Below the pieces are notes generated by a model. It did not search any database. It was not told where the DNA came from and saw only the letters and a program-made list of their open reading frames with translations. Position numbers and translations under genes: made by a program. From Roseospira marina (GTDB lineage: Bacteria; Pseudomonadota; Alphaproteobacteria; Rhodospirillales; Rhodospirillaceae), in contig NZ_JACIGJ010000003.1 of NCBI RefSeq assembly GCF_014197855.1, forward strand, positions 248,001 to 312,000: a DNA stretch of 64,000 nt, written 5' to 3'. Shown here in pieces: positions 1 to 64,000 of this stretch. How positions within the stretch are numbered: the first letter of the stretch is position 1; each line of letters starts with the position of its first letter.

Positions 1-105
1 GTCCTCCGCCGGCGCCTCGGCGGCGACGGGAACCCCGCTGGGTGCCTCGGTCGCGTTGGATAGGAGCGTGGGGTCGGTCTCGATGGGCGAGGGCGTGGAG
101 GTCAC
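1..105 (-). CDS. N-terminal end of an unidentified protein, cut by the window edge
   Basis: Reading leftwards from a GTG at 103-105 there are 35 open codons running off the left edge. The peptide is rich in Thr, Pro, Ser and Ala (it begins VTSTPSPIETDP), which looks like the disordered start of a cytosolic protein. A weak purine-rich AGAAAG lies about ten bases before the GTG. It would be transcribed away from the universal stress protein gene at 468. Too little is visible to assign a family, and the start could be further upstream. Confidence 0.4.
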   Translation of the reverse strand, partial: MTSTPSPIETDPTLLSNATEAPSGVPVAAEAPAED

Positions 106-467
106 GGGGGCGGTCTTTCTGACTGGGACACGGGACGTAGGCCGTGCGTGACTCTACTCCCGCCCTCCGGCGAGGCAAAGGCCAGGGTGCGGCGGCGGCG
201 TATGGCGCGTTCTCCCCGTGCTGCGCAGCCCCCTCCGACCAGACCATCCGCGATTGCGTAGCCGCGCGCCGCAGCCGGGCGGTACACTTCCCCTGTGCGA
301 GAACTCCGACCCGGGCGCCGGGTCCGCAACCCCGGTGGGGGATGGCGGGGCGCCCTTGCCAAGGGAAGACCGCTTCGGCACGATCCATCGTGGCCGCCAC
401 CATGCCGGGATGCGTCCCGTTCAGAGCGGACCGCCCAGCGCCGTTACGCACCAGAAGGGACCTTTCG
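106..467. other. Intergenic region between divergent genes
   Basis: No convincing gene is seen in these 362 bases. Several frames are open because of the high GC content, but they carry low-complexity Arg/Pro/Gly-rich peptides typical of antisense or non-coding frames. The stretch should hold promoters for the left-going partial gene and for the stress protein gene. I looked for an FNR-type TTGAT-N4-ATCAA box, common before stress protein genes of this type, and did not see one. Confidence 0.5.
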
Positions 468-1307
468 ATGGCTCTCAAGGATATCCTCGTTCATCTCGAC
501 AGTTCCCAGCATTGCCGGGCCCGGGTCGAGGCCGCCGCGAGCCTCGCAACTCGGCATGGGGCGCGGCTGACCGGTCTGTTCGTGCGAACCACCCCCCATG
601 TGCCCCAGTTCGTGATGTCCCAACTGGGCCCGGAGGTCACCCGCGCGCAGCGGCGCTATGCCGAGGAGGCATCGGCCAAGGCCAAGGCGACATTCGAGGC
701 GGTCCTGGGCGGGTTCGAGATCGCGTCGGAGTACCGCGACCCCGAGGGCGAGTTGCTGGACACGCTGGTGCTGCACGCCCGCTATGCCGACCTCGTGATC
801 CTGGGCCAATACGACCGCCGCGACGACAACATGGCCGACGAACGCGAGGCGGCCGATCAGGTCATCATGGATTCCGGCCGGCCCGTGCTGGTCATTCCCT
901 ACGCCGGGCAGCACCCCCGGATCGGCGACAAGGTCCTGGTGGCCTGGAACGCCAGCCGCGAGGCGACGCGCGCCATCAGCGATGCGCTGCCGATCCTGCA
1001 AACGGCGCGGGAGGTCGATGTCCTGGCCATCAACCCGCACCACAACGGCGTCAACGGCCACGGGGACATTCCCGGCGCGGATATCTGCGGCCACTTGGCC
1101 CGGCATGGCGTCAAGGCCGTGGCCGAACACGTCGTTGCGCACGATGTCGATGTCGGCAACCTGCTGCTGTCCCGCGCCAGTGACTCCGGCGCCGACCTGA
1201 TCGTCATGGGCGCCTATGGCCGCTCCCGCCTGCGGGAACTGGTGCTGGGCGGCGCCACTTGGCACATCCTGCATCACATGACCGTGCCCATCCTGATGGG
1301 GCACTGA
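468..1307 (+). CDS. Universal stress protein, tandem UspA domains
   Basis: The 279-residue protein has two UspA-like halves. The first (about residues 1-145) starts MALKDILVHLDSS and lacks the glycine ATP signature. The second (about 150-279) ends with GAYGRSRLRELVLGGAT, which fits the G-x2-G-x9-G-(S/T) nucleotide signature of ATP-binding Usp proteins. Proteins of this layout are cytosolic and usually induced by energy or redox stress. The ATG at 468 is chosen over an in-frame upstream ATG because GAAGGGA precedes it and the family start motif begins there. The role in this organism is not known from sequence; the oxidase-assembly gene ccoG follows convergently. Confidence 0.9.
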   Translation: MALKDILVHLDSSQHCRARVEAAASLATRHGARLTGLFVRTTPHVPQFVMSQLGPEVTRAQRRYAEEASAKAKATFEAVLGGFEIASEYRDPEGELLDTLVLHARYADLVILGQYDRRDDNMADEREAADQVIMDSGRPVLVIPYAGQHPRIGDKVLVAWNASREATRAISDALPILQTAREVDVLAINPHHNGVNGHGDIPGADICGHLARHGVKAVAEHVVAHDVDVGNLLLSRASDSGADLIVMGAYGRSRLRELVLGGATWHILHHMTVPILMGH

Positions 1308-1371
1308 GCCGGCGGCCCCGGGGCGACGGCAGCAGTCGCCGCCCCGGCCGCGTCCGCCTGAGACGCGGGCG

Positions 1372-2886
1372 TCAGGAGGCCGGCGCGTTGAAGTTGGCCG
1401 ACTGCGTCGTGACCTCACCGGTCGCCCTGTTCTCGATCCGGAAGGTGAACGGGGTGGCCTCGCCCTCCAAAGCGTCGGGCGGCGCCGACAGATAGACGCG
1501 GAAGCTGCCCACGCTGTCGCCGGTCACCGGCAGGGTCGCCGTGGTCGGCTGGCCGGGATCGGTGTCGTAGCCGATGATGTTCATCTGCGCGTCGGGCAGC
1601 CCTTCGGCGGTCACCACGAAGGGCGTATCGATGCGCTCCATGTTCAGGATCTTGACCGTATAGCCGTTGCGGATAGAGCCGTCCGAAAGCTGCACATAGA
1701 GCGGGCTCCGCTCCGCCTGGATGTTCACCTCCAGCCGCGACCGCGTCATCAGCGCCGTGGCCATGACCGCGACCGCCACCGTCAGGGCGGCGGTGTAGAT
1801 CAGCGTGCGCGGCCGCAGCCAGCGCACCACCACGGACTGCCCCTTGGCGCGTTGGGCCTGGTTCTTCACGGAATCGAACCGCACCAGCCCGGTCGGCAGA
1901 TTGAACCGCTCCATGATGCTGTCGCAGGCGTCGGCGCACAAACCGCAGCCGATGCAGGCGAGCTGCGTGCCCTTACGGATGTCCACGCCGGTCGGGCAGA
2001 CCTGGACGCATAGGGTGCAGTCGACGCAATGGCCGCGCTGGCTGAAATCCTCGGTCTTGCGCGCCTTGCCGCGCGGCTCGCCCCGCCACCGCTCGTAGGT
2101 CACGATCAGCGACTCGTCGTCCATCATGGCGGACTGGAAGCGCGCGTAGGGGCACATGTAAATGCACACCTGTTCCCGCGCATAGCCCGCCAGCAGGAAG
2201 CAGAACCCGCCCACCACGGCGATGGTGCCGTAGGGCGCCAGACCCGTCTGAAGCGTCAGGATATCGACCAGCAGCGTCGGCGCGTTGCCGAAGTACAGCG
2301 TGAACCCCAGGCCGACGAGAGCCGCGACCCCCAGCCACGCGGCGTTCTTAGCCACCTTGCGGCGCAGTTTGGTGGCGGTCAGACGGCCCCGGTCCAAACG
2401 CTGGCGGGCGCTGCGGTCGCCCTCGATGGCACGCTCGATCGCCACGAAAATGTCGGTAAACACGGTTTGGAAGCAGGCAAACCCGCACCAGACCCGCCCC
2501 AGCAGCGCGGTGACGAAGAACAGCGAGATGGCCGCCAGCACCAGGATGCCGGTCAGGTAGTAGACCTCCTGCGGCCAGATCTCGATGGCGAAGAAGTAGG
2601 CCTTGCGCCCCGGCATGTCGATCAGGATCGCCTGATCCGGCGCCCCGGCGCCCCGATCCCAGCGCAGCCAGGGCCCGATGAAAAAGATGGACAGCAGAAC
2701 CCAATTCATCGCCGTCTTGATGCGGCGGAACCGGCCCTCGCTCTTGCGCGGGTACACTTTCTCGTAACTGTCGTACAGGGAGGCTTTCTCCGGCTTGGGA
2801 CGTCCTCCGCCCGCGCCGCCCCGGCCCTTTGCGCTCGCGTCCGCGTCGCTCGCGGCCGCCACGGCCACTCCGTCCGTTGCCGTCAT
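1372..2886 (-). CDS. ccoG: Cytochrome c oxidase accessory protein CcoG (FixG/RdxA)
   Basis: This 504-residue membrane protein carries the CcoG signature: membrane segments near residues 60-75, 110-130, 185-205, 220-235 and 362-380; a conserved CIYMCPYARFQ block (241-251); a double [4Fe-4S] ferredoxin unit with Cys 287/290/293/297 and 311/314/317/321; and a C-terminal Ig-like domain. CcoG (a cupric reductase in studied relatives) helps assemble the CuB centre of cbb3-type cytochrome oxidase. In many proteobacteria it lies in ccoNOQP-ccoGHIS; here no cco gene is adjacent, so it is an orphan in this window. A perfect FNR/FixK box lies 154 bases upstream of its start, consistent with low-oxygen induction. 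Confidence 0.95.
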   Translation of the reverse strand: MTATDGVAVAAASDADASAKGRGGAGGGRPKPEKASLYDSYEKVYPRKSEGRFRRIKTAMNWVLLSIFFIGPWLRWDRGAGAPDQAILIDMPGRKAYFFAIEIWPQEVYYLTGILVLAAISLFFVTALLGRVWCGFACFQTVFTDIFVAIERAIEGDRSARQRLDRGRLTATKLRRKVAKNAAWLGVAALVGLGFTLYFGNAPTLLVDILTLQTGLAPYGTIAVVGGFCFLLAGYAREQVCIYMCPYARFQSAMMDDESLIVTYERWRGEPRGKARKTEDFSQRGHCVDCTLCVQVCPTGVDIRKGTQLACIGCGLCADACDSIMERFNLPTGLVRFDSVKNQAQRAKGQSVVVRWLRPRTLIYTAALTVAVAVMATALMTRSRLEVNIQAERSPLYVQLSDGSIRNGYTVKILNMERIDTPFVVTAEGLPDAQMNIIGYDTDPGQPTTATLPVTGDSVGSFRVYLSAPPDALEGEATPFTFRIENRATGEVTTQSANFNAPAS

Positions 2887-3040
2887 CCTTGCCTGCCTTC
2901 CCTAATCGCGTCATCCGACGCCATGCAGCGCGAGCCGGGGGATGAGGAGCCCTCCCCGCGACCGACCACCGCCGAAGCCATAGCGTTCCGCCGCAGCTGT
3001 TCGCGCTCCCTTTGGTACGCCCGCGCCTCATTTCTGCACA

Positions 3041-3054
3041 TTGATGTCGATCAA
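3041..3054 (-). promoter_or_regulatory. FNR/FixK binding site upstream of ccoG
   Basis: The sequence TTGATGTCGATCAA matches the FNR/FixK consensus TTGAT-N4-ATCAA at all ten fixed positions. It lies in the 333-base gene-free stretch 2887-3219, 154 bases before the ccoG start codon. FixK/FnrL control of cco genes is established in alphaproteobacteria. Nothing else is seen in this intergenic stretch. Confidence 0.8.
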
Positions 3055-3219
3055 GGCGCGGGCCTGGGTCCGGACCCGATACTGGTTGGCTCGACGGATC
3101 CTCTAGCCCACGATCGCGCCGCGCCCGTCCATCCTATACCCACGGTCTATCACACCGACGGGATATGATGATCCCCTGGCGAAACGCAAAGGGCCTGGGA
3201 CGCCGCACGTCCGACCTGC

Positions 3220-3663
3220 TCAAGCCGGCGGATCGGGAATCACACGCACGGTGACATGGTTCCCATGCGCGGCCTCGGCCCGCGCCGCGAGCGCCGCGAC
3301 CGCCGACGGCGGCACGGTCGGGTCGAGCACGAGGTCCAGCTGCCATCCAGCCGGCGCGGTCCAATCCGCCAGCAGCGCCAACACGGTTCCCACGGCCACG
3401 CCACCGTCCACGGTCAAATGGATGGTCGGGGCCGGCCGGCCCGGCATGGTCTCGGCCCATCCCTCCGCGAACGCAGCGGCAAGCGCCCCCGGCCAGCCCG
3501 GCCCCCATTGGTCCAACGCGCCGGGCGGCCCGGCCACGCGCAGCGGCGCGCCGTCCGGCGCCCCCCCCTGGGCGACTCCAATCAGGTCCGACGGGGTGCC
3601 GACCTCCGCGATCCGGCCCGCAATCGGGGCACAGGAGTCGCCTTCGGACACTGGTGTCGCCAT
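3220..3663 (-). CDS. Hypothetical protein, 147 residues
   Basis: I do not recognise this protein. It is soluble, has no signal peptide, and contains one cysteine (Cys12). The second half reads like alternating strands and helices (TIHLTVDGGVAVG near 83-95, then LDLVLDPTVPPSAVAALAAR). The ATG at 3663 is preceded by GGAGA. It is transcribed in the same direction as ccoG but separated by 333 bases that hold an FNR box, so the two are probably separate units. The opposite strand is also open, but gives Arg/Pro/Ser-rich peptides; I prefer this frame with moderate confidence. Confidence 0.55.
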   Translation of the reverse strand: MATPVSEGDSCAPIAGRIAEVGTPSDLIGVAQGGAPDGAPLRVAGPPGALDQWGPGWPGALAAAFAEGWAETMPGRPAPTIHLTVDGGVAVGTVLALLADWTAPAGWQLDLVLDPTVPPSAVAALAARAEAAHGNHVTVRVIPDPPA

Positions 3664-3835
3664 TGACGCGTCTCCGTTCCGTGCCTATTCTCGTACGAAC
3701 ATCCAACATGGCAAAGTAGCGCCATGAAATCGAAAAGAAATTCGCGGCGGGACCAACACCGAATCTCCCCTCCGACCCGGGATGGGATGGGGGGGTGCGG
3801 TCCCGGCCCGCGCGCAGCACGAGGAACACCCAGCC

Positions 3836-4090
3836 GTGCCCCCGGTTGACGCCGCGCTCGAAACACTGGGCCAAAGCCTGGATCGTCTGGAACGGGCCAT
3901 GTCCGAACGCGAGGCCCGCCGGGTGCGGGACGACGCAGACCTGGACCGCCGCGACGAAGAACTGAACGCCATGCGCGATGAGTACCAGGCGTTGCGCGGC
4001 GAGTACGAGCAGCTTCGCACCGTCGTCCGGCAGGTAGACGGCCGCCTGGACGGCACCGTTGCGCGCCTCCGCGCCTTGCTCAAGGGATAG
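3836..4090 (+). CDS. DUF4164-like coiled-coil protein upstream of zapA
   Basis: The 84-residue product is almost entirely a charged heptad-type coiled coil (ALETLGQSLDRLERAMSE onward, through DDADLDRRDEELNAMRDEY). Small coiled-coil proteins of the DUF4164 type commonly precede zapA in alphaproteobacteria, and zapA starts seven bases after this stop. The GTG at 3836 is preferred because GAGGAA lies nine bases upstream; an in-frame ATG at 3782 would add 18 Gly/Ala/Arg-rich residues that do not look like part of the coil. A role in the divisome is suggested only by position. Confidence 0.75.
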   Translation: MPPVDAALETLGQSLDRLERAMSEREARRVRDDADLDRRDEELNAMRDEYQALRGEYEQLRTVVRQVDGRLDGTVARLRALLKG

Positions 4091-4097
4091 CCCGCCG

Positions 4098-4478
4098 ATG
4101 CCCCAGGTCACGATTACGGTGAACGGTCGCGACTACCGGATCGCCTGCGGTCCCGGCGAAGAGTCGCATGTCAGCACGCTGGCCGCTCAGATCGACGTCA
4201 AAACCCGCGAGTTGACCGCCCGCGTCGGCCACGTCAGCGAGGGCATGGCACTCGTCATGCTGGGCCTGACTCTGGCCGACGAACTGACCGACCTGCGGCG
4301 CGAAGTCGAAGTCCTGCGCGATCAGCGGGGGGCGCTGGACGAAGTCGAGGAGGCCGCCCAGGAAGCGGCGCAGGACCGCGCCCGAGAGCACGCCCTGGCC
4401 GAGGAACAAGCCGCTGCCGCCATCGTCGCCATGGCGTCGCGCATCGAAGCCCTTGCCGACCGCCTGGACCAGGCCTAG
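4098..4478 (+). CDS. zapA: Cell division protein ZapA
   Basis: The 126-residue protein begins MPQVTITVNGRDYRIACG, the small globular ZapA head, followed by VSTLAAQIDVKTRELTARVG and a long helix (about residues 60-126) that forms the tetrameric coiled coil in this family. ZapA bundles FtsZ filaments at midcell. The start at 4098 follows the family; an in-frame ATG at 4059 would overlap the preceding gene. It forms a tight pair with the coiled-coil gene upstream and is followed seven bases later by the predicted 6S RNA, a gene order conserved in many proteobacteria. Confidence 0.9.
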   Translation: MPQVTITVNGRDYRIACGPGEESHVSTLAAQIDVKTRELTARVGHVSEGMALVMLGLTLADELTDLRREVEVLRDQRGALDEVEEAAQEAAQDRAREHALAEEQAAAAIVAMASRIEALADRLDQA

Positions 4479-4485
4479 GTTTGGG

Positions 4486-4649
4486 GGTGCGGGGCTGCCC
4501 GGTGCGTCAGGCACGCACACTCCCGGGGGCTATACGTCTGTGAAAGGGAGCTGTCCCTGTCGGGATCCTGGTCTCGGCACACGGCGCCCACGTTGTTGCC
4601 GCGGCCCATGTGGAGGTCGCACCGCCAACGGCCAGGGTGGCTCCGCACC
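4486..4649 (+). ncRNA. ssrS: 6S RNA (SsrS), predicted
   Basis: The spacer between zapA and fthC is where 6S RNA sits in many proteobacteria. The two ends of this stretch pair into a closing stem of about 15 pairs: GGTGCGGGGCTGCCC (4486-4500) against GGGTGGCTCCGCACC (4635-4649), all Watson-Crick or G-T wobble. That gives an RNA of about 164 nt, the expected size, with a poorly paired middle that could form the open-promoter-like bubble. 6S RNA binds the housekeeping RNA polymerase holoenzyme and represses it in slow growth. Exact ends are estimated from the stem. Confidence 0.75.
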
Positions 4650-4743
4650 CCTTTCCGAAGGATCCGCGGCTCGATCCGCCGATCACTTCGCGCACATCTG
4701 ACGTCGCGCTGCCCATCGTGCGGCCGGCCCGCTCGGAGGCCGC

Positions 4744-5397
4744 GTGTCCGACGCTTCCATTCCTGCCCCAACCGTCCCGACGCCGCCGGTCTCGCCACCG
4801 GACGCCATTGCCGTCCGCAAGGCCGAGGCCCGCGCGAAGGGACTCACACGCCGCCGCGCCATTCCCCCCGAGGACGCACGGAAGGCGGCCGAAGCCGCAT
4901 GCGCCGTTGTGCTGCGCGACGCGCCCCCGCCGCCCGGCGCCATCGTGGCCGGCTACTGGCCCATGCGGGGGGAGTTGGACCCGGGGCCGCTGCTGGCGAT
5001 CCTGGCGGAACGCGGCCATCCCGTGGCCCTGCCCGTCACCCCACCGGCCGACGCACCGCCGTGCCTGCGCTTCCGGCGCTGGGACGGCAATCCGGCCAGT
5101 CTGGCGCCCGGCCCGTTCAAGACCCGTCACCCCCCGGAGGGAGCACCGGACGTCCAGCCCGACTGGATGCTGGTTCCGCTGCTCGGATTCGACCGGCGTG
5201 GCCAACGGCTGGGCTATGGCGGCGGGTTCTATGACCGCTACCTCGCGGCCCGGGGTCCGGCCCTCACCGCCCTCGGCTTCGCCTTTGCCGTCCAGGAGAT
5301 CCCCCTGGCCGACGGGGGCGTGCCCTGCGAACCCCACGACCGCCCGCTGACCGCCCTCGTGACGGACGCGGGGATCATCCGTCCGGAGAGGCTCTGA
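4744..5397 (+). CDS. fthC: 5-formyltetrahydrofolate cyclo-ligase
   Basis: The 217-residue protein belongs to the 5-FTHF cyclo-ligase family (YgfA/MTHFS), which converts 5-formyl-THF to 5,10-methenyl-THF with ATP. The C-terminal substrate/ATP motif LGYGGGFYDRYLA and the ARAKGLTRRRAI basic N-terminal segment are present, as is GYWPMRGELD in the middle. The start codon is GTG at 4744. It lies immediately downstream of the predicted 6S RNA, as in other proteobacteria, and its stop overlaps the next start (ATGA), which implies translational coupling. Confidence 0.92.
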   Translation: MSDASIPAPTVPTPPVSPPDAIAVRKAEARAKGLTRRRAIPPEDARKAAEAACAVVLRDAPPPPGAIVAGYWPMRGELDPGPLLAILAERGHPVALPVTPPADAPPCLRFRRWDGNPASLAPGPFKTRHPPEGAPDVQPDWMLVPLLGFDRRGQRLGYGGGFYDRYLAARGPALTALGFAFAVQEIPLADGGVPCEPHDRPLTALVTDAGIIRPERL

Positions 5398-6248
5398 TGC
5401 GCCTGCTGTACCTGGGAGATATCGTCGGCCGCACCGGCCGCGACGCCGTGATCGACACCCTACCCGGCCTGCGCCGCGATCTGGCGCTCGACGTGGTGGT
5501 CGCCTGCGGCGAGAACGCGGCCCATGGCTTCGGCCTGTCGCCGAAGATCTGTGACGAACTGTTCGAGGGCGGCGTGGACGTCGTCACCCTGGGCAACCAC
5601 AGCTGGGATCAGCGCGACATCATCCCCTATATCGCGCGGGAACCCCGCCTGCTCCGGCCCGCCAATTACCCGCCCGGCACGCCCGGACAAGGCGCCATCG
5701 TGATGACCGACGCACGCGGCCGCCGTCTGCTGGTCGTACAGGTCATGGGCCGCCTGTACATGGACCCGCTGGACGACCCGTTTGCCGCCGCCCGCCGCGA
5801 AATCGAGGCGAATCCCCTGGCCGGCCCGCCCGGACGCGGCGTCAGCGCCATCCTGGTGGACGTGCACGCCGAGGCGACCAGCGAAAAAATGGCCCTCGGC
5901 CATTATCTGGACGGCCGCGTCTCGGCGGTGGTCGGCGGCCACACCCATGTCCCGACGGCGGACGCCCAGATCCTGCCGGGCGGCACCGCGTACCAGACGG
6001 ACGCCGGCATGTGCGGCGACTACGACTCGGTCATCGGCATGGTCAAGGAGCCGGCGGTCGAACGCTTTGCCCGCAAGATGCCGACCGAGCGGCTCAGCCC
6101 CGCCGGCGGCCCCGCCACCGTCTGCGGCATCGTCATCGAAACGGACGACGCCACCGGCCGGGCCATCACCATTGCACCGGTGCGCCTCGGCGGGCGGCTG
6201 GCCGCAACCATGCCGGCCGCGCCGGCACCTGCGGCCAGCGGTATTTGA
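5397..6248 (+). CDS. TIGR00282-family metallophosphoesterase (YmdB-like)
   Basis: The 283-residue protein starts MRLLYLGDIVGRTGRDAV and has the metal ligands of the family: Asp in LGDIVG, GENAAHG (Asn), LGNHSWD (Asn/His), VDVHAEATSEK and GGHTHVPTAD. These proteins are cytosolic dinuclear-metal phosphodiesterases; the Bacillus homologue YmdB cleaves 2',3'-cyclic nucleotides and influences biofilm behaviour. It overlaps fthC by one base in an ATGA arrangement, so the two genes are probably co-transcribed. Confidence 0.9.
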   Translation: MRLLYLGDIVGRTGRDAVIDTLPGLRRDLALDVVVACGENAAHGFGLSPKICDELFEGGVDVVTLGNHSWDQRDIIPYIAREPRLLRPANYPPGTPGQGAIVMTDARGRRLLVVQVMGRLYMDPLDDPFAAARREIEANPLAGPPGRGVSAILVDVHAEATSEKMALGHYLDGRVSAVVGGHTHVPTADAQILPGGTAYQTDAGMCGDYDSVIGMVKEPAVERFARKMPTERLSPAGGPATVCGIVIETDDATGRAITIAPVRLGGRLAATMPAAPAPAASGI

Positions 6249-6556
6249 CTCCGCCGGTCGGGCTTCGTACGTTGTGCAATGCAACAGTATCATGGGTCCC
6301 ATCAACCGAGGGGACTCGACGGCACGTCGTGCTTGACGAGCGGCGATCGTCAGGCGAGACATCGTTGGTCGCGGCGACCATCGGCCCAAACGGCCGGGTT
6401 CGGCGTCGCGGTCCGGTACCGGCGCGTGTTCGCGCGCCCCTGGACACCACTTGGGAGAAGTCCGCGAGGGGACTGCCCGCCCGGCCCTGGCCGCCCTGAC
6501 GGCCGGACCTCGGCCCCGGTTCCGGCTCCTCGCGCGCAATAAGGACAGGGAGTGCC
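6249..6556. promoter_or_regulatory. Leader/promoter region of etfBA-hbdA
   Basis: This 308-base stretch holds no gene. It must carry the promoter of etfB. A short palindrome TGCA-A-TGCA lies at 6275-6283, flanked by GTTG and AC; TGC-rich palindromes are bound by PhaR-type repressors of polyhydroxybutyrate genes in alphaproteobacteria, so a carbon-storage regulator is possible but unproven. AAGGACAGGGAG lies just before the etfB start and is a good ribosome binding site. Confidence 0.4.
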
Positions 6557-7306
6557 ATGAAGGTCCTGGTCGCGGTCAAGCGCGTGGTTGACTACAATGT
6601 CAAGATCCGCGTGAAGGCGGACAAGACGGGCGTCGAAACGGCCAACGTCAAAATGTCCATGAATCCGTTCGATGAAATCGCCGTCGAGGAAGCGGTGCGC
6701 CTGAAAGAGGCCGGCACCGTCACCGAAATCATCGCCGTCTCCATCGGCCCCCAGCAATGCCAGGAAACGATCCGCACCGCCCTTGCGATGGGCGCGGATC
6801 GAGGCATCCTGGTCAAGACCGACGACGAGGTGCAGCCGCTGGGCATCGCCAAGGTCTTCAAGGCCCTGGTCGAGAAGGAAGCCCCCGACCTTGTGCTGAT
6901 GGGCAAGCAGGCCATCGACGACGACAGCAACCAGACCGGCCAGATGCTCGCCGGGCTGCTCGGCTGGCCGCAGGCGACGTTCCTGTCGAAGGTGGCCCTT
7001 GGTGACGGCGCCGCCACCATGACCCGGGAGGTCGATGGCGGCCTGGAGACCATCGAGGTCAAGATGCCCTGCGTCGGCACGGTGGACCTACGCCTGAACA
7101 CGCCCCGCTACGCCTCGCTGCCGAACATCATGAAGGCGAAGAAGAAGCCCATCGAGACCCTGGAGCTGGACAGCCTGGGCGTCGATACGGCTCCCCGCCT
7201 GACCACGGTCTCCGTCGACGAGCCGCCGGCGCGTCAGGCCGGCGTCGTCGTTCCCGACGTCGCCACCCTGGTGGACAAGCTGCGCAACGAAGCGAAGGTG
7301 ATCTGA
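6557..7306 (+). CDS. etfB: Electron transfer flavoprotein subunit beta
   Basis: The 249-residue protein starts [19 protein letters not shown] and shows the ETF-beta features: [25 protein letters not shown] and the dehydrogenase recognition loop [18 protein letters not shown] (about 190-207). It binds AMP and, with EtfA, carries electrons from acyl-CoA and similar dehydrogenases to the quinone pool through ETF:quinone oxidoreductase. It is the first gene of a three-gene unit with etfA (three bases downstream) and hbdA. Confidence 0.97.
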
Positions 7307-7309
7307 CCC

Positions 7310-8245
7310 ATGACCATTCTCGTCATCGCGGACCACGACAACACCAGCGTCCGTCAGGGCACCCTGGCCACCATGACCGCCGCCGCCGCCATCGGGGGCG
7401 ATGTGACCATGCTGGTCGCCGGCGAGGGCTGCGCCGCCGCCGCCGAGGACGCCGCCAAGATCGCCGACGTCTCCAAGGTGCTGTGCTGTGACTCCCCGCT
7501 GTACGCCCACCATCTGGCGGAATCGTTCGCGGCCCTGATCGTCGGGCTGGCCAAGGACTACACCCACGTCCTGGCGCCCGCCGTCACCATGGGCAAGAAC
7601 ACCCTGCCGCGCGTCGCCGCGCTGCTGGACGTCGCCATGCTGTCCGACATCTCGGGCGTGGTGGACGCCGACACCTTCATCCGGCCGATCTACGCCGGCA
7701 ACGCCATGGCCACGGTCAAAAGCGGCGATGCCGTCAAGATCATCACCGTGCGCGGCGCCTCGTTCGACAAGGTCGCCCACGGCGACGGCACGGCGCCGGT
7801 CGAGACCCTGGCCCCGGGCGAGGATCCCGGCCTGTCCAGCTTCGTCGGCCAGGAGCTGAGCAAGTCCGAACGCCCCGAGCTGACCAGCGCGCGCGTCGTC
7901 ATCTCCGGTGGGCGCGGCATGGGCTCGGCGGACAACTTCCACCACATCGAGAAGCTGGCCGACCAGCTCAGCGGCGCGGTCGGCGCCAGCCGCGCGGCGG
8001 TCGACGCGGGCTATGCGCCCAACGACTTCCAGGTCGGCCAGACCGGCAAGATCGTCGCCCCCGAGCTGTACGTGGCCGTCGGCATCTCCGGCGCCATCCA
8101 GCATCTGGCCGGCATGAAGGACTCCAAGGTCATCGTCGCGATCAACAAGGACGAGGAAGCCCCGATCTTCCAGGTCGCGGACTATGGCCTTGTGGCCGAC
8201 CTCTTCGAGGCGGTGCCCGCGCTGGAGGCGGAACTGGCGAAGTAA
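7310..8245 (+). CDS. etfA: Electron transfer flavoprotein subunit alpha
   Basis: The 311-residue protein has the ETF-alpha N-terminal domain ([11 protein letters not shown]) and the C-terminal FAD domain with [49 protein letters not shown] and [18 protein letters not shown], the standard FAD-binding blocks. It forms the FAD-carrying heterodimer with EtfB. It starts three bases after etfB, and the order etfB-etfA-hbdA links it to beta-oxidation or polyhydroxybutyrate metabolism. Confidence 0.97.
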
Positions 8246-8328
8246 GACCCGTCGGCACGGGCTGTTTCCCACGCGGGCGGGCGGCACCGGTCACGGGCCG
8301 TCCGCCCCGCCCAGACAAGGACCACGGC

Positions 8329-9201
<873 letters not shown>

Positions 9202-9541
9202 GCCCGCGGGCCGACGGGCGCGGACGTCCGACCTAACACCGCGAAAAGGCGGGTCCGGTGCAGGACCGATCCGTCTTCTACCGTTTTCGGACGATCAGGA
9301 CCTCCCCTGCTGGGTCCGTGCTGGGTCAGCATCCGGATCGGGTTGAAGGGCCAGCCGCCCCCTCCCCTGGACAGGGGAGGGAGGGGGTGGGGTTGAGGCA
9401 GACGCGGCGACGGTCTCAGCCCCCCTCCCGGCCTCCCCCCGACGGAGGGAGGAGAGGGGTGACAGGCTTCGGCCCCTCGACAGGGTCCACCCGCATGCCT
9501 ACATGCGAAACATTCCATGGAGACCGCGCGAGGACACCGTC
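9202..9541. repeat. Intergenic region with GC-rich palindromes
   Basis: This 340-base gap holds two inverted repeats. The first is a perfect 22-base palindrome, CCCTCCCCTG-GA-CAGGGGAGGG (9360-9381). The second is an imperfect one at about 9421-9458 (CCCCCTCCCGG with GAGGGAGGAGAGGGG). Both are C/T-rich on one arm and look like a dispersed REP-type extragenic element or a terminator cluster after hbdA. No T-run follows. The erpA promoter must also lie here. No gene is seen. Confidence 0.55.
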
Positions 9542-9925
9542 ATGGCCCCGACGACGACCGAACCTGACACGCTGACCGCTCCGCCGCCGCCCTCCGCGGG
9601 CGGTCTGACCATCACGGAGGCCTGCGCGGCCCGCGTCAAAACGCTGATCGCCGCCGAGGGCGATCCGGATCTGATGCTGCGCGTCATCGTGGACGGCGGC
9701 GGCTGCTCCGGGTTCCAGTACCGCTTCGACCTGGACAAGACGACGGCGGAGGACGATCGCCTGTTCGCCGCCCACGACGTGCGCGTGGTGATCGACGAGG
9801 CGTCTTTGGAGCTTCTCGACGGCTCGGTCATCGACTACGTCGAGGACCTGATGGGCGCCGCCTTCGCCATCCGCAATCCGAACGCCACCGCGACCTGCGG
9901 CTGCGGCACATCGTTCTCGGTGTGA
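9542..9925 (+). CDS. erpA: A-type iron-sulfur carrier protein (ErpA)
   Basis: The 127-residue protein has the A-type carrier fold LTITEACAARVKTLIA with the three cluster-binding cysteines in GGGCSGFQY and CGCGTSFSV. These proteins deliver [4Fe-4S] or [2Fe-2S] clusters to apoproteins. The N-terminus has about 20 extra Pro/Thr-rich residues. The ATG at 9542 is chosen because it gives normal length; an in-frame ATG at 9503 lies upstream. ErpA is more likely than IscA or SufA because there is no isc or suf neighbour, but these paralogues are hard to separate by eye. Confidence 0.88.
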   Translation: MAPTTTEPDTLTAPPPPSAGGLTITEACAARVKTLIAAEGDPDLMLRVIVDGGGCSGFQYRFDLDKTTAEDDRLFAAHDVRVVIDEASLELLDGSVIDYVEDLMGAAFAIRNPNATATCGCGTSFSV

Positions 9926-9941
9926 TCCGGCGGGATCGCGC

Positions 9942-10721
9942 ATGGAACCGGAGCCGATACCGCGACGCGCGGCGCTCGGCTGGCTCGCCTTAACCATGGC
10001 CGCCGTCGTCTCCGAGCCTACCGCGGCCGCGTCGACCATCCCGACCAGCGACCGCGCGTCCGCCGCCATGGCCCGCGTGGAATCCGGCCTGCGCGCCGAT
10101 GTGGAGGCCGCCGGGCTGCGCTGGGGCGCGCCCGTGTTCCTCCGCGTCTTCAAGCGGGAGCGGCGGCTGGAGGCGTGGCTTGAGACGACCCCGGGCGGCC
10201 CCTTCACCCTGTTCCGGTCCTGGCCGGTCTGCGCCCGGTCCGGCGACCTGGGCCCCAAGACGGCCGAAGGCGATGGGCAGGCGCCGGAGGGCTTCTATTT
10301 CGTGCCGCCCGGCCGGATGAATCCGCACAGCCGGTTCCACCTGTCGTTCAACCTCGGCTACCCGAATGCCTATGAGCGGGCGCGCGGCTGGACCGGCAGC
10401 GCCCTGATGGTGCATGGGGATTGCGCGTCGGTGGGCTGCTACGCCATGGGCAAGCGCCTGCTGCCCGTGGGCGCCGACCACAACGACCCGATCAATGAAA
10501 TCTGGACCCTGATGGTGGCGGCGTTCGCGGCCGGACAGCCCTTCGTCCGGGTGCACGCCCTGCCCTTCGCCCTGACGCCGGACGCTCTGGCGGCGGACGC
10601 GGATCATCCCTGGGCCGCGTTCTGGGCCAATCTGGCGGAGGGGTATCGGTGGTTCGAGGACACGGCCCGGCCGCCGGACGTCACGGTCCGGGAGGGCCGC
10701 TATCGGTTCGGTCCGGGATGA
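9942..10721 (+). CDS. YafK/DpaA-like L,D-transpeptidase family protein
   Basis: The 259-residue protein has an N-terminal export signal (RRAALGWLALTMAAVV, residues 8-23, with twin arginine) and a YkuD-type catalytic domain. The active-site block is MVHGDCASVGCYAM (His, and the S-x-G-C nucleophile). LFRSWPVCARSGDLGPKTAEGD and PEGFYFVPPGRMNP are typical of the YafK group, whose E. coli member removes Braun lipoprotein from peptidoglycan. A periplasmic cell-wall role is therefore likely, as a transpeptidase or amidase. It starts 16 bases after erpA, so co-transcription is possible. Confidence 0.85.
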   Translation: MEPEPIPRRAALGWLALTMAAVVSEPTAAASTIPTSDRASAAMARVESGLRADVEAAGLRWGAPVFLRVFKRERRLEAWLETTPGGPFTLFRSWPVCARSGDLGPKTAEGDGQAPEGFYFVPPGRMNPHSRFHLSFNLGYPNAYERARGWTGSALMVHGDCASVGCYAMGKRLLPVGADHNDPINEIWTLMVAAFAAGQPFVRVHALPFALTPDALAADADHPWAAFWANLAEGYRWFEDTARPPDVTVREGRYRFGPG

Positions 10722-10731
10722 GAGGCGCGGG

Positions 10732-11391
10732 TTACGGGGTCTTCAGCATCCGCGCCGTCAGGCTATCGAGGGCCGTCACCAGCCCGGACAGGCCGTCGCG
10801 GGCCCCGATGGACGCCCATTCGGAGCGGCGCAACGCGACTTCGCTGATCGAGCCCTTCAACAGGACATCGACCACGGCGGGCCCGTCGTCCCCCTCCGCG
10901 ACCACGTAGTCGATCGGCACATTCTCCACGTCGGGCCGGTCGATATGGGTCCGGACCAGAGTCGTCCCGGCCGGCCCCGGCGCGGTGCCGTCGATGACGA
11001 ACCGCTCGCCACTGAACCCATCGAACCGGTCCGCGTGCACCGCCACGGAATAGTCCCCGAAAGCGCGCGCCATGGCCGCGCGTTCCGCCTCTGCCGCATC
11101 ACGCCAGGCGCGGCCGGCAGCGGCACGCGCCATGCGGCTGAAATCGAACGTGGCCCGCACGGGGTCGTCCAGCGCCTCGGCCCGGCCCTGGATGCCGAGC
11201 GCCTCCGCGCGCTGCATCACATCCAGCAGGGCCGCTTGATAGGTCTCGATCAGCGCCACGGCGGCGGAATCGGCCGGGGCCTGCGCCCAGACCGGACCTC
11301 GAGGCAACACGGCGACGAGCGCGGCCGCGCCCGCCAGGGCCAACAGACGGCGCCGGGACACGGATGGCAAGGAATGGGACAGTTGGGGCAT
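10732..11391 (-). CDS. hpnM: MlaC/HpnM-like periplasmic lipid-binding protein
   Basis: The 219-residue protein has a Tat-like signal (SRRRLLALAGAAALVAV) and a MlaC domain. The blocks RFDGFSGERFVI, VDVLLKGSISEVALRRSEW and IGARDGLSGLVTALD resemble HpnM, the hopanoid-associated MlaC relative, more than Mla pathway MlaC. Such proteins bind lipids in the periplasm for traffic between inner and outer membranes. No other mla or hpn gene is in this window. It converges on the L,D-transpeptidase gene with a ten-base gap. HpnM versus generic MlaC is inference. Confidence 0.75.
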   Translation of the reverse strand: MPQLSHSLPSVSRRRLLALAGAAALVAVLPRGPVWAQAPADSAAVALIETYQAALLDVMQRAEALGIQGRAEALDDPVRATFDFSRMARAAAGRAWRDAAEAERAAMARAFGDYSVAVHADRFDGFSGERFVIDGTAPGPAGTTLVRTHIDRPDVENVPIDYVVAEGDDGPAVVDVLLKGSISEVALRRSEWASIGARDGLSGLVTALDSLTARMLKTP

Positions 11392-11510
11392 GCACGCGAG
11401 CTCCGGAACACACGACCGTCAAACGGGGCGAGGCGACCGGCACAGTGTTGTTCACCGTCATGGCGGATTTGCGGCGCCCCACCGCGTGTAAGGTCTCGCG
11501 GTGTCAGGTA

Positions 11511-11753
11511 TCAGGTGAAGGCGTTGAACGCCACCAGGGTGAAGGTGTCCTTCACGCCGGCCACGGTCTGCACCTTCTCGGTGACGAAGCGGCCGACGTC
11601 GAGATCCCGGGGCAGGTAGAACTTCGCCAGCAGGTCGTACTGGCCGGAGATGCTGTCCACCTCGGACACCTCCTCCAGGCCATCCACCAGGGCGGCGGCC
11701 ACCTTATAGGACTGACCCAGTTCACATTTCATCAGCACGAAGATTTTCTGCAT
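11511..11753 (-). CDS. Stand-alone Lrp/AsnC-type RAM domain protein
   Basis: This 80-residue protein is a single RAM (regulation of amino acid metabolism) domain: QKIFVLMKCELGQSYKVA, VDSISGQYDLLAKFY and VKDTFTLVAFNAF follow the family's beta-alpha-beta pattern, with the GxYDL effector motif. The DNA-binding helix-turn-helix of full Lrp/AsnC regulators is absent. Such proteins form ring oligomers and may bind amino acids; their cellular role is poorly defined. It lies 120 bases downstream of aroC in the same direction. Confidence 0.85.
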   Translation of the reverse strand: MQKIFVLMKCELGQSYKVAAALVDGLEEVSEVDSISGQYDLLAKFYLPRDLDVGRFVTEKVQTVAGVKDTFTLVAFNAFT

Positions 11754-11872
11754 GGTTCCGTCTCACGGTGGAGGACACAACCGGGACACCCCGGCGGGCC
11801 GAAATCGTGGGCGGGCGACGCAGGCCCGTCAAGCCCCGGCATGCCGCGCGTGTCACGACAGGCCGGCGCCGC

Positions 11873-12964
11873 TCAACACGCCCCTTCGCCGCATTGCGCC
11901 CGGTGGCGCAGGCGATGATCGGCGAGCACACAGGCCAGCATGGCCTCGGCCACCGGTACGGCGCGGATGCCCACGCAAGGATCGTGCCGCCCCTTGGTCA
12001 CGATGTCCGTGGCGTGGCCCTCGCGGTCGACCGTGCGGCGCGGGTTCAGAATGGAACTGGTGGGCTTGACCGCCATGCGCGCGACCACGGTCTGTCCGGT
12101 CGAGATGCCGCCCAGTATGCCGCCGGCATGGTTGTCGGTGAACACGGGCCGGCCGTCCGGGCCGGGCATCATTTCATCCGCGTTGTCCTCGCCACTGAGG
12201 GCTGCGGCGGCGAAGCCCGCGCCGATCTCGACCCCCTTGACCGCGTTGATGCTCATCAAGGCGGAACAGATGTCCTGATCGAGCTTGCCATACAGGGGCG
12301 CGCCCCAGCCGGGCGGGACACCCTCGGCCTCCACCTGCACCACCGCACCGACCGAGCTGCCAGCCTTGCGGACCCCGTCCATGAGATCGCCCCAACGCTC
12401 AGCGGTCGCTGCGTCCGGGCAGAAGAAGGGGTTGCGGCCGACCTCGTCCCAGTCCCAGTCCTTCCGGGGCACGGTCAGACGGTCGGCCCCCACCTGCACC
12501 AGGGCGGCGCGCACGATCACCGAGGGTCCCAGAACGACCCGGGCAATGCCGCCCGCCGCCACCCGGCACGCGGTTTCACGCGCCGAGGACCGACCGCCGC
12601 CGCGATAGTCCCGCAGACCGTACTTGGCCTCATAGGTGTAATCGGCGTGGCCGGGCCGGTACTTGGCCGCAATCTCGGAGTAGTCCTTGCTGCGCTGGTC
12701 GGTGTTCTCGATCAGCACGGCAATGGGCGTTCCGGTGGTCCGACCCTCGAACACACCGGATAGGATCCGCGCCTGATCGGCCTCCCGCCGCTGGGTGGTG
12801 TGGCGCGACTGGCCCGGCCGCCGCCGGTCCAGATCACGTTGCAGATCGGCCTCCGCCAACGGCAGGCCGGGGGGCGTGCCATCGACGACGCAGCCGATGG
12901 CGGGTCCATGGCTCTCCCCGAACGTCGTCACGCGGAACAGGTGGCCAAAGCTGTTGTGCGACAT
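11873..12964 (-). CDS. aroC: Chorismate synthase
   Basis: The 363-residue enzyme starts [20 protein letters not shown], the first family signature, and contains [16 protein letters not shown] and [14 protein letters not shown]. It converts 5-enolpyruvylshikimate-3-phosphate to chorismate with reduced FMN, the last common step of aromatic biosynthesis. The ATG at 12964 is chosen by family length and signature; an in-frame upstream start would overlap fabI. fabI ends 37 bases before it in the same direction, a fabI-aroC pairing seen in other alphaproteobacteria. Confidence 0.97.
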
Positions 12965-13001
12965 CCGGTGGACCCCCGTGCCCGACTCAGTTCGTACTCT
13001 C

Positions 13002-13847
13002 TCAGTCCGTGCTCTTGGGCTTGAACCCGCCCAGCAGGTCGATGATCTGCGGAGCCGAATCCGGCGCGACCATGCCGACGGTGTGATAACCGCTGTCCAC
13101 ATGGTGGACCTCGCCCGTCACGCCCGAGCCCAGATCGGACAACAGATAGACGGCGGAGTTGCCCACTTCGTCCGTGGAAACGTTCCGGCGCAGTGGTGCG
13201 TTGTATTCATTCCACTTCAGAATGAAGCGGAAGTCCCCGATGCCGGAGGCCGCCAGGGTACGAATCGGCCCGGCCGACACGGCGTTGACGCGGATGCCCT
13301 CCGGCCCGAGGTCGTTGGCCAGATAGCGCACACTGGCCTCCAATGCGGCCTTGGCGACGCCCATCACGTTGTAGTGCGGCATGACCTGCTCGGCGCCGTA
13401 ATAGGTCATGGTCAGAAGACTGCCGCCTTCCTTCATCAGAGGCCGGGCGCGGCGGCACACATCGGTGAAGGAGAAGCACGAGATCATCATGGTCTGCTGG
13501 AAGTTGTCCGGCGTCGTATCCAGGTACAACCCCTTCAACTGATCCTTGTCGGAATAGGCGATGGCATGCACCACGAAATCCAGACCGCCCCACTGCTGCC
13601 CGAGAGCCTCGAAGGCCGCGTCCATGCTGTCGGAATCGGTGACGTCACAGTTGATAAGGGTCGTCACACCCAGGCTATCGGCCAGCGGCTTGACCCGCTT
13701 CAGCAGGGCGTCGCCCTGGTAGGTGAAGGCCAGTTCCGCGCCGTGCGCGGCGCAGGCCTTGGCAATCCCCCAGGCAATCGACCTGTCGTTGGCAACGCCC
13801 ATGACGAGACCGCGTTTCCCGGCCAGGATAGGGGTGGTAGCCGTCAT
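13002..13847 (-). CDS. fabI: Enoyl-[acyl-carrier-protein] reductase (FabI)
   Basis: The 281-residue protein is an SDR-fold FabI with the atypical nucleotide site [17 protein letters not shown] and the Y-x6-K catalytic pair in [20 protein letters not shown] (Tyr and Lys). It reduces enoyl-ACP with NADH in the final step of fatty acid elongation. The start at 13847 has AGAGGAAGAG directly upstream. It is divergent from the YihY gene and runs toward aroC. The 236-base divergent spacer (13848-14083) should hold both promoters. Confidence 0.95.
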
Positions 13848-14083
13848 GCTCTTCCTCTTTTTTCGTCTGCTTGTGCTGAGGCGCGTGCCCATGAAATCCC
13901 AGCGGACCGCACCGTGTGCCCGGACCCGGCCGGTCGGACGGCCGACCCGGCGCAGGTCCCTCGGACACCGGCACGCGAATACGGGTACGGAAAGTATGGA
14001 AACGTCCCGGGGGGCCGTACACTAGAGCAGAATCCCATGCAAGGAAATCGCTTCGTGCGCCACCCCGTGCCAAGGGAGCAACC

Positions 14084-15463
14084 ATGACCACCGCAACCGC
14101 AAACCCCCGTGACACCGACCGTGACACCGACACCGATGCGGCCCCGGCGAACCACGATGCGGCCCCGGCATCCCCTGCGGACAGCGGTTCGACCGCCCCT
14201 GCGCCCTCGCGCACGGAGTCCCTGGAGCTGCTGGCGCGGCTGATCCTGAACCGGGTCAACGAGACGCAGACGGTGCGGATGGCGGCCTCGCTGAGCTACA
14301 CGTCCCTGCTGGCAATGGTGCCCATGCTGGCCATCGGGCTGGCGATGCTGGCGGCCTTTCCGGTGTTCGAGGAGGTGCGCGGGACGATCATGACCAGCCT
14401 GTTCGAGGTGCTGTTTCCCTACGCCGACGCCACCGTGCGCAGCAAAGTGCAGGAGTTCGTGCAGGCGGCCGGCGGGCTGACCGCGTTCGGCGTGGTCGGC
14501 ATCGGGGTGACGGCGGTCATGCTGCTGGTCACCATCGAAACGGCCCTGAACGGCATTTTCGGCGTGCGGTCCACCCGCTCCCTGATCGGCCGATTCCTGA
14601 TGTACTGGGCCGTAGTGACCCTGGGGCCGATGCTGCTGGGGGCCAGCTTCTCCCTGTCCGGCTATCTCTACGCCCTTCAGGACATGACGACCGGCGGGCC
14701 GATGCTGCTGACCGGCCTGGGCGGCCTGATCGCCCGGCTGGTGCCCTGGGTGCTGACGGCGGCGGCCTTCACGCTGCTGTACCTGATCGTCCCGCACCGC
14801 CCCATTCATATGCGGGACGCCCTGGCCGGCGGGCTGGTCGCGGCGGCCCTGGTCGCGGCGCTGCGCTTCGGCTTTTTGATCTATGTGACCAACGCCGAGG
14901 CGTATCGCACCCTGTACGGGACCCTCGCCGTGATCCCGGTGTTCCTGGTGTGGATGTATCTGTCCTGGCTGGTGGTGCTGGCGGGTGCGGTGTTCACGGC
15001 CGTGCTGCCGGCGTGGCGCATGCGCCGCCTGGAAGGCCCCGACCCGCGCCGCCAGGACCTGAATGCGGCGCTGCGGGTGCTGTCCGGCCTGCAAAACGAG
15101 GCCACGCGGCCCGACGGATCGGCCGGCGCGACGCGCCAGCAGTTGCTGCGGGACACGGAACTGCCCGAGGAACGCCTGCGCCGCATCCTGAGCGAACTGG
15201 CCGAGGCCGGGATCATCGCCCGGTCGGAGGGCGGGCGCTGGCTGTTGGCGCGGGACCTCGACGCGGTGACCCTGGACGATCTGCTCGGGCGCCTGAGCCT
15301 GCGCATGCCGGACACCGGTCCCCTATCTGGTGGCCCCCTGTCCGGCGCTCCCTGGGCCGACACCATCGGCGCCTGCCTGCGCCGGGCGCGCACGGCGGAG
15401 CGCGAGGCTCTGTCCTTGCCGCTCAAGCCTTTGTTGGCGGGCGAAGCGCCCCCGACCCCATGA
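14084..15463 (+). CDS. YihY/BrkB family inner membrane protein with C-terminal winged-helix-like domain
   Basis: The 459-residue protein has a Thr/Asp/Ala-rich hydrophilic start (residues 1-40) and a YihY (UPF0761) membrane domain with six segments between about 65 and 320, including the conserved ASLSYTSLLAMVPM. The C-terminal 130 residues (GATRQQLLRDTELPEERLR, LSELAEAGIIARSEGGRWLL) look like a winged helix, as in E. coli YihY-type proteins of full length. Function is unknown despite older names such as ribonuclease BN. The ATG at 14084 follows AAGGGAGCA. The next gene starts 14 bases after the stop. Confidence 0.88.
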   Translation: MTTATANPRDTDRDTDTDAAPANHDAAPASPADSGSTAPAPSRTESLELLARLILNRVNETQTVRMAASLSYTSLLAMVPMLAIGLAMLAAFPVFEEVRGTIMTSLFEVLFPYADATVRSKVQEFVQAAGGLTAFGVVGIGVTAVMLLVTIETALNGIFGVRSTRSLIGRFLMYWAVVTLGPMLLGASFSLSGYLYALQDMTTGGPMLLTGLGGLIARLVPWVLTAAAFTLLYLIVPHRPIHMRDALAGGLVAAALVAALRFGFLIYVTNAEAYRTLYGTLAVIPVFLVWMYLSWLVVLAGAVFTAVLPAWRMRRLEGPDPRRQDLNAALRVLSGLQNEATRPDGSAGATRQQLLRDTELPEERLRRILSELAEAGIIARSEGGRWLLARDLDAVTLDDLLGRLSLRMPDTGPLSGGPLSGAPWADTIGACLRRARTAEREALSLPLKPLLAGEAPPTP

Positions 15464-15476
15464 GGACGAGGACACC

Positions 15477-16775
15477 ATGACCGCATCCGCGCCGCCCGCC
15501 CGCCTCGATCCCGGCCCGACCGTTCCCCGCCCCCGCCCCGGCCCGGCCGCCCTGGTCTACAGCGGCCACGCCGGCACGGTCGAGGCGATCCCGATCGCCT
15601 TCGCCGAGGCGCTGAAGGCCCGGGGAGTGCGGGTCGGCGGGCTTGCGCAACGCACCCAACGCCATCCGGAGACCGGGCGGAAGGTGGGCATGACCCTGCT
15701 CGACCTTGCCACCGGCCGACCGCACGACATTATGCAGGCGTTGGGCCGCGATTCCACGGCGTGTTCCCTCGATACGCAGGGGCTGGCCGGGGCCGCGCCC
15801 GTGCTGCGCGCCGCCCTCGACGCGGGGGTTGACCTGCTGGTGGCCTCCAAGTTCTCCCACCTGGAGGCGGAGGGCGGCGGCCTCGCCCACGACATGCTGG
15901 CGGCGATGGCGGAGGGCGTTCCGGTGCTGACCCTGGTGCCGGAAGCCCACGCCGTGGACTGGCTGCGGTTCACCCATCCGGTCGGTCGCCTGTTGCCGCC
16001 CTCGCTGGACGCATGCTGGCGCTGGTGGGGACCGCACGGCCTGTACGACGACCTCCAGGCGTTGGTGCCGCCGGACGCGGTGGTGCAGCGCGTCGTGATC
16101 GGCCTGAACTGGACCCTGGTCGAGGGGCCGGAGGGCGTCGGCCTCGCCCAGACGCCCACGCGCGACGGCGCCGGCTGTCGCCCGCCCCCGGCGGCGGGCA
16201 CCCTGAACGGGCGTCCCCTGGCCGAGTTGGCACGGCTGGCGGGCTCGCTGGATCCAATGGCGCGCGGTCTGGGTGCGGCGGCGCTGAACACGGCCCTGAA
16301 TCGGTTCGATCACCCCGGAGACTCCGCGAACGGGCTCGATCTGTTCGCGGAGGCCGCCGTCCACGCCAACGCCCCCGTAATGGTGGGCGCGTTCCCGGGT
16401 GTGCGCGAGCGCGTACCCGCCCTGCGCCTGATCGAGCGCACCCCGGGTCCGGATCGCTATCCCGAGCACGCCGCCAGCGCCCTGATCCCCGACGCCGAGG
16501 CGGTGTTGCTGACCGCCTCGACCTTCGCCAACGGATCCCTGCCCGGCCTGCTCGCCCTCACACGGCCGGGCGCCGAGGTCGTGCTGGTCGGCCCCGGCAC
16601 GCCGCTCTCCCCCCTGTTGTTCGACCACGGCATCACGACGCTGGCGGGGTTCGTGGCCGAAGACCCGGACGGGCTGGCGCGCGCGGTGGCGGAAGGGGCC
16701 GGCGCGCGCACGCTGCGCCGCTATGGCCGCGACGTGGTGATACGGACCGGCGATGGAGCGGACGAGCCCGTTTAA
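15477..16775 (+). CDS. Fusion of a DUF2478-like NTPase-type domain with a DUF4213/DUF364-like domain
   Basis: The 432-residue soluble protein appears to join two families. Residues 25-185 (LVYSGHAGTVEAIPIAF, VGGLAQRTQRHPETGRK, LDAGVDLLVASKFSHLEAEG) resemble DUF2478, a P-loop-like family often found near molybdate genes, here without a canonical GK(S/T). Residues 200-430 (VVIGLNWTLVEG, LGAAALNTALNR, VLLTASTFANGSLPGLL, EVVLVGPGTPLSP) resemble DUF4213 plus DUF364, thought to be metal-chelating. It starts 14 bases after the YihY gene. A ModA-like gene lies 0.6 kb downstream on the other strand. A role in molybdenum or other metal handling is inference. Confidence 0.7.
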   Translation: MTASAPPARLDPGPTVPRPRPGPAALVYSGHAGTVEAIPIAFAEALKARGVRVGGLAQRTQRHPETGRKVGMTLLDLATGRPHDIMQALGRDSTACSLDTQGLAGAAPVLRAALDAGVDLLVASKFSHLEAEGGGLAHDMLAAMAEGVPVLTLVPEAHAVDWLRFTHPVGRLLPPSLDACWRWWGPHGLYDDLQALVPPDAVVQRVVIGLNWTLVEGPEGVGLAQTPTRDGAGCRPPPAAGTLNGRPLAELARLAGSLDPMARGLGAAALNTALNRFDHPGDSANGLDLFAEAAVHANAPVMVGAFPGVRERVPALRLIERTPGPDRYPEHAASALIPDAEAVLLTASTFANGSLPGLLALTRPGAEVVLVGPGTPLSPLLFDHGITTLAGFVAEDPDGLARAVAEGAGARTLRRYGRDVVIRTGDGADEPV

Positions 16776-16843
16776 GCGCCGAATGACCTTTGGCAGCCGA
16801 TGCGTGACGGTTGTTGACATCTTAACATGCGGGAACACTGTTC

Positions 16844-17272
16844 ATGACAGACCAAGAAAAAAAGAACTGGAACATAAAGCTCGAGATAACAAAGGGATCC
16901 AACGGACTTCTAAACAAGCTCATCGCCATAGCGATACCGCCCGCATTGACGATATCGGCCTATTTAAGCGTTACATCCGATGAATACTGGCTCGGTATAG
17001 CCCTTATTTTTGGCCTTACGTCGCTTGGACTGGGATTGACACTGTGCTTTCTAACGCTTGCCAAACTATCAAGCGACGTCAGCCGTGCTCGGCATACCGG
17101 AACGACGGGGTTCGCGCTTCTGGTCCCGCCCGCTCTGACAGCGTGTGCCTATATCATCGCCACTGGCGACGCATATTGGTCCGCCGTGGCTTTGATCGTG
17201 TGCGCCGGGATTGTCGGGCTTGCGCTGGCCTTATGCTTGTTGATCGCCACTAGGATCAAGGAAACGCGGTAG
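16844..17272 (+). CDS. Small membrane protein with an internal duplication, function unknown
   Basis: The 142-residue protein has a charged N-terminus and four predicted membrane helices arranged as two copies of one hairpin: IPPALTISAYLSVTSDEYW (31-49) and VPPALTACAYIIATGDAYW (94-112), each followed by a Leu/Gly-rich helix ending LTLCFLTLAK or LALCLLIATR. The copies are offset by 63 residues. Codon choice is clearly more AT-rich than the neighbours, suggesting acquisition. A TTGACA hexamer lies at 16814-16819 but I see no good -10. I do not recognise the family. Confidence 0.7.
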   Translation: MTDQEKKNWNIKLEITKGSNGLLNKLIAIAIPPALTISAYLSVTSDEYWLGIALIFGLTSLGLGLTLCFLTLAKLSSDVSRARHTGTTGFALLVPPALTACAYIIATGDAYWSAVALIVCAGIVGLALALCLLIATRIKETR

Positions 17273-17354
17273 ACAGGGCTGTCCCTCAGAGCGGACTTTG
17301 GACTGGCCGACCCGGCCGCCACCACCCGCCGCGCGCCGAAGGGGCTGGACGACA

Positions 17355-18152
17355 TCAACGCGCCACCAGCGGCACCAGGCCGTCGGCGCGGAAGGCCTCG
17401 TGGGCGGCCTCGCTGTACAGCGCGTGCACGAACCGCCGCGCGGGGGCGTCGACCGGCGTGCCGGCCCGCACCGCCACCTGATACAGCACGGGCGTTGAGG
17501 TGCCGGGCGGGAACGCGCCCACGACCCGAACCCGGGTGTCGTGCCGCGCCGCGTTGGCCAGGGCGACGCCCAGCGCGGCCTCGTCGTGGGCCACCCAGTC
17601 CAGCACCGTGCTCGGTCCCGGCGCCAACACCACCCGCCGGGACACACCCTCACCCCACCCCAGGGCGCGGAGGGCATCCAGGCTGGTCTCGCCGATGCTG
17701 TTCGCCGCCGGATCCACGAGAGCCAGCGGCGCGTCCCGGTCCACCCAGGCGGTCAGATCCATTCCGCGCCTCACGGCGTCCGGCGCGGCGCGTCCCGGGG
17801 CCGCCACCAGCGCCAGGCCGTTGGTCAGCAGGTCGGTCGGCGGCTCCACCTGCCCGGCGTCCACCAGCCGCGCCATGTTGCCGGCCCCGGCGACGATGAT
17901 GACGTCGTGCACCAGCGAGCCCGTGCGGCCGGCCGCGCCGGAGGCCTCCCCGAACGCCACCATCAGTGACAGCCCGGCCGTCTTTTGGACCGTGGGCAGC
18001 AGCGATTGCAGCACGGGTTTCAGGGAGGGATCGGCGAACACCGTCGTGCCGGCGGTCTGGGCGCGACCGGACGACGGCGCGAGCGCCAGGGCGGTCGCCG
18101 CGGCCGCACCGGTCAGCGCCGCGCGCCGGGAGACGAAAGCAGGAGTGGCCAT
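17355..18152 (-). CDS. ModA-like periplasmic binding protein
   Basis: The 265-residue protein has a Tat-type signal (SRRAALTGAAAATALALAP, residues 9-27) and a type II binding-protein fold resembling ModA: TTVFADPSLKPVLQSLL, VAFGEASGAAGR, VDRDAPLALVDPAANSIGE and an ending in HEAFRADGLVPLVAR. ModA proteins bind molybdate or tungstate for an ABC importer. No modB or modC is nearby, so it is an orphan here and its ligand is uncertain. The ATG at 18152 follows GGAGGTTTCTT. Its nearness to the DUF2478-like fusion strengthens a metal-oxyanion reading. Confidence 0.75.
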   Translation of the reverse strand: MATPAFVSRRAALTGAAAATALALAPSSGRAQTAGTTVFADPSLKPVLQSLLPTVQKTAGLSLMVAFGEASGAAGRTGSLVHDVIIVAGAGNMARLVDAGQVEPPTDLLTNGLALVAAPGRAAPDAVRRGMDLTAWVDRDAPLALVDPAANSIGETSLDALRALGWGEGVSRRVVLAPGPSTVLDWVAHDEAALGVALANAARHDTRVRVVGAFPPGTSTPVLYQVAVRAGTPVDAPARRFVHALYSEAAHEAFRADGLVPLVAR

Positions 18153-18232
18153 AAGAAACCTCCACACCGGACAAAACGACAGAGCAATAACGGTGCCGAG
18201 GCGATGTGGCAGGCTTAGGGCGGTGGCGAGAG

Positions 18233-19195
18233 TCAGCCCACGAGGCTGCGGGTCAGAAGCCAGGCGTTGGCCGGGTTCTCCCCGATCCGCCGCACCGAGT
18301 AGGGCCACCAGTCGCGCCCGAACGGCACGTACAGGCGGACCCGTTCCCCCTCCGCCACCAGCGCCCGGGCGAGCGGTTCCCGCACCCCCAGCAGCATCTC
18401 GAACTCGTAGGAACCCGGCGGCCAGCCGCCGGCCCGCGCCCGCTCCCGCGTGTAGGCCGTCAGGCGGGCGTCGTGTGTGGCGACAATGGGATAAAAGCCG
18501 GCCGCCCGCGCCTCCGCCGAAAACATGCGGTCGATCAGACGGCGGGAGTTGGCCTTGATGTCCGCGCGGCGGGTGTAGGCAATGGCCGGCGTACCGACGA
18601 ACGCGCCCTTGACCAGCCGAACCGCGCCGCCCCGGCGGATCTGGGCGTCCAGGTCGGCCTCGGTGCGCTTCAGGTAGGCTTGCAGGGTCAGCGCCACCGG
18701 CAGGCCCCGATCCGCGAGACCGTCGTGCAGGGCGATGGTGGCATCGACCACCGAGGGATCCTCCATGTCCAGCATCAGGACATGCAGGCCGTCCGGCGGC
18801 GCGTCGGCCGCTCCGTCCCGGAGAGTCTCGGCAATGGTGTCCAAGTGGCGCGCGGCAAGAGCGGGGTCGAGCAGGTGGCCCACCTGGGTCATGTCCACCG
18901 ACACATGAACGTCGAGCCCGGTGCCGCGCAGCGCCTGGATGACCGCCTGCTTGGCCGCGACGTTCTCGTCGACCAACGCCGGCTGATCGACGTATTCGCC
19001 CAGGTAGAACAGCGAGGATCGCAAGCCCTGGTCCCGGAACAAGGCTTGGGCGCGCGCCACGGCGTCGGTCGCGTCGCCGCTGGCGACGAACCGGTCGCGT
19101 AAGCCCGCCGTGATGCGCGCCGTCTGCATGAAGTGGGTCACCCGGGGTGAGCGGGCCAGGGCGATCATCGCAGACTGCCAGAGGCGAGCGAACAT
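18233..19195 (-). CDS. Proline dehydrogenase (monofunctional)
   Basis: The 320-residue protein is a PRODH TIM barrel: LFYLGEYVDQPALVDEN, LMLDMEDPSVVDATI, QAYLKRTEADLD, RLVKGAFVG, ATHDARLTAY and YEFEMLLGVREPLAR match family blocks that bind FAD and proline. It oxidises proline to pyrroline-5-carboxylate and passes electrons to quinone. The P5C dehydrogenase half of PutA is absent and no separate P5C dehydrogenase gene is in the window. Length is normal for the monofunctional enzyme. Confidence 0.9.
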   Translation of the reverse strand: MFARLWQSAMIALARSPRVTHFMQTARITAGLRDRFVASGDATDAVARAQALFRDQGLRSSLFYLGEYVDQPALVDENVAAKQAVIQALRGTGLDVHVSVDMTQVGHLLDPALAARHLDTIAETLRDGAADAPPDGLHVLMLDMEDPSVVDATIALHDGLADRGLPVALTLQAYLKRTEADLDAQIRRGGAVRLVKGAFVGTPAIAYTRRADIKANSRRLIDRMFSAEARAAGFYPIVATHDARLTAYTRERARAGGWPPGSYEFEMLLGVREPLARALVAEGERVRLYVPFGRDWWPYSVRRIGENPANAWLLTRSLVG

Positions 19196-19243
19196 GGGCG
19201 TGTCGATCCTGCTGTTTTGAAGGGAGGGCTGGACTCGGTGCCT

Positions 19244-19810
19244 TCAGTCGGCGACGGGGTCGGCCGGACCGTCGGGCGCGGCCAGGGTGGAGAGAATGAA
19301 CGCCGCCCGCTCCGCCACCGAGACCTTCGGCACCAGCACGACCTCGTATCCGAGCGTGGGGTAGAGGCGCAGCAGGCGATCATACTCCGCCACGGCAGCG
19401 GACAGGTCATGCCGCCGCTCCGGCTCGGTGACGTAGATCTCGGGCCAGGGCGGCGTCAGGAAAACCTGCCGGTGATAGCGGTGACAGAGGGACAGGTCCG
19501 CCAACGGGGCGTCGTCGCCCGTGGCCTGCGCCAGCGCGGCGGCCGCGTCGATCAGGCCCCGGTCGAAGAACACCCAGGCGCCGGGGGCTTGCGATGCGGC
19601 GGCCCGATCGTCCAGGGCCATCGCCACCGCCCGGCGCGCGAAGGCCGCGAGATCGACCCAGGGCAAGGCCGTTCCGCCGCGCTGCTCCTCCGCGCGGATG
19701 ATGCGGCGCCCCGGCTCCTCGACGATCGCGTACCCACGCCGCGCCAACGCGGCCAGCACCGTGGACTTACCGCCCCCCGAACACCCCGAGATCACAACAA
19801 ACCGAGTCAT
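19244..19810 (-). CDS. P-loop ATPase of the AAA_28 type
   Basis: The 188-residue protein starts MTRFVVISGCSGGGKSTVLAALARRGY (shown here only as the Walker A GCSGGGKST). EEPGRRIIRAEEQRGG and VFFDRGLIDAAAAL follow, matching small predicted ATPases/kinases of the AAA_28 group. FFDRG resembles the substrate/metal motif seen in nucleotide kinases. The substrate is unknown. It lies 48 bases upstream of the proline dehydrogenase gene in the same direction, and just downstream of the toxin remnant. Confidence 0.8.
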   Translation of the reverse strand: MTRFVVISGCSGGGKSTVLAALARRGYAIVEEPGRRIIRAEEQRGGTALPWVDLAAFARRAVAMALDDRAAASQAPGAWVFFDRGLIDAAAALAQATGDDAPLADLSLCHRYHRQVFLTPPWPEIYVTEPERRHDLSAAVAEYDRLLRLYPTLGYEVVLVPKVSVAERAAFILSTLAAPDGPADPVAD

Positions 19811-19865
19811 CAGGTTTCCCTTCCGCGATCACACCGCCGGATCAAGCACCGCGAACGCAGCCCCG

Positions 19866-20288
19866 TTACCGTCCCGTCGCCCAAGGGTCAAGGGTCGGAG
19901 CGGCCGCCGCCTTGAACGCGCCCACATCGCGCGTGGCGACCGCGCACCCGTGGGCGCTGGCGATGGCCGCGATGTATCCGTCCGGTGTCGGAAACCCCTG
20001 ACCGGCGGCGCGGGCCGCCACGGCAAGATCGGCATAGTGACAGGCGGCCTCTGTATCGAAAGGCAGGATCCGGCCCTCGAACAACCCAAGCAGCCCGTCG
20101 AACATCCCGGCGAGGGCGTGCCTACGCTGCCCCTCGGGCAAGGCGCGAATGCCGAACAGCAGTTCCGCGACGGTCACACTGGACAGAAACAGCGTCTCGG
20201 CCGCCTGGGCATCCAGTCAGTCGCGCACGGCCGGGGCAGGCGCGGGCTTCATCGCCTCGGACACAACGTTCGTCTCCAGGACGATCAT
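19866..20288 (-). pseudogene. FitB/VapC-type PIN toxin with an in-frame nonsense codon
   Basis: From the ATG at 20286-20288 the frame reads MIVLETNVVSEAMKPAPAP then VRD-stop-LDAQAAETLFLSS and continues through VTVAELLFGIRALPEGQ to the end at 19866, 140 codons in all. Codon 24 is TGA (20217-20219), where homologues normally carry Trp TGG, a single-base change. The rest is intact, including FPTPDGYIAAIASAHGC and ATRDVGAF with the acidic PIN residues. The toxin is probably inactive unless a GTG at 20175-20177 restarts translation, which would lack the first catalytic segment. The antitoxin stop overlaps its start. Confidence 0.8.
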
Positions 20289-20539
20289 TCAAAGCCCAAG
20301 GGCGCGGCGGGTGTCCTGTCGCGCCCTTGATCCATAGCCTCGACATCGGCATCCGTCACCCCGGCATCGCGGCTCAAGGCCGCCAGCGCCGATCCGATGC
20401 GAAGGCGATCGGCCGGACGAACCGCTGCCTCCAGAATGCCGCGCATTTCGGCTTCGGTGCTACGGCCATGCTGGGCCGCGCGAACCTTGAGGGCGCGGTG
20501 TGCCTCCGCCGACAGATTGCGAATGGTGACAGCGGGCAT
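20285..20539 (-). CDS. FitA-like ribbon-helix-helix antitoxin
   Basis: The 84-residue protein starts MPAVTIRNLSAEAHRALKV and continues RAAQHGRSTEAEMRGILEA, very close to the FitA/StbC ribbon-helix-helix DNA-binding domain. The C-terminal half (TDADVEAMDQGRDRTPAAPL) would wrap the PIN toxin. Such antitoxins neutralise the toxin and repress their own promoter. Its TGA overlaps the toxin ATG. It looks intact while the toxin does not, so it may persist as a stand-alone repressor. Confidence 0.88.
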   Translation of the reverse strand: MPAVTIRNLSAEAHRALKVRAAQHGRSTEAEMRGILEAAVRPADRLRIGSALAALSRDAGVTDADVEAMDQGRDRTPAAPLGFE

Positions 20540-20570
20540 CGGATCGCGCCTCCATCCATGTGATTGCACT

Positions 20571-20588
20571 GCTATCAGCATGATAAGC
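20571..20588. promoter_or_regulatory. Candidate operator upstream of the antitoxin gene
   Basis: An imperfect inverted repeat, GCTATCA-GCA-TGATAAGC, lies 32 bases before the antitoxin start. Ribbon-helix-helix antitoxins bind such repeats for autoregulation, and the surrounding bases are AT-richer than average. Assignment rests on position and symmetry only. Confidence 0.45.
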
Positions 20589-20661
20589 CTGCCATCGTCC
20601 AGCACGTACAGACGGCGACGAGAACCACGAAGGCCATACGTGGCCATCCCAGATCGAACGC

Positions 20662-20697
20662 AAAAAGGGCCCGCCGGCGGCAACCGACGGACCCTTT
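20662..20697 (-). terminator. Intrinsic terminator of icd
   Basis: On the minus strand, AAAGGGTCCGTCGG pairs over 14 positions (two or three G-T wobbles) with the arm ending CGGGCCCTTT, around a short loop, and is followed by a run of T. It lies about 50 bases past the icd stop and before the antitoxin promoter, so it should insulate the two. It is the clearest rho-independent terminator in the window. Confidence 0.85.
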
Positions 20698-20746
20698 AGA
20701 TTTACGCCCCAGGGTCACCCCCGGCAAGGCAGCGGCCTCCGCCGCG

Positions 20747-21961
20747 TCACCCCATGGCGGCCTTCAGGCCCTCGTCGAGCTTGTCGAGGAACTGCTGGGT
20801 GGTCAGGTACGGCTGATCCTTGGAGATCAGCAGCGCCAGGTCCTTGGTCATGAAGCCGGCTTCGACCGTCTCCACGCACACGCGCTCCAGCGTCTCGGCG
20901 AAGCGCACCACCTCGGGCGTGCCGTCGAACTCGCCGCGGAACTTCAGGCCCCGGGTCCAGGCGAAGATGGAGGCGATCGGGTTGGTCGACGTCTCCTGCC
21001 CCTTCTGATGCTGGCGGAAGTGGCGGGTGACGGTGCCGTGCGCCGCCTCGGCCTCGACCGTCTGGCCGTCCGGCGTCATCAAGACGGAGGTCATCAGGCC
21101 CAGCGAGCCGAAGCCCTGCGCCACGGTGTCGGACTGCACGTCGCCGTCGTAGTTCTTGCAGGCCCAGACGAAGCCGCCTTCCCACTTCATGCAGCAGGCG
21201 ACCATGTCGTCGATCAAACGATGCTCGTAGGTGATGCCGGCGGCGTCGAACTTGTCCTTGAACTCGGCGTCGAACACCTCCTGGAACAGATCCTTGAAGC
21301 GGCCGTCATAGGCCTTCAGGATCGTGTTCTTGGTCGACAGGTAGACCGGCCAACCCCGGTTCAGGCCGTAGTTCATGCAGGCCCGGGCGAAGCCGCGAAT
21401 GGAGTCGTCCAGGTTATACATGGTCATGGCGACGCCTGCGCTCGGGAAGTCGTAGACCTCGTGCGTGATCGGCGCGCCGCCGTCGTCGGGCGTGAAGGTG
21501 ACGGTCAGCTTACCCTTGCCCGGCACCGTGAAGTCGGTGGCGCGGTACTGGTCACCGAAGGCGTGACGGCCAATCACAATCGGTTGCGTCCAGCCCGGCA
21601 CATAGCGCGGCACGTTGCTGCAAATAATCGGCTCGCGGAAGACGGTGCCGCCCAGGATGTTGCGGATGGTGCCGTTGGGGGAGCGCCACATCTTCTTGAG
21701 GCTGAATTCCTCCACCCGCGCCTCGTCCGGGGTGATGGTCGCGCACTTCACGCCGACGCGGTGCGTCTTGATCGCCTCGGCGGCGTCCACGGTGATCTGG
21801 TCGTCGGTCTCGTCGCGCTTTTCGATGCCGAGATCGTAGTACAGCAGCTCGACATCCAGGTACGGCAGGATCAGCTTGTCCTTGATGAAGGCCCAGATGA
21901 TGCGGGTCATCTCGTCGCCGTCCAGCTCCACGATCGGATTGGCGACCTTGATCTTGCTCAT
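20747..21961 (-). CDS. icd: NADP-dependent isocitrate dehydrogenase
   Basis: The 404-residue enzyme starts [20 protein letters not shown], the signature of the homodimeric, eukaryote-like subfamily common in alphaproteobacteria. It contains KSPNGTIRN-like [19 protein letters not shown] and [19 protein letters not shown]. It oxidises isocitrate to 2-oxoglutarate in the TCA cycle and yields NADPH. The start at 21961 is set by the family signature; GAGGAGC lies upstream. A strong terminator follows the gene. Confidence 0.97.
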
Positions 21962-22274
21962 GACGGGGGCTCCTCTTGCTTCATTCGCGCCCAGGCGCCA
22001 CCGCCGCCGGATCGGACCGGGCGGGCGCACGGGCCGCGCAGGATTGTCACCGAACACCGCCGGCGACGGCGGGACGGATCCATCCCGGTCAGCGCGGCGG
22101 CTCATGTCCGCGGGGGAGCGCCCCCTGGGGAAAGTGAGGCCGGCCCGGGGCGAGCGCGGCGGGGCCCTCAGGACGAAGGCCCGGAAACGGACGGCGGAAC
22201 CATAGCAACCCCGCCGGTGAAGGCAAGCCCGGAGTGGTATCGCCGAGTCCGCATGTCGGGCTCCCGCCCCCGCC
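21962..22274. other. Gene-free spacer between rdgB and icd
   Basis: This 313-base stretch is very GC-rich and holds the icd ribosome binding site (GAGGAGCC) and presumably its promoter. I see no gene, no clear operator and no RNA structure beyond short GC stems. Confidence 0.5.
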
Positions 22275-22922
22275 CTACCGGGCCGGGGCGAAGCAGGCGG
22301 CGACGAGTTGACGGAACGCCTCGGCCCGATGGCTCATGGCGTGCTTGGCTGCGGGCTCCATCTCGGCGAACGTCTGCGCGTGACCGTCCGGTTGAAAGAT
22401 GGGGTCGTAGCCGAAGCCCTTGGCGCCGCGCGGCGGCCAGACCAGATCGCCGTACACGTGCCCTTCGAAGGTCTCCACATGCCCATCCGGCCAGGCGAGG
22501 GACAGCGCACAGGTGAAGTTGGCGCGGCGATCCCGGGTGCCGCCCAGTTCGCGGTTCACCCGGCTCATGGCCAGGGCGAAATCGCGGTCGGGTCCGCCCC
22601 AGCGCGCCGAGTAGATACCGGGGGCGCCCTCCAGCGCGCGCACCTCTAGCCCGGAGTCGTCCGCCAGCGCGGGATGGCCGCTGGCCTGCGCCGCCGCCCT
22701 CGCCTTCAGTTCCGCGTTGGCGATGAAGGTGGTTCCGGTTTCCTCCGGCTCCGGCAGGTCAAGGTCTCCGGCCGACACGACGCGGGGGCCGCCCAGGGGC
22801 GCCAGCAGATCGGCAATCTCCCGGACCTTGCCGGGGTTGTGGCTGGCGACGACCAGGGTGCCGTGGTCGAAGCGGCGGGACGCGGGGCGCGCCTCCGGCC
22901 GGGGGGGCATGGTGCCGTGCAT
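22275..22922 (-). CDS. rdgB: Non-canonical purine NTP pyrophosphatase RdgB/HAM1
   Basis: The 215-residue protein has the HAM1 signature: [68 protein letters not shown] and [11 protein letters not shown]. It hydrolyses ITP, dITP and XTP to the monophosphates and so prevents their entry into DNA and RNA. About 19 residues precede the core. It lies 28 bases after gmhA in the same direction, forming a probable dnaB-gmhA-rdgB group. Confidence 0.95.
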
Positions 22923-22950
22923 GAGCGTCTCCCGATCAGAACTGGAACGG

Positions 22951-23550
22951 TCAGGCCAGAGCCGCCTCCACCCGCAGGCAGAGATAATGGTATAGGCACT
23001 GGTGCGCCTGTTGGATCATCGGCGTGAACGAGGACGGCGCCGCCAGCAGCACATCAGACAGCGGCGCCAGCCGTCCACCGCCGGCTCCCGTCATCGCGAT
23101 GACCGTCATGGCGCGGGCGCGCGCCGCCTGCGCCGCCGCCACGACGTTGGCCGAGTTGCCGCTGGTGCTGATCGCCAGCAGCACCCCACCGGAGCCGCCG
23201 AACGCCTCCACTTCCCGCGCCAAGAGGCTTTCGAACCCGACGTCGTTGCTCCAGGCCGTCAGGGTCGCCGTGTTGGTGCCCAGCGCCATCACCGGCAGGC
23301 CGGCGCGGTCGAGCAGAAAGCGGGCGGTCAACTCCCCGGCAATGTGCTGCGCGTCCGCCATGGAGCCGCCATTGCCGCAGACCAGCACGGGACGGCGCGC
23401 GCGCAGCGCATCCACCATCAGGGTCACCGCCGCCTGCATGGCATGGGTGACGTCGGCGTCCTGCAGGGCGCGCAGCACCGCAAGGCTGTCGTCCAGATAC
23501 TCGGTCAGGCTGGTCTCGGCCCCCGGGGGGCCGGACGGGGCAGCGTCCAT
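22951..23550 (-). CDS. gmhA: Phosphoheptose isomerase (SIS domain)
   Basis: The 199-residue SIS-domain protein has [33 protein letters not shown], and the C-terminal [13 protein letters not shown] found in GmhA. It converts sedoheptulose 7-phosphate to D-glycero-D-manno-heptose 7-phosphate for lipopolysaccharide core synthesis. DiaA-type SIS proteins look similar, but QHIAGE and the zinc-site histidines fit GmhA. It sits between dnaB and rdgB. Confidence 0.88.
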
Positions 23551-23687
23551 GGGCGAAAGGTCCGATATGACAAGGGACAGAAGGCGCCGCGTCGGGCGTT
23601 CGTTCGGTTGTCCCGCTCCGGTCCGTCCAGGTCAAGGCCCGAGCGCGTGACATCCCGCCCTGTATGACCCTAAGGGCGCGTGCCCGG

Positions 23688-25193
23688 TCAGAAGTCCGGC
23701 CCTTCCGGATCGTCGCTGACCTCCAGGTTGCCGAAGCGCGTGTAGAGACCGTCGAAGAACAGGCGCACATTGCCGATGGGACCATGGCGCTGCTTGGCGA
23801 CGATCACCTCGGCCACGTTATGGGCCTTGTCGCAGCGCTCCAGCCATTGCTGGTGGCGCTCCATGTACTTGTCCTCGGTCTCTTCGGCCCGGCGCATGGG
23901 CTCCGCACGTTCCAGGTAGTACTGCTCCCGGAACACGAACATGACAACGTCGGCGTCCTGCTCGATGGAACCGGATTCACGCAGGTCGGCGAGCTGCGGC
24001 CGCTTGTCCTCGCGCTGCTCCACGGCGCGCGAGAGCTGCGACAGGGCGATGACCGGGACGTTCAGCTCCTTGGCGAGCGCCTTCAGGCCGCGCGTGATGG
24101 CCGAGACCTCCTGCACGCGGGAATCGGCGTTGGCCAACTTGCCCGCGCTCATGAGCTGGAGGTAGTCGACCACCACCAGCGCCAGACCGTGCTGGCGCGC
24201 CAGCCGCCGACAGCGGGTGCGCATGGCGGAGACGGTCAGGGCCGGCGTGTCGTCGATGTGCAGCGGGATCCGGTTCAGGTCCTGACTTTCGACCAGCAGG
24301 CGGTCGAAGTCCTCATTGGACAGCTCGCCGGTGCGAATCTTGTGCGAGGACACCTCCAGACGCTCTGACAAAATACGGGTGGCGAGCTGTTCGGCGCTCA
24401 TTTCCAGCGAGAAGAAGGCGACCGCCTTGCCCTTGAACTCCTCGTCGGCTTCGTCAAGGCAGTACTTGGCGGCGTTGAAGGCAATGTTGGTCGCCAGCGC
24501 GGTCTTGCCCATGGACGGGCGCCCGGCCAGGATCAACATATCCGACGGGTGCAGGCCGCCCAGCTTGCGGTCCAGGTCGACCAGACCGGTCGTCACGCCG
24601 GCCAGCCGGCCCTCACGGCGGTGGGCGGCCTCCGCCATCGTCAACGCGCCGCGCAGGGCGGAGGAAAAGTCCGTCAGACCGCCATCGTACTGCCCATGGG
24701 TCGCCAGATCGTACAGGCGCTGCTCACCCGCCTCGATCAGATCGGTGGCGTTGATCTCGATGTCGTTGTCGTGCGCCTCGTTGACCATGTCGGTGCCGAG
24801 GCCGACAAGCTGACGCCGCAGGTAGTAGTCATGGATCAGCCGCGCATAGTCGGTCGCGTTGATGATCGTGACGACGGAGCCCATCAGCGTCGCCAGATAA
24901 CGCGCCCCACCCAGATCGGCCAGGGCGTCGTCCGACTCCACATAGGGCTTCACGGTGACGGCGTTGGCGACCTGATTGCGCTCGATCAGGCGCTGGCAGA
25001 CGTCATAGATCAGGCTGTGGGCCGGGTGCGTGAAATGCTCCGCGCGGAGATACTCACCGGCCCGTTCCAAGACCTTGTTGTTGGACAGCAGCGCGCCGAG
25101 AAAGGCCTGCTCGGCCTCCAGGCTGGCGGGGGGCGGACGCAGACCGGCGCTGGCGCCGGCCTCGTCGCGCGTGGGATTGAGGGACGTGGACAT
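23688..25193 (-). CDS. dnaB: Replicative DNA helicase DnaB
   Basis: The 501-residue protein has the DnaB N-terminal helical domain (about 20-125) and the RecA-like helicase domain with Walker A GRPSMGKTALAT, VAFFSLEMSAEQLATRI, Walker B LVVVDYLQLM, and the C-terminal LRESGSIEQDADVVMF. It unwinds DNA at the replication fork as a hexamer. No intein or insertion is seen; the length is normal for alphaproteobacteria. Confidence 0.97.
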   Translation of the reverse strand: MSTSLNPTRDEAGASAGLRPPPASLEAEQAFLGALLSNNKVLERAGEYLRAEHFTHPAHSLIYDVCQRLIERNQVANAVTVKPYVESDDALADLGGARYLATLMGSVVTIINATDYARLIHDYYLRRQLVGLGTDMVNEAHDNDIEINATDLIEAGEQRLYDLATHGQYDGGLTDFSSALRGALTMAEAAHRREGRLAGVTTGLVDLDRKLGGLHPSDMLILAGRPSMGKTALATNIAFNAAKYCLDEADEEFKGKAVAFFSLEMSAEQLATRILSERLEVSSHKIRTGELSNEDFDRLLVESQDLNRIPLHIDDTPALTVSAMRTRCRRLARQHGLALVVVDYLQLMSAGKLANADSRVQEVSAITRGLKALAKELNVPVIALSQLSRAVEQREDKRPQLADLRESGSIEQDADVVMFVFREQYYLERAEPMRRAEETEDKYMERHQQWLERCDKAHNVAEVIVAKQRHGPIGNVRLFFDGLYTRFGNLEVSDDPEGPDF

Positions 25194-25291
25194 GGCCGGA
25201 GCATAGCGCCTTGCCCGCGTCCGACGAAGAGGGGTCGCGGATCCAAGCCTGTGAATCCCGGGGATAACGGAGGCGCGGAACCGGATCGGTG

Positions 25292-25576
25292 TTATTCGGC
25301 GATCCGTGATCGCACAGCGGGCTTGATCGGCCGGATCAGACAGGTCACCACCCGTTCAGCCATGGCGAGACTGACATCCGGATGCTTTTGAAGGTAGGCG
25401 CCTACGGTCGCGCGCCACGCCTGCTCTTCCGTCGCAGAGACCGACAGTGCGAAAGCATGCACGCGCTCCACGAGGGTTTGATCGTCCTCCGGGGTGGCCC
25501 CCCGCTCCAAAGACCGCTCCGGTGTCCGCCGCGCGCGCCCTTTGGGTGTCTTCGGTCTCGGCTCGATGTACGGCAT
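25292..25576 (-). CDS. Small hypothetical protein upstream of dnaB
   Basis: I do not recognise this 94-residue protein. It begins MPYIEPRPKTPKGRARRT, a basic Pro-rich start, then has an acidic helical middle (DDQTLVERVHAFALSVSAT) and ends AERVVTCLIRPIKPAVRSR. GGAGGGGG lies ahead of the ATG at 25576. The other strand is also open but with lower-quality peptides. The region is AT-richer than average, so it could be an acquired gene. Moderate to low confidence that it is expressed. Confidence 0.45.
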   Translation of the reverse strand: MPYIEPRPKTPKGRARRTPERSLERGATPEDDQTLVERVHAFALSVSATEEQAWRATVGAYLQKHPDVSLAMAERVVTCLIRPIKPAVRSRIAE

Positions 25577-25959
25577 GGATCCATCCCCCTCCAAGGATGT
25601 CCGCGTCGTGCACGACGTACACAGACGGGATCTTCGGTTCCAGGATAGCCGTCCGCGAGTGCTCTACTTTTGGACCTCACGAATCATATAAGAAAAGATG
25701 AGACACCGAAAAGGTGTGCCGTCGATGTGTACAGGCTGCAGCTATATGTATACCAACGACGGAAGCGATACGGGTCAAAAACGCATGCCTTCGACCGCCC
25801 CTGAATTGTTTCGGATGGGGTCGACTAAACCATATGGCGCCGTTTCGATTTCGTTTCAATGTGCCGCACTCTGCGCATGGCGGGGACCGCTCCCCCCGCG
25901 CGGTGTGCGACTCGACACGCTCCGGGGCCATGTGGCCCCGGGACCCGCCGCGCAAAGAT
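25577..25959. other. AT-richer gene-free stretch with a hairpin
   Basis: In 383 bases I see no credible gene. The middle (about 25670-25870) is distinctly AT-richer than the genome. At 25922-25941 there is a perfect inverted repeat CCGGGGCCA-TG-TGGCCCCGG, 18 bases beyond the stop of the leftward paaY-like gene; it may end that transcript although no T-run follows. Confidence 0.5.
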
Positions 25960-26559
25960 CTAGCCCCGGGACTGATACAGCGGCTTGAGGTCGGCCCACT
26001 GCACCGTCGGACGATCCGGCTCCGGCTCGGTCAGGGGCTCGACGACCCGCAGCCCCCTGCGGCAGCGCTGCGCCAAGTCCTGATACTGCCGCGTGCCCTC
26101 CGTCTTCCACGCAAATTCCGCGTCGGTCACCGCCCGGATCACCTTGCCCGGCACGCCGGCGATCAGGGAACGCGGCCCAAACGTGCTGCCCGCCTTCACG
26201 AAGCACTGCGCGGCCACAATGCTTTCCGGCCCGATGACGGCGCCGTCCATCACCACGCTGTTCATGCCGACGAGCGCCCCGCGCCCCACCCGCGCGCTGT
26301 GCAGGATGGCGCCGTGGCCGATATGGCCGTCCGCCTCCACCACGGTGTCCGTGTTCTGGAACCCGTGCATGGTGCAATTGTCCTGGATGTTGCTGCCCTC
26401 CTCCAGGAGGATACGGCCGAAGTCGCCCCGCAGCGACGCGGACGGCCCGACATAGACGCCGGCCCCGATCTGGACGTCCCCGATCAGAATCGCGGTGGGG
26501 TGGATAAAGGCCGTGGGGTGCACGACCGGGATCAGGTCTTCGAAAGCATACACGGGCAT
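25960..26559 (-). CDS. paaY: Gamma-carbonic-anhydrase-fold protein, PaaY/CaiE type
   Basis: The 199-residue protein is a left-handed beta-helix of hexapeptide repeats ([31 protein letters not shown]) with the three zinc histidines of gamma carbonic anhydrases (MHG and HIGHG). The start [20 protein letters not shown] and the tail [20 protein letters not shown] match PaaY, a thioesterase-like helper of phenylacetate degradation. No paa gene is nearby, so the cellular role here is open. The ATG at 26559 is chosen by homology. Confidence 0.82.
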
Positions 26560-26685
26560 GGGCTCGGCTCTCCGGGTCCGTCGGATCGGGGTCCGCGACG
26601 ACGGGGCGGACCGGTTCCATCCGCCACCGTATGGTTCCCGCCATGGTGACGGCGGACGCCCGGCCGGGCAAGGGAGAACACACCG

Positions 26686-27501
26686 ATGACCGACTGGACC
26701 CCGCCAGACTGGACCCCAAGCGACTATCTTGCCTTCGCCGACCATCGCCTGCGCCCGGCCCTGGACCTGCTGGCCCGCGTACCGCTGGAGCGGCCGGCCC
26801 ATGTCGTGGACCTGGGGTGTGGCACCGGCACGCTGACCCGCCACGCCCGCACCCGCTGGCCCGACGCGGCGATCCTGGGCGTGGACGCCTCCCCCGCCAT
26901 GCTGGCGCGAGCGCGCGCCGAAAGCGCCCCGGATATCGCCTGGGCCGAGGCCGATATCGCCACCTGGACCCCACCGCGGGAGGCTCGCCCCGATGTCCTC
27001 TTGTCCAACGCCGCCCTGCACTGGCTGGGGGATCATGACCGCCTGTTTCCGCGCCTGCTGAGTCTTCTGGCGCCGGGGGGCGTGCTCGCGGTGCAGATGC
27101 CGCGGAATTTCGATCGCCCCTCGCACGCCCTGGTCAAGACCGTGGCAGCGGACGGCCCCTGGGCGGACCGGTTCGCGGACCTGATCGCGCGCCCCGCGCC
27201 CGTGGACCCACCGGACGCCTACGCGGCGCGCCTGCTGGCGGCCGGCGCGGCGGACCTGGCGCTGTGGGAGACGGACTACCAGCAGATTCTCCCGGGCGGC
27301 CCGGAGACCATCGCCGACGTCACCCGCTCGACCACGCTGCGGCCCTGGCTGGCCCGCCTGGAGGATGATCCCACAAAGCGCGATGCCTTCCTCGCGGCCT
27401 ACCGCGCGCGGGTGGCGGCGGCCTACACAGCGTTGCCGGATGGGCGCACCCTGTTCCCGTTCCGCCGGCTGTTCCTGATCGCCACGCGGCCCGACGCCTG
27501 A
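26686..27501 (+). CDS. tam: Trans-aconitate 2-methyltransferase
   Basis: The 271-residue class I methyltransferase has the SAM loop [14 protein letters not shown] and the Tam-specific blocks [45 protein letters not shown] and TTLRPWL. It methylates trans-aconitate, a damaging by-product of citrate metabolism, with S-adenosylmethionine. The start [19 protein letters not shown] fits the family. It diverges from the paaY-like gene. Confidence 0.9.
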
Positions 27502-27539
27502 CCGACCGACGCCTGACCGACGGTCGCCGTCCCCTGGCG

Positions 27540-28517
27540 CTACCCTGGCAGCGCGGGCACCGCCAACGCGCCGGGCAGGATCCCCGCCGTCATCGCGTAC
27601 AGCAGCACCGGAACCGTCAGCACCGACAGAACCGTGGTCGCGAGGATGCTGGCCGAGGCCCGCTCGGTCCACACATCGTACTGCTGCGCGATCACGAACA
27701 CGTTGGTCGCGGTGGGCAGGGAGGCCATCAGCACGGCCGTCGCCGTCCAGACCGGATCGAACGGCCCGACCAGGGACAGCCCCGCGAGCATCAGCGCGGG
27801 GTGGACCACCAGCTTCACCGGCACGATGTAGCCCAACGCGGCCGGCACCCGCGTGAGCGGACGCAGCACCAGCGTAACCCCCATCGCGAACAGGGCGCAG
27901 GGCGCCGCCGCCCCCGCCAGCGTATCGATCATGCGGCTCAACGGGCCGGGCGGCACCAGGCCCAGGAACGCCGTCGCCACCCCCAGCGCCGTCGCCACGA
28001 TGAACGGATGCGTCACGATCTGAATCACCACATCGCGCGCCACCCGCCACGGCGGGCGCGCCTGCTTCCCGGCCAGCGCCATCAGCGCCGGCGCGAGCGT
28101 GAAGTGCATAACGTTTTCAAAGCAGAAGATCAGCGCGACGGGCACAGCCGCGTCCGGACCGAACACCAGCAGGGCGAGGCCCGGCCCCATGTAGCCGATG
28201 TTGCCGTAGCCGGCCGCCAGAGCCTGCACCGTGGCCTCATCACCGCGTCCGCGCGTGGCCACCATCGCCACGCCGAACGTCAAAGCCAGGACCACGAACG
28301 TCATCCCGACATTCGTGAGGATGAAGTCCCAGCGTGTCAGCGTCTCCACCGGCGTCTTGGCCAGCAGGCTGAAGAACAGCGCCGGCAGCGCCAGATAGAC
28401 GACGAACGTGTTCAGCCACCCAAGCTCGTTCAGCGGCAGCCGCTTCAGCCGCCCCAGAACCGCACCCAGCGCGATGAGACCGAACAGCGGAAGAATAAGT
28501 CCGATAACGTTTAACAT
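27540..28517 (-). CDS. AEC (auxin efflux carrier) family transporter
   Basis: The 325-residue protein has about ten membrane segments arranged as two five-helix halves ([20 protein letters not shown] at the start, [19 protein letters not shown] at the end). Conserved blocks include [38 protein letters not shown] and [22 protein letters not shown] proteins export organic anions such as malonate or malate; the substrate here is unknown. It converges with tam, separated by 38 bases. Confidence 0.9.
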
Positions 28518-28954
28518 GAGCCCCGGTCATCGTGGCGGCCACCCGTTGAAACACGCACCTCTCACCATAAACGGCGAAAAAACGTTGGCGCAAAGGCGCG
28601 CCGACCACAACGGGATTCTCGGACCTTTGGCGCTCCGAGGGGACCGGTCCCCCTCCTACACACTTCGTCCAGGTGGGCGTTCCTTCACCATCGTGGTATT
28701 CTGTAACCGATGTGTCATGCTTTTTAGTTCGCGGGAGACGGCCCGGGTCCAAACCCGAGCCCAGAGGCAGAGCGGCGGGTCGCGAACACCGCGTGTGTGG
28801 CCGCACCTGGACCCGGAGGACACAGGCCTCGCCGCGAGGGGACAAGGCTCGGGTGGACATACACCGGTCGAAGAAGGAGCCGTGGGACACGTCCGGCGCG
28901 GCCGCCTCCTGGTATAGCGGGGGCGATCATCCGGCCGCGCGCCGTTCCTGTTCT
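28518..28954. other. 437-base leader/intergenic region before the hemerythrin gene
   Basis: No credible gene is found here. The stretch must contain promoters for the divergent AEC transporter and the hemerythrin fusion. A long-range inverted pair is visible: AACCCGAGCC near 28754 and GGCTCGGGTGG near 28847, about 90 bases apart, which would close a structured leader if transcribed. I could not match it to a known riboswitch, RNase P, SRP RNA or tmRNA. Confidence 0.4.
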
Positions 28955-29857
28955 ATGGCCTGGACCGAGACGCTGTCGGTCCACTCGCCCACGCTGGATT
29001 TTCACCATCAGATCCTGCTGGGCTGCCTCAACCGGATGATGGACCTCGGAGAGGACTGGCGCGGCTGCCTGCCGGCGGTGCGGCGCGAGTTGGCCGTTCT
29101 GGCGCGCTACGCCCAGATCCATTTCTTTGTCGAGGAACGGGTCTTGGCCCGCGCCAACGCGCCGGCGACCATCCTTCAGGCGCACCACGACAGCCACCAG
29201 CGCCTTCTCGCCTGGCTGATGGAGACAGACCGGGCGTTCAAGGCCGATCCCAGCACGGTTCCGTTCCCGTCGATGGTGCAGGCCCTGACGCAGTGGCTCA
29301 CACGCCATATCGGCAAGGAAGACCGGGCGCACGTGGGGGCCGTCATGCGGCGCCACCCGGAGATTGAGGCGGAGATCCGGCGGTGCCGGTACGCACCCAT
29401 CACACACCGATTGAACCTCGGTCGGCCGGACGCCCCGCCAGACCCCGCCGACCGGCGACCGCTCTTGGGCCGCCACGCCGCCATCGCGGAGGGCGACGTC
29501 GGGCGCGCCTATTTCCTGTCGCGCGCCCTACGCGACCAGGGCATGAGTGTCTCTCAGGCACGCGATCTTGCAACCGCCAGCGCCCTCATCGAGACCGAGA
29601 CCCCGGACCTGCTGTTCCTCGACTGGACGCTACCCGGCGCCACACCGCTGGCCCGGCGGGTGTACCGGACCACCGAAACGGCGGTGGTGGCGTGCCATTT
29701 CGGCAACCCATTGGACATATTGGATGCGTGCGAGGGCGCCGGTGTCGCCAACATCCTCGGCTATCCCTGCCGCGTCGCCGACATCGCAACGGCCGCCCAG
29801 ACCACGCTCGACGCCGCCGTACCGCTGCGCGCGCTCGTGCTCGAACGGGCGCCGTGA
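28955..29857 (+). CDS. Bacteriohemerythrin fused to a degenerate receiver domain
   Basis: Residues 1-130 form a bacteriohemerythrin with all seven expected iron ligands visible: His18, His56, Glu60, His77, His81, His118 and Asp123 (HFFVE, HHDSH, HIGKED). These domains bind O2 or NO at a di-iron site. Residues 165-300 resemble a response-regulator receiver (PDLLFLDWTLPG, with Asp223 at the phospho-site), but the conserved Thr/Ser and Lys positions fall in VVACHFG and ILGYPCR and are not conserved. This suggests an O2/NO-linked signalling protein that is not regulated by ordinary phosphorylation. The ATG at 28955 has no strong Shine-Dalgarno. Confidence 0.78.
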   Translation: MAWTETLSVHSPTLDFHHQILLGCLNRMMDLGEDWRGCLPAVRRELAVLARYAQIHFFVEERVLARANAPATILQAHHDSHQRLLAWLMETDRAFKADPSTVPFPSMVQALTQWLTRHIGKEDRAHVGAVMRRHPEIEAEIRRCRYAPITHRLNLGRPDAPPDPADRRPLLGRHAAIAEGDVGRAYFLSRALRDQGMSVSQARDLATASALIETETPDLLFLDWTLPGATPLARRVYRTTETAVVACHFGNPLDILDACEGAGVANILGYPCRVADIATAAQTTLDAAVPLRALVLERAP

Positions 29858-29893
29858 CAGCCGGCCGGGATCGGAACGCGGAACCGGCAGCGA

Positions 29894-30340
29894 TCACGCG
29901 ACGCCGTAGTTCTCGCCGTGAATGTAGGTGTCGCGATCGCGGAGATCCTGCGACAGCTGGCGATGAATCGCGCTGTGAAGGTCGCGCATCGAGACCATGG
30001 CCACGACGCGGTCATCCTCCACGATCGGCAGATGCCGGAACTTGTGCGCCTGCATCAGGCCCAGCGCCTCGAACGCGGTCGCATCCGGTGGCAGCGAGTA
30101 GGGATCGCGCGTCATGATCTCGTCCGCGCGAACGACGGCCGGGTTGCGGCCCTCTGCGACGATGCGGCCGGTGATATCGCGCTCGGTCACGATCCCGACC
30201 AGACGTTTGCCATCCATGACCAGCACCGCCGCGACCCGGTGGGTGGTCATCGCCACGGCCACGTCGCGTGCCGTCGCCTCTGGGGCGACGCTGATCAGCA
30301 CGCTCATGTTTACAATGTCCGGCACGAGCTTCCGAAGCAT
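29894..30340 (-). CDS. Two-CBS-domain protein
   Basis: The 148-residue protein is a pair of CBS domains: VAVAMTTHRVAAVLVMDGKR with VGIVTERDITGRIV, then ADEIMTRDPYSLPPDAT with FRHLPIVEDDRVVAMVSMRDL. Such Bateman modules bind adenosyl nucleotides and regulate partner proteins. No catalytic domain is attached. The ATG at 30340 follows GGGGAGGG. The 273-base spacer behind it (30341-30613) shows no gene. It converges with the hemerythrin gene, separated by 36 bases. Confidence 0.88.
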   Translation of the reverse strand: MLRKLVPDIVNMSVLISVAPEATARDVAVAMTTHRVAAVLVMDGKRLVGIVTERDITGRIVAEGRNPAVVRADEIMTRDPYSLPPDATAFEALGLMQAHKFRHLPIVEDDRVVAMVSMRDLHSAIHRQLSQDLRDRDTYIHGENYGVA

Positions 30341-30613
30341 ACGGAACCCTCCCCATCGCTGGAACGTGGCTGCGAACGCCCGTCCCGTTTGGTCGTGCGC
30401 GTGACCCGGATCGGGTGTATCCGGGCGCGGATCGTCGAAACGCCGGACCGCCCACACACCGTCCTTAACGCATCGGTTGTCCGGATGGTAAGTCCGTCTT
30501 GACGAGAGAGGAGTATAGACTGTGTTGCGGGGTCGGACAATGCGGCGTTGGCGGCCCACGCCCGCTCGGTTTCCGACCAATGGAAACCATCGGGTTTCGG
30601 TTCGGGCGGGCCC

Positions 30614-31573
30614 CTACCGCCGTCGCTCGGGGTCGGACACCACGTGGGTGCCGGGCGCCGGCAGGGCCCCATCGTTCTGTGCCGCCACGCGGCCGAGCTG
30701 CGCCTCGCGGTACAGGATATACAGGGCCGAGACGATGATGATCCCCGCCCCCACGAAGGTCCAGACGTCGGGCAGTTCCCCGAACGCCAGGATCCCGATC
30801 AGGGTCGCCCACACGATCTGGCTGTAGTCGAAGGGCGTGACCAGCGTGGCCTCGCCCTCCCGGTAGGCGCTGACCGCCAGGAACTGGCCCAGGCTGGCCG
30901 TCCCACCGATGGCGACCAGGACGACCCAGGTCAGCGGCTCCGGCCACTGCCAGACCCAGAGCGCGGGACCAAGCGTGATGACCACGGCCCCGGTCACGAA
31001 CCACATCAGAATGGTCAAGGGCCGCTCGGTCCGGGACAGCAGCTTGACCAGCGTCATGGCCGTCGCGACCAGGGCGGCCGACGCCAGCGCGGTCAGGGCG
31101 TTGAGGTCCAGCGCGGCCGTATCGGGCCGCATGACGATCAGCACACCGGCAAAGCCCACCGCGGTCGCCAGCCCGCGCCGCCACCGCACCACCTCGCCCA
31201 GGATCAGAATGGCCAGCAGAATCATGAACATCGGGCGGGCATAGGTGATCGACACCGCCGTCGCCAGATCCATGTGCGTGATGGCCTGAAACAGGCAGAA
31301 CATGGCCAGGATACCGATCGCGACCCGCAGGGCGTGGAGCCCCGGCCGTCGGGTGCAATAGATCGCCAGCCCCTCGCGGCGAATGAACGGAAGCAGGGCC
31401 ATAAGGCCGAACAGGCAGCGGAAAAAGACGATCTGGAAGGTGTGCAGCTCCATCCCGGCCATCTTGATCATGCCGTTCATGACCGAGAAGCAGAAGGCGC
31501 TGAGCAGCATGAACAGGCTCCCGCGGGCATTGCCGGACAATGCCCGCCACCAGGAGGCAACGGCAGGCGGCAC
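30614..31573 (-). CDS. EamA/DMT family transporter
   Basis: The 319-residue protein has ten membrane segments in two EamA repeats, starting ARGSLFMLLSAFCFSVMNG and ending VWTFVGAGIIIVSALYILY. Characteristic blocks are QIVFFRCLFGL, AITHMDLATAVSITYARP and YSQIVWATLIGILAFGELP. DMT proteins export or import metabolites; the substrate is unknown. The GTG at 31573 with AAAGGT upstream is chosen because it places the first membrane helix about 17 residues in; an in-frame ATG at 31696 would add 41 Arg-rich residues. Confidence 0.85.
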   Translation of the reverse strand: MPPAVASWWRALSGNARGSLFMLLSAFCFSVMNGMIKMAGMELHTFQIVFFRCLFGLMALLPFIRREGLAIYCTRRPGLHALRVAIGILAMFCLFQAITHMDLATAVSITYARPMFMILLAILILGEVVRWRRGLATAVGFAGVLIVMRPDTAALDLNALTALASAALVATAMTLVKLLSRTERPLTILMWFVTGAVVITLGPALWVWQWPEPLTWVVLVAIGGTASLGQFLAVSAYREGEATLVTPFDYSQIVWATLIGILAFGELPDVWTFVGAGIIIVSALYILYREAQLGRVAAQNDGALPAPGTHVVSDPERRR

Positions 31574-31748
31574 GGGTTGACCTTTCGCGAGGAACGCGCA
31601 GCGTATGCGGCGAACGTTGGTGTGCAGTCGATTAGAGTAACGGGTTCCTTCCTCGGCGCGGCCCGAAAGCGACGCGCTGCGCATCAGGGCTGCCATGCAG
31701 TGCGCGCATAATCAGATGTGCGGACAGCGCGCGCGTCCCGGTCCGTCG

Positions 31749-33683
31749 TCAGGCGGGCCGCGCCTGCGAGGACAGCGCGCCCGTACGGTCCCGATCCTCC
31801 GACGCCACGGTCCCCGCGATGTCCGGGCGGTCGCCGACCGCCAGGGCCATCCGGTTGCGTCCCGTCCGCTTCGCCTCATACAGGGCGTCGTCGGCCGCCT
31901 TCAAGGCGTCGTCGAAGGCCGCGTGCCGCGCCATGGCCGTCAGGCCAAGACTCGCCGTCACGGGCAGCGGACCGGTCGCGGTCGCGAAGGGTTCCCGGTT
32001 GATCGCAGCCAGGATCCGCCGCGCGGCGACCATCCCTTCCGTCACCGTCGCATGCGACACAATGACGGCGAACTCCTCGCCGCCGAGCCGGGCGACCGCG
32101 TCCGTCTCCCGCACCACATGGTGCAGCCGCCGGGCGACCTCGATCAGGACTTCGTCCCCGACGTCGTGGCCATGGGTGTCGTTGATCGCCTTGAAATGAT
32201 CGAGGTCCAGCATGATCAAGGCCGCGTCGCCGCTGTACCGGTTCAGGTCCGCCATGTAGTCGCTCGCCGACAGCATGAACGCCCGGCGGTTCTTGAGCCC
32301 GGTCAGGGGATCGTGGAGGGCAAGGTAGGCGGCCTCGTCGAGCAGCTTGCGGCTGCGCTCGGACTCCCGCACGAAGCGTTCGCGCACCTGATTGTAGAAC
32401 CAGGCCACATGCGCCGCGTCGGTTTCCTCGTCCACCTCCACCGGGGTCGAGAAATCCCCCATGGCGCCCTGCTGCGACAGCTGGTTCAGAAGATCGAGCA
32501 TGGCCGTGCCGGCGCCGTGCTCCGCCACGTTCAGCCCGATGCGTTCGTCCTCGGGCGAAACCCGGTAGGCGATCCAGACGCTCGTCACCGCCATGAACAC
32601 CCAGGCGACCACAAACGCGAACACCGGAATGACCACCGCGCCCAGCATCTGCACGGCCACCCACGCCAACCGTCCGCCCAAGACAGGCGGAATATGCTCC
32701 GGCGTGGCGAACAGCGGCAACATCACGGTACCGAGGACGCCAGCGAACAGGTGAACCGGAATGGCGCCGACCGGGTCGTCGATGCCAACGCGCTCCAGCA
32801 CCCCCAGCCCCCAGACGGCCACCAGGGCCCCCATGGCGCCGATCGCCATCGCGCCGAGGGGCTGCACCACCGAACACCCGGCGGTGATCGACACCAGTCC
32901 GCCCAGCATACCGGTGAGGATTTCGGTGGCTTTCGGTTTGCGCCGCCACAGCATGGCCCAGGCCAGGACGGCGACAATGCCGACCGCCGCGCCGACGCCC
33001 GTGTTGACCAGGATCAGCGGCACCTGATGCTCAAAGTCCTTGGCCGCGCCGCTGTTGAATCCGAACCAGCCGAACATCAGCAGAAAGGCGCCCAGGGCGG
33101 AGAGCGCGAGGTTGTCACCATCGATGGTGCCGCTCGGACGGGTGCCGTCAAACCGCCCGAGGCGCGGCCCAATGTGCAACACCGCCGCCAGCGCGATGGC
33201 GCCCCCCACGGCATGCACCACGGTGCTGCCCGCAAAGTCCAGGAAGCCCAGCTCCGCCAGCCATCCGCCCTGGCCCCAGGCCCAGTGGCCGCTGACGGGA
33301 TAGACCAGCACACTCATGCAGATGGCCAACAGAAGATAACCACCGAAACTGGTTCTCTCCGACACCGCGCCGGACACGATGGTGATCGCGGTGCCGCAGA
33401 ACATGGCCTGAAACAGCGCCACCAGCAGTTCGGAGGCGTTACCGGTCACCATGACCGAGGCCCCGTGACCAAGCAGTCCGAACCAACTGGCCCCGAACAT
33501 CAGACCGTTGCCGATGAGCATGAAGAACACGATCGTGGTGCCCAGGTCGGCGACGTTCTTGATCGCCACGTTCACAGAGTTCTTGCGGCGGACCATGCCC
33601 GCCTCGTAGCACGTGAACCCGGCCTGCATGAGCAGCACCAGGAACGTGGACAGCGCAAGCCAGATCATGTGTTGGTCGGACAT
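31749..33683 (-). CDS. Ammonium transporter (Amt) fused to a GGDEF diguanylate cyclase
   Basis: Residues 1-375 are an Amt/Mep channel with about 11 membrane helices. The twin pore histidines are His157 (TVVHAVGG) and His311 (PVHLFAGV), and the ammonium-site Asp149 (FLDFAGS) and WFGFNSGAA are present. Residues 380-450 form a cytosolic linker with coiled-coil character, and 452-625 a GGDEF domain: LDLDHFKAIND, active-site GGEEF at 534-538, and an inhibitory-site RETD at 525-528, five residues before it. The protein should couple ammonium sensing or transport to cyclic-di-GMP synthesis. A histidine-kinase-like gene lies 140 bases upstream in the same direction. No glnK is adjacent. Confidence 0.93.
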   Translation of the reverse strand: MSDQHMIWLALSTFLVLLMQAGFTCYEAGMVRRKNSVNVAIKNVADLGTTIVFFMLIGNGLMFGASWFGLLGHGASVMVTGNASELLVALFQAMFCGTAITIVSGAVSERTSFGGYLLLAICMSVLVYPVSGHWAWGQGGWLAELGFLDFAGSTVVHAVGGAIALAAVLHIGPRLGRFDGTRPSGTIDGDNLALSALGAFLLMFGWFGFNSGAAKDFEHQVPLILVNTGVGAAVGIVAVLAWAMLWRRKPKATEILTGMLGGLVSITAGCSVVQPLGAMAIGAMGALVAVWGLGVLERVGIDDPVGAIPVHLFAGVLGTVMLPLFATPEHIPPVLGGRLAWVAVQMLGAVVIPVFAFVVAWVFMAVTSVWIAYRVSPEDERIGLNVAEHGAGTAMLDLLNQLSQQGAMGDFSTPVEVDEETDAAHVAWFYNQVRERFVRESERSRKLLDEAAYLALHDPLTGLKNRRAFMLSASDYMADLNRYSGDAALIMLDLDHFKAINDTHGHDVGDEVLIEVARRLHHVVRETDAVARLGGEEFAVIVSHATVTEGMVAARRILAAINREPFATATGPLPVTASLGLTAMARHAAFDDALKAADDALYEAKRTGRNRMALAVGDRPDIAGTVASEDRDRTGALSSQARPA

Positions 33684-33823
33684 GGATAAACTGCCTTACA
33701 AAGTGGCAGCAGAAGGCGCGTGCCCAAAAAAGGGCGCCTCCCATCGCGGAATGTCAACCTAGACACATGGACTGTGACAATACGCATATTTGTATCGTTT
33801 ACAGAACACTCTAAAAACGGATA

Positions 33824-35002
33824 TCACCCCACCGTCGGACCGGGTCCAAGCCGGCTGGCCGCCAACCGTACGGTTGCCGTGGTGCCGCGCCCCGGCACGC
33901 TGTGCAGATCGAAGACACCGCCCAGCGCACCCACCAGCGTCTTCACGATCGTCAGCCCGACGCCGGCGTCATGCGATTCGCCGGCAGCGCTCCCCTCCCG
34001 GCTGGCGGACGGTATCAGCATGCGGCGGATACGGCCGGCCGCCGCGCCCCCGCCCCCGGTATCCCCGACCTGCAGCAGCAAGCGCTCCCGATCCAGCCGC
34101 AGGGACAGGTCGACCCGACCGCCCGCCGCGGTAAAGGCCAGGGCGTTGGCGATCAGATTGTGCAGAATGTGCCGGATGGCGGCGCCGTCCGCGCGCAGGG
34201 AACGCCCCGTCAGCGCCTCATCGACCTGAAACCCGAGCGTCACGCCGGCGGCCGTCGCGTCCGGCAGTGCGCGCTGGATCACGTCGGCAGCGAGGGCACG
34301 CAGGTCCACGCGCCCCCGTGCCCCCCGGTGACCGGACGCGGCGGGCCGCGCGATGTCGGGCACCACGGCGAACACTGCTTCCATATGGCGCCCCGCCGCG
34401 ACGATCCCGTTTGCGACGTCGCGCTGTCCGGGGGTGAGGCGCCCCGCCGCCCCCTGACCGAGCGCCTCGGCGGATTCGATGATGGTGTTCAGCGGTGTCC
34501 GGAGTTGCTGGCTCATCGCGCCCAGGAACCGGTCTTTTTCCGCGCTGGCATGCTCGGCGTGCGCCGCCGCGCGGCTCAGGGCCGCGACCTGCGCTTGATC
34601 CGCCGTGGTATCGACGAGCATGCCGGTCAGCCCGGTCACGATGCCGGTGACCTCGTCGCGCATGACGGTCTTGATGACGCGCGCGTGTCCGCGCGTGCCG
34701 TCCGCATACGAAACCGCCATGTCGCGCGTGCAGGGATCGGCCGAGCCTGTCTCGGCCTCCGCCAACAGAGCGCGGTCGTGGTCCTCATCGACCAGCGCGG
34801 TGACCCCGATGATTTCCGAGGCCATGCGCCCCACGACATCCATCCGGGACCGGCCGAGCACCCGCGCGGCATGGCGGACGTTGCTGGCCGTAAACCGCAG
34901 ATCCGTGTCCTTGATGTAGACGGGTACGCCGAGGGCGTCCAACAGGGTCAGGGCGTCCCACCGTGTCTGCACCGAAACCGCATCCATACCGTCCGCCGCC
35001 AT
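33824..35002 (-). CDS. PAS-containing histidine-kinase-like protein lacking the phospho-accepting His
   Basis: The 392-residue soluble protein has a PAS domain (about 20-135, VPVYIKDTDLRFTASN), a DHp-like helix pair and a HATPase domain. The H-box reads AMSQQLRTPLNTII: Gln165 stands where kinases have His (SHELRTP), confirmed from codons AGC-CAG-CAA. ATP-binding blocks are present: Asn282/Asn286 (HNLIANAL), DTGGGG (314-319) and AGVGLTIVK. It is probably a pseudokinase or ATP-binding sensor. The ATG at 35002 follows GGGGAGA. It lies directly upstream of the Amt-GGDEF gene and may be co-transcribed with it. Confidence 0.85.
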   Translation of the reverse strand: MAADGMDAVSVQTRWDALTLLDALGVPVYIKDTDLRFTASNVRHAARVLGRSRMDVVGRMASEIIGVTALVDEDHDRALLAEAETGSADPCTRDMAVSYADGTRGHARVIKTVMRDEVTGIVTGLTGMLVDTTADQAQVAALSRAAAHAEHASAEKDRFLGAMSQQLRTPLNTIIESAEALGQGAAGRLTPGQRDVANGIVAAGRHMEAVFAVVPDIARPAASGHRGARGRVDLRALAADVIQRALPDATAAGVTLGFQVDEALTGRSLRADGAAIRHILHNLIANALAFTAAGGRVDLSLRLDRERLLLQVGDTGGGGAAAGRIRRMLIPSASREGSAAGESHDAGVGLTIVKTLVGALGGVFDLHSVPGRGTTATVRLAASRLGPGPTVG

Positions 35003-35178
35003 GGCGTCTCCCCTTTCCGCCCGGCGCACACACGCACGACCAAGGCCAGCCAAACCAACGCCTTAGTCCGGGTGGCACCGCCATCCCGAACCGGCATTGT
35101 TCAGCATGCCTGAAGCAATACACACACGGCTAGAGGGGATTACGCTTTTGCCCGCGATTCGATCGCGCGACACCCGTT

Positions 35179-35199
35179 CCAAGGGATGTATCCCTTTGG
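35179..35199. terminator. Short hairpin downstream of sdhE
   Basis: CCAAGGGA-TGTA-TCCCTTTGG forms an eight-pair stem with one bulge. It sits about 72 bases past the sdhE stop, in the 268-base spacer before the kinase gene. No T-run follows, so termination is uncertain. The rest of the spacer shows only GGAGACGGAGGAGACAG-type purine repeats. Confidence 0.35.
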
Positions 35200-35270
35200 A
35201 GGAGACGGAGGAGACAGAGGACACGGCACGCCGGGACACCGCTCGAAGCGACCGGCGCGGACCGATCGGA

Positions 35271-35528
35271 TCAGACGGGCGGCATCAGCCGGTAGGCCTT
35301 CAGGCGCGCCATGATCGGCGTGTCATAGGCCGCCGGTACGGGCGTGCGGTCGAACAGCCAGTCCATGATGTTGGCGTCCGGTTCTTCAAGCAGCGTTTCG
35401 AACTGATCGAGTTCGGACGGGCTCAGATCGGCCAGGAACTCCTCGGCGAAACCACCCAGGATCAGGTCGGTCTCCTTCATGCCGCGCAGCTTGGCGCGGT
35501 AGAGAATACGTTTACGGCGATCGTCCAT
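35271..35528 (-). CDS. sdhE: FAD assembly factor SdhE
   Basis: The 85-residue protein starts MDDRRKRILYRAKLRGMKET and carries the RGxxE motif (RGMKE) essential for flavinylation of succinate dehydrogenase, followed by LILGGFAEEFLADLSPSEL and PDANIMDWLF. It helps attach FAD covalently to SdhA. It diverges from recG, a neighbourhood conserved in alphaproteobacteria. The start at 35528 follows the family. Confidence 0.93.
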   Translation of the reverse strand: MDDRRKRILYRAKLRGMKETDLILGGFAEEFLADLSPSELDQFETLLEEPDANIMDWLFDRTPVPAAYDTPIMARLKAYRLMPPV

Positions 35529-35628
35529 GGAGTGCTCCAGGCGGTAGGATGACGGCGCATCCCTGCGGCCCGTGTTATACGAGATCCAAACGCCCCTGTC
35601 AGCACACCGACCGGTTCCGCCCTCCGCC

Positions 35629-37725
35629 ATGCGCCCCGAACTGCTCTACCCCCTGTTCCAGCCCGTCGACTCCCTCAAGGGGGTCGGATCCCGCGTTGCC
35701 CCCCTGGTCCACAAATTGGCCGGGCCGAAGGTCGTGGATGTGCTCTGGCACCTGCCGACCGGCGTCATCGACCGGCGCTACCGCCCCACGGTGGCGGAGG
35801 CGATCCCGGGCAAGGTGGCCACCCTGGTCCTGACCGTCGACGAGCACCGGGCGCCCCCGCCGGGCAGCCGGGCGCCCTACCGCGTGGCGGCGTCCGACGC
35901 GACCGGCACGCTGACGCTGGTCTACTTCCGCGCGGGCCGAGACTACATGATGAAGCTGCTGCCCCCGGGAGAGCAGCGCGCCGTCAGCGGCCGGATCGAG
36001 GTGTTCAACGACCTGCCGCAGATGGCGCACCCGGACCATGTGGTGCCGCTGTCGGAGCTGGCCTCGATCCAGACCATCGAACCGGTCTATCCAATGACGC
36101 AGGGGCTGGCCCCGCGCGTGCTGCGCAAGATCGTGCTGGCGGCGCTGGCGGCCGGGCTCAAGGTCGCCCAGGGCGCGCCCGAGTGGCTCGACCCGACCCT
36201 GGTGGCGCGGCGTGGCTGGCCCACCTGGGGCGATGCCCTGCGCGCCGCCCATGAGCCCGCGGACGACGACGCGGTGTCGCCGCTGTCCCCGGCGCGACAA
36301 CGGCTGGCCTACGACGAGCTTCTGGCCACCCAGCTCGCCCTGTCGATCGCGCGCGCCAAGATGCGCGCCCGGCCGGGCCGCCCACGCGAGGGGGACGGCG
36401 CGATGCGCGCCGCCGCGCTGGCGGGCCTGCCGTTCGCCCTGACTCGCGCGCAGAGCACGGCGTTGGACGAGATCGCCGCCGACATGGCCCGCCCCTCGCG
36501 CATGCTGCGGCTGCTTCAGGGCGACGTGGGCAGCGGCAAGACCGTGGTGGCGTGGCTGGCCATGCTGATCGCGCTGGAAACCGGCGCCCAGGCGGCCCTG
36601 ATGGCGCCGACGGAGATCCTGGCCCGCCAGCACATGGAGACCCTCACCCCGCTCGCGGAGGCCATCGGCGTCCGAATCGCCCTGCTGACGGGACGCGACA
36701 AGGGCAAGCCGCGCGAGGAGACCCTGGCCGCGCTGGAGGCCGGCACCATCCGCGTCATCGTCGGCACCCATGCACTGTTTCAGGACGACGTGCGGTTCCG
36801 CGACCTGGGACTGGTGGTCATCGACGAGCAGCACCGCTTCGGCGTGGACCAGCGCCTTGGCCTGTCCAGCAAAGGGCCGGACGCGGACGTGTTGGTGATG
36901 ACGGCCACGCCGATCCCGCGCACCCTGACGCTGACGCACTACGGCGACATGGACATCTCGCGCCTGGACGAGAAGCCGCCGGGGCGCCAGCCGATCGAGA
37001 CCGTGGTGCTGCCGACCCAGCGCCTGCCCGACGTCATCGCGGCCATCCAGCGCGCCATCGCGGCCGGCAACAAGGTCTATTGGGTCTGCCCGCTGGTCGC
37101 CGAATCCGAAACCGACGACGTCGCGGCGGCCGAGGGCCGGTATGAGGACCTCCGCCAGATCCTGGGCGGGCGCGTCGGTCTGGTGCACGGGCGCATGAAG
37201 GCGGCCGAGAAAGACGCCGTCATGGAGCGCTTCGCCGGCGAGGGCGTCGACGTGCTGGTCGCCACCACGGTGATCGAGGTGGGGGTGAACGTGCCGGCCG
37301 CGACGGTGATGGTGATCGAGCACGCCGAGCGGTTCGGGCTGGCACAGTTGCACCAGTTGCGCGGCCGCATCGGGCGCGGCTCGGCGAAGTCCACCTGCCT
37401 GTTGCTCTATCAGGGGCCGCTGGGGGAGATCGCCCGGGACCGCCTGCAGGTGATCCGCACCACGGAAGACGGCTTCGTCATCGCCGAGGAGGACCTGCGC
37501 CTGCGTGGCGCCGGGGAAGTTCTGGGCACCCGCCAGAGCGGCCTGCCGAACTTCCGGCTTGCCGATCTGGCGGCGCACGCCGACCTGCTGGACACCGCGA
37601 GCGCCGACGCCCGCCTGATCCTGGAGCGCGACCCGGACCTGACGACCCCGCGCGGTCAGGCCCTGCGGGTGCTGCTGTACCTGTTCGAGCGGGACGCGGC
37701 GGTGCGGACGGTCCGGTCGGGTTGA
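35629..37725 (+). CDS. recG: ATP-dependent DNA helicase RecG
   Basis: The 698-residue protein has the N-terminal wedge domain (VDSLKGVGSRVAPLVHKLAG) and the two helicase domains with Walker A LLQGDVGSGKTVVAW, MAPTEILARQHM, the RecG-type DEQHRFGVDQRLGL box, TATPIPRTL, and VATTVIEVGVNVPAAT. It rewinds stalled replication forks and branch-migrates Holliday junctions. The ATG at 35629 fits the family; upstream in-frame ATG at 35572 would extend into the sdhE promoter. Confidence 0.97.
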   Translation: MRPELLYPLFQPVDSLKGVGSRVAPLVHKLAGPKVVDVLWHLPTGVIDRRYRPTVAEAIPGKVATLVLTVDEHRAPPPGSRAPYRVAASDATGTLTLVYFRAGRDYMMKLLPPGEQRAVSGRIEVFNDLPQMAHPDHVVPLSELASIQTIEPVYPMTQGLAPRVLRKIVLAALAAGLKVAQGAPEWLDPTLVARRGWPTWGDALRAAHEPADDDAVSPLSPARQRLAYDELLATQLALSIARAKMRARPGRPREGDGAMRAAALAGLPFALTRAQSTALDEIAADMARPSRMLRLLQGDVGSGKTVVAWLAMLIALETGAQAALMAPTEILARQHMETLTPLAEAIGVRIALLTGRDKGKPREETLAALEAGTIRVIVGTHALFQDDVRFRDLGLVVIDEQHRFGVDQRLGLSSKGPDADVLVMTATPIPRTLTLTHYGDMDISRLDEKPPGRQPIETVVLPTQRLPDVIAAIQRAIAAGNKVYWVCPLVAESETDDVAAAEGRYEDLRQILGGRVGLVHGRMKAAEKDAVMERFAGEGVDVLVATTVIEVGVNVPAATVMVIEHAERFGLAQLHQLRGRIGRGSAKSTCLLLYQGPLGEIARDRLQVIRTTEDGFVIAEEDLRLRGAGEVLGTRQSGLPNFRLADLAAHADLLDTASADARLILERDPDLTTPRGQALRVLLYLFERDAAVRTVRSG

Positions 37726-38196
37726 CCGGCGCGCCGCCCTACCGATCGCGCCCGATCCGGTGCCCACACCCGGCCCCCCTATCCTGCCACCACATCCGGC
37801 GACACCGGGAACCAACCCAGCACACCGGCGTAAGAAAACGTAGGTGTACGCTTTAATGTGCCGCTCACCAGAGCAACACCAACTTTTTAATAGGCCAAAA
37901 GGATGGGTCAATAAACGTACAAAAAAAGAACGTTTCGGCCTCAACTCACCAATGAGCCGATATCGACGCCCCTCCTCCATTCGGATGAGAGTGCTCTTGA
38001 ACCACGCCCAACACTAAAAATATTGAGCGGAACATTCGATTCACGTGTTGATCTCCGCCGATTGTGTTGAACGCATGCCTCGCGCGCTTCGGGTGCGATC
38101 GATGACTCGGCCAGGCGCCAGCGCGCCGACACGGTGACACCGCGCCGGAGACACCGAGCGTCGCTCTCGGACGTGCGAAGGGGACCGCCGCGCCTG
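37726..38196. other. 471-base gene-free stretch, AT-rich in the middle
   Basis: No credible open frame or known RNA is visible. From about 37830 to 38060 base composition falls well below the surrounding GC content (for example TTTTTAATAGG, AATAAACG, ACTAAAAATATTGAG), with several A-tracts. It lies between two converging genes, recG and the D-2-hydroxyacid dehydrogenase, so no promoter is required here for either. It could be a remnant of an acquired element or hold an unrecognised small RNA. Confidence 0.5.
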
Positions 38197-39654
38197 CTAC
38201 GGCAGGACTTTGCCGGGATTGAAGCGGCCGTCCGGGTCGATGGCCCGCTTGACCGCCCGCATCATGTCGAGTTCCACCGGGCTCTTCAGGCGGGCCAGCT
38301 CGCCCACCTTGATCCGGCCCACGCCATGCTCGGCGGCGATGGAGCCGTCCATCTCCGTCACGATGTCGTGCACGATCCGGTTCATGGCGTCCCACTGGTC
38401 GAGGTAGGCCGCTTTGTCCATCCCCTCGGGCTGGGTCAGGTTGTAGTGCACGTTGCCGTCGCCCAGATGCCCGAACGGACAGGGCCGCAGGCCCGGCATG
38501 GCTTCGGTCACGGCCTGATTGGCGCGGGCGATGAACGCCGGAATGTCCGAGACCGGCAGCGACACGTCGTGCTTGATGGACCCGCCCTCGAAGCCCTGCG
38601 CCTCGCTCATGGATTCACGCAGGCGCCACAGGGCGTCGCGCTGGTCCAGGCTTTCGGCCAGCACGGCATCGTCGACCAGTCCGCGCTCGAACGCCTCGCC
38701 GAGCAGCCCCTCCAGGTCATCGCGGACCCCGCCCGCGTCCCCGGCGCCGGGCCGCGCGCTCGACAGTTCGATCAGCACATACCAGGGCCAAGGCGCCTCC
38801 AGCGGATCGGCGCAGCCGGGCATGTGCCGACAGGTGATCTCGATCCCGAACCGGGGCATGAACTCGAACGCGGTCACGCCGTCGCCGGACCAGGCGCGGG
38901 CGTGGCGCAGCAGGGCGGTGACGTTGTCCAGGCTGGACAGGCCGCAGAACGCCGTGGCGGTCGCCACCGGCTTCGGGTACAGCCGCAGCGTCGCCGCCGT
39001 CACCAGGCCAAGCGTGCCCTCGGACCCGATGAACAGGTGGCGCAGTGCGTAACCCGCGTTGTCCTTGCCCAGGCGGCGCAGGCCGTTCCAGATACGCCCG
39101 TCCGGCAGCACGACCTCCAGCCCAAGCACCTGCTCGCGCGTGTTGCCGTAGCGAAGCACCCCCGTGCCCCCGGCGTTCGAGGCGATGTTGCCGCCGATCT
39201 GGCAGGAGCCCTCGGCGGCAAGGCTGACCGGGAACAGGCAGTCGGCCGCCTCGGCCTCCGCTTGCAGGTCCGCCAGGATCACACCCGCCTCGACGGTCAC
39301 GGTCAGGTTCACCGGATCCAGATGCCGGATCCGCCGCATGCGCGCGGTCGAGATCACCACCTCGCCGCCGTGCTCGAACGGGACATTGCCGCCCACCAGA
39401 CCCGTGTTGCCGCCCTGGGGCACCACCGGCACACCAGCGGCGTGACAGGCGGCGACGACGGCGGCGGTTTCCTCGGTCGTGGCGGGCTTGACGACGGCGC
39501 GGGCGCGACCGTGAAACAGGCCGCGCGGTTCCACCATGTGGCTGGCCATCGCCTCGGGCGTGGCCAGGACGGCCTTGTCGCCCACGATCTCGACGAAACG
39601 GGCGATCAGCGAATCGGTGTTGGCCTCGGCCGGCGCGGTGGTGGGAACGGTCAT
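38197..39654 (-). CDS. FAD-binding D-2-hydroxyacid dehydrogenase (D2HGDH/GlcD type)
   Basis: The 485-residue protein has an N-terminal FAD_binding_4 domain (VVPQGGNTGLVGGNVP, GGNIASNAGGTGVLRYGN, FIGSEGTLGLVTAATLRL) and a FAD-oxidase C domain with the metal histidines in CPFGHLGDGNVHYN and AAEHGVGRIK. Such enzymes oxidise D-2-hydroxyglutarate or D-lactate and pass electrons to ETF or a cytochrome. Its start overlaps the serB stop (ATGA), supporting D-2-hydroxyglutarate: the serine pathway enzyme SerA produces it as a by-product. That link is inference. Confidence 0.9.
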   Translation of the reverse strand: MTVPTTAPAEANTDSLIARFVEIVGDKAVLATPEAMASHMVEPRGLFHGRARAVVKPATTEETAAVVAACHAAGVPVVPQGGNTGLVGGNVPFEHGGEVVISTARMRRIRHLDPVNLTVTVEAGVILADLQAEAEAADCLFPVSLAAEGSCQIGGNIASNAGGTGVLRYGNTREQVLGLEVVLPDGRIWNGLRRLGKDNAGYALRHLFIGSEGTLGLVTAATLRLYPKPVATATAFCGLSSLDNVTALLRHARAWSGDGVTAFEFMPRFGIEITCRHMPGCADPLEAPWPWYVLIELSSARPGAGDAGGVRDDLEGLLGEAFERGLVDDAVLAESLDQRDALWRLRESMSEAQGFEGGSIKHDVSLPVSDIPAFIARANQAVTEAMPGLRPCPFGHLGDGNVHYNLTQPEGMDKAAYLDQWDAMNRIVHDIVTEMDGSIAAEHGVGRIKVGELARLKSPVELDMMRAVKRAIDPDGRFNPGKVLP

Positions 39655-40640
39655 GCGGACTCCCTGAACTGGTCGCGGGCAATGCCCTGGGCATACAACA
39701 GCGCGGTCAGGTCGCCATGACGCACGACGACCCGCGCCACTTCGGCCACGGCGGGCCGCGGCCGGAACGCCACGCCCAGCCCCGCCGCGTGCAACATCGG
39801 AATGTCGTTGGCGCCGTCGCCGACCGCGAGGGTCCGCCCCATCGGCAGCCCCAGCCTCCCGGCCTCGGCCATCAGCGTGGCCAGCTTGGTCTGGCGGTCG
39901 CGCACGGGCTCGATCACGCGGCCGGTCAGGTGGCCGTCCACGATTTCCATATCGTTCGACACATGGTCGTCGAAGCCGCAGAGGTCCAGAACCTTGCCGG
40001 TGAAATAGCGGAACCCGCCCGAGACCAGCAGACAGCGCGCCCCGTTCGCCTTCATGGTCGCGACCAAGGTTTGCGCGCCGGGCGTCAGGCGGGTGTGCGC
40101 CCAGGTCTCGGCCAACGCGGACTCAGGCAGCCCCGCCAGCATGCCGACGCGCTCCCGCAACGCCGCGGCAAAGTCCAACTCCCCATTCATGGCGCGCGCG
40201 GTAATGCTGGCGATGGCGTCGCGCAGGCCGGCGTGGGCGGCCAGATCGTCGAGCGTCTCCGACGTCACCATCGTGGAGTCCATGTCGGCGATCAGCAGCG
40301 CCTTGACGCGATCAGCATCCAGCCGCTGCGCGATGGTGTCCACGGGGCGGTCGCCCAGCGCAATACGGGCCGCGCCGTCCGCCTGTTCGGGCGCCAACCC
40401 GGCGAACGCGATGTCGCAGGCCTCGCCCTCCGCCAGCCAGCGGGCGCGGTCGCCCTCCGCCCCCAGCCGCTCCAGGGCGGCGCGCACGCTGTCCACAGCA
40501 GCCGGCGTCAAGGCGTCACTGCCGGCGGCGGCGACCAGCGTCAGGACACCGTCCAACCCCCGCGCACCGGGAGACGGATCGTCGTCACCCGGCATGACAA
40601 CGGAACGCGGCGCGGAGGCGGACGCGGACGGGGTATCCAT
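39651..40640 (-). CDS. serB: Phosphoserine phosphatase
   Basis: The 329-residue HAD enzyme has LLIADMDSTMVTSETLDDLA (catalytic DxDxT), RCLLVSGGFRYFTGKV, and VGDGANDIPMLHAAGLGVAF. The first 120 residues resemble an ACT-like regulatory domain after a Ser/Ala-rich start. It hydrolyses phosphoserine to serine in the final step of serine synthesis. The ATG at 40640 is the first in frame that does not intrude on the btaB end. It is translationally coupled to the dehydrogenase downstream. Confidence 0.95.
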   Translation of the reverse strand: MDTPSASASAPRSVVMPGDDDPSPGARGLDGVLTLVAAAGSDALTPAAVDSVRAALERLGAEGDRARWLAEGEACDIAFAGLAPEQADGAARIALGDRPVDTIAQRLDADRVKALLIADMDSTMVTSETLDDLAAHAGLRDAIASITARAMNGELDFAAALRERVGMLAGLPESALAETWAHTRLTPGAQTLVATMKANGARCLLVSGGFRYFTGKVLDLCGFDDHVSNDMEIVDGHLTGRVIEPVRDRQTKLATLMAEAGRLGLPMGRTLAVGDGANDIPMLHAAGLGVAFRPRPAVAEVARVVVRHGDLTALLYAQGIARDQFRESA

Positions 40641-40684
40641 GAATGGCGGCTCCGATGGTCGGCTCACGTGCAGGCCGGCGACCT

Positions 40685-41401
40685 TTAGCCCGGAACCGGG
40701 GTCGATGGCAACGCGGTGGTGGGGTGTCGAACCGTCACGCGGCCGGACGCCACCGCCTCGGGCCGCGTCAGCACGGCCGAGAAGGCATAGCCCCGGTACA
40801 GCGGCTTCAGCGCGACATGGGCGCGCCCTTCCGCGTCGATCTCCCGGAGATAGGCGATCAGCTCCGGCCGGAACTGGACGTGAAACAGCCCGAGCCACCA
40901 GTACAGCACCGACCGGAACCAGCGCGGCAGGCCCGCCTGATCGCCGAAATCGACGATGTGGATGCGCCCACCCGGCCGCACCAGATCCAGCGCGTGATCG
41001 ATCGATTCGCGCCAGGGCGGGATCATCGAGAGGCTGTAGGAAAACACGATGTGATCCAGCGGCCGGGTCAGGCCGAACAGGGCCACCGGGTCGAAGTCCT
41101 GCGCCAGCGCGTGAGCCACCGGCACCTCGTCCGCCAACTCAGCGCGGGCCAGTTTACCCCGAGCCGTCTTCAGCATCTCGGTGCTGGCGTCGAGCCCCAT
41201 CAGGTCGGCGCGCGACCACGCCCGGGCCATCTTGACGAGATTGCGGGCCGTGCCGCACCCGACCTCGCACACCGTCTCGCCCTGGGCCGCGCCGAGATCG
41301 GCGATCAGTTCGTCCCGTCCGAGCAGGTAGTACTTCCGGGTCAGGTCGTAAATATGCCGCTGCTGCCGGTAAATCCGGTCCATCAGGTCGCGGGCATCCA
41401 T
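40685..41401 (-). CDS. btaB: Betaine lipid N-methyltransferase BtaB
   Basis: The 238-residue class I methyltransferase has the SAM site VCEVGCGTARNLVKMA, LMGLDASTEMLKTARGK, SYSLSMIPPWRESIDHALDL and IVDFGDQAGLPRWFRSVLYW, blocks typical of BtaB. It adds three methyl groups to diacylglyceryl-homoserine to complete the betaine lipid DGTS. It lies 18 bases after btaA in the same direction, which strongly supports the assignment. Confidence 0.88.
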   Translation of the reverse strand: MDARDLMDRIYRQQRHIYDLTRKYYLLGRDELIADLGAAQGETVCEVGCGTARNLVKMARAWSRADLMGLDASTEMLKTARGKLARAELADEVPVAHALAQDFDPVALFGLTRPLDHIVFSYSLSMIPPWRESIDHALDLVRPGGRIHIVDFGDQAGLPRWFRSVLYWWLGLFHVQFRPELIAYLREIDAEGRAHVALKPLYRGYAFSAVLTRPEAVASGRVTVRHPTTALPSTPVPG

Positions 41402-41419
41402 CGGTTTGCGCGCTCCCGA

Positions 41420-42640
41420 TCAGTTCGGGCGGCGGATGTACAGATGGAAGCCGCCGTAGATCGACGCCCGGTCGTGGCGCGACCGCTCCCGGCAGTCCTC
41501 CACGTCGTGGTCCCACACCGACAGCAGATCCGGCGTCAGCTTGCCGTTGAGTGGACTGTCCTCGCCGGCGGTGCGGAAGATGACGCGCGCGCCCGGCTTG
41601 GCCGTCCGTACGATCTGCGCCCACAGGGCGTTCATCTGACGCTCGTTCATCCAGTCCTGTGCGTCGAGCAGGACGTAGCCGTCCAGGCTTTCCGCCGGCT
41701 GGTTCGACAGCCAGTCGGTCATGGAGGCATGATGGATCGTCACCCGCTCCGACAGATCGCGCAGCAGCTCGTAGTTCTCGCGGCGGAGATAGCGCGGCAC
41801 GGCCTTGCGATAGTGGCGGTCATAGCCGCGCCCGAACGCCTGCCAGGCGAAATAGTTCTCTTCGATCGGATAGTCGCAGGCCAGCCGCTCCAACCGATCG
41901 CGCAGCAGCTTGGAGATATCGCCGTTGGACGCCGCCATCAGGGACTGGAACTGCGCCGGCGGAATGCCCAGGCCGTACAGAGTGACCGGCATACCGCACA
42001 GGGCGCGCACCAGCTTCTTCTCGAACAGCGGCGAGATGGTCGCGTCAAAGATGGCGCGCTGTTCCTCCGGCGTGCGCACGGCCAGCAGAACGCGCGGGTT
42101 CATGCCGTGGATGCGGGCAATCGTGTGCACCGACCCGATGAACCGGCCCAGCAGCCCGAACTTGTAGATGTTCTTGGTGAAGTAATTGATGCGCCGGCCG
42201 TGCAGCGGCGTCCACGCCGTCCAGTAACGGCGGGTGTGCTCGTCGAGGTGCGGCAGCAGGTAGCGGACGAAGGCGCGGCGGTTGCCCCGCTCGTCCGCGT
42301 GACCGAAGAAGCGGAAATAGGTTTCGTGATCCGGGAAGTGGGTCAGGGCCGCCAGCTTCAGCCGGCTCAGCGCCACATGCGCCGGATTGAGATCCACCGC
42401 GTCGATGCGCGCCGGGCTTTCGGTCAGGTAGTTCAGAACGTTGCAGCCGCCGGACGCGATGGTCACAATACGCTTGTCGGCCGTCAGCTCCAGCGCGTCC
42501 AGGTCGACCTCCGGGTCCTCCCAGATCTGCGGGTAGACGAAGCCCCGGAACATCAGGGTGAACAGCCGTTCGAGCGCCCCATCCTTCGATATCGGCCGGC
42601 TGTTGTGGACAGCGGCGTTGAGCAGGGCGTTCTTCTTCAT
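41420..42640 (-). CDS. btaA: Diacylglycerol 3-amino-3-carboxypropyltransferase BtaA
   Basis: The 406-residue protein is of the DUF3419/BtaA type: MFRGFVYPQIWEDPEVDLDA, IVTIASGGCNVLNYLT (SAM loop), VDLNPAHVALSRLKLAA, GGFHLYIRRPN. It transfers the aminocarboxypropyl group of S-adenosylmethionine to diacylglycerol, the first step of DGTS synthesis. DGTS replaces phospholipids under phosphate limitation in relatives, so a Pho-type promoter might be expected; I saw no convincing Pho box. The ATG at 42640 is preferred over a GTG at 42658. Confidence 0.9.
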   Translation of the reverse strand: MKKNALLNAAVHNSRPISKDGALERLFTLMFRGFVYPQIWEDPEVDLDALELTADKRIVTIASGGCNVLNYLTESPARIDAVDLNPAHVALSRLKLAALTHFPDHETYFRFFGHADERGNRRAFVRYLLPHLDEHTRRYWTAWTPLHGRRINYFTKNIYKFGLLGRFIGSVHTIARIHGMNPRVLLAVRTPEEQRAIFDATISPLFEKKLVRALCGMPVTLYGLGIPPAQFQSLMAASNGDISKLLRDRLERLACDYPIEENYFAWQAFGRGYDRHYRKAVPRYLRRENYELLRDLSERVTIHHASMTDWLSNQPAESLDGYVLLDAQDWMNERQMNALWAQIVRTAKPGARVIFRTAGEDSPLNGKLTPDLLSVWDHDVEDCRERSRHDRASIYGGFHLYIRRPN

Positions 42641-42786
42641 GGCGACGGGGTTCCACACGGGTCAGGGGCGCAAGATCAGGGACCGGCCCCGCGCCGGGAC
42701 GGCGGGGGCGGGTCGGTGGGCGGCGCATCCTACTGTCTTTCGAACGGCGGCGAAACCGGATTCCTGTCGCCGCCGACGCACCACGC

Positions 42787-43572
42787 CTATTGGGCTTTGA
42801 ACGTCGGCTTTCTCTTGGATTTGAAGGCGTTGACGCCCTCGACGTAGTCGGCGGTCGACAAGAAATCGTAACACTCGTCCAGTTCGCTGGGCGAGACCGG
42901 GTGCGGGGTGACGAGCCGCCGGATGAACCGCTTGTGCCACCGGGCGACCAGCGGCGCGCCCTGACCGATACGGTCGATGACCCCGGTCATCGTCTCGTCA
43001 AGCGCCTCCGGCTCCACGGCGTAGTTGATCAAGCCGGCCTGATACGCCCAGGCGGCATCGTGGATCTTGCCCTCCAGCAGGATCTCGGCGGTCCGGGCGG
43101 CCCCGATCAGACGCTGAATGCCCTCGATCTCCGGATAGGCCATCACCACCGAAATGCGGGAGATGGGCACGCCAAAGCGCGAGCGCGTCGTCGCCACCCG
43201 CAGGTCGGCCTGAGCGGCCAGTTCCAGGCCCCCGCCCACACAGGCGCCATCGATGCGCGCGACCACCGGAGCCGGGCATTCGCGCACGGCCCTTAGAGCG
43301 CGGCGCATAACCACGTCATACTCCTTGGCCTGCCGCGCGGTGGCGCGCACGGTATCGAACTCCCCGATGTCCGCCCCGGCCGCGAACGCTTTGCCGGCGC
43401 CCTGAAGAACCACCGTGCGCAACCCCGCATCCTCGCCCAGCGCCTCGAACGTCTCAGCCAGGCCCTGCCACATCGGCAGGTCGAGTGCATTCAGCTTGTC
43501 CGGCTTGTTCAGGGTGACGGTGGCGACGAGTCCGGAGTCGGAGCGACTGGTCAGAATGGCATGGGCGGACAT
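42787..43572 (-). CDS. Enoyl-CoA hydratase/isomerase family protein
   Basis: The 261-residue crotonase-fold protein has AGADIGEFDTV and CVGGGLELAAQADLRVAT, the CoA and oxyanion-hole blocks. The two hydratase glutamates are not evident: the region normally FG-x-PE reads FGVPISRISVV, and the GGxQRL region reads YPEIEGIQRLIG. It may therefore be an isomerase, hydrolase or other crotonase rather than a classical hydratase. The start at 43572 follows the family. The tail FKSKRKPTFKAQ is normal. Confidence 0.85.
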   Translation of the reverse strand: MSAHAILTSRSDSGLVATVTLNKPDKLNALDLPMWQGLAETFEALGEDAGLRTVVLQGAGKAFAAGADIGEFDTVRATARQAKEYDVVMRRALRAVRECPAPVVARIDGACVGGGLELAAQADLRVATTRSRFGVPISRISVVMAYPEIEGIQRLIGAARTAEILLEGKIHDAAWAYQAGLINYAVEPEALDETMTGVIDRIGQGAPLVARWHKRFIRRLVTPHPVSPSELDECYDFLSTADYVEGVNAFKSKRKPTFKAQ

Positions 43573-43742
43573 GAGACATTCCCTGCGGTGAACGGCCCCC
43601 CCCTCGGGTCGGGCCACGGGAGAATTGCGATCGCGCCCTTATAGCCGCTAAACAAGGGGCAATCGACGTAGAATTCCCGTCATTCCGCCCCCAAAATCCA
43701 ACCTCGACCCCCTCCCCCACCCTCCAGCCCGGAGCATCGCGC

Positions 43743-44465
43743 ATGAGCGCCGCCGCCTCCCCCGCCCCTTCCCTTCAAGACACTCGGCAGACCCGACACA
43801 AGGACGCGGGCCGTTTGATCGCGCGCATCCTGCTGGAAACGGGCGCGGTCAACTTCCGGCCGCAGGAGCCGTACACGCTGACCGCCGGCTGGGCCAGCCC
43901 GGTCTATATCGATTGCCGCCGCCTGATCTCGTTCCCGCGGGCGCGTCGGCGCATCATCGCGCTGGCCAAGGACCAGCTGGAGCGGGACGCCGGGTTCGAG
44001 GTGTTCGACGCCGTCGCGGGCGGCGAAACCGCCGGCATCCCCTACGGCGCGTGGCTGTCGGATGCGCTCGACCTGCCCATGCTGTACGTGCGCAAAAAGC
44101 CGAAGGGCTTCGGCCGCATGGCCCAGATCGAGGGCACGTTCAAGGAAGGCGCGCGGGTGCTGCTGGTCGAGGATCTGGCCACCGACGGCGGCTCCAAGCT
44201 GACATTCTGTGACGCGCTGCGCAGCGCCGGGGCCGACGTGTCCCATGCCTTCGTGGTGTTCTTCTACGGCGTGTTCCCGGGCGCCCTGAAGTCCCTGGAA
44301 GAGGCCGGCGTCACCCTGCACTTCCTGGCCACCTGGTGGGACGTGCTGGAGGAGGCGGAAGCACAGCACGCCTTCCCCCACGCCGCCATCGAGGGCGTGC
44401 GCGACTTCCTGCACGATCCGGTCGGCTGGTCGGAGCGCAACGGCGGGCGGGGCGCGGGCGCCTAA
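43743..44465 (+). CDS. pyrE: Orotate phosphoribosyltransferase
   Basis: The 240-residue enzyme has the phosphoribosyltransferase fold with SPVYIDCRRLISFP, DAVAGGETAGIPYGAWL, YVRKKPKGFGRMAQIEG and the PRPP-binding LLVEDLATDGGSK. It converts orotate and PRPP to OMP in pyrimidine synthesis. It diverges from the crotonase gene by a 170-base spacer and converges with the deacetylase gene. About 20 Ser/Ala/Pro-rich residues precede the core. Confidence 0.95.
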   Translation: MSAAASPAPSLQDTRQTRHKDAGRLIARILLETGAVNFRPQEPYTLTAGWASPVYIDCRRLISFPRARRRIIALAKDQLERDAGFEVFDAVAGGETAGIPYGAWLSDALDLPMLYVRKKPKGFGRMAQIEGTFKEGARVLLVEDLATDGGSKLTFCDALRSAGADVSHAFVVFFYGVFPGALKSLEEAGVTLHFLATWWDVLEEAEAQHAFPHAAIEGVRDFLHDPVGWSERNGGRGAGA

Positions 44466-44528
44466 ATCACACCACGGTGAAGGCGGCCGCTCCTGATGCG
44501 AACCACTCCCTTTCAGGAGCGATCCGCC

Positions 44529-46082
44529 CTAAACGTTCCGGGCGAAGCGGGCGATGGCGCTGGCCGGCACCAGGGCAAAGCCGCGCGTCCGCGCCGGCTC
44601 GATCCAGTCCGACAGCGCCGCGATGGTCGCATCACGCGGATGGCCGATGGCGACCGCATGGCCGTGGCGGGCCGCCACGCGCTCCAGTTCCGCCAGCGCC
44701 TTGTCCGCCGGACCGCGTCCGGGGATGTGGTCGATGAACACCGCCCGCTCCAGGAACGGCACCCCGGCGGACAGCGCCAGACGCGGCGCGACCGACGATC
44801 CGGTGGTGCGGCTGTCCAGGAACAGCAGTTCGCGGCGGCGGGCCACGTCCATCACCACCCGCATGCCCGCCGTGTTGGCGGTGTAGCGCGAACCCATGTG
44901 GTTGTTCAGCCCGATATAACCGGAGAACGCCGTCAGCGCACGCTCCAGCCGGCGCCGGTTCTCCGCCGCCGGCAGATCGACCAGCAGGGCGCCCGGCCCG
45001 GGATCGACGGTGGCGCTGCCCGGCTGCATGGGCATGTGCAGCATCAGCTCGTGCCCCTGCGCCCGCCCGGCGGCGGTTTGCGCCGACAAATCCCCCGCAT
45101 ACGCCATGAAGGACAGCGTCAACGGCCCGGGCAGCGCGAGAACCTGGCGCGTGCGGCCCCGGTCAAGGCCGAGATCGTCGATCACCACGCTGATCATCGG
45201 GCGCTGGCCCGGATGGGCGACGTTGAGTGCGTTGGCCAGCCACAACGGCGCGCCCGGGGCGGCCGGGACGCTCGGCGGCGCGAGCACCGGGGGCCGCGTC
45301 GTCAGCGCCACCTGGACCGGCCGCTGATGGTGGCCCTCTTCCGGCTTCGGCCCCGGCGCAGGAACCGGCGCGAGGGCCGCGACCGCGTCCGGCTCCGGCG
45401 GCAGGGACTCGGCCGACGGTGTCGCCCGGTTCGAACCCGTGAGGGCGGGCGCCCGAGACTCCAGGATCGAGGAGTCCGCCGTCGGCGGCAGGCTGGCCAG
45501 CACGGAGCGGTCCGGCACCGCCACGCGCGGCGCCACCGTCGGCGACGCCAGCACGTCCGGCGACGCCCCTTCGGCCATCGGCAGGTCGATGCGCACCGAC
45601 TCGGGCGGCGGCACGTCTGCGACCGTCACCGTGCCGGGCCGGATGCGATGCGGCGGCGAGGTTGGGGACGCCTGGGCCACGGGAACGGTGGGAGACGCCG
45701 TGCTCCCCTGCCAGCGCAAACCGAGCAGCACACCGAGGCAGGTGACGGCCGCGCCGCCGAACAGCGCGCGCCGGGCAACCCCGCCGGACCCGGAGCGCGT
45801 CATGGCCGCCCGCGCGCCCCGATTGCCGGACACGGCCCAATGGGGCGTTCCGCCGGCCGCGCGCGACGTCCGGGACATCCCCACCGCCTTGCCCGCGCGC
45901 GCCGGAGTCGTGCCCTTGGCCGCGCGGACCGCCGGCTTGGCGCCGGACACGGACCGCTGCGACGCGCGCCCTGAACCGCGCGGATCGGCCTTCGTGCCCG
46001 TGGCCCCGCTTTTCTCCCCGCCGTTCACCCGTGTCCGGGAGCCCGAGCGCGTGCCGCCCGAGCCCTGTCCGCGTGTCGCCAT
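44529..46082 (-). CDS. Divergent polysaccharide deacetylase (DUF610/YibQ type) with long disordered N-terminus
   Basis: The 517-residue protein has a basic disordered start (residues 1-110), one membrane anchor (ARRALFGGAAVTCLGVLLGL, about 103-122), a long Pro/Ala/Ser-rich linker to about 270, and a catalytic domain: ISVVIDDLGLDRGRTRQVL, LMLHMPMQP, LNNHMGSRYTANTAGM, FLDSRTTGSSVAP and AIGHPRDATI. Family metal residues are the Asp pair and histidines in these blocks. It probably acts on a periplasmic glycan; the substrate is unknown. An in-frame GTG at 46130 could extend it by 16 residues. Confidence 0.83.
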   Translation of the reverse strand: MATRGQGSGGTRSGSRTRVNGGEKSGATGTKADPRGSGRASQRSVSGAKPAVRAAKGTTPARAGKAVGMSRTSRAAGGTPHWAVSGNRGARAAMTRSGSGGVARRALFGGAAVTCLGVLLGLRWQGSTASPTVPVAQASPTSPPHRIRPGTVTVADVPPPESVRIDLPMAEGASPDVLASPTVAPRVAVPDRSVLASLPPTADSSILESRAPALTGSNRATPSAESLPPEPDAVAALAPVPAPGPKPEEGHHQRPVQVALTTRPPVLAPPSVPAAPGAPLWLANALNVAHPGQRPMISVVIDDLGLDRGRTRQVLALPGPLTLSFMAYAGDLSAQTAAGRAQGHELMLHMPMQPGSATVDPGPGALLVDLPAAENRRRLERALTAFSGYIGLNNHMGSRYTANTAGMRVVMDVARRRELLFLDSRTTGSSVAPRLALSAGVPFLERAVFIDHIPGRGPADKALAELERVAARHGHAVAIGHPRDATIAALSDWIEPARTRGFALVPASAIARFARNV

Positions 46083-46252
46083 ACGCCACCCAATACCTAT
46101 CGGCGCGCCCCGTTCGGGCCGCCTGTTCACGTCCGCCTATATAGCACCAATCCCTTCAAGGCAAAACCCGCGCCGGATCATGTGTCATGACAACAACGCC
46201 AGACAAGCCCCTGACATACGCAGGGTTTATGGCGCAGGCACGGGACGCGACG

Positions 46253-47071
46253 TCAGTTCGATTCGCCAACGTCCAGCCGGGCCAGATTGTCCCGCGCCGC
46301 CGCCGCCTCGGGGCCGTCCGGCGCCACCGCAAGCAGCCGCATCCAGGCGGCCCGCGCCGAGTCCGCCGCCCCGCTGAGGCGTTCGATGTTGCCCAACTCC
46401 AGCAACGCGCCCGCATGCGCGGGATCCCGTGCCAGGGCTGCCTCCGCATCGGCCCGCGCGGCGGCCAGCGATCCTGTTCGGCGCAACGCGCTGGCCCGGA
46501 GCGTCAGGGCCTCCACCGATCCTGGCTGGAGGTCGAGCGCCCGATCCAGATCGCGCGCCGCGTCCAGATCGCGCCCCTGGTCAGCCCGCGCCGTGGCACG
46601 ATCGATCAGCAGCCCCGGCAGCACCGACGGCACACCGTCGCCCCGCCGCTCCGCCAGCCCAATGGCCGTGTCCAGCACCGCCTCCGCCCGCCCGGGATGG
46701 CCGCCGCGCAGCCAGCCCGCCCCCGCCTGCGCGAGCAGATCGAGCCGCAACGGCAGCGGCTGGCGGCTTTCCTGCGCCAGGGTTTCCAGACGGTGGGCCG
46801 CCTCGTCGTATTCTCCCAGTTCGAACAGCGCGACGGCCGCGCAGTGACGGGCCGCCTCGCCGCCCCCCAGGCCCTCCCACGCCACGGCGGCGCCGAACGC
46901 ATCGCGCGGCCGCTCGCGCGTCAAGGCCATACACTGGGCGTAGGCGGCCGCCGGGTCCTCGACCGGCAACGACGCCGCCCACGTCGGGCCGGCCGCGGCG
47001 AGGCAAAGCAACAGGGCCGCAGACGGAAGGGCGGCACAAAGCCGCCGCGCGAGTTGTGTCTGGAACATCAT
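46253..47071 (-). CDS. Exported tetratricopeptide-repeat protein
   Basis: The 272-residue protein has a Sec signal (ALPSAALLLCLAAAGPTWA, about 13-31) and TPR-like helix pairs from about 70 to 260 (ALFELGEYDEAAHRLETLA, LDRALDLQPGSVEALTLRA, ALARDPAHAGALLELGN). The mature protein would be periplasmic and act as a binding scaffold. No enzyme domain is present. It lies 170 bases upstream of the deacetylase gene in the same direction. Confidence 0.82.
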   Translation of the reverse strand: MMFQTQLARRLCAALPSAALLLCLAAAGPTWAASLPVEDPAAAYAQCMALTRERPRDAFGAAVAWEGLGGGEAARHCAAVALFELGEYDEAAHRLETLAQESRQPLPLRLDLLAQAGAGWLRGGHPGRAEAVLDTAIGLAERRGDGVPSVLPGLLIDRATARADQGRDLDAARDLDRALDLQPGSVEALTLRASALRRTGSLAAARADAEAALARDPAHAGALLELGNIERLSGAADSARAAWMRLLAVAPDGPEAAAARDNLARLDVGESN

Positions 47072-47185
47072 GCGTGATCGTAATCCGGCGCGAGGCAGCC
47101 CGTCACGGCTCGCGTTGCCCTCTCGTCACGGGCCCCTCCTCGCCCTATGTGTGGGAGGCCCTTTCACACTGGCGGATAGAGCCCC

Positions 47186-48112
47186 ATGCTTCCCCACTCC
47201 GCGTCCTCCCCCCCCACCCTTTTGTGCCTGGGAATGGGCTACACCGCGCGGCGTCTCGGCCACCGGCTGCAGGCCGAGGGCTGGCACGTGGCCGGCACCG
47301 CGCGCCCGTCGACCGGAACGGCCGCCCTGACCGCCGAGGGGTTCGAGGCCCTGCTGTTCGACCGCGCGACCCCACTATCGGTCGAGACCCTGAACCGGTT
47401 CGGTCATATTCTTGTGTCCGTCCCGCCGGACGAGGCCGGGGATCCCGTGCTGGATACGATGAGCGACGCTCTGGCCCAAGCGGAGACCCCACGCTGGATC
47501 GGGTATCTCTCCACGACCGGAGTCTATGGCGACACCGGGGGCGCCTGGGTGGACGAGACCAGCCCGACCGAGCCGACCCAACCGCGCTCGATCCGGCGCC
47601 GAGAGGCCGAGTCGGCCTGGCTCGACCTGCATCGCCGGCACGGCCGCCCGGTCGAGGTGTTCCGTCTGGCTGGCATCTATGGTCCGGGACGCAGCGCCCT
47701 GGACACGGTCCGCGCTGGCCGCGCCCACCGGGTCATCAAGCCGGGTCATGTGGTCTGCCGTATTCACGTCGACGACATCGGGCGGATGCTGCGCGCGGCC
47801 ATGGCCACCCCGTCGCCGGGCTGGGTGTTCAACGGCGCCGACGACGAGCCGGCGCCGCCACAGGATGTGATCGCCGAGGCTTGCGCGCTTTTGGGCGTAA
47901 CCACGCCGCCCGAGGTCGCGTTGGAGGACGCCGATCTGTCGCCGATGGCGCGCAGCTTTTATGCCGATACGCGCCGGGTTGGGAACAGCCGCATCAAGGA
48001 CCGTCTCGGCGTCACGCTGCGGTATCCGACCTATCGTGAGGGGCTCCGCGCCATCCTGGCGGACTCGCCCGGCGTGGCGCAGGCGGCGGCCCGCTCGGCA
48101 ACAGGTCGATGA
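47186..48112 (+). CDS. NAD(P)-binding epimerase-type protein (YeeZ-like)
   Basis: The 308-residue Rossmann protein has LLCLGMGYTARRLGHRLQ (nucleotide loop), YLSTTGVYGDTGGAWVDE with the catalytic Tyr region, RLAGIYGPGRSALD and RIHVDDIGRMLRAAM. It resembles YeeZ-type extended SDRs of unknown substrate. The stop overlaps the start of the MocA-like gene (ATGA), so the two are translationally coupled. Confidence 0.88.
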   Translation: MLPHSASSPPTLLCLGMGYTARRLGHRLQAEGWHVAGTARPSTGTAALTAEGFEALLFDRATPLSVETLNRFGHILVSVPPDEAGDPVLDTMSDALAQAETPRWIGYLSTTGVYGDTGGAWVDETSPTEPTQPRSIRRREAESAWLDLHRRHGRPVEVFRLAGIYGPGRSALDTVRAGRAHRVIKPGHVVCRIHVDDIGRMLRAAMATPSPGWVFNGADDEPAPPQDVIAEACALLGVTTPPEVALEDADLSPMARSFYADTRRVGNSRIKDRLGVTLRYPTYREGLRAILADSPGVAQAAARSATGR

Positions 48113-48750
48113 GCGACGCCGTGGAGCAACGAGAGCCGCGCATCGGACTCGTGTTGCTGGCCGCCGGCATGGGCCGGCGCATGGCTGGACCGAACAAACT
48201 TTTGCTGGACCTGGGCGGTATGCCCGTGGTGCGACGGGCCGCATTGCCGCTGTGCGTCGCCTTGCCACACACCGCGCCGCGCATCGTCGTCACCGGCCGC
48301 GATCCGGAGGCCGTGACGGCGGCGCTGGCCGGGCTGGGCTTCACATCCGCACACAACCCCTGCCCCAACGACGGCATGGGCGCCTCGCTGGCGGTGGGCG
48401 TGACCGCCCTGCCGCCGGATCTCGACGCCATCCTGGTCGCGCTCGGCGACATGCCGGGGCTCTGCCCCGAAACGGTGGACACGCTGATCGCGGCCTTCAG
48501 CGGGGACTCGGATCCGGCGCACACCATCTGCCGGCCGTTCCTGGACGGACAGCCGGGCCACCCGGTGCTCTGGGGCGCGGACCATCGGCCGGCGCTCGCA
48601 GCGCTGACCGGGGATCGCGGGGGCCGGGACCTCATCCAGGCGCAGACCGCACGGGTGCGCGCCCTGATCGTGGACGACCCGGCGGTGATTCGGGACATCG
48701 ACCGTCCCGCCGACCTGGAGGCCGTGCGCAACGGCATCGCGGGGGCGTAA
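48109..48750 (+). CDS. MocA-like molybdenum cofactor nucleotidyltransferase
   Basis: The 213-residue protein has the nucleotidyltransferase signature GLVLLAAGMGRRMAGPNKLL, ALGDMPGLCPETVDTLIAAF and DGQPGHPVLWG, as in MocA (CTP:molybdopterin cytidylyltransferase) and CoxI-like maturation proteins. MocA makes the MCD cofactor of xanthine-oxidase-type enzymes. No molybdenum hydroxylase gene is in the window, so the client enzyme must be elsewhere. It is coupled to the epimerase gene upstream. Confidence 0.82.
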   Translation: MSDAVEQREPRIGLVLLAAGMGRRMAGPNKLLLDLGGMPVVRRAALPLCVALPHTAPRIVVTGRDPEAVTAALAGLGFTSAHNPCPNDGMGASLAVGVTALPPDLDAILVALGDMPGLCPETVDTLIAAFSGDSDPAHTICRPFLDGQPGHPVLWGADHRPALAALTGDRGGRDLIQAQTARVRALIVDDPAVIRDIDRPADLEAVRNGIAGA

Positions 48751-48904
48751 AGCCCGACCGCGCCCGGACAGAACCGGAGCGGGACAGTCGGAAAACGGTG
48801 GTCTCGGGCGCCGCCTCATCGTAATCATGAAGGCTCGCCCCCACGGGCGGCCCGGCCCCCCGGACCGTTCGGTCCCGCCTCCTCCCGCCCACGCGAGGAC
48901 TATT

Positions 48905-49873
48905 GTGAGCGCACACGCCGCCACCAGCCACGCGGACCTCTCCGATCTGCATCCCCCCGTCACGCCGTTTGAAACGGGTGTTCTTGATATCGGTGACGGG
49001 CACGCGATGTATTGGGAACAATGCGGCGCGCGGAACGGGGTGCCCGTCGTGTTCCTGCACGGTGGTCCCGGAGCCGGCATCGCGCCGACCTACCGGCGCT
49101 TCTTCGACCCGACGCGCCATCGCGCCGTCCTGTTCGACCAGCGCGGCTGCGGCCGGTCCACACCCCGGGCCAGCCTGACGGCCAACACCACCTGGGATCT
49201 TGTGGCGGACACCGAGCGGCTGCGCGAGCACCTGAGCATTGACCGCTGGCACGTCATGGGCGGTTCCTGGGGCAGCACGCTTGCGCTGGCCTACGGCCAG
49301 GCCCATCCCGAGCGCTGCCTGGGGTTCGTGCTGCGGGGCATCTTCCTGTTCCGCGCGCGCGAGGTGGCGTGGTTCCTGGACGGCATGGGCACGTTCTATC
49401 CCGAGGCCCGGGACGCCTTCCTCGGGTTCCTGCCAGAGAGCGAACGGGCCACCCCGCTGGAGAGTTATTACCGGCGTTTGTGCGATCCGGATCCGGCGGT
49501 GTACGGCCCGGCCGCCGTCGCCTGGAGCCGCTACGAGGAGTCGTGCTCCCGGCTGGTGCCGCGCGTGAGCGACAGCCCGGTGGACGCCTGCCTGCCGCTG
49601 GCGCGGATGGAGGCCCACTACATGATGCACGGCGGCTTTCTGGAGGAAGCCCAGTTGCTGCGTGACATCGGCCGGATCGCGCACCTTCCGGCGGTGCTCA
49701 TCCAGGGCCGCTACGACATGGTCTGTCCGCCGGTGTCGGCCCAGGACCTTCACGCGGTCTGGCCCAACAGCCGCCTTGAGATGGTGCCCGACGCCGGCCA
49801 TGCCGCAATGGAACCCGGCATCCGCCGCGCCATCGTGCGGGCGTTGAACGACCTCCCGTCACCCCGCCGCTGA
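48905..49873 (+). CDS. pip: Prolyl aminopeptidase (proline iminopeptidase)
   Basis: The 322-residue alpha/beta hydrolase has VVFLHGGPGAG, DQRGCGRSTPRASL, the nucleophile elbow GGSWGSTLALAYG and the C-terminal GRYDMVCPP and DAGHAAMEP with the Asp and His. It releases N-terminal proline from peptides in the cytosol. The GTG at 48905 is preferred because GAGGA lies seven bases upstream; an in-frame ATG at 48827 would add 26 Pro/Arg-rich residues. Confidence 0.93.
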   Translation: MSAHAATSHADLSDLHPPVTPFETGVLDIGDGHAMYWEQCGARNGVPVVFLHGGPGAGIAPTYRRFFDPTRHRAVLFDQRGCGRSTPRASLTANTTWDLVADTERLREHLSIDRWHVMGGSWGSTLALAYGQAHPERCLGFVLRGIFLFRAREVAWFLDGMGTFYPEARDAFLGFLPESERATPLESYYRRLCDPDPAVYGPAAVAWSRYEESCSRLVPRVSDSPVDACLPLARMEAHYMMHGGFLEEAQLLRDIGRIAHLPAVLIQGRYDMVCPPVSAQDLHAVWPNSRLEMVPDAGHAAMEPGIRRAIVRALNDLPSPRR

Positions 49874-49889
49874 CAGCCACCCGGCGCCG

Positions 49890-49919
49890 GTCCCCCATCC
49901 ATCCGAGAGGGTGGGGGAC
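49890..49919. terminator. Hairpin between converging pip and dxs
   Basis: GTCCCCCATCC pairs with GGGTGGGGGAC (11 pairs, one wobble) around an eight-base loop, positioned between the two converging stops. It probably serves as a bidirectional terminator, although no long T-run is present on either side. Confidence 0.6.
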
Positions 49920-49944
49920 GTCACCCTAAGTTTGAGAGGGGCGA

Positions 49945-51882
49945 TTACGCGCGGACCGGCGCTTCCTCTCCGGTCGAACCGGCGGCCGTTGCATCCAGCA
50001 GCCCCAACACCGTGGCCGCGATGCCGTCCGCGTCGAATCCGGCGTCGATCGCCTGCTGTTCCGGCTTGCCCTGTTCGACGAAGCGATCCGGCATGCACAG
50101 GGTCCGCACCTTCAGGCCGTGGTCCAGCAGGCCCTCGATGGCCAGCGTCTGGAGGACATGCGCGCCGAAGCCGCCGCGCGCGCCCTCCTCCACCACCACA
50201 AGCGCCTCGTGCTCCGTGGCCAGGGTGCGCAGCAGATCCATGTCCAGCGGCTTGGCGAAGCGCGCATCGGCGACCGTCACGTTCAGGCCACGCTGGGTCA
50301 GATCCTCGGCCGCCCGCAGGCAGGGGAACAGGCGCGTGCCGATGGACAGCAAGGCAATGCCTTTGCCTTTCCGCACGATCCGGCCCTTGCCGATGGGGAT
50401 CGGCGTGCCGCGCTCCGGCAGGTCCACGCCCTCGCCCTCACCGCGCGGATAGCGCAGCACCGAAGGCCCATCATTGTACCCCGCCATGGTTGCGACCATG
50501 TGCATCATCTCGCCCTCGTCCGAGGGGGCCATGACGACGATGCCCGGCAGGCACAGCAGATAGGCGAGGTCGAATGCGCCGTGATGCGTGCCGCCGTCGG
50601 CACCGACATAGCCGGCCCGGTCCAGGCACAACCGCACCGGCAAGCCCTGCAAAGCGACGTCGTGCACGATCTGGTCGTAGGCGCGCTGCATGAACGTGGA
50701 ATAGATCGCCACGAACGGCTTGTAGCCCTCGCAGGCCATACCGGCGGCGAAGGTCACGGCGTGCTGCTCCGCGATGCCGACGTCAAAGGTCCGCTCCGGG
50801 AACTGCACGCCGAACTTGTCGATGCCGGTGCCACCGGGCATGGCAGCGGTGATGCCGACGATCCGGTCGTCGTGCTCCGCCTCGGCGATCAGGCCCTTGG
50901 CGAAGACGCCGGTGTAGTTCGGCGCCTGCGCCGGCGGCTTGTCGAGCGCACCGGTTACGACGTTGAAGCGGCCGACGCCGTGATACTTGTCGGGCGCCGT
51001 CTCCGCCGGCTCGTAGCCGTGGCCCTTCTTGGTCACGATGTGAATCAGGACCGGGCCGTCCTGCTTCGTCTCGCGCACATTGCGCAACACCGGCACGAGG
51101 TGGTCCAGGCGGTGCCCGTCAAGAGGGCCGACGTAGTAGAATCCCAGCTCCTCGAACATCGTGCCGCCGGTGACGAGACCGCGGGCGAACTCGTCAAGCT
51201 GCGCGGCGGCCCGGTTCATCGGCCCCGGCAGATGCGAGACCAGATCCTTCGCCATGTTGCGCACGGACAGCCACGGCTTGGACGACAGCAGCCGCGACAG
51301 ATAGCCGCTCATCGCGCCCACGGGCGGGGCGATCGACATATCGTTGTCGTTGAGGATGACGATCAGGCGGGAGTTGGTGTCCCCCGCGTTGTTCATCGCC
51401 TCGTAGGCCATGCCGGCGCTCATGGAGCCGTCACCGATCACCGCCACGACGCAGTTATCGGCCCCGGCCAGATCGCGCGCGACGGCCATGCCCAGGCCCG
51501 CCGAAATCGACGTGGAGCTATGGCCCGCGCCGAACGGGTCGTATTCGCTCTCCGCCCGGCGGGTGAAGCCGGACAGGCCGCCCGGCTGGCGCAGCGTGCG
51601 GATGCGATCGCGCCGCCCGGTCAGGATCTTGTGCGGGTAGCACTGGTGGCCCACGTCCCAGACCAGCCGGTCGCGCGGGGTGTCGAACACGTGATGGAGC
51701 GCCACCGTCAGTTCGACGACGCCCAGGCCGGCGCCCAGGTGGCCGCCCGTGCCGGAGACGGCGTCAATCATCTCCCTGCGCACATCTTCGGCGAGGCGGT
51801 TCAGGTCATCCAGCGACAGATGGCGGATGTCCTCGGGGTAGGTGACGGTGTCCAGCACCGGGGTCTCTGGGCGTCCGGGCAA
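49945..51882 (-). CDS. dxs: 1-deoxy-D-xylulose-5-phosphate synthase
   Basis: The 645-residue thiamine enzyme has [33 protein letters not shown], the TPP motif [34 protein letters not shown], and [17 protein letters not shown]. It makes DXP, the first step of the MEP isoprenoid pathway. The start is taken as TTG at 51882, which has AGGAAGAAGG nine bases ahead and gives normal family length; no suitable ATG exists after the ispA stop. It follows ispA and xseB in a conserved order. Confidence 0.93.
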
Positions 51883-51976
51883 CGCTGCGATCCTTCTTCC
51901 TATGACGCCACGCCAATACGGGGCCGTCCGCCGCCGGGCCACACGACCGGCCGGCGCCGACACGACCCACGCGGCG

Positions 51977-52912
51977 TCAACGATCTCGTTCGACCACGTA
52001 GCGCGCCACGGCGCGCAGCATATCGGCCTCCGGGCCGAACACATCCAGGTGATTGACGGCCTGATCAGACAGCATGCGCGCACGGTCGCGGGCGCCGTCC
52101 AGCCCCAGCAGGGTCACGAAGGTCGTCTTGCCCGACGCGGCATCCTTGCCCGGGGTCTTGCCCAGGTCCTGCGCGCTGCCGGTTTCGTCCAGCACATCGT
52201 CGGCGATCTGAAACGCGAGTCCCAGGTCGCGACCATAGGCGTGCAGGCAGGCCCTCATCTTCGCCGACGCCTTGCCCATGATCGGTCCGGCCAGGCAGGC
52301 GAACAGGATCAGCCGGCCGGTCTTGAGCTGATGCATGCGGGTGATCGCCGCCACGTCCATCGACAGATCGCCGATGCCGCGTTCCACCATCAAGTCCACC
52401 ATCTGGCCACCGACCATGCCACGCGCGCCCGCCGCCTCGGCCAGTTCCCGCACCAGTTCGCAGCGCACGGCCGGATCGGCGTGCGCCACCGGATCGGCCA
52501 GCACCTCGAACGCGCGAGTCAGCAGGCCGTCGCCGGCCAGCACGGCGGTGGCCTCGTCGAACTGCCGGTGGCAGGTGGGTCGGCCGCGCCGCAAGTCGTC
52601 GTCGTCCATCGCGGGCAGGTCGTCATGCACCAGCGAGTAGGTGTGGATCATCTCCAGCGCCGCCGCCACGGTCAGCGCGGCGCTGGGGGAAACGTGGAAC
52701 AGCGCCGCCGAATGCACCAGCAGGAACGGCCGCAGCCGCTTGCCGCCGGCCAGCGCGGAATAGCGCATCGCCTCGATCACACGGCTTTCGGCGGTGTCGG
52801 GTGCCGGCAGCAGTTCGGACAGGCGCTCAGTGACGGCGGTGGCGGTCTCTGCCATGGCGGCGGACAGGTCGAGAGCCGGACGGGTCTCGCTGGCGGTCCC
52901 GGAGTCGGGCAT
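51977..52912 (-). CDS. ispA: Farnesyl diphosphate synthase
   Basis: The 311-residue prenyl synthase has [14 protein letters not shown], the first Asp-rich motif [36 protein letters not shown] and the second Asp-rich motif FQIADDVLD. The chain-length site fits farnesyl diphosphate synthase. It supplies FPP for hopanoids, quinones and undecaprenol. It lies 64 bases after xseB and 94 bases before dxs, in the same direction. Confidence 0.93.
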
Positions 52913-52976
52913 CGAAAGGTCCTCGGGGTCTGTCGGTCGGTGAAGGGCGATCTACGAAAAACGAAAGGATCCCGCT

Positions 52977-53270
52977 CTAGGGGTCCACGTCCAGGGGCGC
53001 GGTGGAGGGGGCGCCATCCGGACCGGCGCCGATGCGTTCGACGCGGCTGCGCGCCTCGGCCAGGCGCGCCTCGCAATGCTTGCGCAACCAGACCCCCCGC
53101 TCATAGGCGGTCACGGCCGCGTCCAAATCCACGCGCCCGGTTTCCAGATGGCGCACGATCTCCTCCAGGGCCTTCAGGGCCTCCTCGAAGGACAGCGCCG
53201 CGATATCGGGCGGCGGCGCGGACGCGGCCGTGTCGGACTCGGGAACGGGCGAAGCAGTCTTGGACGCCAT
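52977..53270 (-). CDS. xseB: Exodeoxyribonuclease VII small subunit
   Basis: The 97-residue helical protein has the XseB core FEEALKALEEIVRHLETGRV and LDAAVTAYERGVWLRKHCEA. It associates with XseA to degrade single-stranded DNA. The ATG at 53270 is chosen by family length. It is the first gene of the xseB-ispA-dxs group, which is conserved in proteobacteria. Confidence 0.93.
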   Translation of the reverse strand: MASKTASPVPESDTAASAPPPDIAALSFEEALKALEEIVRHLETGRVDLDAAVTAYERGVWLRKHCEARLAEARSRVERIGAGPDGAPSTAPLDVDP

Positions 53271-53466
53271 GGACGCAGGGTATCCGGTTGGTCGGGGCTC
53301 GGACGAACGGAACGGGCGCCGGGTTTGCCACCAGCGCCTATAACAAACCGGTCTATCAGCAAACTGCGGCGGCGGGAACCATCGCGAGCGCCGATCATAC
53401 AGGCGCGTCACCGAATCGCAACAGCGTGGACCCGCCGCACCTATGCGCGCGCCGTGGTCGCCGGCC

Positions 53467-54195
53467 TCAATCCCCTCGGGCATCACCACCGGAGCCGAGC
53501 ACCCACGCAAAGGCCGATTCCAGGTACCGCCGTCCGTCGCAGGACTGCCATGTGCCGTGCGCCATGACCACGCGCTCCGGGTTCCAGGCCAGCATGCGGC
53601 GCACGCTGGCCCGGGCCCGGCTCCGGCGGAACGTCGTCCAGCGCAGTTCGGCGGGCGCATACCCGTACGGCTCCGTAATCCGCAACAGGCGCGCAATCGG
53701 TCGAGCCCAGGCCGGCCAGTGGGCGTGGAGCGTCGACTCCGGAAAATTCTCCGAATAGTCGCCCAGGATCGCCGTGCCGGACGGACGATGAAAGAACACC
53801 ACCTCGTCCATCAAGACCGACGCCCGCAACCACACCTGGTCGATGACCCCGGCCCAGGCCGTCGGCGCGGTATCCTCCAGAGCCGGCGCGAAGGTCAGAT
53901 CCGCGCGCTTGCGCTGAGTCGACGCCGGCCCCCACAGCGTGGCATCGGGCCAGACCCGCGCCCAGTCCGCCAGCCAGAGGTGATGGAGCCGGTTCGGGCT
54001 GACCAGATGAGTCACGGTGCCCAAGGCCCCGACAGCAAGCCGGAGGTCCTGGGTCAGGTCCACCGGCGACCAGACCCATAGACCGCCGTCGGGCAACCGG
54101 ACGATCACGGCCCGCGTGGTGTAAGGAAGGCCGTAGAACGAGACGACGGGTCCCTCGACCAGCCAGATGTCCCGGTCGATGGGCTGCAGGGTCAT
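53467..54195 (-). CDS. DUF4336-like protein
   Basis: The 242-residue protein starts MTLQPIDRDIWLVEGPVVSF and contains HLVSPNRLHHLWLADWARVW, VVFFHRPSGTAILGDYSENF, and PERVVMAHGTWQSCDG. This matches DUF4336, a family with a metallo-beta-lactamase-like fold; the HxH zinc motif of true hydrolases is not evident beyond RLHHLW. Function is unknown. The ATG at 54195 follows GAGGCAACC. It diverges from the phosphatidyltransferase gene by 125 bases. Confidence 0.75.
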   Translation of the reverse strand: MTLQPIDRDIWLVEGPVVSFYGLPYTTRAVIVRLPDGGLWVWSPVDLTQDLRLAVGALGTVTHLVSPNRLHHLWLADWARVWPDATLWGPASTQRKRADLTFAPALEDTAPTAWAGVIDQVWLRASVLMDEVVFFHRPSGTAILGDYSENFPESTLHAHWPAWARPIARLLRITEPYGYAPAELRWTTFRRSRARASVRRMLAWNPERVVMAHGTWQSCDGRRYLESAFAWVLGSGGDARGD

Positions 54196-54320
54196 GGTTG
54201 CCTCTCCGTTGCGCTTTGGGGTGTGATCGCGGGATGGGGCCGTCCGGCGCGCGCCCCACGGTCGCATGATTCGGCCTGGAGACAGCCACACCACTGTGTT
54301 TGAATCGTGGAGATGCGACG

Positions 54321-56169
<1,849 letters not shown>

Positions 56170-56192
56170 CCGAACGGCGAAGGGCTTCCGCG

Positions 56193-57008
56193 TCAGACTG
56201 AAGCCACCGCCCGCCCGCGTCCGAGGCGGGTGACCCCGGTCAGGCCGGCGATGGCCGTCAGCAGGAACCATACCGCTGCGGGCAGGGGCGTGATGTACAC
56301 ATCAACGTAGTCGATCTGCACCTGATGCGTGTCGTTAAACATCCAACCCCACCATTCAACATCGACATCGCCCGCATCATCGAAGTACGGCCCCACGGCC
56401 CGGAACACGAGTCGGTCGATCAGTCCGGTCGCCCCGAGTTCAGCGGCGGAATATACGCTGCTGTCGAATGTGGATAGGTCGGCGGAATACAGTTCCGTAT
56501 CGCCCAAGTATCCCGTAACGCGAAAATCACGCGTCGGATGGAGAAGCCTATAGGTATAGTCCCCTTCACCGTCATAAACATAACTATCGACAAGCTCGGC
56601 CTTCCCCTCCTCCTCCAACGCGAACAGCCCGTCGCAGGTTGATTGGCCGCCATAGACCCAGCACTCGGCGAACATATAATCCATGAGCGTGGAGCCAAAT
56701 CCCAGGCTGGACAGCGCAAAGACGCCTCCGCCCTGGCGGGTCATCGACACAGGCCCGTACGCCCCCGTCCAGTACCCGGTCATCCCCGGCGAGATCATTA
56801 GAGTCCCATCGACGGAAAAGTCCCAGGACGCATCGGGGCGCCCACTGAACACCATGCCATTCTCGGTATAGGTGAAGGCATACGCATACGCAGGATTCGG
56901 GGGATCGAACTCAACGGTCCCCGACGAAAAATCCACGACGGCCGCCGAACTCACACCCGGCGCGCCAATGCTCAACATGGCCGAAGCCACCAAAACGGCT
57001 GTACGCAT
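56193..57008 (-). CDS. Exported protein with a VPLPA-CTERM sorting signal
   Basis: The 271-residue protein has a Sec signal (TAVLVASAMLSIGAPGVSSA, 3-22), an acidic, Tyr/Gly-rich middle of beta-sandwich character, and a C-terminal ITPLPAAVWFLLTAIAGLTG followed by RLGRGRA. That is the PLPA motif, membrane helix and basic tail of VPLPA-CTERM proteins, which are processed by a dedicated exosortase. The mature protein would be surface-bound or released. Codon choice is more AT-rich than neighbours. AGGGGGAGG precedes the ATG at 57008. No exosortase gene is in the window. Confidence 0.88.
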   Translation of the reverse strand: MRTAVLVASAMLSIGAPGVSSAAVVDFSSGTVEFDPPNPAYAYAFTYTENGMVFSGRPDASWDFSVDGTLMISPGMTGYWTGAYGPVSMTRQGGGVFALSSLGFGSTLMDYMFAECWVYGGQSTCDGLFALEEEGKAELVDSYVYDGEGDYTYRLLHPTRDFRVTGYLGDTELYSADLSTFDSSVYSAAELGATGLIDRLVFRAVGPYFDDAGDVDVEWWGWMFNDTHQVQIDYVDVYITPLPAAVWFLLTAIAGLTGVTRLGRGRAVASV

Positions 57009-57143
57009 GGCCTCCCCCTTCTCGTAGGGCGAAAACGGCACCGCCATTCGCCAAACAAGGTTGAATATGTTGACCGTATACGCTTATTGGATGCCACCGT
57101 ACGGCCCGCGCGATTCGGTGTCAAACCGTAATAGATTAACTTT

Positions 57144-57398
57144 TCACGCGTGACGTGGCACGCCCCACCGCAGCGGGTCGGGGTCGCTGATCGAACGCGG
57201 CCACGCCGCGCCCGTGCGAAATCCGAACCGAGTGTAAAATGCGACGGCCGGCGGGAAGGCGGGCGAGGATCCGGTCTCCAGGCTGACACGGCGGTAGCCC
57301 CGGGCCCGCGCGAGGGCGAACGCAAGCAGATGGCGCAGCATCGCGGCGCCCCCCGTTGAACCCAGGCCCGGTCCTCGCTACCTTCGGGAGACCCGATA
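57144..57398 (-). pseudogene. GNAT acetyltransferase remnant
   Basis: Reading left from a stop at about 57396 the frame gives RGPGLGSTGGAAMLRHLLAF then RARGYRRVSLETGSSPAF and AVAFYTRFGFRTG. This matches the C-terminal half of a GNAT acetyltransferase: acetyl-CoA loop, beta strand 5 and the Tyr-x-x-x-Gly-Phe end. The acetyl-CoA loop carries extra residues, the N-terminal half is missing behind an in-frame TAG, and the tail after WPRSISDP does not look normal. The first possible start is ATG at 57341. It is best read as a decayed gene. Confidence 0.6.
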
Positions 57399-57425
57399 CG
57401 GTCCCGCACGGAGCACGCCCGCCCC

Positions 57426-58271
57426 ATGAAATTCACCGGCACCTCGACCTATGTCGCCACGGAGGATCTAGCGGTCGCCGTCAACGCCGCCGTGACCCTG
57501 CAACGCCCGCTGCTGGTCAAGGGCGAGCCCGGTACCGGCAAGACTGTGTTGGCCCAGGAGGTCGCGGAGGCGCTCGGCCTGCCCCTGATCGCCTGGCACA
57601 TCAAGTCCACGACCAAGGCCCAGCATGGCCTGTACGAATATGACGCGGTGTCCCGGCTGCGCGACTCGCAATTGGGCGATGACCGGGTGCATGACATCGC
57701 GAACTACATCAAGCGCGGCCGGATGTGGGACGCCTTCACCACCGAGGGCGGCGCCGTCCTGCTGATCGACGAGATCGACAAGGCGGATATCGAGTTCCCG
57801 AACGACCTGTTGTTGGAACTCGACCGCATGGAGTTCCATGTGCATGAGACCGGCGAGACGGTGCGCGCCGCCACGCGCCCGGTCGTCATCATCACGTCGA
57901 ACAACGAGAAAGAACTGCCGGACGCGTTTCTGCGCCGGTGCTTCTTCCATTACATCGCGTTTCCGGAGCCGGAGACGATGCAGGCGATCATTGATGTCCA
58001 TTTCCCGGACATCAAGGCGAGCCTCGTCCGCGACGCGCTGGCGATGTTCTACGATGTCCGCGAGGTGCCCGGCCTGAAGAAGAAACCGTCGACCAGTGAA
58101 CTGCTGGACTGGATCAAGCTGCTGATGGCCGACGATATTCCGGCCGAGGCGCTACGGTCCGGCGACGTCAAGACGGTGCTGCCGCCGCTGCACGGCGCCC
58201 TGTTGAAGAATGAACAGGACGTGCACCTGCTCCAACGCCTCGCCTTCCTGTCCAAGCGGGAGCGGCGCTGA
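57426..58271 (+). CDS. MoxR-family AAA ATPase
   Basis: The 281-residue protein has Walker A LLVKGEPGTGKTVLAQEVA, VLLIDEIDKADIEFPNDLL (Walker B), ITSNNEKELPDAFLRRCFFH (sensor/arginine finger) and a lid domain to the end. MoxR ATPases act with von Willebrand A proteins as chaperones in metal-enzyme or complex maturation (for example CoxD/CoxE). The usual VWA partner gene is not adjacent; recA follows instead. AAA partner and client are unknown. Confidence 0.9.
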   Translation: MKFTGTSTYVATEDLAVAVNAAVTLQRPLLVKGEPGTGKTVLAQEVAEALGLPLIAWHIKSTTKAQHGLYEYDAVSRLRDSQLGDDRVHDIANYIKRGRMWDAFTTEGGAVLLIDEIDKADIEFPNDLLLELDRMEFHVHETGETVRAATRPVVIITSNNEKELPDAFLRRCFFHYIAFPEPETMQAIIDVHFPDIKASLVRDALAMFYDVREVPGLKKKPSTSELLDWIKLLMADDIPAEALRSGDVKTVLPPLHGALLKNEQDVHLLQRLAFLSKRERR

Positions 58272-58334
58272 CGGCGCCCCCCGCCCCTGTTCTTCCCCTT
58301 ACCCCCCTTTTTTTCCGTACCGGAGCTCTCGTGC

Positions 58335-58349
58335 GTTCCCGTCCTGTTC
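58335..58349 (+). promoter_or_regulatory. SOS box (LexA binding site) of recA
   Basis: GTTC-CCGTCCT-GTTC matches the alphaproteobacterial LexA consensus GTTC-N7-GTTC exactly. It lies 154 bases upstream of the recA start, in the MoxR-recA spacer. LexA control of recA through this motif is established in alphaproteobacteria. Confidence 0.88.
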
Positions 58350-58502
58350 TTTTCGCTTGCGCGACGGAACAAACCATGTACGGTACGCCGATGGGACGCG
58401 GACGGGGAGCAACAGGCCGCGTTCGGCGCCGCGGCCGGCTCTGGCGGCACTCCGGCCAGCCTTGCACCCGGCCGGACCCGTGTGGAATAAGGGGACCTCA
58501 TC

Positions 58503-59603
58503 ATGTCGCAAAGCGCGCTCCGCCTCGTGGATCGGGATACCATGGATAAGCAGAAGGCGCTCGACGCCGCCGTCAGCCAGATCGAACGGTCCTTTGGCAA
58601 GGGCTCCATCATGCGGCTCGGCCAGCGCGAACGCGCGGTCGAGATCGAATCGGTGTCGACCGGCTCGCTCGGGCTCGACATCGCCCTGGGCATCGGTGGT
58701 CTGCCGCGCGGCCGCATCGTGGAAATCTACGGGCCCGAAAGCTCGGGCAAGACCACGCTGGCCATGCATGTGATCGCGGAGGCGCAGAAGCGCGGCGGCA
58801 CCTGCGGGTTCATCGACGCCGAGCATGCGTTCGATCCCAGCTACGCCCGCAAGGTCGGGGTCGATCTGGACACCCTGCTGATGGCGCAGCCGGACGCCGG
58901 CGAGCAGGCGCTGGAGATCGCCGACACGCTGGTGCGCTCCGGCGCCATCGACGTGCTGGTGGTCGACTCCGTGGCCGCCCTGGTGCCCCGGGCCGAGCTG
59001 GAAGGCGAGATGGGCGACGCCCACGTTGGCCTGCAGGCCCGCCTGATGAGCCAAGCGCTGCGCAAACTCACGGCGTCCGTGGCGCGGTCGAACACGCTCA
59101 TCATCTTCATCAACCAGATCCGCATGAAGATCGGTGTGATGTTCGGCAACCCAGAGACGACCACCGGCGGCAACGCGCTGAAGTTCTACGCCTCGGTCCG
59201 TCTGGAGATCCGCCGCATCGGCGCGATCAAGAACAAGGACGAGACGGTCGGCAACCAGACCCGCGTCAAGGTGGTCAAGAACAAGGTCGCGCCTCCGTTC
59301 AAGACGGTCGAATTCGACATCATGTACGGCGAGGGCGTCTCCAAGATGGGCGAGATCATCGATCTCGGCGTCCGCGCCAACATCGTCGAGAAGTCGGGCG
59401 CGTGGTTCTCCTACAACTCCCAGCGCATCGGCCAGGGCCGCGAGAACGCCAAGCAGTTCCTCCGCGATCACCCGGCGATCGCGGAGGAAATCGAGAACGC
59501 CGTGCGCGCCAACGAGGGCCTGATCGTCGAGGCCATGATTTCCGGCCCCGGCGGCCTGGAGGAGAACGACAGCGCCCCGTCGGCCGCCAACACGGACGAC
59601 TGA
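58503..59603 (+). CDS. recA: Recombinase RecA
   Basis: The 366-residue protein starts [20 protein letters not shown] and has Walker [34 protein letters not shown], the DNA-binding loop [20 protein letters not shown] and an acidic C-terminal tail ([15 protein letters not shown]). It forms filaments on single-stranded DNA for recombination and LexA self-cleavage. The start at 58503 matches alphaproteobacterial RecA N-termini. An SOS box is upstream. No intein is seen. Confidence 0.98.
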
Positions 59604-59847
59604 TGCGACACCGACCGCCGCAGCTCCGGCGAAAAGCTACGGCGCACCGCTGGCCGGGGGCGGCGGAACCGGGATGATGGCGCCACCGGAACCTCGATCC
59701 CCTAGGGTGGATCGGTGGGCGCAAACCCGCCCCGTGCCGCCACAGGACGGGATGACACAGCCCCCCAAAGCCGTGCTATGACGAAGCACGTGCGGCGGCG
59801 GGTGTTAGGTCCCCGCCGGCCGCTTCTCCACTCGCGCCGGATCCCCC

Positions 59848-60837
59848 ATGATCGCGTTCATCGTCCGCCGCCTGATCCAGTCCGTCCTCGTCATGCTGGC
59901 CGTGGCCCTGGTGGGCTTCGCGCTGTTCCACTACGTCGGCGATCCGATCAACAATCTGGTCGGGCATGACACCAGTCTGGCCGACCGGGCGCAGCTCCGC
60001 GAGGACCTGGGGCTGAACGATCCCTTCCCGGTGCAGTTCGCCCGCTTTGTGGTCAACGCCGCCCAGGCGGACTTCGGCATCTCCTACCGCCACGGCCGCC
60101 CGGTCGAGGACCTTCTGGTGGAGCGGGCGCCGGCCACGCTGGAACTCTCCTTCGCGGCCGGGCTGTTCGCGCTGGCCGTCGGGCTGCCCATGGGCATCTA
60201 CACCGCGCTGAACCGGCGCGGCTGGCTGTCAAAGGCCTTCCTCACCATCTCCCTGATCGGGGTCTCGCTGCCGACCTTCCTGATCGGCATCCTGCTGATC
60301 CTAGTCTTTTCGGTCTGGCTCGGTTGGCTCTCCTCGTTCGGACGCGGCGAGACCGTGCAGATCGGCTGGTGGACCACCGGCTTCCTGACCTGGGATGGCC
60401 TGCGCGCCCTGATCCTGCCGTCGATCACCCTGGGCCTGTTCCAGATGACCCTCATCATGCGCCTCGTGCGGGCGGAGATGCTGGAGGTCCTACGCACGGA
60501 CTACATCAAGTTCGCCCGGGCGCGCGGACTGTCCGCGCGCGCCATCAACTTCGGCCACGCCCTGAAGAACACCCTGGTCCCGGTCATCACCATCACCGGG
60601 CTTCAGCTCGGCAGCGTGATCGCCTTCGCCATTATTACCGAAACCGTGTTCCAGTGGCCCGGCATGGGGCTTCTATTCATACAGGCGATCGAGTTTGTTG
60701 ATATCCCGGTGATGGCGGCGTATCTGGTGCTGGTCGCCTTCGTGTTCGTGGTCATCAATCTGGTCGTGGATATCCTCTATGTCGTCGTCGATCCGCGCCT
60801 GCGCGTCGGCGGCGCAGCAGGGGGGCACGGATCATGA
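59848..60837 (+). CDS. ABC transporter permease, DppB/OppB type
   Basis: The 329-residue permease has six membrane segments, starting FIVRRLIQSVLVMLAVALVG, a periplasmic loop with the family motif LREDLGLNDPFPVQFARF, and the EAA cytoplasmic loop YIKFARARGLSARAINFGHA. It is the first gene of a four-gene peptide/nickel-type importer. No binding-protein gene precedes it; recA lies upstream, and the 244-base spacer shows no gene. The substrate is therefore unknown. Confidence 0.92.
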   Translation: MIAFIVRRLIQSVLVMLAVALVGFALFHYVGDPINNLVGHDTSLADRAQLREDLGLNDPFPVQFARFVVNAAQADFGISYRHGRPVEDLLVERAPATLELSFAAGLFALAVGLPMGIYTALNRRGWLSKAFLTISLIGVSLPTFLIGILLILVFSVWLGWLSSFGRGETVQIGWWTTGFLTWDGLRALILPSITLGLFQMTLIMRLVRAEMLEVLRTDYIKFARARGLSARAINFGHALKNTLVPVITITGLQLGSVIAFAIITETVFQWPGMGLLFIQAIEFVDIPVMAAYLVLVAFVFVVINLVVDILYVVVDPRLRVGGAAGGHGS

Positions 60838-61805
60838 CCGAACCCGCCGCCCGCCTGGATGAAGACCCGGGTCTGCACCGCGTCAGCCGCCTGCGCGGCG
60901 CCCTCTGGCGCGCCTGGGACTCCGACATTCTGTACTCGTTCCGCCACTCGCCCGTCACGATCGTCGCCGCCGTGGTCGCGCTGGTCCTGGTGGGGACGGC
61001 GCTCGCCGCGCCGCTGATCTCTCCGACCAACCCGTTCGCGCTGGAAACCCTGGACCTGATGGCCGCGTTCACCCCCCCCGCCTGGACACCGGACGGCGTG
61101 TCCGAGTTCCTGCTGGGCACCGACGACCAGGGCCGCGACATGCTGTCCGCCATCCTGTACGGCATGCGGATCTCGCTGTTCGTGGGCGCGGCGTCGGTCG
61201 TGTTCGCCATGGTGCTGGGTGTCGGCCTGGGGCTTCTGGCGGGCTACGCCGGGGGCTGGGTCGACGCCCTCATCATGCGAGTGGCCGATGTGCAGCTTTC
61301 GTTTCCGGCGATCCTGATCGCCCTGCTGGTCGACGGCGTGGCGCGGGGGATATTGCCCCGCGAGGTCCACCACGACACCGCCATCTGGGTCATCATCTTC
61401 GCCATCGGTGTGTCGGGGTGGGTGCAGTACGCCCGCACGGTGCGCGGCTCCACCATGGTGGAGAAGAACCGCGAATACGTCATGGCCGCACACATCATGG
61501 GGGTGCACCCGGTGCTGATCGCGGTCCGGCACGTATTGCCGAACGTGCTGGGACCCGTGCTGGTGATCGCCACCATTCACCTCGCCATCGCCGTCATCAC
61601 CGAGGCCACGCTGTCGTTCCTGGGCGTGGGCCTGCCCCCGACCGAGCCCTCGCTGGGCACGTTGATCCGGATTGGCAATGACTTCCTATTCTCGGGGGAA
61701 TGGTGGATCACCGTCTTCCCCGGGATCGCCCTGGTGCTGCTGGTGTTGTCGGTCAACCTGTTGGGCGACTGGCTGCGCGACGCCCTGAACCCGAAGCTGC
61801 GGTGA
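60834..61805 (+). CDS. ABC transporter permease, DppC/OppC type
   Basis: The 323-residue permease has an N-terminal segment (SPVTIVAAVVALVLVGTALA) and five more membrane helices, with LLGTDDQGRDMLSAILYGMR and the EAA loop REYVMAAHIMGVHPVLI. It pairs with the DppB-type permease, whose stop it overlaps by four bases. The motif VGLPPTEPSLGTLI is typical. It contributes half of the membrane channel. Confidence 0.93.
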   Translation: MTEPAARLDEDPGLHRVSRLRGALWRAWDSDILYSFRHSPVTIVAAVVALVLVGTALAAPLISPTNPFALETLDLMAAFTPPAWTPDGVSEFLLGTDDQGRDMLSAILYGMRISLFVGAASVVFAMVLGVGLGLLAGYAGGWVDALIMRVADVQLSFPAILIALLVDGVARGILPREVHHDTAIWVIIFAIGVSGWVQYARTVRGSTMVEKNREYVMAAHIMGVHPVLIAVRHVLPNVLGPVLVIATIHLAIAVITEATLSFLGVGLPPTEPSLGTLIRIGNDFLFSGEWWITVFPGIALVLLVLSVNLLGDWLRDALNPKLR

Positions 61806-61818
61806 GGGGAACGACGCG

Positions 61819-62820
61819 ATGACCGAACCCCTGCTTTCCGTGCGCGACCTGCGGGTCGAGTTCCCCACCCGCCGGGGCGTGCTGACCGCCGTGGACGGCG
61901 TGTCGTTCGATATCCACCCGGGGGAGATCCTGGGCGTGGTCGGCGAGTCCGGCGCCGGCAAGTCCCAGACCGGCGCCGCCATCATCGGCCTGCTGGAGCC
62001 GCCGGGCCGTGTCGCCGGGGGGGAGATCCGGCTGGACGGCCGACGCATCGACGGCCTGACCGCGGACCAATGGCGCAAAGTGCGCGGCCGCGAGATCGGC
62101 GCCGTGTTCCAGGACCCGCTGACCAGCCTGAACCCGTTGTACACCGTCGGCCGCCAGCTTGCGGAGACGATCCGGACCCACATCCCCATGAGCGAGCGCG
62201 CCGCCCGGGCCCGCGCACTGGAGCTGTTGCAGGAGGTCGGCATCCCGGGGGCGAAGGACCGCCTGGACGCCTACCCGCACCAGTTCTCGGGCGGCATGCG
62301 CCAGCGCGTCGTCATCGCCCTGGCCCTCTGCGCCGGCCCACGCCTGATCCTGGCCGACGAGCCGACCACGGCGCTGGACGTCTCGATCCAAGCGCAGATC
62401 ACGGCCCTGCTGAAGCGCCTGTGCCGCGAGCACGACACCGCCGTGATGCTCATCACCCACGACATGGGCGTGATCGCGGAAACCGCCGACCGCGTCGCGG
62501 TGCTCTACAGCGGCCGGGTGGCCGAGGTTGGGCCGGTCGACGATGTGGTCAACCGCCCCCGCCATCCCTACACCGAGGGCCTGATGGCCTGCATCCCGAC
62601 TTTGCACGCGCGCCCCGCCCGGCTGGCGCAGATCGAGGGCAGCATGCCGTCGCTGCGGGCGATCCCCACCGGCTGCGCCTTCCACCCCCGCTGTCCGCGC
62701 GCGCATGATCGCTGCGTGGCCGAACGCCCCCCCCTGTTTGAGAACCCGCCGTCGGCGGCGGCCTGCTGGCTGTGGGCGCCGAACGCGGACCGGACCGCCG
62801 CCGTGAGCGCGCCCTCATGA
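61819..62820 (+). CDS. ABC transporter ATP-binding protein, DppD/OppD type
   Basis: The 333-residue ATPase has Walker [18 protein letters not shown], the signature [15 protein letters not shown], Walker [15 protein letters not shown] and the H-loop [11 protein letters not shown]. The C-terminal oligopeptide extension [15 protein letters not shown], with the conserved cysteines of this subfamily, is present. It starts 13 bases after the DppC-type permease and overlaps the next gene by four bases. Confidence 0.94.
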
Positions 62821-63926
62821 CCGCGCCCACAGTACCGCCGGCCCCCAACACCGACGATCCAGCGCCCTTGGTGCGGTTGCGCGGCCTGAGCAAGCATTTC
62901 GACCTGTCGCCGCCGCTGCTGTCCCGCCTGCTGGAGGGCAAACGCCGCCGCGTGCTCAAGGCCGTAGACGGCCTCGACCTAGACATCGCGCGCGGCCGCA
63001 CCACGGCGCTGGTGGGCGAGTCCGGCTGCGGCAAGTCCACGGTCGCCCGCATGCTGGTCACGCTGTACACGCCCACAGCGGGGGATTTGGAGTTCGAGGG
63101 CACGGAGATCGGTCGTCTGTCCGACCGCCGGGCGCTGGCGCCGTTCCGCCGCCGCATGCAGATGATCTTTCAGGATCCGTTCGCCAGCCTCAACCCACGC
63201 TGGCGGGTCGGGCGCATCATCGCCGAGCCGATCCGGGCGCATGGCCTGATGGATGACACAACGGCCATCCGGCGGCGGGTGGGCATGCTGCTGGAGCACG
63301 TCGGCCTGCGCGCCGCCGATGCCGAGCGCTTCCCGCACGAGTTCTCGGGCGGCCAACGCCAGCGGCTGTCGATCGCCCGGGCGCTGGCGTCCAAGCCGCA
63401 TTTCCTGGTGTGCGACGAACCGACCAGCGCGCTCGACGTCTCGGTGCAGGCGCAGATCCTCAACCTGCTGCGCGATCTGCAACGGGAGTTGGGCCTGACC
63501 TACCTGGTCATCACCCACGATCTGGCCGTGGTGCGCTTCATCGCCGACACCATCGGGGTGATGTACCTCGGGCGGCTGTGCGAGGTGGCCCCGGCCGACC
63601 GCCTGTTCGCCGCCCCGCGCCACCCCTATACCCGGCTTCTGATCGAGACGGTGCCCGACCTGCGCGCCCCGGACCGGGACCGCAAGCCCATGGCCGGCGA
63701 GGTGCCGAGCCCGCTCGACCCGCCGCCCGGCTGCGCGTTCCACACGCGCTGCCCTCTGGCGAACGACCGCTGTCGGACCGAACGCCCGGCCCTGCGGCCG
63801 CACGGCGAGGGCCAGGCGAACGATGGGGGCGCCGTCGCGTGTCACGCGGTGGAGGAGCGGCGCCTGCCCGCGTGGGCGCCGGGCTCGATGTTGGTGTCGG
63901 GGTCAAACGCGGACCGCACCGGCTGA
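62817..63926 (+). CDS. ABC transporter ATP-binding protein, DppF/OppF type
   Basis: The 369-residue ATPase has Walker A LVGESGCGKSTVARML, the signature FSGGQRQRLSIARAL, Walker B FLVCDEPTSALDVS, H-loop VITHDLAVVRF and the C-terminal GCAFHTRCPLANDRC. The ATG at 62817 overlaps the dppD-type stop in an ATGA arrangement, giving coupled expression. The last 40 residues are a family-atypical Gly/Ala-rich tail. A terminator-like hairpin with T-run follows. Confidence 0.93.
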   Translation: MTAPTVPPAPNTDDPAPLVRLRGLSKHFDLSPPLLSRLLEGKRRRVLKAVDGLDLDIARGRTTALVGESGCGKSTVARMLVTLYTPTAGDLEFEGTEIGRLSDRRALAPFRRRMQMIFQDPFASLNPRWRVGRIIAEPIRAHGLMDDTTAIRRRVGMLLEHVGLRAADAERFPHEFSGGQRQRLSIARALASKPHFLVCDEPTSALDVSVQAQILNLLRDLQRELGLTYLVITHDLAVVRFIADTIGVMYLGRLCEVAPADRLFAAPRHPYTRLLIETVPDLRAPDRDRKPMAGEVPSPLDPPPGCAFHTRCPLANDRCRTERPALRPHGEGQANDGGAVACHAVEERRLPAWAPGSMLVSGSNADRTG

Positions 63927-63936
63927 TCCTGGGCGG

Positions 63937-63987
63937 TCACGGCTGCGTGGCCAGCCACGGGTTTTCACGGCTGCGTGGCCAGCCACG
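63937..63987. repeat. Tandem 23-base repeat with hairpins at the end of the ABC transporter operon
   Basis: The 23 bases at 63937-63959 and 63965-63987 are identical (unit starts TCACGGCTGCG, period 28). Each contains CGTGGC-CA-GCCACG, a perfect six-pair hairpin. The first copy is followed by GGGTTTT, which would make a rho-independent terminator for the rightward operon. The second copy forms the end of a leftward gene, so the first looks like a duplication of that 3' end. Confidence 0.7.
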
Positions 63988-64000
63988 CCAGGGCGGCCTC
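63965..64000 (-). CDS. C-terminal end of a gene cut by the right edge
   Basis: Reading leftwards from 64000 in frame gives EAALAWLATQP and a TGA stop at 63965-63967. The peptide is plausible as a protein end, and the convergent orientation after a hairpin fits. It is too short to identify. The binding protein missing from the transporter operon would be one possibility, but nothing visible supports it. Confidence 0.4.
   Translation of the reverse strand, partial: EAALAWLATQP

Follow-up and report, generated by a model that had tools for sequence, protein, structure and literature searches.

The protein encoded at positions 31749–33683 of the window, by which we mean the whole 64,000-nucleotide stretch of Roseospira marina DNA analysed here, is probably a transmembrane ammonium receptor of the type represented by Sd-Amt1 and Ks-Amt5, with the synthesis of cyclic-di-GMP (c-di-GMP) as its output. 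The fusion belongs to a receptor type whose structure has already been solved, in Sd-Amt1, and is no new kind of system; the one genus-specific feature worth a specialist's attention is a change in the selectivity filter of its ammonium transporter (Amt) domain. Most diguanylate cyclases have, to our knowledge, no known input, and if the reading proposed here is true, an ammonium-reading enzyme that makes c-di-GMP ties nitrogen supply directly to the decision between a motile and an attached life.

The gene is a single reading frame of 644 codons with an ATG start, located on the minus strand, the strand having been left unspecified in the preliminary description of this DNA. Searches against Pfam place an Amt domain at residues 8–391 (PF00909, E 4.5e-104; 32511..33662, minus) and a GGDEF (diguanylate cyclase) domain at residues 455–611 (PF00990, E 1.6e-44; 31851..32321, minus), so that the domain search proposed in that description found both families and bears out its claim of an Amt and a GGDEF domain within one 644-residue protein. 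The N-terminal half also reaches the NCBIfam model TIGR00836 (amt) with 361.1 bits against a cut-off of 343.3, and the two domains are joined by a linker at residues 392–450 (32334..32510, minus). An overlapping 664-residue open reading frame on the plus strand (31695–33689) was taken to be an antisense frame and no gene of its own. No sigma-70-like promoters were found between 31400 and 34200, the same interval holds two terminator-like sites against 1.8 expected, and 28000–40000 has no Rfam match at gathering scores.

The receptor is a real single gene, as seen from its full-length orthologs in three further genomes of the genus and from the purifying selection on both domains and the linker. 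A match running through both domains was found in eight of the 60 genomes searched, namely the own genome, three of the genus (G003, G004 and G005, with orthologs 69–79% identical to the receptor), three of the family (G008, G012, G017) and one of the order (G055); the protein of locus L023 is likewise 69% identical. The gene is missing from G001 and G002, the remaining two of the six genus genomes. Separately, G005 carries two copies of an Amt–GGDEF receptor on different contigs (L005 and L183). A frameshift or assembly error joining two genes, which had been named earlier as something that could undo the fusion, can be discounted as next to impossible: nothing was found in its favour, and the same single-frame fusion is present in G003, G004 and G005, in four more genomes of the family and order and in a protein of the PDB. 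Compared with the ortholog L004, the Amt part has dN 0.119 and dS 0.836, the linker is constrained to an equal degree (dN 0.112, dS 1.04) and the GGDEF part has dN 0.183 and dS 0.919, and each part likewise shows a dN far lower than dS against L005 and L006. Identity is higher in the Amt than in the GGDEF part in each of these comparisons (82 versus 73% for L004, 73 versus 68% for L005 and 74 versus 60% for L006), and the tail after residue 614 is poorly conserved, with 27% identity over 11 aligned residues in L004, 19% over 16 in L005 and a single aligned residue in L006.

Amt–signalling fusions had been called rare, which is too broad. An Amt joined to a signalling domain is present in at least 25 genomes of a class draw of 337 and in at least 20 of a phylum draw of 398 (own genome included in both), and is not very rare; it is the direct Amt–GGDEF form that looks sparse. 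Full-length matches at E up to 1e-80 were found in seven of 73 genomes of the family, and in the class and phylum draws, where up to three candidates per genome were scored and matches reached only to E 1e-50, the own genome gave the sole match through both domains among the matches listed.

Searching the PDB by sequence returned two distinct full-length homologs with both domains (E about 1e-121), and a fold search named 8qpf, Ammonium Transporter Amt1 from Shewanella denitrificans, together with 8qj3 and 8qj4, the receptor Sd-Amt1 in its OFF-state and ON-state. These structures were released in June 2024, Ks-Amt5 (6eu6) was the next match, and the fold-search matches span the Amt and GGDEF parts with the linker barely covered. 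We presume the Sd-Amt1 structures to be those of the protein of Pflueger et al. (Sci Adv, 2024), which is said to be an Amt joined to a diguanylate cyclase via a HAMP domain, and reportedly has a site for two ammonium ions and a HAMP pairing that brings the cyclase domains together. The window receptor matches Sd-Amt1 over residues 7–618 (E 2.8e-121), with 42–43% identity in the Amt domain, and shares with it the order of Amt, linker and a GGDEF domain bearing GGEEF (the RxxD motif of Sd-Amt1 being RPAD), as well as the putative ammonium-site residues Q, E, N, D, T and S described below. The two differ in the filter, which reads FNGGS in Sd-Amt1 and FNSGA here, in the residue at the position of Ks-Amt5 T51, which is Phe there and Leu here, and in their place in the Amt tree.

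Ks-Amt5, from Candidatus Kuenenia stuttgartiensis, is likewise an Amt repurposed as a sensor, but its output is a histidine kinase; in the available part of its description (PMC5764959) it has no HAMP domain and, like the window receptor, no adjacent GlnK gene. AmtE of Azoarcus olearius BH72 also combines Amt with GGDEF and is regarded by its authors as a likely transceptor, although in the part of that paper at hand it is described with an EAL domain as well (PMC8467165). Within the portions of text that the literature search returned, none dealt with a direct Amt–GGDEF protein, AmtE with its EAL domain being the nearest.

The strongest likeness to the sensor Amts lies in a predicted second ammonium site. 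According to the accessible portion of PMC5764959, Ks-Amt5 holds two ammonium ions in a buried site made up of Q24, E31, N47, D50, T51, T109 and T112. By alignment, the helix 1 part of this site corresponds to Q20 and E27 of the receptor (Ks-Amt5 Q24 and E31; 33603..33626, minus), the helix 2 part to N43 and D46 (N47 and D50; 33546..33557, minus) and the helix 4 part to T101 and S104 (T109 and T112; 33372..33383, minus), while the third ligand of helix 2, T51, corresponds to L47. The site predicted in this way from sequence alone therefore has five of the seven ligands identical, with S104 for T112 and L47 for T51.

How far this site is a property of receptors was assessed over 99 aligned Amt domains, 57 of them fused (with a C-terminal extension of at least 150 residues) and 42 unfused, a non-random sample made up of Ks-Amt5, Sd-Amt1, AfAmt1, E. 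coli AmtB and those proteins of the fetched loci that match the receptor; L001 and L003, which are the query itself, and L023, taken to be the same protein as L006, were left out. The Q/D/T core (positions 20, 46 and 101) occurs together in 55 of the 57 fused Amts versus nine of the 42 unfused, the fused exceptions being L144, which has Q, N and A, and L153, whose N-terminus is cut short. The same positions read T, T and G in E. coli AmtB, V, S and A in AfAmt1 and A, I and S in the other Amt of the own genome. E27 and N43 do not discriminate, being found also in 31 and 28 of the 42 unfused rows, respectively. As a proof of receptor function the Q/D/T triad was rejected, since nine unfused Amts have it (L025, L027, L126, L127, L146, L148, L150, L151 and L152, eight of the nine with all six site residues), and the site thus marks a larger set than the receptors. 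An elongated loop 5, noted for Ks-Amt5, was also set aside as non-diagnostic: the loop has 20 residues in the AmtB of the own genome too by the same count and 18 in 33 of the 57 fused rows.

Five of the unfused proteins with the receptor-type site (L146, L148, L150, L151 and L152) lack an output domain; their terminal tail contains GLD and GYPEF. An open reading frame of about 220 residues adjoins each of their genes (for example L146:2703–3359, plus strand); the five neighbours look homologous when their initial residues are compared by eye, and gave no Pfam match in any of the five and no NCBIfam match in the two tried.

In the conduction pathway, five of six filter and pore residues of Ks-Amt5 are kept, namely W136, F95, F209, H157 and H311 (Ks-Amt5 W144, F103, F223, H171 and H326), and the twin histidines and Asp149, correctly placed in the preliminary description, align to H168, H318 and D160 of E. 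coli AmtB in mature numbering. The sixth residue, the outer serine of the filter (AmtB S219, Ks-Amt5 S227), is Ala213, so that "complete Amt channel" was too strong a wording although the twin histidines and Asp149 are indeed there. Nor does an intact channel follow from the twin histidines, because Ks-Amt5, in the part of PMC5764959 available, keeps the known pore residues and does not translocate ammonium efficiently; retention of these residues is equally no criterion of signalling in itself.

These residues bear on the possibility that the protein is a true transceptor, in which ammonium still passes through the Amt half and its transport is what drives the cyclase. Such a mechanism would fit the retention of W136, D149, the twin histidines and the two gate phenylalanines, but we consider it unlikely in view of the behaviour of Ks-Amt5 with the same residues, the putative second ammonium site, the replacement of the filter serine by Ala and the presence in the genome of a separate AmtB paired with P-II. 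A weaker point in the same direction is that F23 and Y26 match F27 and Y30, bulky residues that help to close the Ks-Amt5 pore; F23, however, is also present in the AmtB of the own genome, and F34, the last of the three bulky residues, corresponds to M30 here. Where transport or occupancy had both been offered as the signal, occupancy appears the likelier, since Ks-Amt5 retains its histidines without efficient transport, a Ks-Amt5-type second site is predicted and the filter serine is lost. The Amt half is accordingly read as more likely a receptor than a channel.

The altered filter triplet, S211-G212-A213 (33045..33053, minus), differs from the G211 and S213 of 8qpf, Ks-Amt5 and most fused Amts. 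Position 213 is Ser in 52 of the 57 fused rows, and four of the five exceptions come from the own genus (the query and L004 with Ala, L005 and L006 with Gly, the fifth being L147, also with Gly), leaving Ser in 52 of the 53 fused Amts outside it. At position 211 all four genus rows have Ser, against Gly in 51 of the 53 other fused rows, and each genus copy examined reads FNSGA or FNSGG, L183 and L023 included. Gly at the filter-serine position was seen in three of the 42 unfused rows. From these alignments the change looks like a derived trait of the genus, arising on its long stem branch (length 1.19).

Loss of constraint would be one way to explain such changes, the Amt domain then being a decayed sensor that serves as a relic anchor for a cyclase that is constitutive or otherwise controlled. 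The replacement of S213 by Ala or Gly and of G211 by Ser in the genus copies examined and the length of the stem branch would suit this idea, which is rendered very improbable by the purifying selection on the Amt part (dN 0.119 against dS 0.836 in comparison with L004), by the retention of the site, gate and histidine residues and by the better conservation of the Amt than of the GGDEF part relative to L004, L005 and L006. A more constructive, still tentative suggestion is that the genus has a receptor with a remade entrance, its outer gate retuned or differently selective, sealed to transport and still sensing, perhaps for higher ammonium or for another amine; this comes to mind because every genus copy examined has Ala or Gly in place of the filter serine, with the core of the buried site left untouched. 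With Leu as the seventh ligand and the filter serine lost, recruitment of ammonium could be weaker. A comparison of this filter with that of Sd-Amt1 could separate the needs of ammonium recruitment from those of signalling.

The fused Amts group together in the tree (58 rows at 91/63, with the unfused L025 among them), and the neighbours of this group are five unfused proteins that bear the site and come from other classes of the phylum. The first tree had suggested that the direct Amt–GGDEF fusion arose several times, an idea that found no support, since trees in which the fusions are held together were not rejected. When the eight own-order direct fusions were held together, p was 0.599 and the held tree was better than the free one; adding Sd-Amt1 (nine proteins) gave p 0.354, and holding all 57 fused rows together gave p 0.215. 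A single origin of the direct fusions, Sd-Amt1 included, or of all fused Amts is thus not rejected.

Residues 383–454 can be aligned across the fused Amts whatever the output, be it GGDEF, PAS with GGDEF and EAL, histidine kinase or chemoreceptor, these architectures having been assigned by Pfam for ten proteins and by template searches for the rest, with several loci ending before the protein does. In L136, L137, L141 and L142, which are labelled GGDEF, the GGDEF domain lies more than 400 residues after the Amt, with PAS domains between them in L136. The linker consensus, GDFS..V.VEP.TE.G.IA..YN.V, is similar to the C-terminal half of a HAMP domain. When a profile built from 55 linkers was compared with one of 20 HAMP domains from the own genome, hhalign gave 93.8%. 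A scripted rerun of this comparison gave 90.9%, whereas shuffling the columns 200 times gave at most 10.3% and reversing the profile gave 0.7%; taken by themselves, the eight direct Amt–GGDEF linkers scored 7.3%. PF00672 was matched by 26 of the 55 linkers at E up to 10 (best 4.8e-6), and any other family by at most three. In the PDB, the linker profile found the two Sd-Amt1 sequences and then 9trk, a histidine kinase–Gcn4 chimera (E 8.8e-5), a match taken to cover its HAMP part; further matches were to coiled coils and were dismissed as meaningless here. The linker of the window receptor itself has no Pfam match and is absent from the 35 HAMP matches of the genome. By these profile comparisons the linker is HAMP-like through family membership, the window copy appearing to have diverged. 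A one-chain AlphaFold2 model (mean pLDDT 86.4, pTM 0.61) predicts a helix at 392–404, a connector and a helix at 422–456 that runs into the cyclase, the linker being among its least sure parts (ten-residue means of 56 to 75 over 391–430). The survey reveals one Amt–linker sensor module serving GGDEF, PAS–GGDEF–EAL, histidine kinase and chemoreceptor outputs. The Amts joined to chemoreceptor (MCP) signalling domains, L013 and L147 by Pfam and L125 by a template match, are possible ammonium chemoreceptors.

The cyclase half aligns to PleD over its whole length and keeps DLDHFK (493–498), NDTHGH (501–506) and AKRTGRN (604–610), segments that we take to hold the metal and GTP residues of PleD. The active-site motif GGEEF lies at residues 534–538 (32070..32084, minus) and the inhibitory-site motif RETD at 525–528 (32100..32111, minus), both as first described, and the domain is apparently an active diguanylate cyclase with its inhibitory-site motif retained. 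Signalling by c-di-GMP is present in the genome, as seen from its 30 GGDEF and three PilZ matches. A point that sits uneasily with the receptor reading is that a working cyclase needs a pair of GGDEF domains whereas Amt proteins are trimers.

In the receptor mechanism that we favour, periplasmic ammonium would enter the outer half of the Amt fold and be held at the buried two-cation site formed by Q20, E27, N43, D46, T101 and S104. Its binding would shift the cytoplasmic face of the Amt trimer, the HAMP-like linker would pass this movement on so that neighbouring GGDEF domains pair, and the paired domains would convert GTP to c-di-GMP, which on rising would bind RETD and limit the enzyme. The receptor itself would take up little or no net ammonium, uptake being the task of the separate P-II-paired AmtB. 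We infer by analogy that ammonium is the ligand and activates the enzyme, that the Amt part forms a trimer and does not transport, and that the linker drives the pairing. The sign is unreadable from the sequence, and ammonium may instead shut the cyclase off, c-di-GMP then going up on nitrogen starvation; we judge this improbable, to about the same degree as a conducting transceptor, because PDB titles name ON and OFF states of Sd-Amt1, of which the ON state is presumably the ammonium-bound one. The opposite sign would agree with the 36-fold enhanced expression of Azoarcus amtE, whose product combines Amt with GGDEF/EAL, in work comparing nitrogen-deficient with replete growth, as given in the available part of PMC8467165.

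The own genome encodes two Amts, the other being an AmtB at C1:533581 (L002) with a P-II gene directly upstream (C1:533080–533397). Like E. coli AmtB, it shares with the receptor the fold, the twin histidines, the gate phenylalanines and the W and D residues, and differs in having no output domain and no Q/D/T of the second site. None of the four P-II matches of the genome lies on contig C3, which carries the receptor, so that no P-II/GlnK gene stands beside it; GlnK pairing, absence of an output domain and the filter serine, which mark an assimilatory AmtB, are all missing from the receptor. Of its neighbours, an upstream kinase-like gene and a downstream EamA gene recur around L004 and were not found at the other seven of eight loci (L005–L010 and L023), for which 5 kb on each side was available at L023 and at most 1.5 kb at the rest. 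The kinase-like gene (33824–35053, minus) lies 140 bases upstream of the receptor gene on the same strand and encodes a HisKA/HATPase protein that reads MSQQLRTPLN, as against MSHQLRTPLN in its L004 homolog, the only one found, so that the phospho-accepting His is replaced by Gln; the protein may be a dead kinase or may regulate the receptor. Further away, the plus-strand gene at 28673–29857 encodes a hemerythrin domain that passes the Pfam cut-off and, after it, a weak match to the receiver domain that does not pass its own.
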